A stretch of DNA of 64,000 nt, taken from Ramlibacter albus (GTDB taxonomy: Bacteria; Pseudomonadota; Gammaproteobacteria; Burkholderiales; Burkholderiaceae_C). The notes under the pieces were generated by a model. That model saw only the letters and a program-made list of their open reading frames with translations, ran no database searches and had not been told where the DNA came from. Below are positions 1-64,000 of this stretch, one piece after another. Numbering within the stretch: the first letter of the stretch is position 1; every line of letters starts with the position of its first letter. The translations under genes were made by a program, and so were the position numbers. The DNA lies in NCBI RefSeq assembly GCF_014297445.1, contig NZ_JACORU010000001.1, forward strand, positions 806,001 through 870,000. Reading direction: 5' to 3'.

Positions 1-1
1 G

Positions 2-826
2 CTGTGCCTGTGGACGTGGCGGCGCGGCGAGCGCTGGTCGCTGTGGATCTTTCTGGGCTTCCTGCCGATCCACCTCGCCTATCCGTTCCCCGCGCTGCGC
101 GCGTCGGGCGTGCTGCCGGATAGCTGGGCGTCGCAGTATGCGGTGCTGATCGGCTCGGCCATCGAGATCCCGCTGCTGCTGTTCATCCTGCACTGGCGGG
201 CGCGCGAGTTCAGCGAGAACCGCGCTCGCCTGCGTGCGCTGGACAGCACCGACCCGCTCACCGGCCTGGCCGTGGTGCCCGTGCTGCGCCTGCGCCTGCG
301 CGACTCGCTGCGGCGCGCACGGCGCCTCGACCACCCCGCGGCGCTGCTGCTGGTGGAGGTGGCGAACCATGCGGAGATCGTCGCGCGCGAGGGGCGCGAA
401 GCCGGCGACCGCGCGCTGGTCGTTGCGGCCGGCAGGCTGTCGCGCCTCGTGCGCGAGATCGACACCGTCTGCCGCATCAGCAACACGCGCTTCGCCATCC
501 TCGTGGAAGGCCCGCAGCCGGACGAAGCGCGGCGCGCGCTCGCGCCGCACATGGTGGCGCGCGGGCTCGAGCCGCTGCCGCACATGCCGAACGACCTCGC
601 GTTGCGGCTGAAGGTGGTGACGCTGCCTGTGCCCGACACCTCCGCCCACACCACCGTCGACGGCTCGGCGGACGAGCAGCGGCTGCTGGAGCGCGCGAAC
701 GAGGCGCTGGACCTGTTCCTCGGCGACCCCAAGCGCGCCGTCTACCACCTGGGCCGCGTGGACGAGCCGGCCACGGCGCCGTCGGTGTTCGATTCCGAGC
801 CCCTGCGTGCGCTCAAAGGGCGCTGA
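2..826 (+). CDS. Membrane GGDEF-domain protein with degenerate active site (5' truncated by window edge)
   Basis: The frame is open to the left edge, so the N-terminus lies outside the window. The first ~65 visible residues hold hydrophobic stretches (WSLWIFLGFLPIHLAYPF, then YAVLIGSAIEIPLLLFIL) that look like the last two helices of a multi-helix membrane sensor, plausibly 7TMR-DISM. A charged linker leads into DPLTGL, the usual opening of a GGDEF domain. The signature loop that should read GGDEF is instead SNTRF (ISNTRFAILVEG), so the residues that bind metal and GTP are missing. Diguanylate cyclase activity is therefore unlikely, and a c-di-GMP/GTP-binding or signalling-scaffold role is more plausible. 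A GTG at 110 could be mistaken for the start, but the membrane helices continue upstream of it. It is convergent with the next gene, with a 9-bp gap. Confidence 0.82.
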   Translation: MCLWTWRRGERWSLWIFLGFLPIHLAYPFPALRASGVLPDSWASQYAVLIGSAIEIPLLLFILHWRAREFSENRARLRALDSTDPLTGLAVVPVLRLRLRDSLRRARRLDHPAALLLVEVANHAEIVAREGREAGDRALVVAAGRLSRLVREIDTVCRISNTRFAILVEGPQPDEARRALAPHMVARGLEPLPHMPNDLALRLKVVTLPVPDTSAHTTVDGSADEQRLLERANEALDLFLGDPKRAVYHLGRVDEPATAPSVFDSEPLRALKGR

Positions 827-835
827 CGCCCGGCT

Positions 836-1960
836 TCAGGCAAACAACGCCAGCAGCTCGCGCGTGTACGCCTCCACATTGGCCGGGTGCGCGGTATCCA
901 GCGACTGCAGCAGCTCGCGCGTGCTGCGCTTCGCGTCGGCGATGCGCAGGTCGTGCTCGGCATGCGCGCGCAGCAGCGCGGCGCCGCCCGCTTCGCAATC
1001 GAAACCCGGGTAGTAGTAGCCGTGGCCGCGCAGCAGCGGCGAGTTGTGCACGAGCGGGTAGCCGCCGTAGAGCGCCTCGTAGTAGAGGTAGTTCTGCGCG
1101 TTGGCCCACTGGTGCGAGACGATGCAGTCGCCGAAATTCGCCATGAACTCGTACACGGCGAAGCGACCTTCGAACGTGGCCACCCCGTGCTGCACCACGT
1201 CGAGCGAGCGCGCCATGTGCAGGAACTGCACGTGGTCCTTCAGGTGCAGCGTGTTGCACACGCGCAGTTGCTCCAGGAAGTTGGGTCGCCGGCGGTAGGC
1301 CTCTTCGCAGGCGAGCATCGGGATGATGCTGGTCTTGACCATGCACACGTTCGGCTCGAAGGCGCACACGCGCCAGCGCGGCTTGCCCGCGACGTAGCCG
1401 AACGAAGTGCCGGCGGGCAGGGAGCGGATGCCGATATCGAAGAACAGCGGCGTCCACAGGTGCGGCAGCACCTTCACCGGCGCGCGCGTGGGGATGCCGA
1501 AGTAGTCGCGGCACTGTTCCTCGTACTGCGGCAGGGTCCAGATGGCGTCGTACGGCTTGTGGTCGTAGAGCGAGGCCGCGGGCTTGCCGAACATCGCGCG
1601 CTCGATGTCGATGACGTAGTCGTTGCCCACGCGCATCCACGCATAGCGGCCGCCCCTGGCGCGGAAGGCCGCGGCCCAGTCGGCCGGGAGCAGCGCGCTC
1701 ATCTCGATGACGACGTCGAGCGACATCGCCTCGTCCAGCCCCACGCAGCGCAGCCCCGTGTGTTCCAGCAGCATCGCGGGGCTGGGCACCGCGGCCGCGC
1801 CGTGCGCGACGATGACCGCCTCTTCGACGGCGGGCGAGTGGTTGAACAGCTGTGCGAGGAAGGCGCAGTTCTGGAAGATGCCGTTTTCCCAGATCGACTG
1901 GGTGGCGTCACGCAGGTTCAGCGTGACGCCGACGCGCAGCTTGCGGGCGGGGGCGCTCAT
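836..1960 (-). CDS. DUF2827 family protein (third of three tandem paralogs), possible glycosyltransferase
   Basis: A 374-residue soluble protein with no signal peptide. It aligns with the two genes upstream throughout: an N-terminal strand and loop with IWENGIFQNCAFLAQLF, a middle FEPNVCMVKTS block, and a C-terminal block VSHQWANAQNYLYYEALYGG followed by YPLVHNSPLL. I recognise the family as DUF2827, which has no established function. The C-terminal pattern Glu-Ala...Gly-Tyr-Pro-Leu-Val resembles the acidic/Gly-Pro nucleotide-sugar site of GT-B glycosyltransferases; this is my inference. The start ATG at 1960 overlaps the stop of the preceding paralog (ATGA), so the genes are translationally coupled. 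It is the last gene of the adhesin cluster and is convergent with the GGDEF gene. Confidence 0.85.
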   Translation of the reverse strand: MSAPARKLRVGVTLNLRDATQSIWENGIFQNCAFLAQLFNHSPAVEEAVIVAHGAAAVPSPAMLLEHTGLRCVGLDEAMSLDVVIEMSALLPADWAAAFRARGGRYAWMRVGNDYVIDIERAMFGKPAASLYDHKPYDAIWTLPQYEEQCRDYFGIPTRAPVKVLPHLWTPLFFDIGIRSLPAGTSFGYVAGKPRWRVCAFEPNVCMVKTSIIPMLACEEAYRRRPNFLEQLRVCNTLHLKDHVQFLHMARSLDVVQHGVATFEGRFAVYEFMANFGDCIVSHQWANAQNYLYYEALYGGYPLVHNSPLLRGHGYYYPGFDCEAGGAALLRAHAEHDLRIADAKRSTRELLQSLDTAHPANVEAYTRELLALFA

Positions 1961-3066
1961 GCGGCCAGCCTCCGCCTGAAAGCCGCGACGTTCTCCGCGC
2001 GGTCCGGTGCGAGCGTGGCGAGGAAGGCTCTCGACGCGGTGCGGTATTCGCGCCAGTAGCCCGGCTCCTCGTCGCGCGCGCCAAGCAGTGCGCGGGCGGC
2101 ACCCAAAGCATCGAAGCCGTCGTAGAACAGGCCCGCGCCCGCATCGCGCAGGAACGGCGAGTTGTGCACCAGCGGGTAGCCGCCGTGCAGCGCGTCGTAG
2201 TAGAGGTAGTTCTGCGCGTTCTCCCACTGGTGGCTCACCACCGCGTCCAGCCGGAAGCGCCCCATGCACTCGGCGAACGCGACACGCGGCTCGAACGACG
2301 CGCGGCCGTCCTTCACCAGGTCCAGGCCGGCGGCCAGCGTGTTGAAGCTGGGGTGCTCCTTCATGTGCAGGCTGTTCATCACCATCATCGTGTCGATCGC
2401 GCCGCGGTTGGTGCGGTACGCCTGCTCGCACGCCAGCATGGGCACCATGCCGTTCTTCACGACGGAGATGTTGGGCTCGAAGATGCCCACGCGCCAGCCC
2501 GCGCGCGGCGAGCGGCTGCCCAGGTCGAACCCGAAGGCCTGCCCGCCCGCGGCGATGCTGCGCTCGAGGAAGGCGGGCGACCAGATGTGCGGCACGGCAT
2601 GCACCGGCACGCGCGCCAGCGTGCGCAGCATCGGCGCGCAGCTGTCCATGTACTGGGGCAGCGTCCACACCTCGTGCCATGGGGCACCCGTGAACGTGAG
2701 CCCGCCCGTGCGGCCGAAGAGCGGGTTCTCCGCGGCCATCGCGTAGGTGTGGCCCACCACGAACAGCACGAGCTTCGCGCCGAGCGCGCGCACGTGCTTC
2801 ATCCATTCCAGCGGCAGCTGCGCGCCCATCTCGATGACGACGTCGACCTTGTGCGTCACATCCGCGGGCCGCACCAGCGGCACGCCGGGCAAGGCATCGG
2901 CCATGCCTTCGGGCAGCGCGTCGCCGTCGCCGCCGTTGACGAGGTAGATACCGCCCACGCCCGGCGAGTGGCGCAGCAGGTGCACGAGGAACGCGATGTT
3001 CTGGTTGACGCCGCTGCTCCACACGTTGGAGCCGGGCGAGGCGAAGACGGAGATGCCGACGTTCAT
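1957..3066 (-). CDS. DUF2827 family protein (second of three tandem paralogs), possible glycosyltransferase
   Basis: A 369-residue cytoplasmic protein starting MNVGISVFASPGSNVW with SSGVNQNIAFLVHLL, the same N-terminal pattern as its neighbours. The family blocks are all present: IFEPNISVVKNGMVPML, then VSHQWENAQNYLYYDALHGG and YPLVHNSPFL. The DUF2827 family is of unknown function. The two-lobed length and the C-terminal [DE]A...GGYPLVHN signature suggest a GT-B-like fold (inference). Its stop overlaps the next gene's start by 4 bp, and only 7 bp separate it from the upstream paralog, so the three are one transcription unit. The copies differ widely in sequence outside the blocks, which suggests different substrates rather than dosage. 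Confidence 0.85.
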   Translation of the reverse strand: MNVGISVFASPGSNVWSSGVNQNIAFLVHLLRHSPGVGGIYLVNGGDGDALPEGMADALPGVPLVRPADVTHKVDVVIEMGAQLPLEWMKHVRALGAKLVLFVVGHTYAMAAENPLFGRTGGLTFTGAPWHEVWTLPQYMDSCAPMLRTLARVPVHAVPHIWSPAFLERSIAAGGQAFGFDLGSRSPRAGWRVGIFEPNISVVKNGMVPMLACEQAYRTNRGAIDTMMVMNSLHMKEHPSFNTLAAGLDLVKDGRASFEPRVAFAECMGRFRLDAVVSHQWENAQNYLYYDALHGGYPLVHNSPFLRDAGAGLFYDGFDALGAARALLGARDEEPGYWREYRTASRAFLATLAPDRAENVAAFRRRLAA

Positions 3067-3073
3067 GGCTGCC

Positions 3074-4219
3074 TCAGGTGAGCGGGGCCTGCATGAGGCC
3101 GTGCAGCAGCTCGCCGTAGGCCTGCGTGAGCGCGCGCTGGCCGGGCAGGTAGCGGCTCATCGCCTGGCGCTGGCGGTGCCGGTAGGTGTCGTGGCCGGCG
3201 TCGTGCGTGTCGAGCGCCTCGAGCAGGCGCGCGCAGCCTGCCTGCACGTCGTTGCCGGGGTAGAAGTAGCCCAGGTCGCTGCATAGCGCCGCGTTGTGCA
3301 CCAGCGGGTAGCCCTGCCAGCAGGCTTCCAGGTAGGCGTAGTTGAGCGGGTTGTCCCACTGGTGCGATATGACCACGTCGGTGGCGGCCGAGAGGAACTG
3401 CGGCGTGTCGTAGCGGCCCACGAACGCGGCCTTGTGGTCGCGCACGAGCGAGAGCTGGTTCATCAACGCGATGAATTCGGCGCTGTGCGTAGCCAGGTGC
3501 TCCGCGTTCGTGACGTGCAGCATGCCGACGAGGCCCGGGGCGGCGCGATAGGCCTCTTCCGCGATGAGGATCGGGTAGAGGCAGAACTTCACCACGTCGT
3601 GGTTGGGCTCCATCACGCTCAGCCGGCGCGCGCCGGTGCGCGGGCGGTATTCGCCGCCGCCCGGCAGCGCCTGCGCGGCCTGCACCAGCAGGACCGGGTC
3701 CCACACGAAAGGCACGATGCGCGGCTCGCGGCGGCGCAGCGTGCGGAAGAAGTGCAGGCTGTTGCCGGCCACCTGCGGGATCACCCACACCGCGTCGTAG
3801 CGCGGGTTGACGAAGAGCTCGTAGCCGAACATGGGGCGGCCGAACATCACCGACTCCATGACGCTCACGTACTCGCTGCCGCAGCAATAGGACACGAGCC
3901 GGGTGCCGCGCTCCTTGAGGTAAGCCGTCTGCTGCGCACTCACCTGCCCGCCCAGCTCGATGAGCACGTCCAGCGCGTCCTTCGCCGCATCGAAGGCGAC
4001 GGCAGGCCAGCGCTGCAGGTCCCACGGCAGCGCGGGCGTGATGGCCACGGCGGTGGTGTTCACGAGCACCACGGACGCCACGCCCTCGACGTGCTTGAGC
4101 GCCTCGGCCAGGTAGATCGCGTTCTGCTTGATGCCGTTGACCCAGAGCGACTCGCCCTCGGCGCCCAGCCCGATCGTGATGCCGATGCGCAGGCCGCCGT
4201 CAGTCCGGAAGGCGGACAC
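3074..4219 (-). CDS. DUF2827 family protein (first of three tandem paralogs), possible glycosyltransferase
   Basis: A 381-residue soluble protein. N-terminal LWVNGIKQNAIYLAEALKHV matches the paralogs' [IV]W..G..QN..[FY]L pattern. The middle block is MEPNHDVVKFCLYPILIAEE, and the C-terminal block is ISHQWDNPLNYAYLEACWQG followed by YPLVHNAALC. YLEACWQGYPLV is the most GT-B-like version of the motif among the three. The start at 4219 lies 20 bp inside the upstream small exported-protein gene, giving tight coupling. An in-frame stop precedes the ATG, so the start is well placed. Family function is unknown; glycosylation of the adjacent Ser/Thr-rich autotransporter is my hypothesis, based on position and motif only. 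Confidence 0.85.
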   Translation of the reverse strand: MSAFRTDGGLRIGITIGLGAEGESLWVNGIKQNAIYLAEALKHVEGVASVVLVNTTAVAITPALPWDLQRWPAVAFDAAKDALDVLIELGGQVSAQQTAYLKERGTRLVSYCCGSEYVSVMESVMFGRPMFGYELFVNPRYDAVWVIPQVAGNSLHFFRTLRRREPRIVPFVWDPVLLVQAAQALPGGGEYRPRTGARRLSVMEPNHDVVKFCLYPILIAEEAYRAAPGLVGMLHVTNAEHLATHSAEFIALMNQLSLVRDHKAAFVGRYDTPQFLSAATDVVISHQWDNPLNYAYLEACWQGYPLVHNAALCSDLGYFYPGNDVQAGCARLLEALDTHDAGHDTYRHRQRQAMSRYLPGQRALTQAYGELLHGLMQAPLT

Positions 4220-4646
4220 TGCCGGCCTCGACGCGCTTGACGCGGAAGCGGTTGCCGGAGGCGACGTGCATGTACTCGAACTCGTCGCCCTCGAGCTTCT
4301 GGACCAGGTAGGCGTTGATCACGTCGGGCTTGCGCGCTTCTGTGGGAAGGTCGTTCACCTCGGTCGTGACCGTGAAGTACATGCCGTTGGAGACGCCCCA
4401 GAGGCCGCGGTTCTTCAGCTCCGCCACCACCTTGCCGTTCTCGTACATGCGCGCGTGCAGCGTGAAAGTGCCGTCGGCGGCGCGCGTGGTGACGAAGCGC
4501 TGCAGCGCCTGCCGCGGCGCGGGCTGGTATTCGCCGTACCAGGTGCCGGCGGCCTTCTTCTCGGGATCGGAGTGCGTCTGCGACCAGGCCGGCGCGGCGA
4601 GCGCGATCGCGGCGGACAACGCGGTCAGGAACTTCTTCGCTTGCAT
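4200..4646 (-). CDS. Small exported protein of unknown function in adhesin cluster
   Basis: A 148-residue protein with a clear Sec signal peptide: MQAKK, then a hydrophobic Leu/Ala core, then APAWSQ with cleavage near residue 22. The mature part is about 125 residues of alternating polar and hydrophobic strands (TWYGEYQP, FTLHARMYENGKVV, MYFTVTTEVNDL, FRVKRVEA), consistent with a small beta-barrel or lipocalin-like periplasmic fold. I recognise no family. The ATG at 4646 has a strong Shine-Dalgarno (AGAGGAAG) 7-8 bases upstream. It sits 15 bp downstream of the autotransporter stop and overlaps the first DUF2827 gene by 20 bp. A periplasmic helper for autotransporter biogenesis is conceivable, in the way SadB assists SadA in Salmonella, but no similarity was seen. 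Confidence 0.8.
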   Translation of the reverse strand: MQAKKFLTALSAAIALAAPAWSQTHSDPEKKAAGTWYGEYQPAPRQALQRFVTTRAADGTFTLHARMYENGKVVAELKNRGLWGVSNGMYFTVTTEVNDLPTEARKPDVINAYLVQKLEGDEFEYMHVASGNRFRVKRVEAGSVRLPD

Positions 4647-4661
4647 GGCTTCCTCTCGTGG

Positions 4662-7600
4662 TTACTTCCAGCGGATGCCGATGCCCGCGCCCACGCTGAA
4701 ATCGCGCGTGTTGCTCGAGACACCGACGTTGTAGGTGATCTTCCCGGTGCGGTCGACGCCCTGGAACGTGACGGCCAGTGCCTTGTTGCCGCCGTAGTAG
4801 CCCACGCCCGCGCCGAACGCCATCTCGCCCGCTTCGTACAGCGCGACCCGCGCCGACGACATGGCGACGGACATCGCGACGCCCGCGTACGCACGGCGCT
4901 CGACGTCGCGCAGTTGCGAGACGTTCACCGCGTCGGTGGGCGCGATGCCCGGCGCGACATTCGTGATGCGCCGCTCGGCGCCCTGGCTGCCGACGGAGAC
5001 GGTGCCGGGCTGTTCGGCCGTGGAGCCGTTGCCGATGGCCACCGAGTTCGGCGCCGCCGCGACGCTGTTGTTGCCCAGCGCCACCGAATAGTCGCCCACG
5101 GCCTGCGCGCGGTCCCCGACGGCCGTGGTGTTCAGGCCCTGCGCCTGCGCCTGCACGCCCACCGCGACCGAGGAGCGTGCGACCGCCCCGTCGCCGATGG
5201 CGACCGAACCGGTGCTCTCCGCGCGCGCCTGGTTGCCGATGGCGACCGAGCCCCTGCCGATGGCTTGCGTGCGAGAGCCGACGGCGGTGGCGTCGTCCGC
5301 CATCGCCGCCGCGTTGCTGCCGACCGCGGTGGCGTTGTTGGCCGCCGCCGTGCCGGTGCCCGTGCGCGCGCAGTAGCCGAGCGCTGACGCGGCCATGCCG
5401 TTGGCAAAAGCGCAGTCGCCCGCCGCCGTCGCCTGCGCGCCCGTGGCGCGCGAGCCGCCGCCGAATGCACGGGCCCCTTCGCCGTCGACCTCGCCGCCGC
5501 CCAGGCGCACCTGGGTCTGCAGTGTGCGGATCTGCCCGTCCTGCACGCCGTGGCCGGTGGAGGCGGAGGTGGACAGCGAAGCGATGGCGCTGTTGAGGGT
5601 GTTGAGGTCGAGCGAGAGGTTGTCCACGCGCGCGGTGGTTGCGTTGAGGCTGGCGATCGAGGTGACGAGCAGCGGGTCGGGTGCGATGCCGCCGGCGCCT
5701 TGCACCCCCTGCGCGCCTTGGGCGACGGCGGGGGCCGCGGGTGATGGCGCAGGAGCCGACGCAGTGGTGGATGTCGATGCGGTCGTGGGCGCCGGGGCGG
5801 GAGCGGATGACGCGGCCGGCCCGGGGGCCGGGGCGCCCGCCGCCGAGGACGAGACCGACGTGGACAGCGATGCGACGTTCGCCGACAGCGCGGCCATCGT
5901 GCTCACGGTGCTGGCCGACAGCGACGCGAGCCCCGCATTGAGCATGGAGCCGACCGACGCGAGGCCGGAGGACGTCGATGTGGACAGCGAGGCGATGCTC
6001 GTGTTGGCCGCGACGAGCCCGCTGGACAGCGATGCGACACCGGACGACAGGCCGAAGAAGCCGGTGGACAGCGAGCCGATGGTGCTGGCGGCGCTGGCCA
6101 CGCTCGACGAGAGCGAAGCAGTCGTGGTGCTGAGGCCGGTCGACAGCGACGCTACGCTGCCGGCGACGGTGCTGAGCCCGGCCGCCGTGGCCGTGGACAG
6201 CGAGGCCACCGTGCTGGCCCCCGCGCTGAGCGCGCTGGAGGTGGACGTGGACAACGAGCCGAGCGCGCTCGCCGTGGAAGTGACACCGCTGGAGAGTGAC
6301 GAGATGCCGCTGGCCGCGCTGCTCAGGCCCGTGGACACGGAGGTCGACAGGATGCCGATCGTGCTGGCCGTGCTGCTCAAGCCGGTCGACAGCGAGCTGA
6401 TGCCGCTCGTGGCGGCGACCAGGCCCGTGGACGCCGACGTGGACAGCGAGCCCAGCGTGCTCGCGGTGCTGCTCAGGCCGGTGGACAGCGACCCGAGCGA
6501 GGTGCCGGTGGCGGTGGACAGCGACGCGATCGCGCTCGTGGCGCCGCTGACGCCGGCGGAGAGCGACCCGACGGACGACGCCACGCTGGTGGACAGCGAA
6601 CCGATGGATGCGCCGGTGGCGGTCGACAGCGATGCGATCGCGTTGTTCGCGGCGCCGAGCCCGCTGGACAGCGAGGTGACGGCGCCCTGCGTTGCGGCGA
6701 CGGCCGTGGAGAGCGAGCCCACCGCGGCGCCCGCGCTGGTGGAGAGCGAAGCCACGGTGCTGTTCGTTGCCGCGAGCCCGGTGGACACCGACACGAGCGA
6801 GGCCGCGGCGCTGGTGGACAGCGAGGCGACGGCCGCGTCGGTGCCCGTCGAGAGGGACGTGATGGCCGAGCCCGTGCTTGCCGAGAGCGACGTGACCGCA
6901 CCCGCTGTCGCCGCCAGGCCGGTCGAGAGCGTGTCGAGCCCGCTGCGGGTGCTGGTGGACAGGGAACCGATGGAGGTGCCGGTGGTTGTCGAGAGCGAGG
7001 CCAGCGACGCGGCCGAGGCGGAAGACAGGGACGCGATGGCGGCGCGGGAGGTGGTGGACAGCGAGGCCACCGCGCCCGCGGTGCCGGTGGACAGCGAGGT
7101 GACCGCCGTATCGGTGCCGGTGGACAGGGATGCGATCGCCGAACCGGTGCTTGTCGAGAGCGACGTGACCGCGCCTGCGGTCGCCGCCAGGCCGGTCGAC
7201 AGCGAGCCCAGCGCACTGCCCGTGCTGGTGGACAGCGCCGCGAGCGAGGCGTTCGTCGCGGTGGACAGGGATGTGACAGCGTTGTTCGAAGCAGTCGACA
7301 GCGACGTGACCGCGTTGTTCGAGGCGGTCGACAAGGACGTGATCGCGTTGCTCGCGGCGGTGGACAGGGTGTTGAACGTGTCGTTCGTCGCCGTGGACAG
7401 CGACGCCACCGAATCGGCCGTCGCGCCGATGGACGTGCTGAGCGCGCGAGCCGAGGTCGACAGCTGGCGCACCGTCGCCGCATCCCCGTCCTGCGCGCCG
7501 TCGGCCACGTTCTGCAGCCGGCGCGTGGCGCCGGTGGCGCTGTCGCCGATCGACACGGCGCCGGCGGTCGGCGTCGATCCGGTGAGCCAGGCCGCCTGGG

Positions 7601-10340
7601 TGGTGGCCTCGGTGCGCGAGCCCGCGCCCAGCGCAACCGAGTTGTCGTGCGTGGCCCGCGCGTCGCGGCCGATGGCGACACCGGCGGCGGAGGTCACCGC
7701 GGCGGCGTTGCCGATCCGCACCGTGGGGCCGGCGAGGCTCGTGGACAGCGAGCCGATGCCGCTTTCGGCCATGGTGGTTCGCGTCTCGAGGCTGTTCGTG
7801 CGCGTCCCCAGCGTGGCGAGCACACCTTCGGCGGTGGTGGTTCGCGACTCGAGCGTCGTGGCCCGCGCGCCCAGCGCCGTGATGTCGCTTTCCGCGGTGG
7901 TGGTGCGTGACTCCACGCTGGTGGTGCGAGTCCCCAAGGTGGCGAGGAGGCTTTCCGCCGTGGTGGTCCTCGATTCGAGGTTCGTGGCCCGCGTGCCCAG
8001 CGTCGTGAGTGTGCCTTCGGCCGCCGTGGTCCTCGACTCGAGCGCGGTAGCGCGCGTGCCGAGCGACGTGATCCCGCTCTCGGCGGTGGTGGTCCGCGAT
8101 TCGAGGTCGGTCGCGCGCGTCGTGAGGCCGGCGATGTTCGTGGTCGCGGTGCTGACATTGGCCTCGATGCCGTTCGCGCGCGTCGACAGCGATGCGACGC
8201 CACTCGTGGCGACCGCCACCTGCGCGACGGTCGCGCCGTCCGAAGCGAGCGTGCCGTCCGCCATGTTCTGGATGCGGCGCGTCAGCCCGCTGGCCGCATC
8301 GCCGACCGACACGACGTTCACGGTCGTGGCCTTCGAGTTCTCGCCGAGCGCGACGGCACCGGCGGCCTGCGCCCGCGCGCTGGACCCCAGGGCGACGGCA
8401 CCGGTGGCCGGCGCGCGCGAATTGGCGCCGAGCGCCACTGCCGACACGCCGTTCGACACGGCCAGCTTCCCGATGGCGACCGCGGAATCCGCACCGGACC
8501 CGGCGACGGTGCCCACGCCGAGCGCGATCGAATTGGCGCCTCGCGCATAGGACGAGTCTCCGACCGCGACCGAGCTCCCTCCTTCGGCCGACGCGCCCAT
8601 GCCCACGGCAACGGCATAGTCGCCCGCGCGCGTGTAGTGGCCGAGCGAGACGGCGTCGGCGCCGGTGCCCAGGTTCGACGCGCCGAGCGCCACGGTGTCC
8701 GAATCCCACAGGCGCGTCGAGATCGATGCGACGCCGGTCGACAGCGAGACGATCGACGACGTGGCGGTCGACAGGCCGCTGGTCACGGTCGTGGAGAGTG
8801 AAGCGATCGACGAGTTCGCGCCCGCCAGCCCGCCCGACACCGTTGTGGAGAGCGAAGTGACCGACGCGTTGGTCGCGGCCAGGCTGGTCGCGGTCGCCGT
8901 CGAGAGAGTCTTCAGCTGCGCGACCGTCGTGCCGTCGGTGTCTTCCGCGCCATCGGCCATGTTCTGGATGCGGCGGGTCAGGCCCGTCGCGCCGATGGAC
9001 ACGCCACCACCTGACGGCGTACCCCCATTGAGGTAGGCGGCGCGCGACGTGTCCGCCGTCTGCGAGCCGATGCCGATGGCCACCGAGTTGGCATGGCTGG
9101 CGACCGTGTTGGTGCCGATCGCGACCGCGCCGGACGCGGTCGCCTGGGCGCGCCGGCCCAGCGCAGCCGCATCGGTCGTCGCCGAGCTCTGGTAGCCGGC
9201 CGCCGTTGCACCCACGCCGGCGGCGCCCGCCTGCAGGCCGAGGGCGACGCTGTTGTCGGCGGCGTTGGCGAGCTTGCCGACCGCGACGCCCGTGTTGCCG
9301 CTGGTCGCGGACTGGCCGATGGCCACGCCCGTTTCACCGGCGACCGCGTTCGCGCCGACCGCCACGCCGAAGGTGCCCACGGTGGTGCCCGAGCCGATGC
9401 GAACCGACGGCGAGTTGAGGGCGGTGTCGAGGTCGTCGACGCTGGTCTGCAACGTGGCGAGTTGCGTCGACATGCCGTCGACCTGCGTGGAGATCGACGT
9501 GACCGTCGACATGCCGGTGGACAGCTGCGCCACCGTGACGGCGTCCTGGGCGGCCGCGCCGTCCGCGACGTTCTGGATACGGCGCCGCGCCGTCGCACTG
9601 CCCACCGACACGGCAGAGGCCGGAGCGGCGATGTTGGTCAGGAGGCTGGTTCCGGAAACTGCGGTGACGGTCGAATTCGCGCCGAGCGCGACGTAGTCCG
9701 CGAGGCTTGCGTTCGCCCGGTAGCCGAACGCCGCGGCATTGTTCGCGCTGGCCTTCGACTCACGCCCGAAGGCGACGGCGTTGGTGGCGCTCGCGGCGGC
9801 CTGGAAGCCCAGCGCGGCCGCATCGTTGGCGGTGGCGCTGGCGCTGCGGCCGATCGCGATCGATTGGCTGCCGCTTGCCAGCGACTGGAAGCCTTGCGCG
9901 AAGGAGTAGTCCGCCGACGCATTGGCGAAGCTTCCGACTGCGACGGCGTAGAGCATCGCGACGCCCGTGGAGGCATGGTCGCCGATCGCCACCGCCGCAC
10001 TGCCGGCCGCCACGGCGCTGGTACCGACGGCCACCGCGTTGTTGCTGGCGGAAGCGGCGTAGCCGACGGCGACGCCCGAGCTGCCGGCCGTGGTGGTGGT
10101 CGCCCCGCTGTTGCTGCCGATGCGGATGGACAGGACACCGTCCGAAGCCCCCGTCACCAGGACGTCGGCCCACGCGCTGCAGGCGCCCGCCAGCCCGAGG
10201 CCGGCGAGCAGGGCGCGAACGACCGCCGCAACCGCGCGGGACTTGCCCTTGCCCCGCCCGCGCGCATGTTCATGCGCCACGACCCACGTCCCCGTGGTGT
10301 CGTTCCACACCAACCGATATGCCTGGTTCAAGGAATGCAT
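4662..10340 (-). CDS. Trimeric autotransporter adhesin (YadA/Hia class) with ESPR signal
   Basis: 1892 residues. Residues 1-58 form an extended signal peptide: ESPR (YRLVWND...WVVAHEHARGRGKGKS), a hydrophobic core, then cleavage after CSAWA. A long head follows, built of ~14-residue left-handed beta-roll repeats (SVAIG/AVAVG motifs) and interrupted by neck motifs such as RRIQNVADG. Residues ~737-867 contain six 21-residue coiled-coil repeats (LESRTTTAES). Residues ~963-1497 are about 40 SLST units. A Pro/Ala-rich linker (~1500-1550) leads to a second head (~1593-1783) with Cys1643 and Cys1657. A last neck (RRITNVAPG) and a ~95-residue YadA anchor barrel close the protein. It ends GIGIRWK, with Lys after the usual terminal aromatic residue. 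The product trimerises in the outer membrane and displays the stalk and head. It is the first gene of the cluster with the small exported protein and DUF2827 genes. Confidence 0.95.
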   Translation of the reverse strand: MHSLNQAYRLVWNDTTGTWVVAHEHARGRGKGKSRAVAAVVRALLAGLGLAGACSAWADVLVTGASDGVLSIRIGSNSGATTTTAGSSGVAVGYAASASNNAVAVGTSAVAAGSAAVAIGDHASTGVAMLYAVAVGSFANASADYSFAQGFQSLASGSQSIAIGRSASATANDAAALGFQAAASATNAVAFGRESKASANNAAAFGYRANASLADYVALGANSTVTAVSGTSLLTNIAAPASAVSVGSATARRRIQNVADGAAAQDAVTVAQLSTGMSTVTSISTQVDGMSTQLATLQTSVDDLDTALNSPSVRIGSGTTVGTFGVAVGANAVAGETGVAIGQSATSGNTGVAVGKLANAADNSVALGLQAGAAGVGATAAGYQSSATTDAAALGRRAQATASGAVAIGTNTVASHANSVAIGIGSQTADTSRAAYLNGGTPSGGGVSIGATGLTRRIQNMADGAEDTDGTTVAQLKTLSTATATSLAATNASVTSLSTTVSGGLAGANSSIASLSTTVTSGLSTATSSIVSLSTGVASISTRLWDSDTVALGASNLGTGADAVSLGHYTRAGDYAVAVGMGASAEGGSSVAVGDSSYARGANSIALGVGTVAGSGADSAVAIGKLAVSNGVSAVALGANSRAPATGAVALGSSARAQAAGAVALGENSKATTVNVVSVGDAASGLTRRIQNMADGTLASDGATVAQVAVATSGVASLSTRANGIEANVSTATTNIAGLTTRATDLESRTTTAESGITSLGTRATALESRTTAAEGTLTTLGTRATNLESRTTTAESLLATLGTRTTSVESRTTTAESDITALGARATTLESRTTTAEGVLATLGTRTNSLETRTTMAESGIGSLSTSLAGPTVRIGNAAAVTSAAGVAIGRDARATHDNSVALGAGSRTEATTQAAWLTGSTPTAGAVSIGDSATGATRRLQNVADGAQDGDAATVRQLSTSARALSTSIGATADSVASLSTATNDTFNTLSTAASNAITSLSTASNNAVTSLSTASNNAVTSLSTATNASLAALSTSTGSALGSLSTGLAATAGAVTSLSTSTGSAIASLSTGTDTAVTSLSTGTAGAVASLSTTSRAAIASLSSASAASLASLSTTTGTSIGSLSTSTRSGLDTLSTGLAATAGAVTSLSASTGSAITSLSTGTDAAVASLSTSAAASLVSVSTGLAATNSTVASLSTSAGAAVGSLSTAVAATQGAVTSLSSGLGAANNAIASLSTATGASIGSLSTSVASSVGSLSAGVSGATSAIASLSTATGTSLGSLSTGLSSTASTLGSLSTSASTGLVAATSGISSLSTGLSSTASTIGILSTSVSTGLSSAASGISSLSSGVTSTASALGSLSTSTSSALSAGASTVASLSTATAAGLSTVAGSVASLSTGLSTTTASLSSSVASAASTIGSLSTGFFGLSSGVASLSSGLVAANTSIASLSTSTSSGLASVGSMLNAGLASLSASTVSTMAALSANVASLSTSVSSSAAGAPAPGPAASSAPAPAPTTASTSTTASAPAPSPAAPAVAQGAQGVQGAGGIAPDPLLVTSIASLNATTARVDNLSLDLNTLNSAIASLSTSASTGHGVQDGQIRTLQTQVRLGGGEVDGEGARAFGGGSRATGAQATAAGDCAFANGMAASALGYCARTGTGTAAANNATAVGSNAAAMADDATAVGSRTQAIGRGSVAIGNQARAESTGSVAIGDGAVARSSVAVGVQAQAQGLNTTAVGDRAQAVGDYSVALGNNSVAAAPNSVAIGNGSTAEQPGTVSVGSQGAERRITNVAPGIAPTDAVNVSQLRDVERRAYAGVAMSVAMSSARVALYEAGEMAFGAGVGYYGGNKALAVTFQGVDRTGKITYNVGVSSNTRDFSVGAGIGIRWK
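5850..7450 (-). repeat. SLST stalk repeats of the trimeric autotransporter (about 40 units)
   Basis: Coding repeats, residues ~963-1497 of the adhesin. Successive Ser-Leu-Ser-Thr motifs are spaced 11, 14, 18, 22 or 25 residues apart. Each of these is a sum of 7 and 11, as expected for a coiled coil mixing heptads and hendecads. Units are almost entirely Ser, Thr, Ala, Gly, Leu, Val and Ile, with scarcely any charged residues. Confidence 0.85.
7740..8130 (-). repeat. Six 21-residue coiled-coil repeats in the autotransporter
   Basis: Residues ~737-867 hold six successive units of the form ATxLESRTTTAES plus GITSLGTR, each 21 residues (three heptads). At the DNA level this is a 63-bp imperfect tandem repeat. 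Unlike the SLST segment that follows, it carries normal charged coiled-coil residues (Glu and Arg). Confidence 0.85.
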
Positions 10341-10474
10341 CGACCGCTCCGCCGGCGTGCGGACTTCTGCGGTCCGTCTCGCCCTTCAGTGGCTCCCGCA
10401 TCCACGTTAGGCAGCGGGCCACGCGGGCGCGTCATACCTCCGGCTGGCGCAATGCGGGAATTGCGTACCAAAGG

Positions 10475-10504
10475 CCCCAGCCGCCGGGGTTGGGGCGGCC
10501 GGGG
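10475..10504 (-). terminator. Possible terminator hairpin downstream of the RquA-like gene
   Basis: On the minus strand an 11-bp stem with one G-U pair (plus-strand arms 10475-10485 and 10494-10504, 8-nt loop) begins about 21 bp after the stop of the upstream gene. Only a short CCTTTGG follows, so the U-tract is poor. It would separate the RquA-like gene from the autotransporter gene. Confidence 0.4.
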
Positions 10505-10525
10505 AGACGAAGGTAAGTGAGCGGG

Positions 10526-11305
10526 CTACGCCTGCCGCGCAGCCGTGACGACCTGGAAGTTGCCGAAGAAGCAGGTCTCGGTGCCCGCACGCCAGCCGCC
10601 CATGCCGTTCAGGCGGGCGACGGGGTCCTGCCAGTCCCACAGGGCGAGCCCCAGCGGCTCGAAGACCTTGAAGTAGGTCCAGGACAGCGCCTTGAGCACC
10701 CAAGGCTTGGGCTTGTGGAATTCGCCGAGGTAGAGCGTGCCGCCCGGCGCCATCAGGCGCGTGGCCTCCGCCAGCGCCTTGGTCTTCTCCGCGTGCGGCA
10801 GCTCGTGCAGCAGGAAGAACATGATGTTGGCGTGGACCGAGCCGGGCGCGAGCGTCATCGCGGTGGCATCGCCCAGCAGGTACTGCACGCGCTCGCCCCA
10901 CTGGGCGAGCTTCGTCTTCGCGTGGATCAGTTCGTTTTCGATCAGGTCGACGATGACCACGCGCTCGGCGCCCGAAGCGAACGCGGCCGCAGTCACTCGC
11001 GGGATCACGTCACCGAAAGCGCAGGATGTGATGAGCACCGTCTTGCCGCGCAGGTCCGTGGCCCGCAGGCCGGCGACGATCATCGACACGAGGCGGTGGT
11101 ACTGGAACAGCAGGATGGCGGAGATGACGGGCTGGAAGTCCACCATCTTGATCAGCCGCATGTTGGAGTACACGGGGTACACGTGCGCCGCCGGGTTGCG
11201 CTCGCCCGTGAGCGTGCGCACCAGCAGCGCCGCGCGCGTGAACACGAAGAAGAACAGCGCGGTGGAGGCCAGCACGAGTGCGAGCGCGGCAAGGGCGGTA
11301 AGCAT
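10526..11305 (-). CDS. RquA-like SAM-methyltransferase-fold protein (candidate rhodoquinone biosynthesis)
   Basis: A 259-residue protein. An N-terminal hydrophobic helix (LTALAALALVLASTALFFFV) suggests membrane attachment. The Rossmann core carries VLITSCAFGDVIPRV where class I methyltransferases have the Gly-rich SAM motif (ExGxGxG). It continues with a downstream acidic residue (VIVDLIENEL), then FFLLHELPHAEK, then LMAPGGTLYLGEFHKPKPW, and ends TCFFGNFQVV. This altered SAM motif with FFLLHE and [YF]H.P is the pattern I remember for RquA. RquA replaces the methoxyl of ubiquinone with an amino group to make rhodoquinone, used as an electron carrier to fumarate reductase under low oxygen. The N-terminal helix is not something I can confirm as typical of RquA. 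An ordinary quinone or lipid methyltransferase is the alternative. Confidence 0.6.
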   Translation of the reverse strand: MLTALAALALVLASTALFFFVFTRAALLVRTLTGERNPAAHVYPVYSNMRLIKMVDFQPVISAILLFQYHRLVSMIVAGLRATDLRGKTVLITSCAFGDVIPRVTAAAFASGAERVVIVDLIENELIHAKTKLAQWGERVQYLLGDATAMTLAPGSVHANIMFFLLHELPHAEKTKALAEATRLMAPGGTLYLGEFHKPKPWVLKALSWTYFKVFEPLGLALWDWQDPVARLNGMGGWRAGTETCFFGNFQVVTAARQA

Positions 11306-11409
11306 GCAACCGATCCTGCCGGGCGAGCGCGGGCCGTCAGTTGATCCATCTCATGTGAATTCAACGGGCGCTGGAAAAATCTTCACTTCCGCAACGCCGG
11401 GGTCTCGCC

Positions 11410-11415
11410 TAGAGT
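11410..11415 (+). promoter_or_regulatory. Possible -10 box giving a leaderless racemase mRNA
   Basis: TAGAGT ends 6 bp before the ATG at 11422, which would place transcription start at or next to the A of the start codon. No recognisable Shine-Dalgarno precedes the ATG. The -35 (TTCCGC, 17 bp upstream) is weak. Confidence 0.3.
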
Positions 11416-11421
11416 CGCCGG

Positions 11422-12492
11422 ATGAAGATCACCCGCTTCGACGTCCGCTGCGCCCTCGTGGAGATGCCGCCGCATCGCACCGCGTCGGGCGTGATCACCG
11501 TGTCGCCGCTCGTCGCGCTGTCGGTCCACACCGACGAAGGCGTAGCCGGCCACAGCCTCACCTTCACCTACACGCCGGCAGCGTTGGGGCCCGTCGCGCA
11601 GCTGATGCGCAACCTCGAGCCGCTGGTGGCGGGGCAAGTGCTCGCGCCGGCGGCGCAGTCCGACGCCTTGCACGCGCGCTTCCGGCTGCTCGGCACTCAG
11701 GGGCTGGTCGGCATGGCGCTTGCCGGCATCGACATGGCACTGTGGGACGCGCAGGCGCGTGCGCAGGGCTTGCCGCTCGTTCGCCTGCTCGGCGCGCAGC
11801 CGCGGCCCGTGCCGGCGTACGGCGGCATCGGCTACGACGGCGTGGACGGCTCCGCGCGGGCTGCGGAGGCCTGTGCGAAGCAGGGGATGCGCGGCGTGAA
11901 GGCAAAGATTGGCTACCCGACACTCGAAGAGGACATCGCGGTGATCCGCGCGATGCGCGAGGCCGTCGGTCCGTCGCTCGCGATCATGGTGGACTACAAC
12001 CAGAGCCTGGGCGCCACCGAGGCCGCGCGGCGCTTGCGTGCGCTCGACGCCGAGGGCCTCGCGTGGGTGGAGGAGCCGGTGCTCGCACATGACTTCGAAG
12101 CGCTGGCGCGTCTCGCACGCGAAGCGAAGACGCCGCTGCAGGCCGGCGAGAACTGGTGGGGCCCGCTGGACTTCCGCCATGCGCTCGACGCGGGCGTGCG
12201 CGACCACTTCATGCCCGACGTGATGAAGGCCGGCGGCGTGACCGGCTGGATGCGCGTGGCGGCGCTCGCGCAGGCGCATGGCGTGCCGGTCTCCAGCCAC
12301 CTCTGGCCGGAAGTGAGCGCGCAGCTGCTGATGGCGTCGCCCACCGCTGCCTGGCTGGAATACGCCGACTGGTGGAACCCGGTGCTCGAGCGGCCGCTGG
12401 TGCTGCGTGACGGCTGCGCGGTGCTCGATGCCGAAGCGCCCGGTTCCGGCGTAGAGTTCGACGACCGCGCCCTCGAGAAATACGCCGCATGA
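11422..12492 (+). CDS. Mandelate racemase-like enolase-superfamily enzyme
   Basis: A 356-residue enzyme with an N-terminal capping domain and a C-terminal (beta/alpha)7-beta barrel. Compared from memory with Pseudomonas putida mandelate racemase, every catalytic position appears at a constant offset of -4: Lys160 and Lys162 (VKAKIGYP), metal ligands Asp191 (VDYNQSL), Glu217 (VEEP) and Glu243 (GENW), and His293 (SSHLWPE), with Glu313 (WLEYAD). Both general bases, Lys and His, are therefore present. The expected reaction is proton abstraction alpha to a carboxylate, such as racemising a 2-hydroxy acid; an aldonate or other hydroxyacid substrate cannot be excluded. The stop overlaps the GlcD-type oxidase start (ATGA), so the two products probably act on one substrate. 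Confidence 0.88.
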   Translation: MKITRFDVRCALVEMPPHRTASGVITVSPLVALSVHTDEGVAGHSLTFTYTPAALGPVAQLMRNLEPLVAGQVLAPAAQSDALHARFRLLGTQGLVGMALAGIDMALWDAQARAQGLPLVRLLGAQPRPVPAYGGIGYDGVDGSARAAEACAKQGMRGVKAKIGYPTLEEDIAVIRAMREAVGPSLAIMVDYNQSLGATEAARRLRALDAEGLAWVEEPVLAHDFEALARLAREAKTPLQAGENWWGPLDFRHALDAGVRDHFMPDVMKAGGVTGWMRVAALAQAHGVPVSSHLWPEVSAQLLMASPTAAWLEYADWWNPVLERPLVLRDGCAVLDAEAPGSGVEFDDRALEKYAA

Positions 12493-13988
12493 ACGCCCCC
12501 GCCGACGCCGACCCCGACCTGCTCTACCGCGCCGAACGCCAGGCCGAAGTGGTGGCCGCGCTGCAGGACGTGCTTCCGCCCGATTGCCTGCTGTGGAACC
12601 TGGAGGAGACCACGCCGTATGAATGCGACGGGCTCACGGCTTATCGCGAGCGGCCGCTCGTCGTTGCGCTGCCGGAGAACGAGGCGCAGGTGCAAGCCGT
12701 GCTGAAGGCCTGCCACGCGCTCGAAGTGCCGGTGGTGGCGCGCGGCGCGGGCACGGGCCTGTCGGGCGGGGCGATGCCGCACCGGCTGGGCGTGACGCTG
12801 TCGCTCGCGAAGTTCAACCGCATCCTGAAGCTCGACCCCGCCAGCCGCACGGCCGTCGTGCAGTGCGGGGTTCGCAACCTCGCGATCAGCGAGGCAGCCG
12901 CGTCGTACGGCCTCTACTACGCGCCCGACCCTTCGAGCCAGATCGCCTGCACCATCGGCGGCAACGTCGCGGAGAACTCCGGCGGCGTGCACTGCCTCAA
13001 GTACGGCCTGACGCTGCACAACGTGCTGAAGGTCAAGGGCTTCACCGCGGCGGGCGAGCCCGTCGAGTTCGGCAGCGATGCGCTCGATGCGGCCGGCTAC
13101 GACCTGCTCGCCATCGTCATCGGCAGCGAAGGCATGCTCGCCGTGACGACCGAGGTGACGGTGAAGCTCGTGCCGAAGCCGCAGCTCGCACGCTGCATCA
13201 TGGCGAGCTTCGACGACGTGCGCAAAGCGGGCGATGCGGTTGCCGCCGTGATCGCCGCGGGCATCATCCCCGCGGGCCTGGAGATGATGGACAAGCCGAT
13301 GACGGCCGCCGTCGAGGACTTCGTGCATGCCGGCTACGACCTCACGGCCGAAGCCATCCTGCTGTGCGAGAGCGACGGCACGCCCGAGGAGGTGGAGGAA
13401 GAGATCGGCCACATGACCGAGGTGCTGCGCGGCGCGGGCGCGACGGCCATTGCCGTCAGCCGCGACGAGGCCGAGCGCCTGAGGTTCTGGAGCGGGCGCA
13501 AGAACGCCTTCCCCGCGTCGGGCCGCATCAGCCCCGACTACATGTGCATGGACTCGACGATCCCGCGCAAGCGCCTGGCCGACATCCTGCTCGCGATCCA
13601 GGAGATGGAGAAGAAGTACGGCCTGCGCTGCGCCAACGTCTTCCACGCGGGCGACGGCAACCTGCACCCGCTGATCCTGTTCGATGCGAACGAGCCCGAC
13701 CAGCTGCACCGCTGCGAGCAGTTCGGCGCGGACATCCTGGAGACCAGCGTGCAGATGGGCGGCACGATCACCGGGGAGCACGGCGTGGGCGTGGAGAAGC
13801 TCAACTCGATGTGCGTGCAGTTCACCACCGAAGAGCGCGAGCAGATGCTGGCCGTCAAGCGCGCGTTCGACGGCAAGGGGCTGCTCAACCCGGGCAAGGT
13901 GATCCCGCAGCTGAACCGCTGCGCGGAGTACGGGAAGATGGTGGTGCGCGGCGGCCGGCTCGCGCACCCCGGGATCGAGCGGTTCTGA
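12489..13988 (+). CDS. glcD: GlcD-type FAD-linked 2-hydroxyacid oxidase subunit
   Basis: 499 residues, the same length as E. coli GlcD and similar to it along its length as I recall it. An FAD-binding PCMH domain (VARGAGTGLSGGAMP, YYAPDPSSQIACTIGGN, VAENSGGVHCLKYGLT) is followed by the FAD-oxidase C-terminal domain with VFHAGDGNLHPLILFD and TITGEHGVG. In the glycolate oxidase complex GlcD works with GlcE and the Fe-S protein GlcF, oxidising glycolate or D-lactate and passing electrons to quinone. Neither glcE nor glcF follows: the next gene is convergent after 6 bp. Coupling to a racemase-like gene (4-bp overlap) suggests oxidation of the R form of a 2-hydroxy acid that the racemase supplies. 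A stand-alone D-lactate or D-2-hydroxyglutarate-type dehydrogenase is the alternative role. Confidence 0.88.
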   Translation: MNAPADADPDLLYRAERQAEVVAALQDVLPPDCLLWNLEETTPYECDGLTAYRERPLVVALPENEAQVQAVLKACHALEVPVVARGAGTGLSGGAMPHRLGVTLSLAKFNRILKLDPASRTAVVQCGVRNLAISEAAASYGLYYAPDPSSQIACTIGGNVAENSGGVHCLKYGLTLHNVLKVKGFTAAGEPVEFGSDALDAAGYDLLAIVIGSEGMLAVTTEVTVKLVPKPQLARCIMASFDDVRKAGDAVAAVIAAGIIPAGLEMMDKPMTAAVEDFVHAGYDLTAEAILLCESDGTPEEVEEEIGHMTEVLRGAGATAIAVSRDEAERLRFWSGRKNAFPASGRISPDYMCMDSTIPRKRLADILLAIQEMEKKYGLRCANVFHAGDGNLHPLILFDANEPDQLHRCEQFGADILETSVQMGGTITGEHGVGVEKLNSMCVQFTTEEREQMLAVKRAFDGKGLLNPGKVIPQLNRCAEYGKMVVRGGRLAHPGIERF

Positions 13989-13994
13989 AAACCG

Positions 13995-16900
13995 TTACGG
14001 CTTGCAGGACGTGTCGGTGACGATCGGGTCCTTGTTCTTCTTCTCGTCCTTCTTGTCCTTGGCCTCGGACTTGTCTTCCTTCTTGTCGTCCTTCTTCTCG
14101 ATTTCCTTTTCCTTGGAGACCGCCTGGACCTTCTCTTCGGCGACCAGCAGCGTCACGAAAGTGGTCAGCGTGTTCTGCGTCTCGGTGACGATCTGCTCGA
14201 TGATCGCGGGCGCGACGTTCGGCAGCGCTTCCTGAACGCGAGCGGCTGTCGCGCTGGCCGTGGGTGACGGCGTCGGCGCGGGTGTGGGCGCAGGTGTCGG
14301 GGCCGGCGTCGGTGCCGGTGTCGGTGCGGGCGTGGGTGCAGGCGTCGGCGCCGGTGTCGGTGCGGGCGTGGGTGCAGGCGTCGGTGCCGGTGTCGGCGCG
14401 GGCGTGGGCGCAGGCGTGGGCGCAGGCGTGGGCGCAGGCGTCGGCGCAGGCGTCGGCGCAGGTGTGGGCGCAGGCGTCGGTGCCGGTGTCGGCGCAGGCG
14501 TCGGTGCCGGTGTCGGCGCGGGTGTCGGCGTCGGGGCCGTCACGGGAGTACCCGCAGCCTGGAAAGTCACCGACGGCGCCGCGACCGTCGTGCCGGCGGC
14601 GAACGTGGTCGTGGTGCCCGCCGTGGCCGTGACCGCCGTCGCCGCGGCGATGTTGGCATTGACCGCCACGCCGTCGGCCGACGTGATCTGCACGCCGCCG
14701 GTCGTGGCCGTGAGCGGCGCATTGATCGTGATGTTGTCGTTGCCCGCGGTGCCCGTGCTCGTGAGCTGGATGCTGCCCGCCGTGACGCTGGCGCCCACCG
14801 TGATCGGGCTGTGCGACACCACCGACATGTTGCCCACCGGCACGTCGACCGGACCGGTCGTGACGATGCCGCCCGTGTTGTCGATCGTGAGGCTCGAGCC
14901 GCTGAACGAGGTGATCTCCAGCGGCGCTGCGATGTTGACCAGCGTGAGCCCGCCGCCGCTTCCGACCAGCGACGCGATCGCGTTGCCGGGATCCGTCAGC
15001 AGCACCTGCGCGGCCGGGTTCGTGTTGTACGTGAGCAGCTCGGTCGTGAGCGCCCCGTTCTGGACGACGCCTGCGTTGGGCACGGTGAGCGTCACCGACG
15101 GCGCGGTGAGCGTCGCGATCTGCAGGTCCGTGGCGGGGTTGTGCGTGACCGAAACGGCTCCCGAGGAACTGATGGAGCCGCCCGTCTGCGAGAACGAATT
15201 CGTCACCGTCAGGCTGCCGGCGGTCAGCGCGCCGGCCGTCTGTACGTAGCCGGACGTGTTGAGCGCGCCGGTCAGCGACAGCGTGCCGTTCGCCATGCCC
15301 AGCGTGCCGGCGCTCGCGATCGACTGCAGGTTCGTGGTGCTCGCCAGGTCGTAGTTGACCGTGACGCCGCTCGGGATCGACACGTTCAGCACGTTGCTCG
15401 CGTCGGGCAGCGCGTCCCAGTTGGCCGGGTTGCTCCACAGGTTGTTGCCGCCCGCGCCGTTCCACGTGGACAGCGGCCGCACGAGGATCGTGCTGGTCGT
15501 GTTCGGCGCGTAGGTGATCGCGTAGTTGTTGCCGCCGTTCCCGTCGCTCACGGCGGCCCCGCTGACGGTGACCGTCTTGCCGGTGCCGGCGTTGCGGTCG
15601 GTGAAGGCGAACGTGCCGCCGCTGATCGTGTCGCTGCCGAAGACCGAACCGGCGTTCAGGACGAGGCTTGCGCCCGGCGCGCCGAGGCTGCCGTCATAGG
15701 TCTTGACGACGTCGGTGGTGGTGAGCGTGATCGGTGCCGGCGTGATCGTGGCGGTCAGCCCGCTGGGCTGCACGATCGTGTAGTTGCCCGCGTCGGTGCC
15801 CGAGAGGCTGTAGCCGCCGACGTTGACCGGCTTGGCGGTGCCCGCGTTGCGGTCGACGAAGCTGGCGGCGCCCGTGCCGGCGACGCTGAGGTTGTCGGTG
15901 CCGAGCGGCGTGACGCTGGCGGTGCCCGTCACCGTCGCCGCGGTCGTGCCGTCGTACACCTTGCCGGCAACGCCCACCCCGCTCACCGCAATGGGTGCGG
16001 GCGTGATGTTCGCGCTGAGGCCGGAGGGCGCCACGACCACGTAGTTGCCCGCGTCGGGCCCCGTCAGCGAGAAGCCGCCGCTCACGCTCACCGGCTTGGC
16101 CGTGCCGACGTTCTTGTCCGCGAACGTGCCTGCGCCGGTACCCGACACCGCCACCGAGTCCGTGCCGAGCGGGGTGACCGTCGGCGTGCCCGACAGCGTG
16201 GCCGCGGTCGTCGCGTCATAGACCTTGCCAGAGGCCGTGACACCGCTCACCGCCAGCGAAGCCGGGGTGATGTTCGCCGTGAGGCCGCTGGGCTGCACGA
16301 CGGTGTAGTTGCCCGCGTCGGTGCCCGTGAGCGTGAAGCCGCTCGCCGTGACCGGCTTGGCCGTACCCACGTTCTTGTCGGCGAATGTGCCCGTGCCGCT
16401 GCCCGCGACCGAAACGGAGTCGGTGCCCAGGGGCGTGACGGTCGCCGTGCCGCCCAGCGTCGCCGATGTCGTGGTGTCGTACACCTTGCCGCTCGCCGTG
16501 ACACCGCCGACCGTGAGGCTCGCGGGCGTGATGCTGGCCGTGAGGCCGCTGGGCTGCACGACGATGTAGTTGCCCGCGTCCGTGCCCGTCAGCGTGAAGC
16601 CGCTCGCCGTGACCGGCTTGGCCGTACCCACGTTCTTGTCGGCGAAGGTGCCGGTGCCGGTGCCTGCCACCGAGACCGAGTCCGTGCCGAGAGGAGTGAC
16701 GGACGCCGTGCCATTGAGGGTGGCCGCCGCCGTGGTGTCGTAGACCTTGCTCGCGGCGGTGACGCCGCCCACCGCCAGGCTGGCGGGCGTGATGTTCGCG
16801 TTCAGGCCGGAGGGCGCGACGATGGTGTAGTTCCCGGCGTCCGCGCCCGAGAGCGTGAAGCCGCTGACGGTCACCGGCTTCGCCGTGCCGACGTTCTTGT

Positions 16901-19900
16901 CCGCGAAGGTGCCCGTGCCGCTGCCGGACACGGTGACGGCGTCGGTGCCCAGCGGCGTGACGCTGGCCGTGCCCGCCAGCGTGGCCGCGGTCGTCGCGTC
17001 GTAGACCTTGCCCGAGGCCGTGACACCGTTCACCGCCAGCGGGGCCGGCGTGATGTTCGCCGCCAGGCCGGAAGGCTGCACGACGATGTAGTTGCCCGCG
17101 TCGGTGCCCGTGAGCGTGAAACCGCTCGCCGTGACCGGCTTGGCCGTGCCGACGTTCTTGTCCGCGAAGGCGCCGGTGCCGGTGCCCGCGACCGAGACGG
17201 AGTCGGTGCCGAGCGGCGTGACCGTCGCCGTGCCGGCGAGCGTCGCCGACGTCGTCGCGTCGTACACCTTGCCCGTTGCCGTGATGCCGCTGACCGCAAG
17301 GCTGGCCGGCGTGATGTTGGCCGAGAGGCCGCTGGGTTGCACGACCAGGTAGTTCGCGGCGTCCGCACCCGTCAACGTGAAGCCGCTCACCGTCACGGGT
17401 TTGGCGGTACCCACGTTCTTGTCCGCGAACGCGGCCGTGCCGCTGCCGGCGACCGAGACCGAATCGGTGCCCAGCGCCGTGACCGTGGCGGTGCCCGCCA
17501 GGGTTGCCGCGGTCGTCGTGTCGTACACCTTGTTGCTCGCGCTGACGCCGGAAACCAGCAGGCTCGCCGGGGTGATGTTCGCCGTCACCCCGCTGGGCTG
17601 CACGATGACGTAGTTGCCGGCGTCGGTGCCCGAGAGCGTGAAGCCGCTGACGTTCACTGCCTTGCCGTTGCCCACGTTCTTGTCCGCGAAGCTGCCGGTG
17701 CCCGCGCCCGCGAGGCTGACCGAGTCGGTGCCGATCGGCGTGACGGCCGCCGTGCCCGTGAGCGTCGCCGACGTCGTGGTGTCGTAGACCTTGTTCTGCG
17801 CGCCGACGCCGCTGACGGCCAGCAAGGCCGGCGTGATGTTCGCCGTCAGGCCCGAGGGCTGCACGATGATGTAGTTGCCCGCGTCGGTTCCCGTGAGCGT
17901 GAAGCCGCTCGCCGTGACCGGCTTGGTGTTGCCGACGTTCTTGTCGGCGAACTGCCCGGTGCCGGCGCCGGACACGCCGACCGAGTCGCCCGCGAAGCCC
18001 GTCACTGTCGGTGTGCCGGTGAGTGCGGCGTTCGTGGTCGCGTCGTAAGTCCGGCTCACGGCGCTCACGCCCGTGACCGCGAGCGAGGCCGCCGTGATGT
18101 TGGCGGTCAGGCCCGACGGCTGCACGGCGATGTAGTTGCCGGCGTCGGCGCCGAAAAGCGTGAACCCGCTCACCGTGACCGACTTGCCCGTGCCGACGTT
18201 CTTGTCCGCGAACGCGCCCAGGCCGCCGCCGCCGACGCTGACGCTGTCGCTGCCGAGCGGTGTGACCGTGGCGGTGCCGCCGAGTGGGGCCACGGTGGTC
18301 GCGTCGTACGTGCGGTTCTGCGCCGTCACTCCACCGATCACGAGCGGGGCCGGCGTGATGTTGGCCGTCGGCGTGGGCTGCACGAGGGTGTAGTTCGTGG
18401 CGTCCGTGCCCGTGAGCGAGAAGCCCGTCACCGTGACCGGCTTGGCCGTGCCGACGTTCTTGTTGGCGAAGGTGCCTGTGCCCGTCCCCGCGAGCGATAC
18501 CGTGTCGCCTGCGAACGGCGAGATGCCGGCCGTGCCATTGAGCGTGGCCGCGACGGAGGCGTCGTACACCTTGTCGGCGGCGGTGATGCCCGTCACCGCC
18601 AGCGTCGCCGGCGTGATGTTGGCCGTGACACCCGAGGGTTGCACGATGATGTAGTTGCCCGCATCGGTGCCCGTGAGCGTGAAACCGCCCACGCTCACCG
18701 GCTTGGCCGTGCCGACGTTCTTGTTGTTGAACGTGCCCGTGCCGGCGCCCACCACGTTGACCACGTCCGTGCCGAGCGGCGTGACCGTCGCCGTGCCGGT
18801 GAGCGTGGCGTTCGTCGTCGCGTCATAGGTCTTGTTGGCAGCACCGACACCGGTGACGGCCAGCGTGGCCTGCGTGATGCTGGCGGTGAGCCCCGCGGGC
18901 TGCAGCGGCAGGTAGTTGGCCGCGTCCGCGCCCGAGAGCGTGAAGCCGCTCACCGTGACGGGCTTGTTGTTGCCCGCGTTCTTGTCCGCGAAGGCGCCGG
19001 CGCCGATGCCGGACACGTTGACCGTGTCGCCGGCGATCGGCGTGACCGTGGCCGTACCGCCGAGCGATGCGGCCGTGCCTGCGTCGTAGACCTTGTTGGA
19101 CGCCGTGACGCCGGTGATCTGCAGGCTGGCCTGCGTGATCGTGGCGGTGGGCGCGGGCTGCACGATGGCGTAGTTGGCCGCGTCGCCGCCGGTGAGCGAG
19201 AAGCCCGTGACCGTGACGGTGTGCGTGCCGACGTTCTTCGTCGGGAACACGCCGGTGCCGGTGCCGGTGACGCTGACGACGTCCCCCGATATCGGCGTGA
19301 CGCTGGCGGTGCCGGTGAGCGTCGCGGCCGTCGTGCGGTCGTAGACCTTGCCCTGCGCGCCGATGCCGTTGACGGTGAGCGGCGCGGGGTTGATCGTGCT
19401 CGTGAAGTTGTCCACGAGCGTGATGCTGTAGTTGTTGCCGCCGTTGCCGTCGTTGATGCCGATGCCGCTGACGTTCACCTGCTTGTTGTTCGTTCCGGCG
19501 TTCTTGTCCGTGAACGCGTAACTGCCGCCCGTGAACGTGTCGCCGCCCACGAGGCCGCCCGCGACGGCGACCGGGTTGCCGCTGGCCGAGGTGGTGGCGT
19601 CGTAGGTCTTCACGACGTCGCTCGTGCTGATGGTGATCGCGAGCGGGTTGACGGTGATGTTGCCGGGCGTGAAGTTGGGGGCCAGGTAGCCGTAGGGCTG
19701 CGTCACCGAGCTGAGCGTGACCGCGCCGCTGTACGTGTTCACGTCCCGCAGCGGTGTCGTCGCGGACAGGTTGACGGTCACCGTGTCGTCCCCGAACGGC
19801 GGCGTGACGGCGTTGAAATCGGTCCCCTTCATGAGGCCGCTGATCGTGGGCAGCGGCGGCGTGAAGGACGTCGTGCCGTTGTAGTCGGCCGTGACGTCGC

Positions 19901-22900
19901 CCGCCGTGATGGTCAGCTGCGGCGTGTGCGTGAACACGAAGCGGTTGCCGGCGGGCACGTTGGCCAGGCCGTCGTCCACGCTGGTGCCCCACACCGCCGT
20001 GTTGAGCGTGGTGCCGTCCAGCGACTGCAGCCCGCCGTACTCGTTCGGGCCCGGGTCGCTCGAATAGATCAGCCAGCGGCCGCCGGGCGCCTCCACCCCC
20101 TTGCTGCCGGCGTGGTTGGTGAAGGTCGACGAGGCCAGCACGATCGCGTCGCCCGACGCGCTGGAGGTGACCGGGTAGTCCAGGTGCAGCTCGCCCGGCG
20201 TGCGCACGCTGACCTGCCCCGACGCCTTGATGCCGGACATGCCGTCGACCTGGCCGACGTAGAGCGTGCCGGCCGCCCCGTTGACGACCCGGTACTGGCC
20301 GACCACGTCGGCGGCGATCGTGCCGATGTCGTTGGAAACGTTCTGCAGCAGGACGTCGCCGCCGCGGATGCCCAGCGTCGGCACGGTGATCGGCGCGCTT
20401 TGCGTGACGACCTGTCCCTGCAGCACGAGTGCGCCGCTGAAAGACGCCAGCGACAGCGGCTGCGAGATGTTGACGCCGTTGCCGTCCGTGCGGCCGATGC
20501 GCAGGATGCCGGAGCCGGCGAAGGCGTTGAGCTCGTCGGCGGAAAGCGACAGCGTGCCCGTCAATCCGGTGGCCGTGTCCCCCAGGTCCACGGTGGGCGC
20601 GTTCGTGTACGGCTTGACCACCGTCTCGGTCGTGGACGCGATCGACCCGGAGCCGCCGTCGAGTTCCATCCGGTTCGAGCGCAGCTCGATGGTATTGCCC
20701 GACAGGATCGCGCCGGGGGTCTGCGACAGGATGCCGCCCTGCGCCTCGAGGTAGATGCCGCCGGTGCCGGTGTAGATCGGCGTGTTCAGCGTCAGGCTGG
20801 ACGAGGCGACCACCACGACCTCGGATTCGGTGCCCGGCCCGCCCGCGAAGGACAGGGACATGCCGCTGCCGTAAGGCTGCTTGACGGCATAACCCGCCCC
20901 CATGGCGTCGCCGCCTTGCATCGACACGTTGACGTTGCTGCCGTTCGGCGCGATGAAGATCGGGTCGCTCGCCAGGCCGATGCGGCCCGGCGTCTGGGCG
21001 ATCAGCACGATGTCGTCCGACTTGAGCATGCCGCCGCCCTGCAGCAGCGTGGCGCCGCCGACGTTGAACGTGAGGCTGGAGCCGACGCCGCTCTGCACTG
21101 TGCCGACAAGCCGCGCATTGACGGTCTCCATGGCGCCCAGCGCGATCTGCGAGCCCGACGCCGCCTGCGTGACGTTACCGATCTCCACTTCGGAGGCGAA
21201 GGTCGGCGTGCCGTAGCTGAAGAAGATATAGCCGCTCGGCCCCGTCTGCGCAGCGTTGAAGCGCCGCACCGCGTTGAAATAGCCGAGGTTGATCTCGTTG
21301 TACGCGGTCACGTCCAGCACGTCGGCGTAGATTTCCGCGCCATTGTTCTTGTACACCGCGCCGCTGGGCGCGTTCAGCGTCATGGTGCCGTAGTCGGCGA
21401 TCGCCAGGGCGTTGGTGGCGAAGTGCAGGTTGCCCGTCGCGGCATTGAGGCTGACGTTGCCGCCCAGGCTGACGACGGCGTTGACGCCGATGCTCACGCC
21501 GCTGGTGATGTGGATGTCGCCGGTGGCGCCCAGCGCCGTGTAGTTCTGCAGCGGCGAGAACGCCTGCTGCTCGGAGTTGCTGTTGTCGACGGTGCCGATG
21601 TAGAGCGAACCGGAGTTGTAGAAATCGACCGACGAGAGCGCGGTGCCGGCGATCGAATTGACGTTGTTGAGCGTACTGGCCAGGGTCGCCGCGGCCGGCG
21701 CGGTGGCGCCCTTGAGGTACAGGCCGTTGGCGGTCGCCAGGGGCGCGTTCGCGTCCTGCGTGAAGGCGTTGGCCTCCAGCCAGATCCCCCTGCCGTCGTC
21801 GGCGGTCGAGGTGCTTGCCTGGGCCACGCCCGAGAAGCCGTCCACCGTGGTGAGGTGGATGCCGTTGATGCTGCGGTACTTGAAGATGTCGTTGGAGCCC
21901 GAGCCCGTGGCCTGGCCCGCGATGACGCCGGTCAGGTTGTCGGCATCGAGGATGACCTTGCGGCCTTCCAGGTAGGCCGAGGGCGCCGTCAGCACGCCGT
22001 TTGACGTCTGCGTGAGGTTGCCGCCGGAGACCAGCGACAGGCTGCCGGCGCCCGTGAGCGTCACGCCGGTGATGTCGGCCACGGTCCCGATCTCCAGGTC
22101 CGAGATCGACTTGAACCGGATCTGCCCGCCCGCGCTGCCCACCGAGGCCGCGAAGCCGTAGGCGTCGTTGTTCGCATCGAGCACGACGTCGCCGTTGGCC
22201 CGCACGCCGATGCTGGTGGCCACGATCGGCGCGGAAGAGTCCTGCGTGACGCCGGCGCCCGATTCGAGCACCAGCGCGCCGAACGACGTGAAGAGCGACG
22301 CACCCCAATGGATGGCGCCCGCCGAGGGACCGCCGATGCGCAGGACGTTGCTGCCGGCCAGTGCCGCCATGTCGTAGTCGTCCAGCTCCAGCGACGTGGG
22401 CGAACCGGACTTGCTGCCGACGATGTTGATGGCGCGGCCGGCGGTGTACGGCTTCACCGTGGCCGTATCGGCGGTCATCGAGCCGCCGATGCCCATCAGC
22501 GAGACCTGGTCCGCCACGACCGTGAGCGACTTGGCGTAGATGCTGGCCGTGTTGACCTGCGAGAACACCCCGCCGGAGGTCAGAGTCGCCTCGAGCGTGC
22601 CGCTGCTCGTGTAGCCCTGGAACTCGAGGTTCCCCGTGGCCGTGACCTGCGCGACGTCGCTCACCGTGAACTGGTTGAGGATCAGGTCGCCGGTGTGGCT
22701 GACGTACGCGTGCGTCGGGCCGGTCACGCCGTTGCCGATGTTGACCGTCGTGCCCTCGGTGAGGATAGGCGCGGCTTCGGTCCCCGCGGTGGCGCCGGAG
22801 CCGGGGTTGTCCTGCTGCAGGTCGATGCGCGACGCGGAGAGCTTGCGGGTCCCGGCGCCCGTCCCCTGCAGGATCGCCGCGTTGCGCGCGGTGACGATGA

Positions 22901-25900
22901 TCATCGAGTTGGCGCCCGTGCCCTGCACCACGCCGTCGATCGTGATGTTCGCGCTTTCCGTGAGGAACTCGATGTCGTCGGCCGACGCCGACACGTCGCG
23001 CAGGCTCAGCGGCACGCTGCCCTGGAAGTAGAGTGCCGAGCCGCCGGCGCTGGCGACGGACAGCGCGGAGACGGCGTTGCGCTGGCCGAAGAGGTCGATG
23101 TCGCCCGCGGGCGAGTCCAGCACGAGCAGGCCCGCCGTGATCGGCGCGTCGTTCAGCGGGTCGCCGCCCTGGTAGTCCTGGTAGAGGAAGCCGTTGTCGG
23201 CGCGCAGCGTGACCGTGCCGGCACCCGCGTTCAGGCCGTTCGTGAGGTCCGCGATGAACAGGTCGCCCTGGCGTGCACGCAGCGAGATGGGCGCGTCGTT
23301 CCCGGTCACGATGCCGGCCCAGCCGCCCGCGCTGCCGACCGTGAGGCCGCTCGGGTGGTTGCTGACCAGGGTGAAGCCGCCGGCGCTGCCCGCGCTGCCG
23401 GAGATGACATTGATCTCGTTGTTGACGTTGTCCAGCGTCACGCTGCCGGTGGCCGCCGCCGCCAGCTTGCCGACGCTGAGCGCCGCCGTCTGCGTGATGT
23501 TGCCGTCGATCTCCAGCGCGAGGCCGCCCGTGATGCCGAGCGACACCGGGGCGCTGACCGTGAGCGTGCCCGCGGTGGTCGTGCTGCCGATGCGCAGGAC
23601 GCCGCTGGAGTCCGACGTGTCGAACTTCTGCAGGTCGGTCGCCGACAGCTCCAGCTTGCCGGGCGTGCCCTTGGTCGTGGTGCCGATGTCGATGTTCGCC
23701 GAGCCGCTCCTGGGCTTCACGGTGGTCGACGTCTTCGACACGATGGATGCGGCGGGGCCGCCGAGGGACACCTCGTCGGCTTCGAGCGTGATGTTGTTGC
23801 CGATGATCGACACCGCGCCGCCGCCCTGGATGAGCGTGCGCGCCGCGGACAGGGTGATGTCGCCGGAAAGCACCGTCGTCGAGCCGCTGGTCGTCGTCGC
23901 GTGCAGGTGGCTGCCGGCCAGAAGGGTGCCGTCGGCCGACAGCAACAACGCGCCGGAGCCGACGTTGACGCTCGTCGTGGCCGTGAGGTCTCCGCCGCTC
24001 ATCGTGGCGATCGCCACGGTGGCGCCGGAGGCGACCTTGAACGTGCTGCCCAGCTGCGCGTGGCCGTCGTTCTTGACGTAGTAGCTGGTGGGGCCGCCGC
24101 TGGCGTAGCCGGTCTGCAGGGTCGTCGTACCGCCGATGAAGGCGGGCGCCGTCATGATCGGGGCGGCCAGCGTGCCGACACCGCCCCCATTCGTCATCGC
24201 CAGCCCGATGTTCTGGGCCTTCAGCAGGCCGTTCGTGCCCTGCAGGATATCGGCGGAGCCCGCGTTGATGGTGATCGTGCCGCTGCTGGGCGCCTGCACC
24301 GTATCGGCGATCGTGACCGAGTTGGCCGAGCCGCCCGAGGTCTGGATGCTGATCGAGCCGTTGGCCAGCCCCATGGAGCTGGCATAGAGCTCCAGCGCCG
24401 CGCCGTTGCTGAACGCGATGTTGCCGCCGCTCGAATTCGCGGTGAGCGCGCCGACGCTGTTGGTGCTGACCATCAGGATGCCGCCGGGCGCGTTGATGTC
24501 GAGGCCGCTCGCCGTGATCGTGCCGCCGGACTGGCTGATGGATCCGCTCGCGGTGGCGAGCGAGACGTTCAGCCCCGCCGCGTTGATGCCGCTGTAGCCG
24601 CCAACCGATCCGACCTGCGCCGACGTGCTGTTGCGGAAGAGGAAGCTGAAGCCGGTACCGCCGGTGGCCTGCCCCGCGATCTTGGCGATGTTGTTGCCGG
24701 CGTCGGTGAGGTCGACCGTGCCGTTCGATCGCGCCGCGAGGCCGCCCGTGGCCGTGATGGGCGCGGTCTGCGTGATGTTGCCGCCCATCTCCAGCGCCAC
24801 GCCGAAGCCGATCGCGGGGATCGTCACCGGCGCGGACACCACCATCGTCCCCGAGTGCGCGGTGCTGCCGATCTTGATCGTGCTTTCGGAGCCCGCCGAG
24901 AACACGCCGAGTTCGGCGGCCGACAGCTCCAGCGTGTTCGCCGTGGTGTCCGCCGTGGAGCCGAGGTCCACGTTCCACGCAGACGAGTACGGGCGCACGA
25001 CGAGGTTGCCGTTGGTCGTCACGCGGCTGGCCGTGCTGCCGAGGTCCATGCGGTTGGCGGACAGGGTGAGGCTGTTGCCGCCGTTGATCGTCAACGAGTC
25101 GGGCTTGGTGAGCTTGCCCTCGGCCGCGAGCGTGAGGCTGCCCGTGGTGCTGACGCTGTTGGCGAGCGTGAGGTCGCCGCTGACGACGGAGATGCCGATG
25201 GGCGCGAAGCCGGCTACGTTGATCGTGCCCAGCGTCGCGTCGCCAGTGTGCGTGACATACACCATGGATGGCGTGCCGGTGCCGGTGCCTGCGTTGATCG
25301 AGGAGCTGGTGCCCAGCGGCTGCGTCAGGATCGGCTTGGGCGAAATGCCCACCGGGCCGGACGAGTTCGGGTTGAAGTAGAAGGTGTGAGCCTTGAGCAG
25401 CCCGCCGGTGCCCTGCACGACCGATCCCGTGCCCGAATCGAGCGCCAGCCCGGACCCTGCGCCGTTGGCGGCCGTCACCGTGCCGTTGATAGTGAGGTGC
25501 TGGTTGTTCGTTGCGATCGACATCGACGACAGGCCCTCGTTGGTCTGCGTGATCGTGCCGAGCGAGAGCGGGCTGTTGCCCTTGAAGCTGATCGCCGCCC
25601 CCGTGGAGCTGATGAGGAGCTTGCTCACGGGGTTGTAGGCGTTGGACAGCGAGATGTCCCCGCCCGCGATGTCCAGCGTGGCGGCTGTGAGGGCCGCACC
25701 CGCGGACTGCGAGACGGTGCCTCCGTGCGTGTTGATGCTCAGCACCGCGCCGCTCGCGTTGAGGCCGACCGTGGAGTCGTTGACCGTGAGGTTGCCGCTG
25801 TTGACCGAGATCGACACCGGCTGCCCGGGCGCGTTCACGCCGAAGACCTGCCCGCCGCCGAAAGCGGCGACGTTGGCGCTGGTGACGATGTTCAGGTTGC

Positions 25901-27671
25901 CCGAGTTGGTGACCGATAGGGGGCCCGTGCTGGTGAATGCGGCTAAGTTCGTGAATGCGTTGCCCGACCCGTTCAGCGTGATCGAACCGCCGGCCGAGAT
26001 ATTCGACACGTAGGCATACACGTTGGTCGCCGTGATCCCCACGGCCGGCGCCTGCGTGATGCTGCCCACGCCCGAATGCATGGCGAGCGTGCTGCCGCTG
26101 GCGCCGCCGATGTTGGCGTTGAGGAAGATGCCGTTGTCGGCGATCAGGTTCAACGTGTTCGACGTCGACCAGCTGAGCGGGTCCACCAGCTTGATGAAGC
26201 CGCTGCCGGCGCCGCCGGTGGTCGTCACGGTGACCGTCGAACTGCCCAGGGCGGTGGACAGGGAGCCTGTCGAGAGGAACGAATCGATGGTTCCAGCGCC
26301 CGAGGACTGGAACGTGGTCGGGCCGCTCGTGTCGACGCTGCTGTCGGTGCCGGACATGCCCGCGCTGGTGGCGTTCGCCTGCGAGCTGGCGATGTAGATG
26401 TTCGTGGGGTCCAGCAGCAGGTTGCCGGTTTGCCCCATCGGCGCGCGCGTGTCCGTCGTCCCGCGGTAGTCGAGCACCTTGCCCGACGTTTCCACCCGGC
26501 CGCCGTCGCCGCCCTGCGCGCCGCCGCGCGCGCTCACCGTGGCTTCGCTGCGCGTCGTGCCATCGCTCCACAACACCACCGTCCCGCCGTTGCCGCGTTC
26601 GACGGCATCCGCGTTGATCACCACACCCGCTTCCGCGGTCGTCGCCTTCGCGTTCGCGATGCGAGAGTCCTTGCCCTGCCAGCCACCGCCGACAAGCGCT
26701 TCGCCGCCGCCCTCCTTGCCGGAGACGTCGATCACCGCGCCGCTGCGCAGCATCACCTTGCCGCCCGTGATGTGGGCCTGGCCGCCGACGGCGCCGCGCT
26801 GCGCCTGCACGCGGCCCGCGATTTCCGCCGCGTCCACCGCCTTGATGACGACCTTGCCGCCTTCGCTGGTGACGGCTGTTGCCTGCGCAAGGCCGCTGTG
26901 CCTCAGCGTGCCGGCGAACAGGCCGACCGCATCGCCCTTGAGCGTGCCGAGGTTCACGGCCCGGTCGTCCGGCGCCTGCACCTGCAGCTGGATGCCTTCG
27001 AGCCCGCGGCCCGTGATGGCCACCTTGCGCCCCGCGACGAGCATCGTCGCGCCGTTGGGCGACTGCACGATCGCGTCGGCACCCACCTGTGCGTCGGGCG
27101 CGACGAGCACGATGTCGCCCGCACGCGCGATCACCTGCCCGTTGACCACGAGGTTGCCCGCGATCACGCCATCGCCGAACACCATGCGGCCGGCCAGCGC
27201 GTCCGCGTCGGCCATGCGCAGTGTGGAAGCGGTGAAGCCCGCGGTGTCGACCACTGCACCCGTGCCCACGGTGATGCCCGAGGGGTTGACCAGCACGAGC
27301 CGGCCGTTCGAGGAGAGCGTGCCGAAGATGCGGCTGGGGTCGTTGCCCAGCACGCGGTTGATCGACGTACTGGCCGTCGTCGGCTGCACGAACTGCGTCG
27401 TGGTGCCCGAGGGGATGGAGAAACTCTGCCAGTTGATCGCCGAGTGCGCGGTGCCCGCGCCGTTCTGCGTGGTGACGACCGTCTTGCTGCCCTGCTGCAC
27501 GACGCTGGCCGCGCCGTGGATGACCTGTGCGCCGACGGGCTGGCCGCGCGCCGCGAGCGGCGCGAAGCACGTGGCCAATGCGAGCGCGAGGCCGAGTGGG
27601 GCATGCCCCGCGACCGCCGGACTACTGGTGGGATGCAGGGGCGCTCGGGCGCTGGGTGTGTGCTTGGGCAT
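13995..27671 (-). CDS. Giant filamentous haemagglutinin-type exoprotein with YDG repeats (FHA copy 1)
   Basis: 4558 residues. A long signal region (hydrophobic [15 protein letters not shown], cleavage near ARGQ) precedes the TPS/haemagglutination-activity domain, with signature [18 protein letters not shown] ~2500-residue Gly/Ser/Thr-rich beta-helix follows. Residues ~2760-3977 contain 14 YDG repeats of 86-87 residues (KVYDATT...FADKNVG...DAGNY), flanked by MBG-like units ([27 protein letters not shown]). A further beta-helical stretch leads to a PTPA linker (~4377-4465) and a ~90-residue Lys/Glu-rich tail ending DTSCKP. The family is secreted by two-partner secretion, but no TpsB gene is nearby. 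The ATG at 27671 begins the signal peptide; the frame stays open upstream only because it reads across copy 2 in another frame. Its Shine-Dalgarno is weak and it lies 11 bp after copy 2, so it is probably co-transcribed. Confidence 0.92.
14260..14545 (-). repeat. PTPA linker repeat of FHA copy 1 (about 22 units of 12 bp)
   Basis: A tandem 12-bp unit (plus strand ggcgtcggtgca and variants) encodes Pro-Thr-Pro-Ala between the beta-helix and the conserved C-terminal tail. Synonymous T/C and G/A variants differ from unit to unit. Confidence 0.9.
15740..19390 (-). repeat. Array of 14 YDG-domain repeats in FHA copy 1
   Basis: Fourteen consecutive coding units of 258-261 bp, each with KVYD.TT, then a Gly/Thr strand, then FADKNVG, then DAGNY, then an ITP boundary. 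The units nearer the C-terminus (repeats 8-13) are the most alike, with long identical DNA runs; repeats 1-5 are more diverged. This fits array growth by unequal recombination at the C-terminal-proximal end. Confidence 0.9.
26740..27610 (-). repeat. Shared TPS-domain coding repeat, copy in FHA 1
   Basis: This segment, encoding the signal core, TPS domain and first beta-helix turns, aligns without gaps to the equivalent segment of FHA 2 at a constant offset of 6827 bp. It is more diverged than FHA 2 is from FHA 3. Confidence 0.85.
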
Positions 27672-27682
27672 GGATAACTCGA

Positions 27683-30600
27683 TCAGGGCTTGCAACTCGT
27701 GTCGGTGACGATCAGGTCTCGCGCCTTCTTCTCGTCCTTCTTGTCTCCGTCGGGCTTGTCTTCCTTCTTCTCTTTCTCTTTTTCCTTTTCCTTCGTCTCG
27801 GACTGTGCCTTTTCTTCCTTCACGAGCAGAGAGACGAAGGTCGTGAGCGTGTTCTGCTGCTCGGTGACGACCTGCTCCACGATCGCCTGGGCGACGGCGG
27901 GCAGTGCTTCCTGCAGGCGCGCCGCGGTGGCGCTGGCCGTCGGTGACGCGGTCGGCGCCGGCGTGGGGGCCGGTGTCGGCGCGGGCGTCGGGGCCGGTGT
28001 CGGCGCCGGTGTGGGGGCCGGCGTCGGCGCGGGCGTGGGCGCCGGTGTGGGGGCCGGCGTCGGCGCGGGCGTGGGCGCCGGTGTGGGTGCCGGCGTCGGC
28101 GCGGGTGTCGGTGCAGGCGTGGGGGCCGGCGTCGGCGCGGGTGTCGGCGCAGGTGTCGGCCCCGGTGTCGGCGCAGGCGTGGGGGCCGGAGTCGGGGCCG
28201 GTGTCGGCGCAGGCGTGGGGGCCGGAGTCGGTGCAGGCGTCGCCACGGGCGTGCTCGCGAACGTCGACAGCGGCGCGCCGCTCACGCTGGCGGCACTGGC
28301 CACGCTCGCGGGCGCCGTGACGCTCGAGAAGGTTCCGGTGGGCGCCGTCGGGCTCGAGAGGATCGTGAACTGCTCGCCGCTCGCCGGCGTGTAGCTCGAC
28401 GTGATGACGAGGTTGCCGCCCAGCACCACCGCGCCCGTGACCGCCAGCTGGTCGTAGCCGCTGCCCGGCGTCGGCCCGGTGACTTCCATCTGCAGCTGGC
28501 CGGTCGCGGTCTGCGTGAAGCTGCCGTCGATGGCCAGCACGCCGGGCGACGAGCCCGGCGCGACGATGCCGGAGTTCGTGACGTTCGCGGCGACCGTGCC
28601 GCTGCCCTTGATGGTGCCTACGTTCAGGAGAGCGCCACCCCCCGTGGAGCAGCTGCTGCCCGCGCACGAAGCGATGCCCAGCAGGCCGTTGACGTCGAGC
28701 GTGCCGTTGTTGGTGGCGAGCCCTTGCGCGCTGGCCGTGGCGCCGGACGCAACGGCCAGCGTGCCCGTGTTGCTGTTCAGGAGCAGCTGGTAGGTGAAGC
28801 TCGCCGCGGGCGCGAGCGACAGCAGGCCGGCATTGTCGATGCCGCCGGTGTGCGTCATCTGCGCGCCGTTCATGGCCAGCGTACCCTGGTTGATGAACTT
28901 GCCGCGGGTGCCGCTCACGGCGACGCCCGGCAGCAGGCTCACGAGACCCGTGTTGGTCCAGAAGCCGCCGAACAGCAGGTTGTTTTCCACCTGCACGCCG
29001 CCTGGCGCCACCAGGCGCACGGTGCCGTTGCTGCCGTCGATGCCCGCGGTGCAGCCGGTGGTGTCGCACGTGCCGCCGAAACCGCCGCGGCCGGAGATCG
29101 TGAACAGGCCGTCGGCTGCCGGCGCGTAGATGCGGATCGCGCCCGACGCGGCCGTGCCCGAGACGCTGCCGCCCGCGCCACCATTGCCGGGTGTCGCGCC
29201 CGAGAGGCCGCGCCCGCCGGCGCCGCCCCGGGCCACGATGTTGATGTCGCCACCGACGGCGCCTGCTGTGATGCCCCCTGCCGCGTTCACGATCACACCG
29301 CCCCCGGAGCCGCCGTCGCCCGCTTGCGCGCCCGCGCCCGTGGCGTCGCTGCCGACACCACCGTTGGCAACGATGGTGTAGGTGCTGGCGCTCGTGACGG
29401 TGCCGGAAAAGTCCAGCGCGATCGTGCCGCCGCTGCCACCGGTGCCGCCGCCCGTGTGCGCGCCGCCGTTCGCCGCGACGAGACGCAGGGTGGCGCCGCC
29501 CGCCGCCGCGAGCGAGATGCTGCCCCCGGTGCCCGCCAGCGCGCCATGCGCGGCGGCGCTGCCCCCACCGCCGTACACGTCCACGAGCCTGAGCCAGCCC
29601 GCCGGCGCGCGCAGCGTCGCCGTGCCGCCGGCGCCGCCGCCGGCGCCGGACCCACCCGTGACGTCGTGGTTGCCGGTCGAAGTGAGGTCGCCGCCCGCGG
29701 CGCTCAGCGAGATCGTGCCGCCGGCACCACCGATGCCGTTGCTCGCGTTGCCGCCCCATGCCGCCACGCGCACCATCTGCAGGGTGCCCGCGCTGCCGAC
29801 GACCACGCGGCCGCCCGCGCCGCCGCCCAGCGGGCCGCTGCCGCCATACGCGAAGGTTTCGCCGAGGTCGACGTTCGCGCCACCGTTGATCGTGATGTTG
29901 CCGGCCGTGCCGCCAGCCGCGGCCGTGCTGATGCCGCCGCGCGAGCTGAGCCCGCCCCAGGGCGCGTGGATCGAGATGGCGCCGCCGGCCTGCACCGTGA
30001 TGTCGCCGCCGCGCCCGTTGGTGCCGGCGATGTCGTCGCGTGGCGACGTGGAGATGCCGTCGACGAGTGTCACCGCGCCGCCGGCGGAAACCGTCACGTT
30101 GCCGCCGTCGCCGCCCGAGCCGCCGCGCGTGTAGATGCCCGCCGACGGGAAGTTGACGGCGCCGCCGGCGCTGATCACGACGTCGCCACCACGTGCCGCG
30201 GCAGTGCCGAAGCCGCCGCCCGTCCAGACGCTGCCGAGGTTGGAGCCGAGGCTGGCGGTGGTGTAGCCGAGCAGCTCCACGTCGCCGTGGCCGGACGAGA
30301 TCTCCACTCGCCCGCCGGTGCCGGCACGGCCCGCGGGCGGATCGCTGCTGACCGTGCCCCACCCGCCGGCGCTGTTGATCACGCCGATGCGGATGTTGCC
30401 ATCCGCCGCGATGCGCACCGGTGCGGCGTCGCCGCCGCCTTGCGCGCCGCTGGCGCCGCCCGTACTGATGCGGCCGACGTTGATCGCACCGCCGGTGCCC
30501 GACGAGACCACCGTGATGGCGCCGCCGTTGCCCGCGAGCCCGAGCGAGCCGAAGCCGCCGAATGTCCCCAGTTCGGTCGCCGTGATGCCGCCGGAACCGG

Positions 30601-33600
30601 CTGCCAGCGAGATCGAGCCCGCGTTGCCGCCGCCGGAAGGCGCGCCGCCGCCGCCCGCGAAAACGTTCGTGACCGCGAGGGAGCTGGCCGCCCCCGCCGC
30701 CGCCAGCGTGATCGCGCCGCCGGCCCCGCCCTTGCCGGTGCTGCCCTGCGTGCCGCCGCCGCCCGAGAACGCGCCGTCGGCCGTGATGTTGCCCGCAGCC
30801 GAGCCGACCGAGATCGAACCGCCCGCCCCTGCGTCCGCCGTCGCGCTGCTGCCCGTGATGAACCCGCCGCCCGCGCTCAGGAAGCCGAACTGCGCGCCCG
30901 TGCCCGCCTGCACGTTCAGCGCGCCGCCGCGGCCGGACGTCGCGACGCCGGTGCCGCCGTAAGCGTTCAGGTCGGCGCCCATCGCGCTGCCGCCGGCCGC
31001 CACGGTGATCGTTCCACCCGCGCCGCCACGCGATCCTGAAGCGCCGAAGGCACTGGCCCCGTTGGTGATGCGGACGTTGCCGGCGTCGCTCACGATCGAC
31101 ACCGAGCCGCCTTGCCCGCCCACGCCCAGCGAAGGCGTGGAGGCGGCGTACGCGTTCACGCGCGTGACGGTGACGTCGCGGCTCGCGAGGACGGTGACGG
31201 TGCCGCCGTTCCCGGAGCCACCCTGGCCCTGGTGGCCGAACGCATGGATGTCGCCGGTCGTGATGGTGCCCGCCCCGGTCGCGGTGCCGCGTGCGGTCAG
31301 CACCGCGCTGCCGGCGCTGCCCCCGACACCGGTGGCGCCCGTGGCCTGCATCGAATCGCCGCCCTGCACGGAAATCGAGCCGGTCGTGATCGAGCCGTTG
31401 GTCGAGCCGATGCTGACCGAGCCGCCCGCCCCGCCGTTGGCGGTCGTCAGCGAAAAGCCGTGGCCGCCGTGGGCGAACACCGAACCGAGCGTGACATTGC
31501 GGCCCGCGCTGACGCGGACCGTCCCGCCGGTGCCCGCGCCACCGTCATAGCCTGCATTGGCGCCGACGTTCATGTCGCCGCTGACGATGTCGGTGCCCGC
31601 ACTGAGCGAGACCGTCCCACCGCCATTGCCGAGCTTGTTGCCTCCGGACGTGTTGCCGGGTCCGGCATAGAAGGCGGAGTCGAAGGTCGATGTCCCCGAG
31701 GACGTCGTGACCGTGCCGAAGCCGTGGGCAACGAGCGCCCCGCCGGCGGAGACCGTGATGGTGCCGCCCTTGCCCGCGCGGCCGAACGCGGCGCCGCCGC
31801 CGCCGGCATAGAGGCCGCCGTTGCGGTCGCCCTGGGTGCCGATGTTGATGTCGCCGCCGGCGGTGATCGAGATCGTGCCGCCGTCGCTGCCGTCGACCGC
31901 GGGCGTGCTGGCGGACCCGCCGCCTGCGTTCAGGTGCGGCAGCGTCACGCCCTGCGCGGCGCTGATCGAGATGCGCCCGGCGGCCCCGCCGTTCTGGCTG
32001 CCGAAGGCCCACATGCCACTGCCGTCGCCGGCTTCCTGCACCACGCGGCCGCCCGCGCTGGAAAGCGAAATGACACCGCCGTTGCCGCCGGCGCCAAGGC
32101 TCGAGAAGCCTCCGGCAACGCCCACCCAGCTGCGCGCCGGGTTGCTGTCCTGCGTCGTCGACCGCAGCACGATGTCGCCACCCGCCGCCACCGACAACGT
32201 GCCGCCCGCGCCGCCGGGACCGCTGCCGTCGAGCGCGACATGGCTGAGCGTCACCGCGCCCGCCGCGCTGATCGTCGCGGTCGCGCCGGAACCCGCGCGC
32301 GTGTCGGTCGACGAGCCGATGCCGAAGCCCCAGATGTTCAGGACGTCCACCGTCGATTGCGACGTGATGGCGATGGCGCCGGCACTCGCGCCGGCGGTGC
32401 CAGCGCTCGGGTAGAACCCCCTGGTGCTCAGGGAGCCGACGCTCACCGCGCCCGCCGCCTGCAGGGTGACCGCCCCGCCGGGGATGGCGACACTGCCCTG
32501 CGAGCCGCCGGTGTAGATGTCGGTTGCGGTGATCGCACCGCCCGAGTTGATGGCGATCGAGCCGGTGTCGTAGGTCGAAAGCGCGAGGAAGTTCGACGCG
32601 CCGGCCGACTTGAGCGTGAGCGAGGCGCCGCTGACGCTCTCGAGCGCCGTGATGCGGCCGGCCTGCGTGGCGCTGGCAGCGGCTTCGATCCCGACGGCCC
32701 CCGTCACCCCGCTCACGCCGCGATACACGGCGCCGTTGAAAGAACTGGTGAGCGTGCCCAGCACCAGGTCGCCCGTGTTGCGGAACGACAGGCTGCCGCC
32801 GTAGAACGCCAGCGTGCCGACGGCGGCGCTCGTGACCGACGCGTTGCGCGCATTGCCGGCGGCGAGGATCAGCTGGTCGGCCTTCACCGTGCCGGCGTTC
32901 TGGACGATGCCGTTCAACCCGACCAGCTGGACCTGCGCGGGCGAGCCCGACGGCCCCGAGCCCGTGAGGCTCGCGTTGAGCACGACGTTGTTGTCCGCAA
33001 CGAGGCCGAGCGCCCGGCCGGAGGTCCATTGCACCGGGTCCGCCACCGTGATGTTGCCGGTGCCCGTGCCGCTCGTGTACGTCGCCACATACACGTTGGA
33101 CAGCGCGAGCTGGTTTTCCAGGTCCTGCACCTTCAGCACGCTCGAGTTCGGCGAGAAGTACGTTGCAGTGCCGCTTGCGGTGGAGAAGCTGCCGCCGGTC
33201 GTGCCGCTGGCCTGGATGGTGATGTCGGTCGGGTCGAGGAGCAGCAAGCCGTCGCGGCCCTGCGGCGCGCGCAGGTCGGCGGTGCCGCTGAAGGCCAGCA
33301 CCGACTTGCCCGACACCTCGGCGCGCCCGCCATTGCCGCCGGCTGCGCCGCCGCGCGCTTCGATCGTGCCCGCGAAGCTCGTCGTCCCGTCGCTCCACAC
33401 GGCGACCGTGCCGCCATTGCCCTGCGACGTGGCATTCGCGCGGATCGCGGCGCCGGCTTCGAGCGCGGTCTCCTTCGCATTCGCCACGCGCGCATCGCCG
33501 CCCTGCCAGCCGCCACCCACCAGCGCTTCGCCGCCGCCATCGCGCCCGGACACGTCGATGACCGCGCCGCTGCGCAGCATCACCTTGTTGGCGGTGACGT

Positions 33601-34498
33601 GAATCGAACCACCCGCCGAACCCGCTTCGGCGCGTACGGCGCCCGACACGTCCGCAACGTCGCCGCCCTTGAGCACGACCTTGCCGCCCTCGGCGCTCAC
33701 CCCGCTGGCCTGCACGAGGCCGCTGTGCTTCAGCGTCCCCGCAAACACGCCGACTGCATCACCCTTCAACGTGCCCAGGTTCACCGCGCGGTCGTCCGGC
33801 GCCTGCACCTGCAACTGGATGCCTTCGAGCCCGCGGCCCGTGATCGCCACCTTGCGGCCCGCGGCCAGCACCGTGGCGCCGTTGTCCGCCTGCACGATCG
33901 CATCGGCGCCGACCTGCACGTCCGGCGAGATCAGCACGAGGTCACCCGAGCGCGCAATGACCTGCCCCTGCACCGACAGGCTGGCGCCGAACGCGCCGTC
34001 GCCGAAGACGAGCCGCCCCGCGATCGCATCGGCTTCGCTCATGCGCAGCGTCGACGCGGTGAAGGCCGCCGTGTCCACCGCCGCGCCCGCACCCACGGTG
34101 ATGCCCGAGGGGTTGACCAGCACGAGCCGGCCGTTGGAGGAAAGCGTGCCGAAGATGCGGCTCGGGTCGTTGCCGAGGACCCGGTTGATCGACGTGCTCG
34201 CCGCGTTGGGCTGCACGAACTGCGTCGTCGTGCCCGAGGGGATGGAGAAACTCTGCCAGTTGATCGCCGAGTGCGAAGTGCCCGCGCCGTTCTGCGTGGT
34301 GACCACCGTCTTGCTGCCCTGCTGCACGACACTCGCGGCACCATGAATTGCGTGCGCACCCACTGGCTGGCCACGCGCCGCGAGCGGCGCGAAGCACGTA
34401 GCCAGCGCAAGTGCTAGACCAAGTGGGGCATGCCCCGCGACCGCCGGACTGCTTGTGGGACGCAGAGCCACCCCGAAGCACGCAGTGTGTCGGGCCAT
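27683..34498 (-). CDS. Filamentous haemagglutinin-type exoprotein, Gly-rich beta-helix (FHA copy 2)
   Basis: 2271 residues. The signal peptide core and TPS domain ([17 protein letters not shown]) are almost the same as in copies 1 and 3. The body is unusually Gly-rich, with units of about 20 residues such as [16 protein letters not shown] and [16 protein letters not shown], which fits a right-handed parallel beta-helix. Near the C-terminus a Cys pair ([13 protein letters not shown]) precedes an adhesin-like segment ([15 protein letters not shown]). The PTPA linker (~2084-2183) and the common tail ending DTSCKP follow. The ATG at 34498 has a good Shine-Dalgarno (GAGGAAG) and lies 10 bp after copy 3's stop. 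The product should be exported by Sec, then secreted by a TpsB partner encoded elsewhere. YDG repeats are absent, so copy 2 presents a different surface from copy 1. Confidence 0.92.
27950..28245 (-). repeat. PTPA linker repeat of FHA copy 2 (about 24 units of 12 bp)
   Basis: The same 12-bp coding unit as in the other two copies, here biased to gtgggggccggc and gtcggcgcgggc variants on the plus strand. It separates the beta-helix from the conserved C-terminal tail. Confidence 0.9.
33490..34350 (-). repeat. Shared TPS-domain coding repeat, copy in FHA 2
   Basis: Aligns with FHA 3 positions 39446-40306 at a constant offset of 5956 bp with no indel over about 860 bp, and only scattered substitutions by eye. 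This indicates recent duplication or gene conversion. Confidence 0.88.
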
Positions 34499-34508
34499 GG
34501 CTTCCTCA

Positions 34509-37500
34509 TCACGGTTTGCAACTCGTATCGGTGACGATCGGGTCCTTGGACTTCTTCGCGTCCTTCTTGTCGTCGCCGCGCTGTTCGTCCTTCTTGTCCT
34601 TCTCCTTTTCCTTCGTCTCGGCCTGGGACTTCTCCTCCTTGACCAGGAGCGAAACGAATGTCGTGAGCGTGTTCTGCTGCTCCGTCACGACCTGCTCCAC
34701 GATCGCGGGAGCAATGTTGGGTAGCGCTTCCTGCAGGCGTGCGGCCGTTGCGCTCGCCGTGGGCGATGCCGTTGGCGCGGGCGTCGGTGCGGGTGTTGGT
34801 GCAGGCGTCGGCGCGGGCGTTGGCGCAGGCGTTGGCGCAGGCGTTGGCGCAGGCGTTGGCGCAGGTGTTGGTGCAGGCGTCGGCGCAGGTGTTGGCGCGG
34901 GCGTCGGCGCAGGTGTTGGCGCAGGCGTTGGCGCGGGCGTTGGCGCAGGCGTCGGTGCAGGCGTTGGTGCCGGCGTCGGTGCAGGCGTTGGTGCCGGCGT
35001 CGGCGCAGGCGTCGGCGCAGGCGTTGGTGCCGGCGTTGGTGCAGGCGTCGGTGCAGGCGTCGGTGCAGGCGTCGGTGCAGGCGTTGGTGCCGGCGTCGGT
35101 GCAGGCGTTGGTGCCGGCGTCGGCGCAGGCGTCGGCGCAGGCGTTGGTGCCGGCGTTGGTGCAGGCGTCGGTGCAGGCGTCGGTGCAGGCGTCGGTGCAG
35201 GCGTCGGTGCAGGCGTCGGTGCAGGCGTTGGTGCAGGCGTCGGTGCAGGCGTTGGTGCCGGCGTCGGTGCGGGCGTGGGCGCAGGCGTCGGTGCAGGCGT
35301 GGGCGCCGGTGTCGGTGAAATCCGCAGCGACGGCGGCGGACCCGCGTTGATCGCCGTCGAGAAGCCGGCCAGCGTCGGGGGCGTGCCCGTGATCGTGCCG
35401 CCGGTGCTGCGAAGGATGTCGAAGTTGTCCCCCGGCACATAGGTGGGCGACACATCGTTCTTCTGGATCGTCATCGACCCGAGGTCGATGTTGCCGCTCA
35501 CGTTGACGATGTCGTAGCTGCCCGTCGACGTGAGGTCCGTCGCCAGCTTGCTGCCCGCGCCCATGGTGAGCGAAGGCGTCAAGATGGCGAGCGTTGCGAC
35601 CGTGCCGACGCCGCCCGGGCTGATGATGCCGTTGTTGGTGAGCAGGCCACTGCCCAGGTCCAGCGTACCCATGCCGCCGATCACGGCACTCGCGTTGTTG
35701 GCCAGGTTGTTGGCGATCGCAAGAGTCGCACCCGCGTTGGAACCCAGCGTGCCGGAGTTGCTGGTGAGCACACCGGCCGCGAACGACAGCGTGCCCGTGC
35801 CGGACGCGACCAGGCCGGTCGAATTGTTCGTGAACGTCACGCCGTTCACCGTGCTCGTTCCCGTCCCGGCGTTCTTGCGGAAGGTGCCGAAGTTGCTCAC
35901 GGTCCCACCCGTGCCGGCGAACTGCAAGGCGTCCCCCCCGAGGTTGAAGAACGCCCCCGACTGGTTGGAGATCGAGCCGCCGGTGCCGAAGGTGAGCGTG
36001 CCGGACGTCATGTTGACCGTGCCCGAATTGACGACGGGGCGCGTCAACGAAACGTTGCCCCCGATCGTCGCCACCGCGCCGCTCATCACCGTGAGGCTGC
36101 CGGTGCCCAGCATCGAGCCGCTGCTCCAGCCGAGCGCGCCGCTGATGGTGAGGTTGGAAGCGCCGGTCAGCGAGCCGCTGTTGAGGATGTCCAGCCGCGC
36201 GATGTTCATCGGCCCGTCGATCGACAGCGTGCCGCCGTCGACCTGCAGCGGGATCGGTGCCGCCGGCGTGGCCGCGTTCGTCGACGACACGTTCATGTTC
36301 AGGCTGGTCGTGCCCACGCCGACGATGAAGTTGTTGCCCGCGATTGCGTTGATGGAACCGGCGCCGGTGAGTTTCGCGCCTGCCAGCGTGATGTCGTTGC
36401 CCGCCTTCAGCAGCACGCCGCCGGCTGCGGAGTTGAGCGTGGTGTTCGAGACGATGATGTCGCCCAGCGCGCCACCCAGGCCTTCCAGCGTGATACCGTT
36501 GCCCGTGATCGGCTGCGTGGCGACAACGGCATCGCCGGTGGACGTGATGGTCACGCCACCCGTCGACGCGGTGATGCCCTGCCCCGACAGGCCCACGCCC
36601 ACGGCGCCGGGCTGCGAATACTGAACGGACGTACCGGTACCGGCGATGTTGCCCGCGACGGCATTGCCGGAGGACGTCAGCAACACCGAGCCCGTGGACG
36701 TGAACTTCAGCCCCTTGTTCGTCACGACGTTCGCGCCGGCGGACTGGCCGATGCCGTTCCCGGTCAGCGAAATCCCGATCACGGGCGTTGCCGAGGCCTG
36801 CGACACGCCCGCGAAGCCATTGATCGTGCTGAGGCTGATGGCATTGGTGCTGGTGTACGCGAAGCTGTCGCTGGCGCCGGAACCCGTGGCCTTGCCCGCG
36901 ATCACGCCGGTGCTGTTGCTGCCTGTGAGGTTGACGCTCGAGCCTTCGGCGTACACACCGCGTGTGTTGATGGTCCCGGTGCTCTGCGTGAGCGCGCCGC
37001 CCGCGATGAGCACGGCCGTGCCCTGGTCGCCTGTCGCGCTGCCGTCGAAGAAGCTGGTGATGCCCGACATCAGGTCGTGCGGCCCCGCGATGTTGAGCGC
37101 GCCGCTCGTCTTGATGCGGAATGTCTTGTTGACGTTGGTGGCATCGCCGATCGTGGCGGCGAGGTTGCTCACCGCGTTCGACGCCGTGTCGAGCGTCACG
37201 TCGCCGAGCGCGCGGATGCCGAGCTTGTTGGCCGTGATCGGCGCCGTCGCGAGCTGCGTGATGGTGCTGGCGCTCTGCAGCCCGAGCACGTTCGTGGCTC
37301 CGGCGAGTGCGAGCGGCTGCGTGATGCTCAGGGACGCCGTGTTGGTGCCGCCCAGCTTCACGAGCGTGCCGGATGCCAGCGTGTTCAGTTCCGTGGCCGA
37401 CAGCTCCACCGTACCCGCCGCCGCGTCTGTCGCGGAACCGAGGTTCATGGCCGCGCCGCCGGTCGTGGACAGCGAGACGAAGTTGGTGCCCGAGACGGAG

Positions 37501-40445
37501 TTCGCGGCGCCCTGCAGCGCCATCTTGTTGCCGAAGAGGAAGACACCGTTGCCGGTGATCGAGGACGTGGCGCCGAGCGTGAGCTTGCCGCCCGCAGCCA
37601 GCAACGCGGTCGCCGTGCCCGTGTTCAGCGCCGCATTGAGCGTCATGTCGTCGGTGGCCGACGAGTTGTTGGTGTTGATGGTGACCGGTGCGTTCGCGTT
37701 CAGGCCGATGGAATTGATCACCATCGAGCCGGAGTGGAACAGCTGGATCGAGTTCGGCCCGCTCGCCACGCCGCCGATCTGGTAGCTGGCGGCCGCACCC
37801 GTCGTGAAAGACGTCGCATCGAACGAGGTGCCGCCGTTGATGCCGATCTGCCCGCCCGCGATGCCGTCCTGCAGCTTGAAGATGTCGGACCGCGCGAAGC
37901 CGCTGCCCGACTTGAACAGGCCGTTGGCCGCCTTGAGGTCCAGCGTGGAAGTGGCCGAGCCCGTGGTCACGAACCCATTGACGGTGATCCCGCCGGAGAT
38001 GTCGTTGACGGCGAGCTGCGACCCGGCCAGCGTCTGCGACAGGTTGCCGAGCGTCAGGCCCCCCGCGTTGTTGTTCGTGAACTGCACCGAACCGCCCGAG
38101 CCGGTGAGCGATGCCACGCTGTTGCCCGATGCGGTCAGCGTGATGGCGTTGCCGGGCGCGCTCACGTTGAGCAGGTTGCCCATGATCCGGCCGGAGGCGC
38201 CTTCCGTCATCGAGCCGGACGTGGTGGAGAGCGTGAGGTTGCCGCCCACCGCATCGAGCGTCTGCAGGACCGAGAGGCTGCCGGCGGTGACCGCGATGCT
38301 GCCGCTGCCACTGGCGGTGACGCGTGCATTGGTCGTCACTGCCACGTTCGAGTCGAGGACGATCGCGCCGCTCGTGGCGTTGTTGACGATGCCGAACCCG
38401 AGGCCGGTGTTGTCCACGGTCACGGCGCCGGTGCCGACGTGCTTCAGGCGGATGTCGCCGGTGCCGTTGTTGGAGGCGCTCACGCGCGTGGCGTCGAACT
38501 CCGCGCCGCCGCCGGCGCCGTTGGAGATGCCGCCGTTGGCTGCGATCTGCACGTCGTTGCCGTAGATCACCTTCGCGGACTGCATGCCCACGGCGCCGGC
38601 TGCGTTGATCAGCACGTTGCCGCTCGTGCCGAGCGCGCCTGCTCGCGCATCGATGTTGCCGCCGCCCAGCGACATGAAGCTGCCGGACGTGAGCTGGATG
38701 TTGCCGCCGCTGCCGACGCCCGGTGTGGTGAGGATCTCGCGCACGACGAGGCTGCCACTCGCGCCACCTGCGCTCATGGTGACGGCTCCGCCTTGCGTCC
38801 TGACCCCGCCGATGTTGATGTCCCCCCCGTTGACGTTGAGGACGACGTTGCCGCCGCCGGTGACGATGCGGTCGTTGACGTCGCCGGTCACCGTATCGCC
38901 CAACCCGGTGTTGCCGAACCGGATGCTGCCGCTGCCGGTAACGCCTGCGTTGATCGTGAACGTGCTGCCGGACCCGACGCTGCCCATGGAGAGCGCGTCC
39001 GAAGTCATGTTCCCCAGGATCACGTTGCGGTTCGCCGCAAGCGTCACGTTGCCGCCGAGCGATTCCAGCTTGCCCTGCGAGATCGTCCAGTCGGTGTTGT
39101 CGGCCGTGTTGTCGACGCCGCTGGCGCCGACCATCGAGTCCTTCGCCTGGCTGAAGGCCGCGCCGGGGACGATGATGATGTCGCGGGGGTCCAGCAGCAG
39201 CGAGCCGGCGCGGCCATTCGCGGCCGAAGTGTCCACGTCGCCGGTGAAGCGCAGGTTTTCCTTGCCGGAAGTTTCCACCTTTCCGCCGTCGCCGCCCAGC
39301 GCGCCACCGCGGGCCGCGATGCTGCCGGCCATCACCGTGCGGTCGTTGCCCCACACCACCACGGTGCCGCCGTGGCCTCGCTGCGTCGCGCTCGCGTTGA
39401 TCGTCGCCCCGGCCTCGAGCGTGGTCGCGGACGCATTCGCGATGCGCGCATCGCCACCCTGCCAGCCGCCACCCACCAGCGCTTCGCCGCCGCCATCGCG
39501 CCCGGATACGTCGATGACCGCGCCGCTGCGCAGCATCACCTTGTTGGCGGTGACGTGAACCGAACCGCCTGCCGAACCCGCTTCGGCGCGCACGCTGCCG
39601 GACACGTCCGCAGCTTCAGCACCCTTGAGCACGACCTTGCCGCCTTCGGCGCTCACGCCGCTGGCCTGCACGAGGCCGCTGTGCTTCAGCGTCCCCGCAA
39701 ACACGCCGACTGCATCACCCTTCAACGTGCCCAGGTTCACCGCGCGGTCGTCCGGCGCCTGCACCTGCAGCTGGATGCCTTCGAGCCCGCGGCCCGTGAT
39801 CGCCACCTTGCGGCCCGCGGCCAGCACCGTGGCGCCGTTGTCCGCCTGCACGATCGCATCGGCGCCCACCTGCACGTCCGGCGAGATCAGCACGAGGTCG
39901 CCCGAGCGCGCAATGACCTGCCCCTGCACCGACAGGCTGGCGCCGAACGCGCCGTCGCCGAAGACGAGCCGCCCCGCGATCGCATCGGCTTCGCTCATGC
40001 GCAGCGTCGACGCGGTGAAGGCCGCCGTGTCCACCACCGCACCCGCACCCACCGTGATGCCCGAGGGGTTGACCAGCACGAGCCGGCCGTTGGAGGACAG
40101 CGTGCCGAAGATGCGGCTCGGGTCGTTGCCGAGGACCCGGTTGATCGACGTGCTCGCCGCGTTGGGCTGCACGAACTGCGTCGTCGTGCCCGAGGGGATG
40201 GAGAAACTCTGCCAGTTGATCGCCGAGTGCGAAGTGCCCGCGCCGTTCTGCGTGGTGACCACCGTCTTGCTGCCCTGCTGCACGACACTCGCGGCACCAT
40301 GGATGGCCTGCGCGCCCACGGGCTGCCCGCGCGAGGCCAGCGGGATGAAACATGCGGCGACGGCCAGTGCGATCGCGAGCGGTGCGTGGCCGCAGGCGGC
40401 GGGGCTGCCGGCGACGCGCGCCCGGTACAACTTCGTTTGGGTCAT
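34509..40445 (-). CDS. Filamentous haemagglutinin-type exoprotein, first gene of the tandem operon (FHA copy 3)
   Basis: 1978 residues. The N-terminus begins [15 protein letters not shown] and differs from the other copies for ~20 residues, then reaches the common signal core (cleavage near SRGQ) and TPS domain with NPSGITVG. A beta-helix of about 1300 residues is rich in Asn/Ser/Thr/Gly strands (for example [20 protein letters not shown]). The PTPA linker (~1708-1890, ~45 units) is twice the length of those in the other copies and contains a 120-bp-period duplication. The common tail ends DTSCKP. The start has Shine-Dalgarno GAGAG, and a sigma70-like promoter lies 74 bp upstream of the ATG. 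As first gene of the cluster it probably sets expression of all three. No TpsB is linked. Confidence 0.92.
34770..35325 (-). repeat. PTPA linker repeat of FHA copy 3 (about 45 units of 12 bp)
   Basis: The longest of the three linker arrays. Within it, the 60 bases 34981-35040 recur exactly at 35101-35160. The identity extends on both sides (about 34945-35084 against 35065-35204), so a 120-bp block of ten units has been duplicated in frame. Confidence 0.9.
39446..40306 (-). repeat. Shared TPS-domain coding repeat, copy in FHA 3
   Basis: The upstream member of the ~860-bp near-identical pair with FHA 2 (33490-34350). With the FHA 1 copy, this gives three directly oriented homologous blocks about 6-7 kb apart, able to support recombination between the genes. 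Confidence 0.88.
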
Positions 40446-40457
40446 GTGTTGTCTCTC

Positions 40458-40490
40458 GCGCCGGGGTCCCTCGGCTAACCTGCCCGGCGC
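40458..40490 (-). promoter_or_regulatory. Inverted repeat in the leader of the FHA operon
   Basis: Arms GCGCCGGG (40458-40465) and CCCGGCGC (40483-40490), 17 bp apart, lie between the predicted promoter and the ATG at 40445. The nearer arm ends 13 bases before the start codon, just upstream of the GAGAG ribosome-binding site. It could be a leader hairpin or an operator. Confidence 0.4.
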
Positions 40491-40518
40491 GTCCTCTGAG
40501 AGGGAAAAGGTCGATTCA

Positions 40519-40547
40519 ACAGTAGCACAGCGTTACATGGCACGCAA
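40519..40547 (-). promoter_or_regulatory. Predicted sigma70-like promoter of the FHA operon
   Basis: On the minus strand, TTGCGT (plus 40542-40547) and TACTGT (plus 40519-40524) are separated by exactly 17 bp. They sit in a locally AT-richer tract of the 236-bp divergent intergenic region. The leader would be about 65 nt. Confidence 0.5.
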
Positions 40548-40660
40548 TAAAAGTGCCGCAGTGAAAACCGCAGTGCGCATCACACTTCACGGCGGCCATT
40601 CAAGAGCGGCTCGCTTGGTAACATGCCCGTGAAAAAATTACGGCCGCGGTGTGACACAAA

Positions 40661-40677
40661 TGTCGCGGCAAGCGACA
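40661..40677 (+). promoter_or_regulatory. Small hairpin next to the glycosyltransferase start
   Basis: TGTCGC-GGCAA-GCGACA forms a 6-bp stem with a 5-nt loop. It is followed directly by AGG and the ATG at 40682, so it abuts or overlaps the ribosome-binding region. Confidence 0.35.
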
Positions 40678-40681
40678 AGGT

Positions 40682-41635
40682 ATGTCGATCTTCCTGAGCA
40701 TCGCGGCCTACTGCGATCCCCTGCTGCCCTTCACGATCGAGCGGGCCCTTGCGACGGCGCGCAACCCCGAGGCCTTGCACTTCGGGGTGGTGGAGCAGGC
40801 ACCGGGCGACGGGCCACGGCCTGCGGCGTCATCGGCCGCCCCAGGGCGAATCAGCTACGTGCGCATCGACCCGGTCGACGCGCGCGGCCCGTGCTGGGCG
40901 CGCGCCATCGCGATGTCGCTCTACGACGGCGAGGATTTCTTCTTTCAAATCGACTCGCACATGGACTTCGACCCCGGCTGGGACGAGATGCTGTGCGACC
41001 AGCTTCGCACGCTCATGGCGGGCCGGCGCGGTGCAGTCATTTCCTCTTACCCGAATCCTTTCGTGTTCGAGGACGGCAAGCCCGTGCGGCGCAACAACAA
41101 CGCGGACGTGCTGGTGCACGTGGTCAAGACCGGCACGAACTTCGAGCCCGGCCACCCCGTGCTGTCCTTCGAGGCGCATCCCGTCCCTTCGCCGCTGCCC
41201 ATCGAGGGCATCCACCTCGGCGCGGGCTGCCTGTTCGCGCCGGGCAGCATCGTGCAGCTGTTCCCCTACGACCCGTTCCTGTACTTCCACGGCGAAGAGC
41301 AGTCGATGACCATGCGGCTGTACACGCATGGCTGGGACATCTTCCACATCCCGAACCTGCCGGTCTTCCACCTGTACAACAACGCCGACGCGGGCGCGCC
41401 GCCGCGACCGATGCACTGGGACGCGGCCCACGAGTCGCAACGGGCGATCGGCTGGTGGCTGTACGAGCAGCGCGCACGCGGCCGCCTTGCCCAGCTGGTG
41501 GCCAACGCGCCGCTCGGGGTGTACGGGCTGGGGCGCATCCGCACGGTGGCGGAGTACGCGGCGTTCAGCGGGATCGACTACGCGGCGCGCACGCTGGAGC
41601 CGAAGGCGTGGTCGCCGCTACGCGTCCAGCAGTGA
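40682..41635 (+). CDS. GlcNAc-type glycosyltransferase (Gnt1-like)
   Basis: 317 residues, cytoplasmic, no signal peptide. MSIFLSIAAYCDPLLPFTIE is the typical N-terminus of the GlcNAc-transferase family (PF11397; eukaryotic Skp1 Gnt1 relatives). The family's metal-binding signature appears as FQIDSHMDFDPGWDE, with Asp91 and His93 in place of DxD. It is followed by EGIHLGAGCLFAPGS and YFHGEEQSMTMRLYTHGWD, which supply the acceptor and catalytic acid region, and by a C-terminal helical part. Such enzymes transfer a sugar, probably GlcNAc, to a hydroxyl on protein or glycan. It diverges from the FHA operon across a 236-bp shared control region, which suggests it may modify those Ser/Thr/Pro-rich exoproteins (inference). 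The 3' end overlaps the uracil-DNA glycosylase gene by 18 bp tail to tail. Confidence 0.85.
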   Translation: MSIFLSIAAYCDPLLPFTIERALATARNPEALHFGVVEQAPGDGPRPAASSAAPGRISYVRIDPVDARGPCWARAIAMSLYDGEDFFFQIDSHMDFDPGWDEMLCDQLRTLMAGRRGAVISSYPNPFVFEDGKPVRRNNNADVLVHVVKTGTNFEPGHPVLSFEAHPVPSPLPIEGIHLGAGCLFAPGSIVQLFPYDPFLYFHGEEQSMTMRLYTHGWDIFHIPNLPVFHLYNNADAGAPPRPMHWDAAHESQRAIGWWLYEQRARGRLAQLVANAPLGVYGLGRIRTVAEYAAFSGIDYAARTLEPKAWSPLRVQQ

Positions 41636-42403
41636 CTGCGCGAAGCACAGGTCGGCCCAGGCCTTGGCCTTGTCCGGCAGGTTGCGCAGCAGGTAGGCGG
41701 GGTGGTAGGTGACGACGACGGGCACGCCGTTGTAGTGGTGCACGCGGCCGCGCAGCTTGCCGACCGGTTCCGTCGTCTGCAGGATCGATTGCACCGCGAA
41801 GCGGCCCATTGCGAGGATGATGCGCGGCTTGAGCAAATCCACCTGCCGGCGCAGGAAGGGCTCGCATTGCGCCACTTCCTCGGGCTCCGGGTTGCGGTTG
41901 CCGGGCGGGCGGCACTTGAGCACGTTGGCGATGTAGACGCTCGTGCGCCGGTCGCGGCCGATCGCGCGCAGCATGTTGTCCAGCAGCTTGCCGGCCTGGC
42001 CCACGAAGGGCTCGCCCTGCGCGTCCTCGTTCTCGCCCGGGGCTTCGCCGATGACCATCACCTCCGCGTGCGCGGGGCCGACGCCGAAGACGGTGTTGCG
42101 GCGGCCATTGCAAAGCTTGCAGGCGCGGCAGGCAGCGACGCTGGCTTCGAGCGCGGCCCAGTCCATCGATTCGACGCCGGTCGCGCGCGGCGCAAGCGGC
42201 ATGGCGACGGGCCGCTGCGGGACGGGTGCGGGCGGCCGCGCTTCCGCGCGGGGAGCGGCAGCGGGCGGCGGGGCGCTCGACATGGCGGCCTCGGCGGCCG
42301 CCACCGGTGCGGGCTGGGCGACAACGGGCGCCTCCGGGAGGAACACCCGCACGCCCATTTCGGCCAGCATCGCCCGCTGGCGTTCGTCGAGTTCGAGGCT
42401 CAC
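41618..42403 (-). CDS. Family 4 uracil-DNA glycosylase (Fe-S type)
   Basis: 261 residues from a GTG start whose last bases overlap the rimI stop (GTGA). Residues ~1-95 are a poorly conserved Pro/Ala-rich extension. The catalytic domain carries the 4Fe-4S cysteines (CRACKLC, and CRPPGNRNP...AQC), motif 1 GEAPGENEDAQGEPFVGQAG and motif 2 YHPAYLLRN. The enzyme removes uracil from DNA to start base-excision repair. The Fe-S cluster and GE.PG motif distinguish it from family 1 Ung. It lies in the tsaB-rimI-udg operon often seen in betaproteobacteria. The long upstream extension in this frame is just the rimI/tsaB region and was not included. Confidence 0.9.
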   Translation of the reverse strand: MSLELDERQRAMLAEMGVRVFLPEAPVVAQPAPVAAAEAAMSSAPPPAAAPRAEARPPAPVPQRPVAMPLAPRATGVESMDWAALEASVAACRACKLCNGRRNTVFGVGPAHAEVMVIGEAPGENEDAQGEPFVGQAGKLLDNMLRAIGRDRRTSVYIANVLKCRPPGNRNPEPEEVAQCEPFLRRQVDLLKPRIILAMGRFAVQSILQTTEPVGKLRGRVHHYNGVPVVVTYHPAYLLRNLPDKAKAWADLCFAQSLLDA

Positions 42404-42867
42404 AGCTTGTAGCTCATCACGATGGCGTCCTCGCGCTTGCCGCCACCGGCCGGGTAGTAGTTGCGGCGCTCGCCCACGCGGCGGTAGCCGTAGTGCTCGT
42501 ACACCTTCTGCGCCCGCGTGTTGCCCACGCGCACCTCCAGCCACAGCCACTGCGCGCCCTGCGAGCGGGACCAGAGCCCCAGCGCATCGAGCATCACGCG
42601 GCCCCAGCCCTGGCCCTGGAACTGCGGCGCCACGGTGATGTTCAGCAGGTGCACTTCGTCGACGCCCTTCATGGCCACGTAGTAGCCGATCAGGGTTTCC
42701 CCCGCCACCAGCAACTGGGCGTGGTAGCCCGAACGCAGCGAGTCCGAGAAATTGCCGCGCGTCCAGGGGTGGGCGTATGCGGCGCGCTCGGCCACGAGCA
42801 CTTCGTCGAGGTGGTGCTCGGTCATCGGCTCGAAGCCGGCCTCGATGGTCTTGAAGACGGCGCTCAT
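42400..42867 (-). CDS. rimI: Ribosomal protein S18-alanine N-acetyltransferase
   Basis: 155 residues with one GNAT domain. The acetyl-CoA motif is QFQGQGWGR (Q/RxxGxG/A). LLNITVAPQFQG and LEVRVGNTRAQKVYEHYGYR are typical RimI blocks, and PWTRGNFSDSL is the conserved N-terminal substrate region. It acetylates the N-terminal Ala of S18. The ATG overlaps the tsaB stop (ATGA), and its own stop overlaps the uracil-DNA glycosylase start, so the three genes are translationally coupled. Some bacteria have a RimI-TsaB fusion, which fits this gene order. Confidence 0.93.
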   Translation of the reverse strand: MSAVFKTIEAGFEPMTEHHLDEVLVAERAAYAHPWTRGNFSDSLRSGYHAQLLVAGETLIGYYVAMKGVDEVHLLNITVAPQFQGQGWGRVMLDALGLWSRSQGAQWLWLEVRVGNTRAQKVYEHYGYRRVGERRNYYPAGGGKREDAIVMSYKL

Positions 42868-43556
42868 GGCTGCGAAGCCGCGGCCTTGGCGGCCGCGCGC
42901 TCCTGCGTAGTTTGAGCCACTTTATCCCGGATGTAGAGGGGCAGGGCCCCATCCGCGCTGGTGGCGTGACCGGCAGCCAACAGCGGGGGGGCCAGCGAGA
43001 GCAGGGCGGCCGCGGTCGGAAGGGCGTCGACCTGCGAGCCCGAGGCCGGCAGGCGCCCCGCATACGCGTGCCGCGCATTGCCCGCGACGACCCAGCCATC
43101 GGGCGCTTGGAGCGCTTCGGGCTTCATCAACGCTGGTGCCTGCACGCACGTCCACGCGCCGGCGGCGTACTCGTACGCCGCAGCGTACACCTCGTCCATC
43201 CGCGCATCGAGCACGGCGACAACCTGCGTGCTGCCTTGCTGCATCCGGGCGTCCTCGGCCACGGCCAGCAGCGTGTCGACGGGCAGCACGGGCACGCCCG
43301 CGCCGAACGCAAGCCCCTGCGCGATTGAGCAGGCGGTCCGCAGCCCCGTGAAAGAGCCTGGTCCGCGCCCGAAGACGATCGCGTCCAGCTGGGCCAGCGC
43401 GAGCCCCGCCTCGGCCAGCAGGGCCTGGACGGTGGGAATCAGGGTCGCCGACGACTGCGCCCCGCCCGCGCCCTCGTGCCGCCAGGTGCGGCCATCGGCG
43501 CGCGCCACGGCCACCGAGAGGTGCTCGGTGCTGGTGTCGAAGGCAAGGAGGTTCAA
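42864..43556 (-). CDS. tsaB: tRNA t6A37 threonylcarbamoyltransferase complex subunit TsaB
   Basis: About 230 residues of the ASKHA fold: NLLAFDTSTEHLSVAVARAD, then FGRGPGSFTGLRTACSIAQGL, then LDARMDEVYAA, all hallmarks of TsaB. It binds TsaD and is needed, with TsaE, for adding threonylcarbamoyl to A37 of ANN-decoding tRNAs. TsaC, which makes the intermediate, is encoded at 47716-48711. The start is a TTG in either case. I chose 43556 because MNLLAFDTSTE matches the usual family N-terminus; a TTG at 43574 would add six residues and also lies at a plausible position below a GATAAT -10 box. It diverges from dacB with ~50 bp between starts. Confidence 0.9.
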   Translation of the reverse strand: MNLLAFDTSTEHLSVAVARADGRTWRHEGAGGAQSSATLIPTVQALLAEAGLALAQLDAIVFGRGPGSFTGLRTACSIAQGLAFGAGVPVLPVDTLLAVAEDARMQQGSTQVVAVLDARMDEVYAAAYEYAAGAWTCVQAPALMKPEALQAPDGWVVAGNARHAYAGRLPASGSQVDALPTAAALLSLAPPLLAAGHATSADGALPLYIRDKVAQTTQERAAAKAAASQP

Positions 43557-43594
43557 TTCGGGCTCGAAGGGCAATCCGCGATTATCCGGCGCCC

Positions 43595-43600
43595 CATAAT
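43595..43600 (+). promoter_or_regulatory. Possible -10 box giving a leaderless dacB mRNA
   Basis: CATAAT ends 6 bp before the dacB ATG at 43607, placing the start of transcription at the start codon. On the other strand GATAAT (plus 43581-43586) similarly precedes the upstream tsaB TTG. No good -35 or Shine-Dalgarno was seen for either. Confidence 0.3.
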
Positions 43601-43606
43601 GCCCGC

Positions 43607-45001
43607 ATGGTGGCGCTCTGGCGGCGGATGGTGTGGGGTGCGGTGTTTGCGTCGGCCACGGCTGGGCTTGGCGCGCAGGGGCTGCCGCCGGAGATCGAAG
43701 CGGCGCTCGCCCGCACGAAGGTCCCGCGCGAGGCTGTCACGCTTTTCGTCGCGCCGGTGGACGACCTTGGCAAGGCGCGCGTCGCCCATCGCATCGACAA
43801 CCCCGTCAACCCCGCCTCGGTGGCCAAGCTGGTCACGACCTATGCCGCGCTCGAGCTGCTCGGCCCCGCCTACACCTGGTCGACGCCGGTGTACGCCGAG
43901 GGTCCCATCCGCGACGGCGTGCTGCAGGGCAACCTCTACATCCGCGGCCTCGGCGACCCCAAGCTCGTGGCCGAGCGGCTGTGGCTGCTGATGCGGCGCG
44001 TGCAGGGGCTGGGCATCAAGCGGGTATCCGGCGACATCGTGCTCGACCGCAGCGCGTTCGAAACCGCCCCCGTGGACGCCGCCGCTTTCGACGGCGAGCC
44101 GCTGCGCCCCTACAACGCGGCCCCGGACGCGCTGCTCGTCAACTACAAGTCGGTCGTCATCACCTTCACGCCCGCCGACGGCCAGGCACGCGTGCACGTG
44201 GAGCCGCCGCTGGCCGGCGTCACCTGGCCCGCGAACGTGCCGCTCGCAGCGGGCGATTGCGGCGACTGGCGCACGGGCCTGCGAGCCGACTACACGGACC
44301 CGCTGCGCCCGCGCTTCGCAGGCAGCTACCCTGCCGCTTGCGGCGAGCGCGTGTGGCCGATCGCGTTCGCCGACCCGGCGGCTTTCGCGGTGCGCGCTGT
44401 TGCCGGCATGTGGCAATCGCTCGGCGGCACGGTGGGCGGGCAGGTGCGGGAGGGCCGCGTGCCCGCAGGGCTGCGGCCCGTGTTCGACGTGCGCTCGCCA
44501 CCACTCGCCGAAGCCGTGCGCGACATCAACAAGTACAGCAACAATGTGATGGCGCAGCAGCTCTTCCTCACGCTCAGCCTGCAGGCGCGCGGGGCGGGCA
44601 CGTTCGAGGGCTCGCGCGACGTTTTGCGCTCGTGGTGGCGCGACCGCATCGGCGGCGACCCGCCGGTGGTGGAGAACGGCTCCGGCCTGTCGCGCACCGA
44701 CCGGGTCACCGCGCGCCAACTCGCGCAGCTGCTCGCGCTCGCCTGGAAGTCGCCGCTCATGCCCGAGCTGGTGGCCTCGCTGCCCGTCACCGGGCTCGAC
44801 GGGACGCTGCGGCGGTCCACGGCCGCGGGGCTCGCGCACCTCAAGAGCGGCAGCCTGCGCGACGTCGCCGGCATCGCGGGCTACGTGCACGGCGCCAGCG
44901 GCCGGCGCTACGTGCTGGTCGCCATCGCCAACCATTCCGCTCCGTCGGCGATCCGGCCGCTCTTCGACGTGCTGGTGGACTGGGCGGCCCGGGACTCATG
45001 A
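43607..45001 (+). CDS. dacB: D-alanyl-D-alanine carboxypeptidase/endopeptidase (PBP4 type)
   Basis: 464 residues. A signal peptide (RRMVWGAVFASATAGLGAQG) targets it to the periplasm. The three serine-peptidase motifs are in order: SxxK in NPASVAKL, SxN in KYSNNVMAQQ and KTG-type in HLKSGSL. The large insert between SxxK and SxN is typical of class C PBP4 (peptidase S13). It cleaves D-Ala-D-Ala and peptide cross-links in peptidoglycan. Its stop overlaps the semiSWEET start (ATGA). It is divergent from tsaB. Confidence 0.92.
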   Translation: MVALWRRMVWGAVFASATAGLGAQGLPPEIEAALARTKVPREAVTLFVAPVDDLGKARVAHRIDNPVNPASVAKLVTTYAALELLGPAYTWSTPVYAEGPIRDGVLQGNLYIRGLGDPKLVAERLWLLMRRVQGLGIKRVSGDIVLDRSAFETAPVDAAAFDGEPLRPYNAAPDALLVNYKSVVITFTPADGQARVHVEPPLAGVTWPANVPLAAGDCGDWRTGLRADYTDPLRPRFAGSYPAACGERVWPIAFADPAAFAVRAVAGMWQSLGGTVGGQVREGRVPAGLRPVFDVRSPPLAEAVRDINKYSNNVMAQQLFLTLSLQARGAGTFEGSRDVLRSWWRDRIGGDPPVVENGSGLSRTDRVTARQLAQLLALAWKSPLMPELVASLPVTGLDGTLRRSTAAGLAHLKSGSLRDVAGIAGYVHGASGRRYVLVAIANHSAPSAIRPLFDVLVDWAARDS

Positions 45002-45270
45002 GCGGCGCCGACCTCATCGGCTACGTCGCCGCCGTCCTGACCACCCTCAGCTTCGTCCCGCAGGCGTGGCATACCTGGCGCACGCGCGACGTGAGCGGGA
45101 TCTCTCTGGGCATGTACAGCGTCTTCACTGCCGGGGTGGCGCTGTGGCTCGCGTACGGCGTCCTGGTGACGGCCTGGCCCGTCATCCTGGCCAATGCGGT
45201 CACGCTCGCGCTGGCCTGCTCGATCCTGGCGATGAAGGTCCGCTTCGGGGGCGGCGCGTCACCTGAGTGA
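44998..45270 (+). CDS. SemiSWEET small sugar transporter
   Basis: A 90-residue membrane protein made of one three-helix MtN3/PQ-loop unit. LIGYVAAVLTTLSFVPQAWH carries the PQ motif, then TWRTRDVSGISLGMYSVF, then LWLAYGVLV, and AWPVILANAVTLALACSILA with the conserved Pro and Asn of the substrate site. SemiSWEETs dimerise to make a six-helix facilitator for sugars such as sucrose or glucose. Its ATG overlaps the dacB stop by 4 bp, so expression is coupled to a peptidoglycan enzyme. The functional reason for that pairing is not obvious. The short length is normal for the family. Confidence 0.87.
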   Translation: MSGADLIGYVAAVLTTLSFVPQAWHTWRTRDVSGISLGMYSVFTAGVALWLAYGVLVTAWPVILANAVTLALACSILAMKVRFGGGASPE

Positions 45271-45278
45271 CGGCCTGA

Positions 45279-45299
45279 GGGTTCCCACGGATGGGACCC
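45279..45299 (+). terminator. Hairpin after the dacB-semiSWEET pair
   Basis: GGGTTCCCA-CGGA-TGGGACCC forms a stem with a single-base bulge, 9 bp after the semiSWEET stop. It lacks a U-tract, so it is at best a weak or Rho-dependent end. Confidence 0.3.
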
Positions 45300-45304
45300 G
45301 CCGC

Positions 45305-45322
45305 GCCATGGATAACCATGGC
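45305..45322 (+). promoter_or_regulatory. Inverted repeat in the leader of the lipase-like gene
   Basis: GCCATGG-ATAA-CCATGGC is a perfect 7-bp inverted repeat with a 4-nt spacer, 24 bp before the ATG at 45347. It could be an operator or a leader hairpin. It also contains false ATGs that invite a wrong upstream start call. Confidence 0.3.
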
Positions 45323-45346
45323 AACCCCGACCACCGGAGACACAAC

Positions 45347-46669
45347 ATGCAAAAGAGACTTGCCCTGACTGCTGTCGCACTCGCCTCCCTGCTCGCCGCG
45401 TGCGGCGGCGGCAGCGACGGCGGCGCCGACCCCAGTGCGCGCGGCGCGCTCATCGAGCCGTCCGCCACCGTCGCGACGCTCACTGCCGCGCAGATCGACG
45501 CCAGCACCGCAGCCAGCGGCCTGCAGGCCCTGAGCGGCAAGGCCAAGTGCGACGTGCGCATCCAGTCGATCAACTTCAACACGATCGGGCCGAAGGGTGA
45601 GGCGACCAACTCATCCGGCGCGCTGCTGGTGCCGGCGGGCGCATGCGCGAGCCAGTCGTTCCCGCTGGTGGCGTACGACCGCGGCACCGAAGTGTTCAAG
45701 CCGCGCGCCCTGGCCAGCGCAACGGATGCGGAAACCTTCTCGATGGTCGCCTTCTTCGCGTCACAAGGCTACGCGGTGGTGGCGCCGGACTACCTCGGCT
45801 TCGCCAAGTCGGCCTTCAGCTACCACCCGTACCTGCATGCCGAATCGGAGGCGACGACCACCGTCGACGCGATCCGCGCAGCGCGCAACACGGCCGCCGC
45901 GCAGGGCTTCTCGCTCAACGGCAAGGTGATGGTGACCGGCTACTCGCAGGGCGGCCACGCCTCGATGGCCACGCACCGCGCCATCGAGCGCGACTACGCC
46001 TCCGAGATCAACCTGGTGGCGGGCGCGCACCTGGCAGGCCCGTACAACCTCTCCGGTTCGTTCAAGCTCAACAACGCGATCGCGGGCTACCAGTACTTCG
46101 TGCCCTTCATCGTCAACTCGTACCAGAAGGTGTACGGCAACGTCTACTCGAACGTTTCGCAGGTCTACAAGACGCCGTACTCGACCTACATCGAGAACCT
46201 GCTGCCAAGCCCGACGCTCACCTACACGACGCTCGTGACCACCGGCCAGCTGCCCGGCGGCCCGACCGTGACGCCGGCCGCGGCGCGCGACGCCATCTTC
46301 CAGCCGGCCTTCATCACCGACGTGGCCACGAACAACAGCAACGGCCTCTACGTGGACGCGCAGGCCAACGACCTGCTGGCGTGGAACCCGCGCTCGCGCA
46401 TGCTGATGTGCGGCGGCTCCGGCGACCCGACCGTGCCGCCGGCCGTTCACATGCAGGTGGCGCAGGCCGGCTTCACGGCGCGCGGGCTGGTGCACGTGAC
46501 GTCCGTGGACGTCGACCCGTTGATCCGTGCCACGTACGGCGTCGGGGGTGCGGCGCCGACGGACCCCACGAGCGCGGCCTTCGCGACGTACTACGGCAGC
46601 TACCACGGCACGTACGAGCCGCCGTTCTGCTACCTGCAGGCGCGCGGGCTCTTCGACTCGGCCAAGTGA
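45347..46669 (+). CDS. Lipoprotein alpha/beta-hydrolase (secretory-lipase-like)
   Basis: 440 residues from the ATG at 45347, which has GGAGA 7 bp upstream. An upstream ATG at 45308 was rejected because it would bury the signal peptide. The N-terminus MQKRLALTAVALASLLAAC ends in a lipobox with the acylated Cys at residue 19. The hydrolase core has VVAPDYLGF, the nucleophile elbow GYSQGG (Ser200), SGDPTVPP for the acid, and YHGTYEPPFC supplying a likely His. It probably hydrolyses esters, acting at the outer membrane or in the periplasm; the substrate is unknown. A strong bidirectional terminator follows at once, and the next gene, a second lipoprotein hydrolase-fold protein, is convergent. Confidence 0.85.
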   Translation: MQKRLALTAVALASLLAACGGGSDGGADPSARGALIEPSATVATLTAAQIDASTAASGLQALSGKAKCDVRIQSINFNTIGPKGEATNSSGALLVPAGACASQSFPLVAYDRGTEVFKPRALASATDAETFSMVAFFASQGYAVVAPDYLGFAKSAFSYHPYLHAESEATTTVDAIRAARNTAAAQGFSLNGKVMVTGYSQGGHASMATHRAIERDYASEINLVAGAHLAGPYNLSGSFKLNNAIAGYQYFVPFIVNSYQKVYGNVYSNVSQVYKTPYSTYIENLLPSPTLTYTTLVTTGQLPGGPTVTPAAARDAIFQPAFITDVATNNSNGLYVDAQANDLLAWNPRSRMLMCGGSGDPTVPPAVHMQVAQAGFTARGLVHVTSVDVDPLIRATYGVGGAAPTDPTSAAFATYYGSYHGTYEPPFCYLQARGLFDSAK

Positions 46670-46671
46670 CA

Positions 46672-46705
46672 AAGTAAAAAGGGGCCTTGCGGCCCCTTTT
46701 TACTT
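46672..46705. terminator. Bidirectional rho-independent terminator
   Basis: A perfect 15-bp stem (aagtaaaaaggggcc / ggcccctttttactt) with loop TTGC. The A-run and T-run flank the GC core, so it works for both converging genes. It overlaps the last 2 bp of the minus-strand gene's stop codon. Confidence 0.92.
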
Positions 46706-47660
46706 ACCAGCGCTGGCGAATCCGTGAGTACGCGTAATCGCCGAAGAAGCGGTGTGCCGCCCCGCTCGGGTACACGCGGTCGGCCCAGAGGTAGTTGGTG
46801 GAGCTGGCGCCGCTCACGAGCGTGCTCGTCGAGCACAGGCTCGAATTGACCTGGCCCGTGCCGGTGCCGATGCCCACGCCGGGGTCCACCGACGTGCAGG
46901 CCGGGTCCGTCACGTTGGCGAACGAATACGTGCCCGGGAAGCCGGCGAAGAGGTTGTATTCCAGCGCGGCGTCGACATAGAGCACGTTGGCGCCCAGGTC
47001 CACCATCGCGACCAGCAGCTCGTCGTTGAAGCGCATGCTCAGGTCCTGCAGCAGCGCGCCCTGGTTGGTCTGCAGCGCCCACGGCGACTTCGCCATGTTG
47101 TAGACACCGGCGACGACCACGTGCGTGGCGCCGGAGTTGACGATGCGCCGCACCTGCCCGGCAAGGGCACGGCCCGCTGCCTTGGCGTTCTCGACCGCGG
47201 CCGTGCTCGTCTGCGTGCCCGCGATCACCTTGGCCGCCTCGGCGATGATGTCGGAGGTGCCCGCGCTGACCAGCACGAGGTCGCTGGCCGTGAAGGTGCT
47301 GCGGCCGAGGAAGGTGCCGATCTGCTCCTCGACCGTGGGCGTGGTGTTGCTGCCGGCTGCGCTCGGCTTGGCGACGACGCGCGCGTGCGCGGTCGCGTAC
47401 GACGTGCCACCCGGCACGTTCACCGTGCCGATGTTGTAGCCGAAGTTGGTGGAGACCTGCTGCGTCCAGATGTTGATCGTGGCGTCGCTGATCGTGTAGC
47501 GGGGGCCGGTCTGGCCGAGGTCCGCCATGGCGTCGCCGAACGCCACCACGCGATTCGGCACGAACTGCGATTCGATCGTGCCGGAGCCGCAGCCCGCGAG
47601 CGCCAGCACCGCGCCGGCGGCCGCTGCCCAGAGGCCGCGGCGCAACCAGTTTGCTTTCAT
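46704..47660 (-). CDS. SGNH/GDSL-fold lipoprotein with catalytic Ser replaced by Ala
   Basis: 318 residues. The N-terminus ends in a lipobox (VLALAGC, Cys near residue 24). The fold markers of the GDSL family are present but altered. Block I reads VVAFGDAMADLG, with Ala where the nucleophilic Ser should be. Block III reads SAGTSDI in place of G-x-N-D. The C-terminal WADRVYPSGAAHRFF keeps the Asp and His of block V. The length and overall layout match outer-membrane GDSL esterases without an autotransporter barrel. Loss of the nucleophile suggests a binding or structural role rather than esterase activity, unless another residue substitutes. I recall similar Ala variants among Comamonadaceae relatives but could not check. 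Confidence 0.8.
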   Translation of the reverse strand: MKANWLRRGLWAAAAGAVLALAGCGSGTIESQFVPNRVVAFGDAMADLGQTGPRYTISDATINIWTQQVSTNFGYNIGTVNVPGGTSYATAHARVVAKPSAAGSNTTPTVEEQIGTFLGRSTFTASDLVLVSAGTSDIIAEAAKVIAGTQTSTAAVENAKAAGRALAGQVRRIVNSGATHVVVAGVYNMAKSPWALQTNQGALLQDLSMRFNDELLVAMVDLGANVLYVDAALEYNLFAGFPGTYSFANVTDPACTSVDPGVGIGTGTGQVNSSLCSTSTLVSGASSTNYLWADRVYPSGAAHRFFGDYAYSRIRQRW

Positions 47661-47709
47661 TGAGTGTTCTCCAGTCTTGAGCCGGGTAGTTTACCGAGGC
47701 CGTGTTGAG

Positions 47710-47725
47710 GGCCGGTTAACCGGCC
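47710..47725. repeat. Perfect 16-bp palindrome spanning the tsaC stop codon
   Basis: GGCCGGTTAACCGGCC is self-complementary throughout and includes the TAA stop of tsaC. It lies about 50 bp upstream of the SGNH-protein start, so it might be a dimeric-regulator site. Chance cannot be excluded. Confidence 0.35.
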
Positions 47726-48711
47726 GACGCCCTTTGCAGGCGGTCGCGGACGCCGTCCCACTCGGGGCCGATCGGTGGGGTCTCCACCCAGATCAGCTGC
47801 ACGCCGGCGGCGTCGAAGTCGCGCAGGACGGCGAACAGCTGCTGCGCGGTCTCGGGCGCGCCGTCCGGCATACGCCTGCGCAGCACGTTCTCCGAACGGG
47901 CGCGCATCGGCGTGCGGGAATAGACCGCGATGCGCGGCGCCTCGGTGCCCAGCACGTCGAGCGCCGTCTGGATGGACTTCGCGTCCATCAGGCGCACCTT
48001 CGCGTGCGGCGCGTAGTGCGACTCCAGCGTGCCCGATGCGCGTGGGGTGGCACCTTCCAGTTCGGACGGCAGCCGCAGGCGCTCGCCGCACGCCGCTTCG
48101 ATCTGCGCGGGTGTGAGGATGCCCGGCCGCAGCAGCACCGGGATGCCGCGCGTGCAATCGACGATGGTCGATTCGATGCCGACCGGGCAGGCACCGCCGT
48201 CCAGCACCATCAGGCTGTCACCGAACTCGCTTGCAACGTGCTGCGCGGTCGTCGGGCTCACGCGGCCGAACTTGTTGGCGCTGGGCGCGGCGAGCCCGGG
48301 CACCGGCGGGTCCTGTTGCGCGCAAGCCAGCAACAGCGCATGCGCCACCGCATGGGCCGGGCAGCGCAGGCCGATGGTGGCATGGCCGCCCGCGGCGGCT
48401 TTGCCCGCGTCGGGCTTGCGGGGCAGGATGAGGGTGAGCGGGCCGGGCCAGAACGCGGCCATGAGTTTCGCCGCGACCGGTGGCACTTCGGACGCGAACC
48501 GAGTGGCTGCCGACGCTTCCGGCACGTGCACGATCAGCGGATGGTCGCTCGGCCGTCCCTTGGCCGCGAAGATCTTCGCCACCGCATCGTCGCGGCTTGC
48601 GTCGGCGCCGAGGCCGTACACGGTCTCCGTCGGGAACGCGACGAGTTCACCCGCGGCGAGACGACGCGCAGCCTGCGCGATCGACTCGGGGGAACTGCCG
48701 TCGAGGATCAT
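47716..48711 (-). CDS. tsaC: L-threonylcarbamoyladenylate synthase (Sua5/YrdC family)
   Basis: 331 residues, the long Sua5 form. The N-terminal YrdC domain has FPTETVYGLGADA, KGRPSDHPLIVH for substrate binding, FWPGPLTLIL and SANKFGRVSPT. The C-terminal Sua5 extension begins after ~residue 215 with GTLESHYAPHAKVRL. It makes threonylcarbamoyl-AMP from Thr, bicarbonate and ATP for t6A37 in tRNA, supplying the TsaB-dependent complex encoded in part at 42864-43556. It lies 3 bp downstream of purK, so it is co-transcribed with purE-purK. Confidence 0.93.
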   Translation of the reverse strand: MILDGSSPESIAQAARRLAAGELVAFPTETVYGLGADASRDDAVAKIFAAKGRPSDHPLIVHVPEASAATRFASEVPPVAAKLMAAFWPGPLTLILPRKPDAGKAAAGGHATIGLRCPAHAVAHALLLACAQQDPPVPGLAAPSANKFGRVSPTTAQHVASEFGDSLMVLDGGACPVGIESTIVDCTRGIPVLLRPGILTPAQIEAACGERLRLPSELEGATPRASGTLESHYAPHAKVRLMDAKSIQTALDVLGTEAPRIAVYSRTPMRARSENVLRRRMPDGAPETAQQLFAVLRDFDAAGVQLIWVETPPIGPEWDGVRDRLQRASAG

Positions 48712-48714
48712 GCT

Positions 48715-49875
48715 TCAGAAAGGATCGATGCCGAGCAGCTCGGCGCAGCGGCGCGCGGTCGACCGCACCTGCTCCAGCGAAGCGCCGGTCACGGTGAGAT
48801 GGCCCATCTTGCGCCCCACGCGAGCGCTCGTCTTGCCGTACAGGTGCAGGTGCGTGCCCGACAGCGCCAGCACGTCCGCCCACGGCGGCACCTGCTCGCC
48901 GCCATTGCGGAACCAGATGTCCCCCAGCAGGTTGAGCATGATCGACGGCCCGAGCGCGCGCGGCTGCGTGAGCGGCAGGCCCGCGAGCGTGCGCACCTGC
49001 AGCTCGAACTGCGACACGTCGCTGCCCTCGATGCTCCAGTGCCCGCTGTTGTGCGGCCGCGGCGCCATCTCGTTGACGACGAGCGAGCCGTCGCCCAGCA
49101 CGAAGAATTCGATGCACAGCACGCCGACGTAACCCAGGCCCTCGGCCACCGCACGAGCGGAAGCGACGGCCTGCTGCGCGGCCGCGGCCGGCACGTTGGC
49201 GTCGTACACCTCGGTGATCGCGAGGATGCCGCCGCGATGCAGGTTGCGCTGCACGGGCAGGCTCACCATCGCGCCGTCCTGCCCGCGCGCGACGACCACC
49301 GAACACTCGTAGGCGAGCGGCAGCATCTTCTCCAGCACGCAGGGCACGCGCTTCATCACGTCCCATGCGGCGGCGAGTTCCTCGCGCGTAGCCACGCGCT
49401 GCTGCCCCTTGCCGTCGTAGCCGAGGCGCGAGGTCTTGAGGATGCCGGGCAGCAGGTTGTCCGCAACGGCGGCCAGTTGCTGGGGCGTTTCGATGACCGC
49501 ATGCGGCGCGCAGGCGACGCCGCATTTCATGAAGTGCGCCTTTTCCTTCGCGCGGTCCTGCGCGATCGCGACGGCGGCGGCGCCCGGCGCCACGGGCCGT
49601 TGACGCGCGAGCTGCTCCAGCGCCGCGGCCGGCACGTTCTCGAATTCGGTGGTGATCGCCTGCGCCTTGGCGGCAAGCTGTTCCAGGCCTTGCGGGTCGA
49701 GGTAGTCGCTGCGGATGTGGTGATGGCTCACGCGCCCGGCCGGGCTGTCCGCGTCCGGGTCCAGCACGGCCGTGAAATAGCCCATGCGCTGCGCCGCGTG
49801 CACGAACATGCGGCCGAGCTGGCCGCCCCCCATCACGCCGAGCGTGGCGCCCGGCAACAGCACGTCGCGCGTCAT
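48715..49875 (-). CDS. purK: N5-carboxyaminoimidazole ribonucleotide synthase
   Basis: 386 residues, an ATP-grasp enzyme. N-terminal [20 protein letters not shown] is the nucleotide-fold signature of Pur[13 protein letters not shown], the ATP-grasp [13 protein letters not shown], and [20 protein letters not shown] are diagnostic. It converts AIR, ATP and bicarbonate to N5-CAIR in de novo purine synthesis. Its start overlaps the purE stop by 4 bp, the usual purE-purK coupling, and tsaC follows 3 bp later. Confidence 0.96.
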
Positions 49876-50369
49876 TGGGGAGCGGGCGGCAGCTGCATGT
49901 TGCGGGCGGCCTCGGTCTGCTTGCGGCGGAAGTCCTGCAGCTTCAGCTGCAGCGCCGCGTCGCTGCCGGCGAGCATCGCCACGGCGAAAAGCGCCGCGTT
50001 CGCCGCGCCGGCCGCGCCGATGGCGAAGGTGGCCACCGGGATGCCCTTGGGCATCTGCACGATGCTGTGCAGCGAGTCCACGCCCTGCAGGTGCTTGCTG
50101 GCAACCGGCACGCCGAGCACCGGCACCGTCGTCTTGGAAGCGAGCATGCCCGGCAGGTGCGCCGCCCCGCCGGCCCCCGCGATGATGGCCTTGAGCCCCC
50201 TCGCCGCCGCCGTTTCGGCGTACGCGAACATTTCGTCGGGCATGCGGTGGGCGGAGACGACTTTCGCCTCATGGGCGATGCCGAATTCCTGGAGAATCTG
50301 TACTGCGTGCTGCAGGGTGTCCCAGTCGCTGCTGGAGCCCATCACCACGCCAACCGAAATCGAGCTCAA
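49872..50369 (-). CDS. purE: N5-carboxyaminoimidazole ribonucleotide mutase
   Basis: 165 residues. [28 protein letters not shown] (catalytic His) and [20 protein letters not shown] are class I PurE blocks. It isomerises N5-CAIR to CAIR, the step after PurK. The last ~25 residues ([15 protein letters not shown] and a Pro-rich end) extend past the conserved core. It is divergent from the thioredoxin-domain gene, with 51 bp between starts that must hold both promoters. Confidence 0.96.
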
Positions 50370-50420
50370 GACAATGCTCCCAAAGGTTGAATTCTAAGTT
50401 CCCGCCCCAACGCTGCCCCC

Positions 50421-51311
50421 ATGATCGACGTCACCCTTGAAAACTTCGAAAGCGAAGTCATCGCCGCCTCCATGACCCAGCCGGTGCTGGTGGACTTCTG
50501 GGCCGAGTGGTGCGGCCCCTGCAAGGCCATCGGCCCCATCCTGGAGAAGCTGGAAGGGGCCTACGGCGGCGCCTTCAAGCTGGCCAAGATCAACTCGGAC
50601 GAGGAGCAGCAGCTCTCGGCGGCCTTCGGCATCCGCAGCATCCCCACGGTCATCCTGATGAAGAACGGGCAGCCCGTGGACGGCTTCATGGGCGCGCTGC
50701 CCGAGGGCAAGGTGCGCGAGTTCCTCGACAAGCACGTGCAGGCGCAGGAGGGCGAGCCCGAGGAGGAAGAGCTCCCCGCCGAGGAACCCGGCGCCGCCGA
50801 CCCGGCCGCGCAGCTGGAGAAGCTGCAGCACGCCGTGGCCACCGACCCGTCGAACGACGACGCGCGCTTCGACTACGTCAAGGCGCTGCTGCTGGCCGGC
50901 CGCGTGGCGGACGCGCAGCGCGCTTTCGAGCCGGTGGCGAACAAGGCCGGGGTGTCGCGCAAGATCGACGCGCTCGCGCGCTGGCTGGACGCGGTGAAGT
51001 TCGCGGAAGGCGGCGCCCAGCTGGCTGAGTTCGACGCGAAGATCGCCGCCAACAAGCGCGACTTCGAGGCGCGCTTCGCGCGTGCGCGGCTGCTGATGGC
51101 GAAGCAGCAGTGGACGGCCGCGATGGACGAGCTGCTGGAGATCCTGATGCGCGACAAGGCGTGGAACGAGGACCTCGCGCGCAAGACCTACATCGCCATC
51201 CTCGAGATCATCGAGCCGCCCAAGGCCAAGGTGGCGGACGGGCAGATCCCGCCGGACGATCCGACGGTGGCGACGTACCGCCGCCGGCTGTCGAGCGTCG
51301 TCCTGTCGTGA
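50421..51311 (+). CDS. cnoX: Thioredoxin-TPR protein (CnoX/YbbN-like co-chaperone)
   Basis: 296 residues. Residues ~1-110 are a thioredoxin domain with an intact WCGPCK active site and the cis-Pro loop (IRSIPTVIL). An acidic linker (EGEPEEEELPAEEPG) leads to helical TPR-like repeats (~130-296). The domain order matches CnoX/YbbN, a holdase that protects proteins from chlorine stress and hands them to chaperones. E. coli CnoX lacks the CxxC pair, whereas here both Cys are present, so thiol-redox activity is expected too. It is cytoplasmic, with no signal peptide. It is divergent from purE and convergent with a small exported-protein gene 7 bp away. Confidence 0.88.
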   Translation: MIDVTLENFESEVIAASMTQPVLVDFWAEWCGPCKAIGPILEKLEGAYGGAFKLAKINSDEEQQLSAAFGIRSIPTVILMKNGQPVDGFMGALPEGKVREFLDKHVQAQEGEPEEEELPAEEPGAADPAAQLEKLQHAVATDPSNDDARFDYVKALLLAGRVADAQRAFEPVANKAGVSRKIDALARWLDAVKFAEGGAQLAEFDAKIAANKRDFEARFARARLLMAKQQWTAAMDELLEILMRDKAWNEDLARKTYIAILEIIEPPKAKVADGQIPPDDPTVATYRRRLSSVVLS

Positions 51312-51318
51312 TCGACGC

Positions 51319-51750
51319 TTAGCGCGTCACCATCACCACCCGCTCGACGGGCAGCTTCAGCTTCACTTCCACCAGCTCGCCGCCGCGGCGCAGCCTCGGG
51401 AAGGCGATGCTCTCGACTTCGTAGGCACCGGGCGCCACGGCGGGCACCGGCTCCTTCGGGATCGTCGTTTCTTCACCGCGGGCGATTTCGCGGTCGCCGT
51501 CGCACCTGGTCAGCACGGCGGGCTTCGTGATGCGCACGCGCTGCGTGTCGTGCAGCGCCTCGCGCTTCGACTCCTTGATCACGCGGTCCTTGCCGCCCAG
51601 CAGCTGCACGCTGTCGAAGCGCGGCGCCCAGCGGCCATCTTCATTCAGGCGGCCGGCGACGATGCAGTTGCCGGCGTTGATGCCCTGTGCCGACGCCACC
51701 ATCGGCGCGGCCGCCAGCAAGGCGAGGAGAAGGGGACGGTAAGTGGCCAT
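51319..51750 (-). CDS. Small exported protein of unknown function
   Basis: 143 residues with a signal peptide (PLLLALLAAAPMVASAQG, cleavage near residue 22). The mature part of ~120 residues has two Cys (NAGNCIVAG and LTRCDGD) that could form a disulfide in the periplasm, followed by beta-rich sequence (YEVESIAFP, LVEVKLKLPVERVVMV). I recognise no domain. It is convergent with the thioredoxin-TPR gene and lies upstream of purC in the same direction, with a 75-bp gap in which I see no clear signal. Confidence 0.75.
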   Translation of the reverse strand: MATYRPLLLALLAAAPMVASAQGINAGNCIVAGRLNEDGRWAPRFDSVQLLGGKDRVIKESKREALHDTQRVRITKPAVLTRCDGDREIARGEETTIPKEPVPAVAPGAYEVESIAFPRLRRGGELVEVKLKLPVERVVMVTR

Positions 51751-51825
51751 GGGACAGCTCCTGCTCGTGAGTGGGCGCCAGCATAGCCCCGCGGCGTGAC
51801 CGCGCGTGTCGGATGAAACCGAATT

Positions 51826-52734
51826 TCAGGTCGTCAGCCGGTCCAGCGCCTCGCGATACTTCGCGGCCGTCTTCGCCACCACATCCGCGGGCAGCGGCGG
51901 TGCGGGCGGCGTCTTGTCCCAGGGCTTGCCGTCGATGCGCACGGCCTCCAGCCAGTCGCGCACGAACTGCTTGTCATAGCTGGGCGGGTTGGCACCGGCC
52001 TTGAACGCGGCCTCGTAGCCCTCCACCGGCCAGTAGCGCGAGGAGTCGGGCGTGAGCACCTCGTCCATCAGCACCAGGTTGCCCTGCTCGTCGAGGCCGA
52101 ACTCGAACTTGGTGTCCGCGATGATCAGGCCCTTGGTGAGCGCGTAATCGGCAGCCTCCTTGTAGATCGCGATGCTGATGTCGCGGATCCTGGCGGCGAG
52201 CTTGGGCCCGGTGATCTTCTCGACCTGCTCGAACGAAATGTTCTCGTCGTGCTCGCCCATCTCGGCCTTGGCGGCCGGCGTGAAGATGGGCTGCGGCAGC
52301 TTGGCCGCGTTGGTGAGCCCCGGCGGCAGCTTCACGCCGCAGACGGCCTGCGACTCCTGGTACTCCTTCCACCCGCTGCCGGCGAGGTAGCCGCGCACGA
52401 CGGCTTCGACGGGAATCGGCTTGAGCCGCTTGACCAGCATCGAGCGGCCCGTGACTTGCGGCACCTCGCTGGGCTGCACCGCGCTCTCCGGCGCATCACC
52501 GGTGAGGTGGTTGGGCACGATGTGGCCCAGGCGCGCGAACCAGAAGAGCGCCATCTTCGTGAGGATCTCGCCCTTGCCCGGGATGGGCTCGCCCATGATG
52601 ACGTCGAAGGCCGAGAGCCGGTCGCTCGCCACCATGAGGATGCGGTCCTTGCCGACCGCGTAGTTGTCGCGGACCTTGCCCCGGGCGAGCAGGGGCAGCG
52701 AGGCGATGTTGGAGGTGTGGAGCGCGGCGCTCAA
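51826..52734 (-). CDS. purC: Phosphoribosylaminoimidazole-succinocarboxamide synthase (SAICAR synthase)
   Basis: 302 residues, the long PurC form. [10 protein letters not shown] is the nucleotide-binding start, [20 protein letters not shown] the core motif, and [17 protein letters not shown] and [16 protein letters not shown] complete the signature. It joins CAIR and aspartate using ATP in purine synthesis, two steps after PurK. The start is a TTG that overlaps the fba stop (TTGA). No in-frame ATG or GTG exists before the conserved [12 protein letters not shown], so translation is probably coupled to fba. Confidence 0.95.
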
Positions 52735-53795
52735 TTCACGACCTGCGCGAGCTCACCCTTCGAGTACTTCGCCGCCACGACCTGCAGCGAGTCGCCCTTG
52801 ACCTTGCTGCCCTGGCCCTCGCAGCCGAATTCGATGTAGCGCTGCTTGCAGATCTTCTTCGCGGCTTCGCGCGCGGGCTTCATCCACTCGCGCATGTCGA
52901 ACTTGTCGGGGTTCTCGGCGAGGAACTTGCGCACGGCGCCGGTCATCGCCAGGCGGATGTCGGTGTCGATGTTGATCTTGCGCACGCCGTACTTGATCGC
53001 TTCCTGGATCTCCTCCACCGGGACGCCGTACGTCTCCTTCATCTTGCCGCCGTACTGGTTGATGATGGCCAGCAAATCCTGGGGCACCGACGACGAGCCG
53101 TGCATCACGAGGTGCGTGTTGGGGATGCGGCGGTGGATTTCCTTGATGCGGTCGATGGCCAGGATGTCGCCCGTGGGCTTGCGCGAGAACTTGTACGCGC
53201 CGTGGCTCGTGCCGATGGCGATGGCCAGCGCGTCCAGCTGCGTCTTCTTCACGAAGTCGGCGGCCTGCTCCGGGTCGGTGAGCAGCTGCTCGCGCGTCAT
53301 CGTGGCCTCGGTGCCGTGGCCGTCTTCCTTGTCGCCCTTCATCGTCTCCAGCGAGCCGAGGCAGCCCAGCTCGCCCTCGACCGTGACGCCCACCTTGTGC
53401 GCGAGGTCCACGACCTTGCGCGTCACATCCACGTTGTAGTCGTAGCTGGCTATCGTCTTGCCGTCGGCTTCGAGCGAGCCGTCCATCATCACGGACGAGA
53501 AGCCCAGGTTGATCGCGCCCTGGCACACGTCGGGGCTCTGGCCGTGGTCCTGGTGCATCACCAGCGGGATCGAGGGGTATGCTTCCAGCGCGGCCTGGAT
53601 CAGGTGCTTGACGAAGGGCTCGCCGGCGTACTTGCGGGCACCGGCGCTGGCCTGCAGGATGACCGGCGCGTCGACTTCCTTGGCCGCTTCCATCACGGCC
53701 TGGACCTGCTCGAGGTTGTTGACGTTGAAGGCCGGGATGCCGTAGCCGTTGGCGGCGGCATGGTCCAGCAGTTCGCGCATGGAGACGAGGGGCAT
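52731..53795 (-). CDS. fba: Fructose-bisphosphate aldolase, class II
   Basis: 354 residues, a zinc-dependent class IIB aldolase. [13 protein letters not shown] holds the catalytic Asp and first zinc His. [32 protein letters not shown] and [12 protein letters not shown] are further family blocks. It reversibly splits fructose-1,6-bisphosphate to triose phosphates, in glycolysis and gluconeogenesis. It lies between pyk and purC on the same strand. The start has AGGAA 5 bp before the ATG, but that Shine-Dalgarno is one arm of an inverted repeat (53801-53850), suggesting translational control. Confidence 0.96.
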
Positions 53796-53800
53796 GGTGG

Positions 53801-53850
53801 TTCCTGCAGAGTTGGGAAAGGCGGCCGTAACCGCCTGGTAACTGCAGGAA
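53801..53850 (-). promoter_or_regulatory. Nested inverted repeats in the fba leader covering the Shine-Dalgarno
   Basis: On the mRNA, 5' TTCCTGCAG pairs with 3' CTGCAGGAA (9 bp), enclosing an inner AGGCGG/CCGCCT hairpin with a TTACGG loop. The 3' outer arm contains the fba Shine-Dalgarno (AGGAA, 5 nt before the ATG), so folding would hide it. The inner stem followed by TTTCCC could also slow or end transcription from pyk. Confidence 0.5.
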
Positions 53851-53868
53851 TTTTAGCCCCGGCGGCTC

Positions 53869-55308
53869 TCAAGCCGCCCGGCAGATCTTGAGCATGTTGG
53901 TGCCGCCCGGCGCGCCCATCGGCTCGCCGCAGGTGATGGCGTAGATGTCGCCCGAGGCCACGATGCCGCGCTTCTTCAGGTGCGCCTCGGCGTCGTGCAG
54001 CGCCATGTCCCGGTCGGCGCTCTGGTCCATCAGCAGCGGGCGCACGTTGCGGTACAGCGCCATCTTGCGCTGCGTGGCCAGGCGCGGCGTGAGCGCGTAG
54101 ATCGGCACGTGGACGCGATGGCGCGACATCCACAAGGGCGTCGAGCCGGAGTCGGTGAGCGCGACGATCGCCTTGCAACCGAGGTGGTACGCCGTGAACA
54201 GCGCACCCATCGCGATCGACTGGTCGATGCGCGAGAAAGCCATGCCCGTGAAGTCCGCGTCGAGCTTCACGTCCTCGGCCATTTCCGCCTCGGCGCAGAT
54301 GTTGGCCATCTCGACCACCACCTCGATGGGGAAGCTGCCCGCGGCTGTCTCGGCGCTGAGCATCACCGCGTCGGTGCCGTCGAGCACCGCGTTGGCGACG
54401 TCGCTCACCTCGGCGCGCGTGGGCACCGGGTTGGTGATCATCGACTCCATCATCTGCGTGGCCGTGATGACCACCTTGTCGTGCTCGCGCGCCATGCGGA
54501 TCATGCGCTTCTGCAGCGCGGGCACGGCGGCGTTGCCGACTTCCACGGCGAGGTCGCCGCGCGCGACCATGATGCCGTCGCTGGCGAGCAGGATCGACTC
54601 GAGGTTGGGGATCGCTTCCGCGCGTTCGATCTTGGCGATGAGCCCCGGCTTGTGCCGGAACTCGGCCGCCGCCACGTTGCACAGCTGGCGCGCCATCTCC
54701 ATGTCGGTGGCGTTCTTCGGGAAGCTCACCGCCACGTAGTCGGCCTGGAAGCTCATGGCGGTGCGGATGTCCTCCATGTCCTTGGCCGTGAGCGCGGGCG
54801 CGGTGAGCCCGCCGCCCTGCTTGTTGATGCCCTTGTTGTTGGAGAGCACGCCACCCAGTTTGACGGTGGTGCGGATCTCCTCACCCTTCACGCCGTCCAC
54901 CGTGAGCACGATCAGGCCGTCGTTGAGCAGCAGCACGTCGCCCGGCTTCACGTCGCGCGGCAGCTCCTTGTAGTCCAGGCCCACACCGTGGATGTCGCCG
55001 GGTTCGGTGCGCGATGCATCGAGCGTGAACTTCGCGCCGGGCGCGAGCTGCACCTTGCCTTCGGCGAACTTGCCCACGCGGATCTTGGGGCCCTGCAGGT
55101 CCGCCATGATCGCGACCTCGCGGCCCGCGGCCGCGGCCGCCTCGCGCACGAGGCGCGCGCGGTCGATGTGGTCCTGCGCGGTGCCGTGGCTGAAGTTCAG
55201 CCGCATGCAGTTCACGCCGGCGGCGATCATCTTCGAGAGGATGGCGGGTTCGCTGGAAGCGGGGCCAAGGGTTGCCACGATCTTCGTGGCGCGGCGGCGT
55301 CGGGCCAT
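53869..55308 (-). CDS. pyk: Pyruvate kinase
   Basis: 479 residues from the ATG at 55308 (MARRRRATKIVATLGPAS), preceded by a strong Shine-Dalgarno (AGGAGAC). The frame is open further upstream but lacks family similarity there. MRLNFSHGTAQDH, MADLQGPKIRVGKF, IMVARGDLAVEVG and MLSAETAAGSFPIE are the family's substrate, metal and ADP-binding blocks. It converts PEP and ADP to pyruvate and ATP. It sits between pgk and fba, a lower-glycolysis cluster. Confidence 0.96.
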   Translation of the reverse strand: MARRRRATKIVATLGPASSEPAILSKMIAAGVNCMRLNFSHGTAQDHIDRARLVREAAAAAGREVAIMADLQGPKIRVGKFAEGKVQLAPGAKFTLDASRTEPGDIHGVGLDYKELPRDVKPGDVLLLNDGLIVLTVDGVKGEEIRTTVKLGGVLSNNKGINKQGGGLTAPALTAKDMEDIRTAMSFQADYVAVSFPKNATDMEMARQLCNVAAAEFRHKPGLIAKIERAEAIPNLESILLASDGIMVARGDLAVEVGNAAVPALQKRMIRMAREHDKVVITATQMMESMITNPVPTRAEVSDVANAVLDGTDAVMLSAETAAGSFPIEVVVEMANICAEAEMAEDVKLDADFTGMAFSRIDQSIAMGALFTAYHLGCKAIVALTDSGSTPLWMSRHRVHVPIYALTPRLATQRKMALYRNVRPLLMDQSADRDMALHDAEAHLKKRGIVASGDIYAITCGEPMGAPGGTNMLKICRAA

Positions 55309-55369
55309 GCGGTCTCCTGGTTCTTTGGGCGATTGTGGAGCCGTTTGGGGGGCCATGGTTACGTCCTCG

Positions 55370-56563
55370 TTACGACGTCGCACGTTTTTCGAGGATCTCG
55401 AGCGCGGGCAGCTTCTTGCCTTCGAGCACTTCGAGGAAGGCGCCGCCACCGGTGGAGATGTAGCCGATGTCCTTCTCGATGCCGTACTTGGCGATGGCCG
55501 CGAGCGTGTCGCCGCCGCCGGCGATGCTGAACGCGCTCGATTCGGCGATCGCCTTCGCGATGGCCTCGGTGCCCTTGGCGAACGCGTCGAACTCGAACAC
55601 GCCCACCGGGCCGTTCCAGACGATGGTGCCCGCGGCCGTGAGCTGCTGCGCGAGCTTGCGCGCCGTGTCGGGGCCGATGTCGAGGATCATGTCGTCGTCG
55701 GCCACGTCCTTGGCGGCCTTCACCGTGGCCGGCGCATCGGCCGCGAAGGTCTTCGCGACCACCAAGTCGGTGGGGATCGGCACTTCGGCGCCGCGCGCCC
55801 GCATCGCTTCGATGACGGCCTTCGCGTCGCCGACGAGGTTTGCCTCCGCCAGCGACTTGCCGATCGGCAGGCCGGCCGCCAGCATGAAGGTGTTGGCGAT
55901 GCCGCCGCCCACGATGAGCTGGTCGACGTTCTTCGCGAGCGACTGCAGGATCGTGAGCTTGGTCGAAACCTTCGAGCCCGCGACGATGGCCACGAGCGGG
56001 CGCTTCGGGTTGGCCAGCGCTTTCGTGATGGCGTCGATCTCGGCCGCCAGCAGCGGGCCGGCGCAGGCGACCTTGGCGTATTCGGCGATGCCGTAGGTCG
56101 TGGCTTCGGCGCGGTGCGCCGTGCCGAAAGCGTCGTTCACGTAGATGTCGCACAGCTGCGCCATCTTCTTCGCGAGCGCGGGGTCGTTCTTCTTCTCGCC
56201 CTTGTTGACGCGGCAGTTCTCCAGCAGCACCACTTCGCCTTGCTGCACGTCCACGCCGTCCACCCAGTCCTGCTTCAGCGCCACGGGGCGGCCCAGCAGT
56301 TCCGCGAGGCGTTTCGCGACGGGCGCGAGCGAGTCCTCGGGCTTGAGCTCGCCTTCGGTCGGGCGGCCCAGGTGCGAGGTGACCATCACGGCTGCACCCC
56401 CCGCCAGCGCCATCTCGATGCAGGGCACCGATGCGCGGATGCGCGTGTCCTCGGTGATGTTGCCGGCATCGTCCTGCGGCACGTTCAGGTCGGCACGGAT
56501 GAAGACGCGCTGGCCACGGGCGCGGCCTTCGTTGCAGAGGTCGGAGAAACGCAGGACTTTCAT
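55370..56563 (-). CDS. pgk: Phosphoglycerate kinase
   Basis: 397 residues from the ATG at 56563 (MKVLRFSDL). The open frame upstream to 56641 is not conserved. [26 protein letters not shown], the hinge-region [17 protein letters not shown] and the C-terminal [20 protein letters not shown] plus [14 protein letters not shown] are diagnostic. It interconverts 1,3-bisphosphoglycerate and 3-phosphoglycerate with ADP/ATP. It is followed by pyk after 61 bp and fba beyond, so probably one operon. Confidence 0.96.
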
Positions 56564-56639
56564 GGGGGGCGATCGAGGGAAGGGAAAGCCCGATTCTAGG
56601 AAGCGCGCGGGTGCTGCGGTTTCGCCGCCGGGCCGCCCC

Positions 56640-56697
56640 AAGGCGAAACAGCCCCCTCGGGGGCAGCGAACCTCGCGAAGCGGGGAGCGTGGGGGCC
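56640..56697. repeat. REP-like GC-rich palindromic intergenic element
   Basis: A 58-bp element holds two hairpins: GCCCCC-TC-GGGGGC (56651-56664), and CCTCGCGAAGCGGGG-type pairing starting at 56671, then GAGCGTGGGGGC. It fills the gap between azlD and pgk. It resembles a repeat I remember between genes in many Comamonadaceae genomes. Only one copy is seen in this window. Confidence 0.45.
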
Positions 56698-56701
56698 CTC
56701 T

Positions 56702-57043
56702 TTACCAGCCCAGTACGAGATGCAGGGGCAGGTACACGGCCATGCCGCCCAGCAGTGTGTAGAGCACGCTGTGCGAGCGCAAATGGATCGCGGCGCCCGC
56801 GACGGCGGCAAAGAGGCGCGCGTCGTGCCACGTCGATATGAGCTGCCCGTTCGTCATCACGATCTCCGGCAGCACCACGCCCGCAAGCGCGGCCACGGGC
56901 GCGTAGTGCAGCGCGCGATGCGCCCACGCCGGCAGCGTCCACGGCCGGTCGAGGATGAAGAAGAAGCAGCGCGACAGCACCGACACGCCCGCGAGGCCGA
57001 GGATGATCGCGACCGTCCAGAGGTCGGTTTCGCCCCGGTTCAT
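56702..57043 (-). CDS. azlD: AzlD-family branched-chain amino-acid exporter small subunit
   Basis: 113 residues with about four membrane helices (LWTVAIILGLAGVSVLSRCF, YAPVAALAGVVLPEIVM, ARLFAAVAGAAIHL, VLYTLLGGMAVYLPLHLVLG). The length and pairing identify AzlD. With AzlC it forms an efflux system for branched-chain amino acids or their analogues (BrnEF type). Its ATG overlaps the azlC stop (ATGA), so the subunits are made together. Confidence 0.85.
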   Translation of the reverse strand: MNRGETDLWTVAIILGLAGVSVLSRCFFFILDRPWTLPAWAHRALHYAPVAALAGVVLPEIVMTNGQLISTWHDARLFAAVAGAAIHLRSHSVLYTLLGGMAVYLPLHLVLGW

Positions 57044-57768
57044 GCGGCCTGCTCTTTCGGCATGCGGCCTTCGAGCCAGAAACACAGCATCACCGCGACG
57101 CCGATCGCCACGACGATGTTCAGCTTCAGCGGCAAGGCGTACGCCGCCACCGCGACGGCGCCGGACACCGCCGCGGCCACGACGCGCAGCCGCGTGTTGG
57201 CCAGCGAGCACAGGATGCCGACGAGGCACAGCACGCCCGCGAAGCCGAGGCCCCACGCGGCCGGCACGGCATTGCCGACGACGACGCCGACGAGGCTGGC
57301 ACCGGTCCACGCCATCCACGTCATGAAGTAGTTGCCCGCGAGGTACGACTCCTGCTCGCGCTGCTCCTCGTGTGTCGCCGGCGGCGTGGCGAAGCGGCGC
57401 GTGAAGAGCGCATAGCTCATGTCCGCCGTGAGGAAGCCGTTGACCAGCCGCCGCCAGCGCGGCAGGTGCATGAGGTACTGCCGCAAGTGCAGGCTGAAGA
57501 CCACGAAGCGCAGGTTCACGCAGAACGCGGTGGCCCAGATCACCCACGCAGGCGCGCCGGCCATGATGAGCGGGATGGCCGCGAGTTGCGCGCTGCCGGC
57601 GTAGACGAAGAGCGTCATCGCCACGGCTTCCAGCGGGCTCATGCCCGAGCGCACCATCGCCACGCCGGTCATCAGCGCCCAGGCCGCGATGCCGGGCGCG
57701 ACCGGCGCCGTCGCGCGCATGCCTTCGCGGAAAGCGGGGTGGCGATGGACCTCGGGCAGGAAGAACAT
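57040..57768 (-). CDS. azlC: AzlC-family branched-chain amino-acid exporter large subunit
   Basis: 242 residues with a soluble start (FFLPEVHRHPAFREGM) and several membrane helices. FVYAGSAQLAAIPLIMAGAP and ATAFCVNLRFVVFSLHL are AzlC hallmarks. It is the core of the AzlCD/BrnFE exporter in the inner membrane. The ATG at 57768 overlaps the fmt stop, and its own stop overlaps azlD, so def-fmt-azlC-azlD reads as one coupled string. An exporter joined to formyl-Met processing genes is probably genomic convenience rather than shared function. Confidence 0.88.
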   Translation of the reverse strand: MFFLPEVHRHPAFREGMRATAPVAPGIAAWALMTGVAMVRSGMSPLEAVAMTLFVYAGSAQLAAIPLIMAGAPAWVIWATAFCVNLRFVVFSLHLRQYLMHLPRWRRLVNGFLTADMSYALFTRRFATPPATHEEQREQESYLAGNYFMTWMAWTGASLVGVVVGNAVPAAWGLGFAGVLCLVGILCSLANTRLRVVAAAVSGAVAVAAYALPLKLNIVVAIGVAVMLCFWLEGRMPKEQAA

Positions 57769-58733
57769 CAGGCCGCGGTTTCGAAGCGCTGGCCCGGTGC
57801 GATGGGGAAGCCGCGCAGGAATTCGGCAAAGGGCATGCGCTTGCCGCCGGCGCGTTGCAGTTCGAGCACTTCGAGCCGGCTTCCATCGCCGCAGGCGACG
57901 CCGATGCCGTGTTCGTCGACGGCGACCACCGTGCCCGGCGCCGCGCTGCCGCGGCCGGGCAGGGCGCGCGCCTTCCACAGCTTGACCGTCTCGCCGGCCA
58001 GTTGACCGGTTGCGCCGGGGAAGGGGTCGAAGGCGCGGATGCGGCGCTCGATGGCTTCGGCCGGCTGCGACCAGTCGATGGCCGCTTCGGCCTTCTCGAT
58101 CTTGCTCGCGTAGGTGACACCGTCTTCCGGCTGCGGCGTGCGCGTGAGGCCGCCGCAGGCCAGCATCTCCAATGCCTCGACGATGAGCCGGCCGCCCAGC
58201 ACCGCGAGCTCGTCGTGCAGGCTGCCCGTGGTGTCGCGCGCCCCGATGGGCACGCGCTCGACCAGCAGCATGTCGCCGGTGTCGAGCCCGGCGTCCATCT
58301 GCATGATCGTGATGCCGGTTTCCGCATCCCCGGCCTCGATCGCGCGGTGGATCGGCGCGGCGCCGCGCCAGCGGGGCAGCAGCGACGCGTGGATGTTCAG
58401 GCAACCGAGGCGGGGCGTGTCGAGCACCCACTGCGGCAGGATCAGGCCGTAGGCGGCGACGGCCAGCACGTCCAGCCGCGCCGCTTCGAGGGCCTGCTTC
58501 GCGGCTGCGGCGTCTTCGGGGTACTTGCCATCCAGGCGCAGGCTGCGCGGCTGGACGACGGGAATGTTCTTTTCCAGCGCGAACTGCTTCACCGGCGAAG
58601 GCTGCAGCTTCATGCCGCGCCCGGCGGGCCGGTCCGGCTGCGTCAGCACGAGGGGGATGTCGAAGCGCGCGGCATGCAGCCTCTCGAGCGCGACGCGCGC
58701 GAACTCGGGCGTGCCGGCGAAGGCGACGCGCAT
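57768..58733 (-). CDS. fmt: Methionyl-tRNA formyltransferase
   Basis: 321 residues. [19 protein letters not shown] is the usual N-terminus. [11 protein letters not shown], the catalytic [14 protein letters not shown] region and [11 protein letters not shown] are formyltransferase blocks, and the C-terminal domain begins near [16 protein letters not shown]. It formylates initiator Met-tRNA using 10-formyl-THF. Its ATG shares one base with the def stop (TGATG), the classic def-fmt pairing: one enzyme adds the formyl group and the other removes it. Confidence 0.95.
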
Positions 58734-59245
58734 CAGGGCCGCGCCGTCTCGCGCCGGGCCTTGAGCATCTTGGTCTTGATGCGGTTGCGCTTGAGCGGCG
58801 ACAGGTACTCCACGAACACCTTGCCCAGCAAATGGTCCATCTCGTGCTGGATGCACACGGCCAGGATGCCCTCGGCCTCGACGACGCGCTCGTTGCCCTC
58901 GCCGTCCAGCGCCCGCACCTTGATGGACGTGGAGCGCTCCACGCCGTCGTAGATGCCGGGCACCGACAGGCAGCCCTCGTCGTTCACCTGCTTTTCGTCG
59001 CTGGCCCAGACGATCTCCGGGTTGACCAGCACCATGGGGTCGTTGCGCTGCTCCGAGACGTCGATCACGATCAGGCGCTCGTGCACGTCCACCTGGGTGG
59101 CCGCCAGGCCGATGCCGTTGGCGTCGTACATGGTCTCCAGCATGTCCGCGACCAGCTTGCGGATGCGGGCGTCGACCGCCTGCACGGGCTTGGCCACCGT
59201 GTGGAGGCGTTCGTCGGGATAGCAAAGGATGGGCAGGAGGGCCAT
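58733..59245 (-). CDS. def: Peptide deformylase
   Basis: 170 residues from the ATG at 59245 ([14 protein letters not shown]). The open frame above it is not conserved. All three metal-site motifs are present: [16 protein letters not shown] (Cys ligand) and QHEMDHLLG (two His and catalytic Glu). It removes the formyl group from nascent proteins. First gene of the def-fmt-azlC-azlD string, divergent from the LysM gene across 147 bp in which I see no clear promoter. Confidence 0.95.
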
Positions 59246-59392
59246 GGCTCGAGCGGATTCGGGGCGGATTCGGGGACTGTCGCTATTTTCCGCCACTTTG
59301 GGCCGCCGGGCGCCCGCGAAAGCCAATAAACGTTGCCCCGTCAAGGGCTTGAGCGCAGAATCGCGAGTAAATTGTCAAGTCCAGGACGAACG

Positions 59393-60595
59393 ATGATGGC
59401 GCAAACCAAGGCAGGGCTCGGCTGGATCGGCGTCGCGTGTGCGGTGCTCGCCGTGGCGGCATCCGCGGTCGCGCAGCCGGTCTCCCCGGCGCAGCGGTCC
59501 ACCGCGCAGCAGGTCGCGCAGTCCGGCGTGCCGCTCTCTGAACTGGCACCCAACGCGCCCGACAGCTACACCGTCAAGCGGGGCGACACGCTCTGGGCGA
59601 TTGCCGGCATCTTCCTCAAGAGCCCGTGGCGCTGGCCCGAGCTGTGGGGCATGAACATGAACGAGGTGCGCAACCCGCACCGCATCTACCCCGGCCAGCA
59701 GCTGTTCCTGGACAAGGTGGGCGGCATGGCCCGCCTGCGCATGGGCCCCGGCGGCGCCGACGGCCCGGTCGAGACCGTGCGTGTCTCGCCGCGCACCCGC
59801 GTCCTGCCGGTGGGCGATACCAGCATCCCGACGCTGGCGCCGCACCTCATCGAGCCTTTCCTCGACGAGCCCATCATCCTGGAGCGCAGCGAATTCGACC
59901 AGGCGCCCCGCATCATCTCCGCCACCGACAACCGTGTGCTGATGACGCGCGGCGACCGTGCCTACGTGCGCGGGCGCACGGGCACCCCGTTCGTCGAGAC
60001 CGATCCCACGAAGACCGAGCTGTTCCGCGTCTTCCGCGAGGCCACGCCGCTGAAGGAGCCGGGCACCAACCGCATCCTCGGCTACGAGGCGCAGTACCTG
60101 GGCGGCGCGCGCCTGATGCGCAGCGAGAGCGTGCAGACGCTCACCAACGCCAAGGGCGCGACCGAGCAGGTGCTGGTGCCGGCCACCATCGACATCTTGC
60201 GCGCCAAGGAAGAAATCCGGGTCGGCGACCGCCTGTTCCCCGAGCCGCCGCGGCAGTTGATCAGCTATGTGCCGCGCGCACCTTCGCAGCAGGTGTCGGG
60301 CAGCATCGTCTCCGTGTACGGCAACGCCGTGGCGCTGGCCGGCCAGAACCAGGTGGTGGTGATCAACAAGGGCCTGGCCGACGGCGTCGAGACCGGCCAC
60401 GTGTTCGCCATCCTCAAGCAGGGCATGCGGGTCGACGACAAGTCGCAGGAAGGCGAACGCGCCCGCATCAAGCTGCCCGACGAGCGCAACGGCCTTCTGA
60501 TGGTGTTCCGCCCGTTCGAGCACCTGTCGTACGCGCTCATCCTCGAGATCACCGACACGGTTTCCGTCGGCGACCGCATCACCAACCCGCGCTGA
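59393..60595 (+). CDS. Exported LysM-domain peptidoglycan-binding protein
   Basis: 400 residues from tandem ATGs at 59393/59396, preceded by AGGACGA. The signal peptide (GWIGVACAVLAVAASAVAQP) is cleaved near residue 30. LysM follows at ~60-110 with YTVKRGDTLWAIAGIFLKSP, WRWPELWGMN and HRIYPGQQLFL. The remaining ~290 residues are beta-rich (MTRGDRAYVRGR, IVSVYGNAVALAGQNQVVVI). The protein type is commonly found just upstream of dprA in betaproteobacteria, with no assigned function. It should bind cell-wall glycan in the periplasm. dprA follows after 13 bp. Confidence 0.87.
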   Translation: MMAQTKAGLGWIGVACAVLAVAASAVAQPVSPAQRSTAQQVAQSGVPLSELAPNAPDSYTVKRGDTLWAIAGIFLKSPWRWPELWGMNMNEVRNPHRIYPGQQLFLDKVGGMARLRMGPGGADGPVETVRVSPRTRVLPVGDTSIPTLAPHLIEPFLDEPIILERSEFDQAPRIISATDNRVLMTRGDRAYVRGRTGTPFVETDPTKTELFRVFREATPLKEPGTNRILGYEAQYLGGARLMRSESVQTLTNAKGATEQVLVPATIDILRAKEEIRVGDRLFPEPPRQLISYVPRAPSQQVSGSIVSVYGNAVALAGQNQVVVINKGLADGVETGHVFAILKQGMRVDDKSQEGERARIKLPDERNGLLMVFRPFEHLSYALILEITDTVSVGDRITNPR

Positions 60596-60608
60596 CCGCC
60601 CGCCGCGC

Positions 60609-61724
60609 ATGGACCGCGCCGAACTGGCCGCGTGGCTGCGGCTCGTGCTCACCGACGGGCTGGGCGACAACGAGCGCCGCAAGTTGCTGGCGGCCTTCGG
60701 GTTGCCGCAAGCAATCCTCGAGCAGTCGCAGGCTGCGCTCGAGCAGGTCGTGCCGGCCGCGCGTGCGCGGCTGCTGCTGAAGGAACCGGCGGACCTGCAG
60801 CAGCGGCTCGAGGCCACATTGGAGTGGCTGGCCGCATCACCGGGGACGCGGCGCATCGTGACGCTGGCCGATGCCGGCTACCCTGCCGCGCTGCTGCAGA
60901 CCGAAGACCCCCCGCTGATGCTGTACATGGCCGGCCGCGCTCACGAGTCGCTCGGACGCGCCGTCGCGATCGTCGGCAGCCGCAACCCGACGCCGCAGGG
61001 GCGCGAGAACGCGAAGCGCTTCGGCCACGCCTTCGCTGAAGCCGGCGTCACGGTGGTGTCCGGCCTCGCGCTGGGCATCGACGGCGCCGCGCATGAAGGC
61101 GCCATCGAAGGCGCGGCGCCCGACCTGCTGGCGACCGTGGCCGTCGTCGGCACGGGGCTCGACCGCGTCTACCCGAGGCAGCACCACGCGCTTGCGCATC
61201 GCATCGCCGAGCGCGGCCTGCTCGTGAGCGAGTACCCGATCGGCACGCCGCCCATCGGCGACAACTTCCCCCGCCGCAACCGCATCATCGCGGCGCTCAG
61301 CCAGGGCACGCTCGTCGTGGAGGCCGCGCTGAAGTCGGGCTCGCTCATCACCGCGCGGCTTGCGGCCGAACAGGGCAAGGACGTGTTCGCGGTGCCCGGC
61401 TCGATCCACTCGCCGCAATCGCGCGGCTGCCACCAGCTGCTGCGGCAGGGCGCCAAGCTGGTGGAGAGTGCGCAGGACGTGCTGGAGGACCTGCGCTGGG
61501 TACCGGCTTCCACTCGCGCGCAAGACGAGGGCGGGGCCGAGCCCGCGGAAGGCGACGACGCGCTGCTCGCCGCGATGGGGTACGAACCGGTGAGCCTCGA
61601 CGCGCTCATCGCCCGCACCGGCATCCCCGCGCCCACGCTGCAGGCGCAACTGCTCGAACTCGAGCTCGCCGGCCACGTCGCGCGCTTGCCCGGCGGCCTT
61701 TTGCAGCGGACCGCCGCCGCGTAG
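60609..61724 (+). CDS. dprA: DNA-processing protein DprA (Smf)
   Basis: 371 residues. An N-terminal helical part precedes the Rossmann-like core with AIVGSRNPTPQGRENAKRF, VVSGLALGIDGAAHEGAI, VVGTGLDRVYP, FPRRNRIIAALSQGTLVVEA and GSLITARLAAEQGKDVFAVP. A C-terminal winged helix (~300-371; LDALIARTGIPAPTLQAQLL) matches the long DprA form. It binds incoming single-stranded DNA and loads RecA during natural transformation. It lies 13 bp after the LysM gene and 65 bp before smg. Confidence 0.95.
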   Translation: MDRAELAAWLRLVLTDGLGDNERRKLLAAFGLPQAILEQSQAALEQVVPAARARLLLKEPADLQQRLEATLEWLAASPGTRRIVTLADAGYPAALLQTEDPPLMLYMAGRAHESLGRAVAIVGSRNPTPQGRENAKRFGHAFAEAGVTVVSGLALGIDGAAHEGAIEGAAPDLLATVAVVGTGLDRVYPRQHHALAHRIAERGLLVSEYPIGTPPIGDNFPRRNRIIAALSQGTLVVEAALKSGSLITARLAAEQGKDVFAVPGSIHSPQSRGCHQLLRQGAKLVESAQDVLEDLRWVPASTRAQDEGGAEPAEGDDALLAAMGYEPVSLDALIARTGIPAPTLQAQLLELELAGHVARLPGGLLQRTAAA

Positions 61725-61753
61725 GCGCCGCACAACACGCCGCAAATTCTGCT

Positions 61754-61769
61754 TGCGCCCCTTGGCGCA
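61754..61769 (+). terminator. Short hairpin between dprA and smg
   Basis: TGCGCC-CCTT-GGCGCA is a perfect 6-bp stem with a 4-nt loop, 30 bp after the dprA stop. It has no U-tract, so it may be a weak terminator or part of the smg control region. Confidence 0.3.
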
Positions 61770-61789
61770 TTGGCCCCTAATCGGGTTTC

Positions 61790-62266
61790 ATGTTTGAAGT
61801 GCTGGTGTTCGTTTACGAAAACTACTGGCGCGGCGAAGCCGTACCGGAACTTCACCAACTGGAGCGCAAGCTCTCCGCCCACGGGTTCGAGCCCGACGAG
61901 ATCCACGACGCGCTCGTGTGGCTCGACGGCCTGAACATCGCGGCGGACCAGAGCCAGCCCACCCCCGAGGCCCCCGAACCCTTTACCGCGTCACCGCACA
62001 GCCTGCGCGTGTTCTCGGTGGCGGAGCAGGACCACCTCGGCGCGGCGTGCCTCGGGTTCATCGCCTTCCTAGAGTCCTCGGGCGTGCTGCCGCCGTACCT
62101 GCGCGAGATCGTCGTCGACCGCGCGATGGCCGCGCCCGGCGACCCCGTGCCGCTGGACGCGCTGAAGATCATCGTGCTGATGGTTTACTGGCGCTTCGGG
62201 CACGAGCCGGATGCGCTGGTGCTCGACGAGCTCTGCGACGACACCGAAGGGCGTCTCGCGCACTGA
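61790..62266 (+). CDS. smg: Smg family protein (DUF494)
   Basis: 158 residues, one more than E. coli Smg as I recall. MFEVLVFVYENYW is the conserved family start. ERKLSAHGFEPDEIHDALVW, EQDHLGAACLGFIAFLESSG and ALKIIVLMVYWRFGHEPDAL follow. The function is poorly known; the gene is regularly found next to dprA, as here. It is convergent with the DUF1631 gene, 3 bp away. No topoisomerase gene follows, although one is common at this position in relatives. Confidence 0.93.
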   Translation: MFEVLVFVYENYWRGEAVPELHQLERKLSAHGFEPDEIHDALVWLDGLNIAADQSQPTPEAPEPFTASPHSLRVFSVAEQDHLGAACLGFIAFLESSGVLPPYLREIVVDRAMAAPGDPVPLDALKIIVLMVYWRFGHEPDALVLDELCDDTEGRLAH

Positions 62267-62269
62267 CGC

Positions 62270-64000
62270 CTACTGGACGAGGCGTTCGGGGTTGGCCTCG
62301 AGCTTCGCCAGCGCCTCGCGCGTGGCGCGCACGGTGAGCGCTTCTTCTTCCGTCGGCACCAGCAAACCCGCCTGCAGGTACGCCGCGAGCCGGCGCAGCT
62401 GGATCAGCCAGCTGCGGCCGTCGGACGATGCGAAGAGGTGCAGCTGGCGACGGTCGGAACGCCACACGTACTGCACCTGGCTCACCTTGCCGTTGTGGTC
62501 CAGGTTGAACCAGTTGCCCAGCTGCAGCTCCTGCGCCCAGGCCTGCATGGCGGCGTTCGGCTGCGAGCCGCCGGAGCCGATCACCTCGATGTCCGTGGCG
62601 TCGATGCCCAGCATCATCTCGATCGTTTCCTTGTCCAGCGGCAGGTCGGCCGTCTCGTCGTCCTCGATGAAGTCCTCGAGGTTGGCGAGGCGCTTGGCCA
62701 TCATGTCGATGCGCTCGCGCGGGATCGACTCGGTCTTGGACAGGAAGGCATCGGCCAGCGTGTCGCCGATGGTCTTGATGTGCGTCTCCTGCGCCGGGCC
62801 CTGCACGCCGATCAGCGTCATGCCGCTGCGCAGCCGCAGCAGCAGCTTGGGCAGGTCGGCGATGACCTTCGCGCGCTCGTTGCGGTTGGGCTTGGCGCTC
62901 GCGGCCCAGACGAGGTCGGCCGCGGCCTTCTTCAGCGCCTGCGTCTCTTCGTGCTGCGGGCCGTGCTTCACGGCGGCCACGGCCAGCACCTCGGCCCAGA
63001 CCTTGAACAGGAACTCGCGGATTTCCTCCCGCACCGGCACGTCGGTGAGCAGCTTGCGCATCTCGATCGTGTACTGGATGGCGAGCGTTTCCTTCTGCTC
63101 CACCTGCTGCGCGACGCTCACCAGCTTCTGCGTGGCGCCCTTCTCGGTGAGGAACTTGCCGAGGAACTTCTGGAACTCGTCGTAGACCAGCTGGAACACG
63201 CGCCGGCCGGTCTCGGGGTACTGCTCGATCACCTGCACCACGCGCTTGATCTCGGTCTCCAGCGCGCTGCCGTTGATGGTGGCCTGGTTGAAGCCCAGCA
63301 CGCACGAGCCCATGCGGTCGATCAGCTGGCGGGCGGGGTGCTCGAGCGAGCCGAAGAACTCGGGCTCGGCGATCGCCACGCGCAGCACCGGCATCTGCAG
63401 CCGCGCGAACCACACGCGGATGGCCGCGGGGATGCGCTCTTCGGCCAGGATGCTCTGGAACATGAGCGCCACGATCTCGATCGTGGCCTTCTCGGTGGTG
63501 GTGGAGGCTTTCTTCTTGAGGTCGACGGTGCGCTTGCGCAGGTCCTGCGCGACCTGCTCCACCGCGGCGTCGTCGTACACCACGATCTCGCCGCCCTGCA
63601 CGGTGCCTTCCTGGCCGACGCGCGTGTTCACCTGCGTGTTGACCTGCGTGGCGTGCTCGTGCTGCGCCATCGCCTCGGCCAGCGCGGGTGACGGCTGCGC
63701 GCCCGCGACGCCGTCGTAGCCCTGCACCTTGTCGGTCAGCAGCCGGCGCAGCTGGCCGACGATGCCGGTCGCGCGGGCCCGCGCACGCGCCAGCGGCGTC
63801 GTGCCCGTGAGCATGCGCGTTTCGTCCTGGACACCGCCCTGGCCCGTGTAGGCGCTCTGGCCCCCGACCGTGGCGCCGCCGTCGCCCTGCCACATGCCGC
63901 TGCCGGCCTGCGGGGCGCCCTGGGCACCGCCGGGGCCGTACTCGCTTTGGCCGCCCGGTGAACCGTAACCCTGGCCGCCGGGAGCGCCATTGCGGCCCTG
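62270..64000 (-). CDS. DUF1631 family protein (N-terminus beyond window edge)
   Basis: At least 576 residues. The frame stays open to the right edge, so the start is missing. The first ~45 visible residues are Gly/Pro/Gln-rich (GGQGYGSPGGQSEYGPGG), a disordered linker. An ATG at 63895 inside it is not a convincing start. The rest is largely helical: RVWFARLQMPVLRVAIAEPE, EHPARQLIDRMGSCVLGFNQ and YVWRSDRRQLHLFASSDGRS are blocks I associate with DUF1631 (thymidine phosphorylase-annotated in some genomes without evidence). There is no signal peptide in view. The function is unknown. Confidence 0.82.
   Translation of the reverse strand, partial: QGRNGAPGGQGYGSPGGQSEYGPGGAQGAPQAGSGMWQGDGGATVGGQSAYTGQGGVQDETRMLTGTTPLARARARATGIVGQLRRLLTDKVQGYDGVAGAQPSPALAEAMAQHEHATQVNTQVNTRVGQEGTVQGGEIVVYDDAAVEQVAQDLRKRTVDLKKKASTTTEKATIEIVALMFQSILAEERIPAAIRVWFARLQMPVLRVAIAEPEFFGSLEHPARQLIDRMGSCVLGFNQATINGSALETEIKRVVQVIEQYPETGRRVFQLVYDEFQKFLGKFLTEKGATQKLVSVAQQVEQKETLAIQYTIEMRKLLTDVPVREEIREFLFKVWAEVLAVAAVKHGPQHEETQALKKAAADLVWAASAKPNRNERAKVIADLPKLLLRLRSGMTLIGVQGPAQETHIKTIGDTLADAFLSKTESIPRERIDMMAKRLANLEDFIEDDETADLPLDKETIEMMLGIDATDIEVIGSGGSQPNAAMQAWAQELQLGNWFNLDHNGKVSQVQYVWRSDRRQLHLFASSDGRSWLIQLRRLAAYLQAGLLVPTEEEALTVRATREALAKLEANPERLVQ

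Follow-up and report, generated by a model that had tools for sequence, protein, structure and literature searches.

We consider it probable that a five-gene cassette of Ramlibacter albus, at positions 836-10340 of a 64,000-nucleotide stretch of DNA (the window), is an adhesin-glycosylation operon in which DUF2827 glycosyltransferases O-glycosylate the SLST-bearing stalk of a trimeric autotransporter adhesin (TAA). The proposal is based on the linkage of the genes, one predicted GT-B fold, conserved positions in the DUF2827 family, and an association between DUF2827 and the tetrapeptide SLST; from these we infer catalysis, the sugar, the O-linkage, the exact acceptor residue, the order of action, and the timing before export.

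Gene content and layout of the cassette

All five genes lie on the minus strand, with the short gaps and overlaps that a sequence-only reading of the window had described. They are transcribed in the order TAA, 148-aa protein, DUF2827-a, DUF2827-b, and DUF2827-c, the first two lying 15 bp apart, the second and third overlapping by 20 bp, the third and fourth separated by 7 bp, and the last two overlapping by 4 bp. The first gene (4662-10340) encodes a TAA of 1,892 aa, the proposed glycan acceptor, in which the ESPR, YadA_head (17 stretches), YadA_stalk, and C-terminal YadA_anchor domains all scored above their Pfam cut-offs; its anchor was the sole match found in the 6.1-Mb genome. The Ser/Thr-rich stalk noted in the same reading was readily confirmed, with serine and threonine making up 45% of residues 1000-1530. 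There are 33 copies of SLST in the protein, starting at residues 496-1588, and the densest part of the stalk (residues 930-1591, positions 5568-7553, minus strand) is the proposed acceptor region. A UbiE-like methyltransferase is encoded on the same strand at 10526-11305, 185 bp upstream of the adhesin gene.

The second gene (4200-4646, minus strand) encodes a small exported-looking protein of 148 aa with no NCBIfam match, whose N-terminus resembles a signal peptide by eye and whose fold, predicted from the single sequence, reached a pLDDT of only 43. TpgA is an OmpA-like protein paired with AtaA, and a TpgA-like helper is recognized by an OmpA-family domain; neither this nor any other Pfam domain was found in the 148-aa protein. 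SadB and TpgA are described, in excerpts of a review on type V secretion from 2021 (PMC8151025), as helpers whose genes are co-transcribed with those of trimeric autotransporters, and the cassette protein is like them in being small, exported-looking, and encoded in one operon with a TAA. By analogy, it may assist the passage of the TAA across the periplasm.

The remaining genes encode DUF2827-a (381 aa, 3074-4219), DUF2827-b (369 aa, 1957-3066), and DUF2827-c (374 aa, 836-1960), all on the minus strand and all predicted glycosyltransferases, the first two from their sequences and the third from a structural model. PF10933 matched them with E values of 4.4e-138, 8.4e-135, and 4.7e-143 and bit scores of 460, 450, and 477 against a cut-off of 25, in each case over model positions 1-362 of 362, and was the only Pfam family to match any of them. 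NCBIfam returned nothing for DUF2827-a and -c and, for DUF2827-b, one match (E 0.014) far below its cut-off. DUF2827-a belongs to subfamily 2 and the other two to subfamily 5; since DUF2827-b and -c are only 32% and 35% identical to DUF2827-a, the paralogues appear to be old.

DUF2827 genes are found beside TAA genes

In an order sample of 399 genomes, DUF2827 exceeded its cut-off in 7 (a partial match below the cut-off in G311 was counted as DUF2827-free) and YadA_anchor in 36. An anchor was present in all 7 DUF2827 genomes vs. 29 of the 392 others (Fisher 2.8e-8), with at most 15 candidates scored per genome, so that some TAAs may have been missed. The anchor lay no more than 2.4 kb from the DUF2827 genes in six of the seven, and in three genomes (G000, G113, and G280) this neighboring anchor was the only one found. 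The probability that six of seven genomes would have an anchor within 6 kb of DUF2827 by chance is ~4e-13, and we rejected a chance neighborhood on this basis. The association between DUF2827 and autotransporters on which the sequence-only reading depended is therefore seen both in co-occurrence and in adjacency. In a class sample of 369 genomes, only that of R. albus had DUF2827 over the cut-off.

We also assembled a locus set from GTDB contigs by taking the best 80 of 384 DUF2827 relatives, a choice through which near relatives dominate the set. Among these best 80 loci, 54 had an upstream anchor on the same strand, 4 had only a divergent anchor, and 22 had none by profile; the figure of 54 may be too low, because our own anchor profile missed the Pfam-detected TAAs of G280 and G113. 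Within the 22 anchorless loci, L091 has an ESPR open reading frame with 9 SLST copies before DUF2827, SLST-bearing frames occur at the contig end of L087 and L090, on the opposite strand, and L040 encodes an RTX-like SLST protein. Six Collimonas and three Hydromonas-type loci have DUF2827 unlinked to a TAA. The contig ends <1.5 kb upstream of the first DUF2827 gene in L037, L043, L055, L059, L093, and L094, and within 2.7 kb in L051. L044 and L098, the remaining two, are unexplained; no TAA or SLST protein was within view of the DUF2827 gene in L044.

The whole cassette recurs in G937, a genome from another genus of this family: all five genes are there in unchanged order, TAA anchor included, and, as in R. 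albus, this is the single YadA anchor in the genome. The homologue of the 148-aa protein, in the matching position, is 53% identical, and DUF2827-a, -b, and -c are 67, 51, and 67% identical to their positional counterparts, each being closest to its own. DUF2827, YadA_anchor, and the small protein were all without a match in G903, a congener of R. albus. Because G937 keeps the five-gene arrangement and G903 has no matches, the arrangement is more than chance. Related sets are carried by two Burkholderia plasmids typed as conjugative: one of B. ambifaria encodes a YadA-like protein, an OmpA-family protein, two other proteins, and two DUF2827 proteins, and one of B. glumae encodes a long SLST-bearing "hypothetical" protein, an OmpA-family protein, a TPR protein, one other protein, and three DUF2827 proteins.

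Several further neighbors were seen at these loci. Our crude gene calls gave antisense artefacts in GC-rich repeats, and the neighbor families drawn from them served as leads only. OmpA-family proteins are encoded between the adhesin and DUF2827 in a Burkholderia locus (L053:7715-8374), an Acidithiobacillus locus (L091:7126-7650), and on the two plasmids, where they take the position that the 148-aa protein has in R. albus, much as TpgA does with AtaA. Exported-looking proteins of ~200 aa are encoded beside or between DUF2827 genes in loci of Collimonas, Polaromonas, Cupriavidus, and Ramlibacter (L029:6946-7593, L104:4064-4687, L097:11113-11709, and L039:6924-7673). Their C-termini are alike by eye, and the two that were searched (L029 and L104) had no Pfam match. 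A Hydromonas locus (L036:11191-15873) encodes a GT34-like transferase and methyltransferase-like proteins by Pfam, and L035 looks alike by eye; judged by sequence, these extra genes would fit a larger, decorated glycan.

An SLST signature marks the stalks of DUF2827-linked TAAs

The stalks of DUF2827-linked TAAs carry an SLST signature, a new observation that was absent from the sequence-only reading. Residues 930-1560 of the cassette TAA contain 27 copies of SLST, whereas 2000 shuffles averaged 0.75 and never exceeded 5, and on these counts we rejected Ser/Thr content alone as the explanation; the four DUF2827-free TAAs with at least 25% Ser+Thr had 0 or 1 copy each. When we counted TAA frames on the same locus as DUF2827 (linked frames, which are not independent, 36 of the 65 being from Burkholderia), at least 4 SLST copies were present in 60 of 65, and in 58 of the 59 with a length of at least 400 aa. 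The exceptions were the frame of G113, with 1 copy, and four frames of <300 aa, of which three are truncated at the end of a contig; two linked frames (L107 and L088) had just 4 each. Among 83 other TAAs of DUF2827 genomes, a selection of the matches for which frame length or an unlinked DUF2827 was the main criterion, 34 had at least 4 copies, including L116, L131, and L167 with 4, 4, and 5, and one of the 83 (L145) proved to be adjacent to DUF2827 after all.

In contrast, none of 92 TAAs from 44 DUF2827-free genomes had 4 copies, the maximum being 1. For all 29 such genomes of the order sample, 60 of 69 listed anchors served as controls, together with 32 anchors above the cut-off from 15 class-sample genomes; nine anchors with open frames of 110-442 aa and one class-sample genome below the cut-off were left out. 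Counted by genome, a TAA with at least 4 copies was found in six of seven DUF2827 genomes of the order sample vs. 0 of 44 DUF2827-free genomes (3.9e-7). The anchor profile by which most linked TAAs were picked does not select for SLST, because it was built from the barrel end and not from the stalk. An unguided count of 3-, 4-, and 5-mers over 20 genus-level groups likewise returned SLST as the top tetrapeptide, reaching at least 5 per 1000 aa in 18 of the 20 groups (control mean, 0.06), and LST as the top tripeptide, in all 20.

SLST spacings across the stalks are 18, 14, 11, 7, and 25 residues (7n+11m), and those in the cassette TAA are mostly 11, 14, 18, 22, 25, and 28. Such sums of 7 and 11 place the motif at the same position in the coiled coil, a register that, taken alone, could suit a structural repeat. 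DUF2827 might then glycosylate adhesins elsewhere, for example at other Ser/Thr residues of the passenger, with SLST merely a co-travelling coiled-coil repeat. We regard this as unlikely, though it deserves weight: besides the register, the cassette seems to be gained or lost as a unit and occurs on the conjugative-type plasmids, and the motif drifts. In the distant genus g69, where DUF2827 lies beside a Ser/Thr-rich TAA with 1 SLST in G113 and 8 in G280, drift is toward ALST and SLSA, and the G937 cassette TAA fragment has only 5 SLST copies and many TLSS and TLSG.

Three facts nevertheless point to SLST as a recognition site. First, the partnership mostly persists without linkage, since SLST-rich TAAs occur beyond the DUF2827 loci, yet, among those counted, only in DUF2827 genomes. 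Where DUF2827 is unlinked, a TAA with at least 12 SLST copies was found in six Collimonas genomes (G399, G400, G401, G402, G403, and G407), in G007, which has a Collimonas-like locus, and in the Hydromonas-type G404 and G405; in G410, only fragments with 2, 2, and 0 copies were seen, and no SLST-rich TAA. Second, in a single case, a Verrucomicrobia-labelled MAG (G409), an RTX-like protein (L040:6365-8455), so called by eye from its GGxGxD-type repeats, is encoded directly upstream of two DUF2827 genes and has N-terminal SLST/TLST repeats (4 SLST and 11 [ST]L[ST][ST]); a YadA anchor was not found in this MAG. Third, the flanks of SLST vary more than the motif itself, and Ser/Thr swaps inside it are rare (2,597 SLST, 241 SLSS, and 56 TLST).

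The same stalks are also rich in GLSS (1,062) and GLST (497), and a TAA with no SLST was seen in G422 and in G421 and G424, the latter two with Neisseriaceae-type loci. Together with the drift, this suggests that the acceptor core may be LS[ST] or [ST]LS[ST] rather than strict SLST.

DUF2827 is predicted to have a GT-B fold with conserved positions

An AlphaFold2 model of DUF2827-c (pLDDT 95.6, pTM 0.92) has two Rossmann-like domains that superpose along the chain on solved GT-B enzymes, with GtfA (4pqg) figuring in the comparison. The fold comparison proposed with the sequence-only reading thus returned a predicted GT-B fold for this one of the three paralogues. Searches of solved structures by sequence gave no match with DUF2827-a and, with an alignment (A3), six matches that all had E values of 0.47 or worse. 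The GT-B assignment is a prediction, and a shared fold does not by itself show function; together with the TAA association, it supports the glycosyltransferase role that had been read from the sequence, from which glycosylation of the adhesin is a further step of reasoning.

The [DE]A..GGYPLVHN block described in the same reading is present, and H305, N306, and G314 are invariant among 262 aligned members. Position 295 is Asp or Glu in 262 of 262, K209 is kept in 259, and N287 occurs in 94%, with seven residues between it and the acidic position. CAZy GT4 enzymes have an E-x7-E motif, which is not kept in DUF2827; the family has N-x7-[DE] instead, the first Glu being mostly Asn.

Serine-rich adhesin systems include an inactive GT-B partner, GtfB, and the DUF2827 proteins could similarly be GT-B-like chaperones with no enzymatic activity on the adhesin, keeping hold of its long stalk until export. 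DUF2827 subfamily 1 (L083, L087, and L090; 3 of the 262, all from proteobacterial MAGs) has indeed lost K209 along with further conserved residues and is perhaps an inactive partner. We consider a chaperone role for the family as a whole very improbable, given that the other 259 members keep K209, that position 295 is acidic in all, and that TAAs of up to 4,435 aa exist in DUF2827-free genomes.

Relation to known glycosylation systems

NGTs have a GT-B fold, as is predicted for DUF2827. Aah and TibC are heptosyltransferases that pair with AIDA-I and TibA, respectively, and direct glycosylation to Ser. The Gram-positive serine-rich repeat adhesins are served by GtfA/GtfB and later transferases, clustered cytoplasmic GT-B enzymes that probably act sequentially. 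The DUF2827 cassette is like these Gram-positive systems in its Ser/Thr-rich repeat acceptor and its clustered, predicted GT-B enzymes, and differs in its type V secretion and in enzymes of ~370 aa.

According to the review excerpts, the cytoplasmic glycosyltransferases of type V secretion fall into two classes, NGT and BAHT, and lone NGTs are able to modify trimeric autotransporters (PMC8151025). HMW1C-type NGTs, with HMW1/EtpA, resemble DUF2827 in that a cytoplasmic enzyme is encoded beside a type V adhesin that is modified before export, as far as these excerpts describe them (PMC8151025) and as we predict for DUF2827; they differ in that Pfam gives no shared family, and DUF2827 has several tandem paralogues and SLST as its putative acceptor motif. 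BAHTs are the other cytoplasmic class in these excerpts (PMC8151025). Aah and TibC likewise pair a dedicated cytoplasmic glycosyltransferase with an adhesin, but their partner is a classical beta-helix autotransporter rather than a trimeric coiled coil, again with no family match by Pfam. The N-X-S/T sequon is not enriched in the cassette TAA (18 vs. a shuffle mean of 21.2, with 4 in residues 930-1560), and NGT-like N-glycosylation was rejected on this count. The analogy with Aah/TibC and HMW1C drawn in the sequence-only reading would therefore be one of function and, as far as Pfam shows, not of family, since the DUF2827 proteins match only PF10933, the partner is trimeric, and the N-glycosylation sequon is not enriched.

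The repeat itself has been described before, in BoaA and BoaB of Burkholderia (PMC2955633), in BMA1027 orthologues (PMC4021183), and in BCAM2418, for which O-glycosylation was guessed (PMC7142374); as far as the excerpts of these papers go, all are passengers with the same SLST repeat as the DUF2827-linked TAAs. The strings 'glycos' and 'glycosyl' are absent from the text of PMC2955633 and PMC4021183, and PMC7142374 was the only paper found to bring SLST, an adhesin, and glycosylation together. A full-text literature search for DUF2827 named none of these three papers and gave only a cysteine database, apparently unrelated from its excerpt. In a literature search mostly without subscription papers, nothing was found that links DUF2827 to adhesins or SLST. 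The SLST repeat is thus already in print, and its link to DUF2827 is new as far as we found.

The periplasmic PglL of Burkholderia could O-glycosylate the SLST stalks while DUF2827 does something else. Excerpts of one study report that Burkholderia PglL favors serine (PMC8423747), and the suggestion for BCAM2418 was made from its Ser/Thr-rich repeats (PMC7142374, in excerpt). However, SLST tracks DUF2827 across genera, and 'autotransporter', 'adhesin', and 'YadA' are absent from the main text of PMC8423747; we think this explanation highly doubtful. The least probable account, that DUF2827 makes a surface polysaccharide and that the adhesin is nearby by chance or common regulation, could draw on the further glycosyltransferase- or methyltransferase-like proteins at some loci (the Hydromonas type L036 by Pfam, and L035 and L044 by gene lists), but it conflicts with the close anchors in six of seven genomes, the overlapping junctions, the SLST association, and the lack of any known polysaccharide gene among the five cassette genes by Pfam.

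A model for glycosylation of the stalk

Under the glycosylation model that we favor, the TAA would be the substrate and the three DUF2827 proteins would be cytoplasmic GT-B glycosyltransferases acting on it before export. The sugar would be attached to Ser/Thr of the SLST repeats in the stalk, and we favor an O-linkage in view of the high Ser/Thr content of the acceptor and its lack of N-X-S/T enrichment. The trio would act in sequence, one enzyme priming and the others extending or decorating, which seems most likely because three old, different paralogues are kept as an ordered set. The glycosylated chain would then be exported by Sec, perhaps helped by the small exported protein, and the YadA anchor would insert the trimer, giving a sugar-coated coiled-coil stalk.

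We judge the chances to be evenly balanced for a broader proposal, in which DUF2827 arrays form a third, previously undescribed class of adhesin glycosylation in Gram-negative bacteria: two to four GT-B enzymes would build a stepwise glycan on a portable S-L-S-T sequon, present in from a few to about 200 copies per chain, to give a mucin-like rod, and the sequon would also serve on proteins that leave the cell by other secretion routes, such as an RTX-like protein. If the model is true, PF10933 would cease to be a family of unknown function, and the cytoplasmic adhesin glycosyltransferases would gain a third class, dedicated to trimeric autotransporters, with an acceptor that can be read from the sequence. 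It would also account for a repeat on record in Burkholderia adhesins since 2010 (PMC2955633, in excerpt). Sugar-coated adhesins would then be predictable by sequence alone, and the enzymes would offer a tool for cytoplasmic O-glycosylation.
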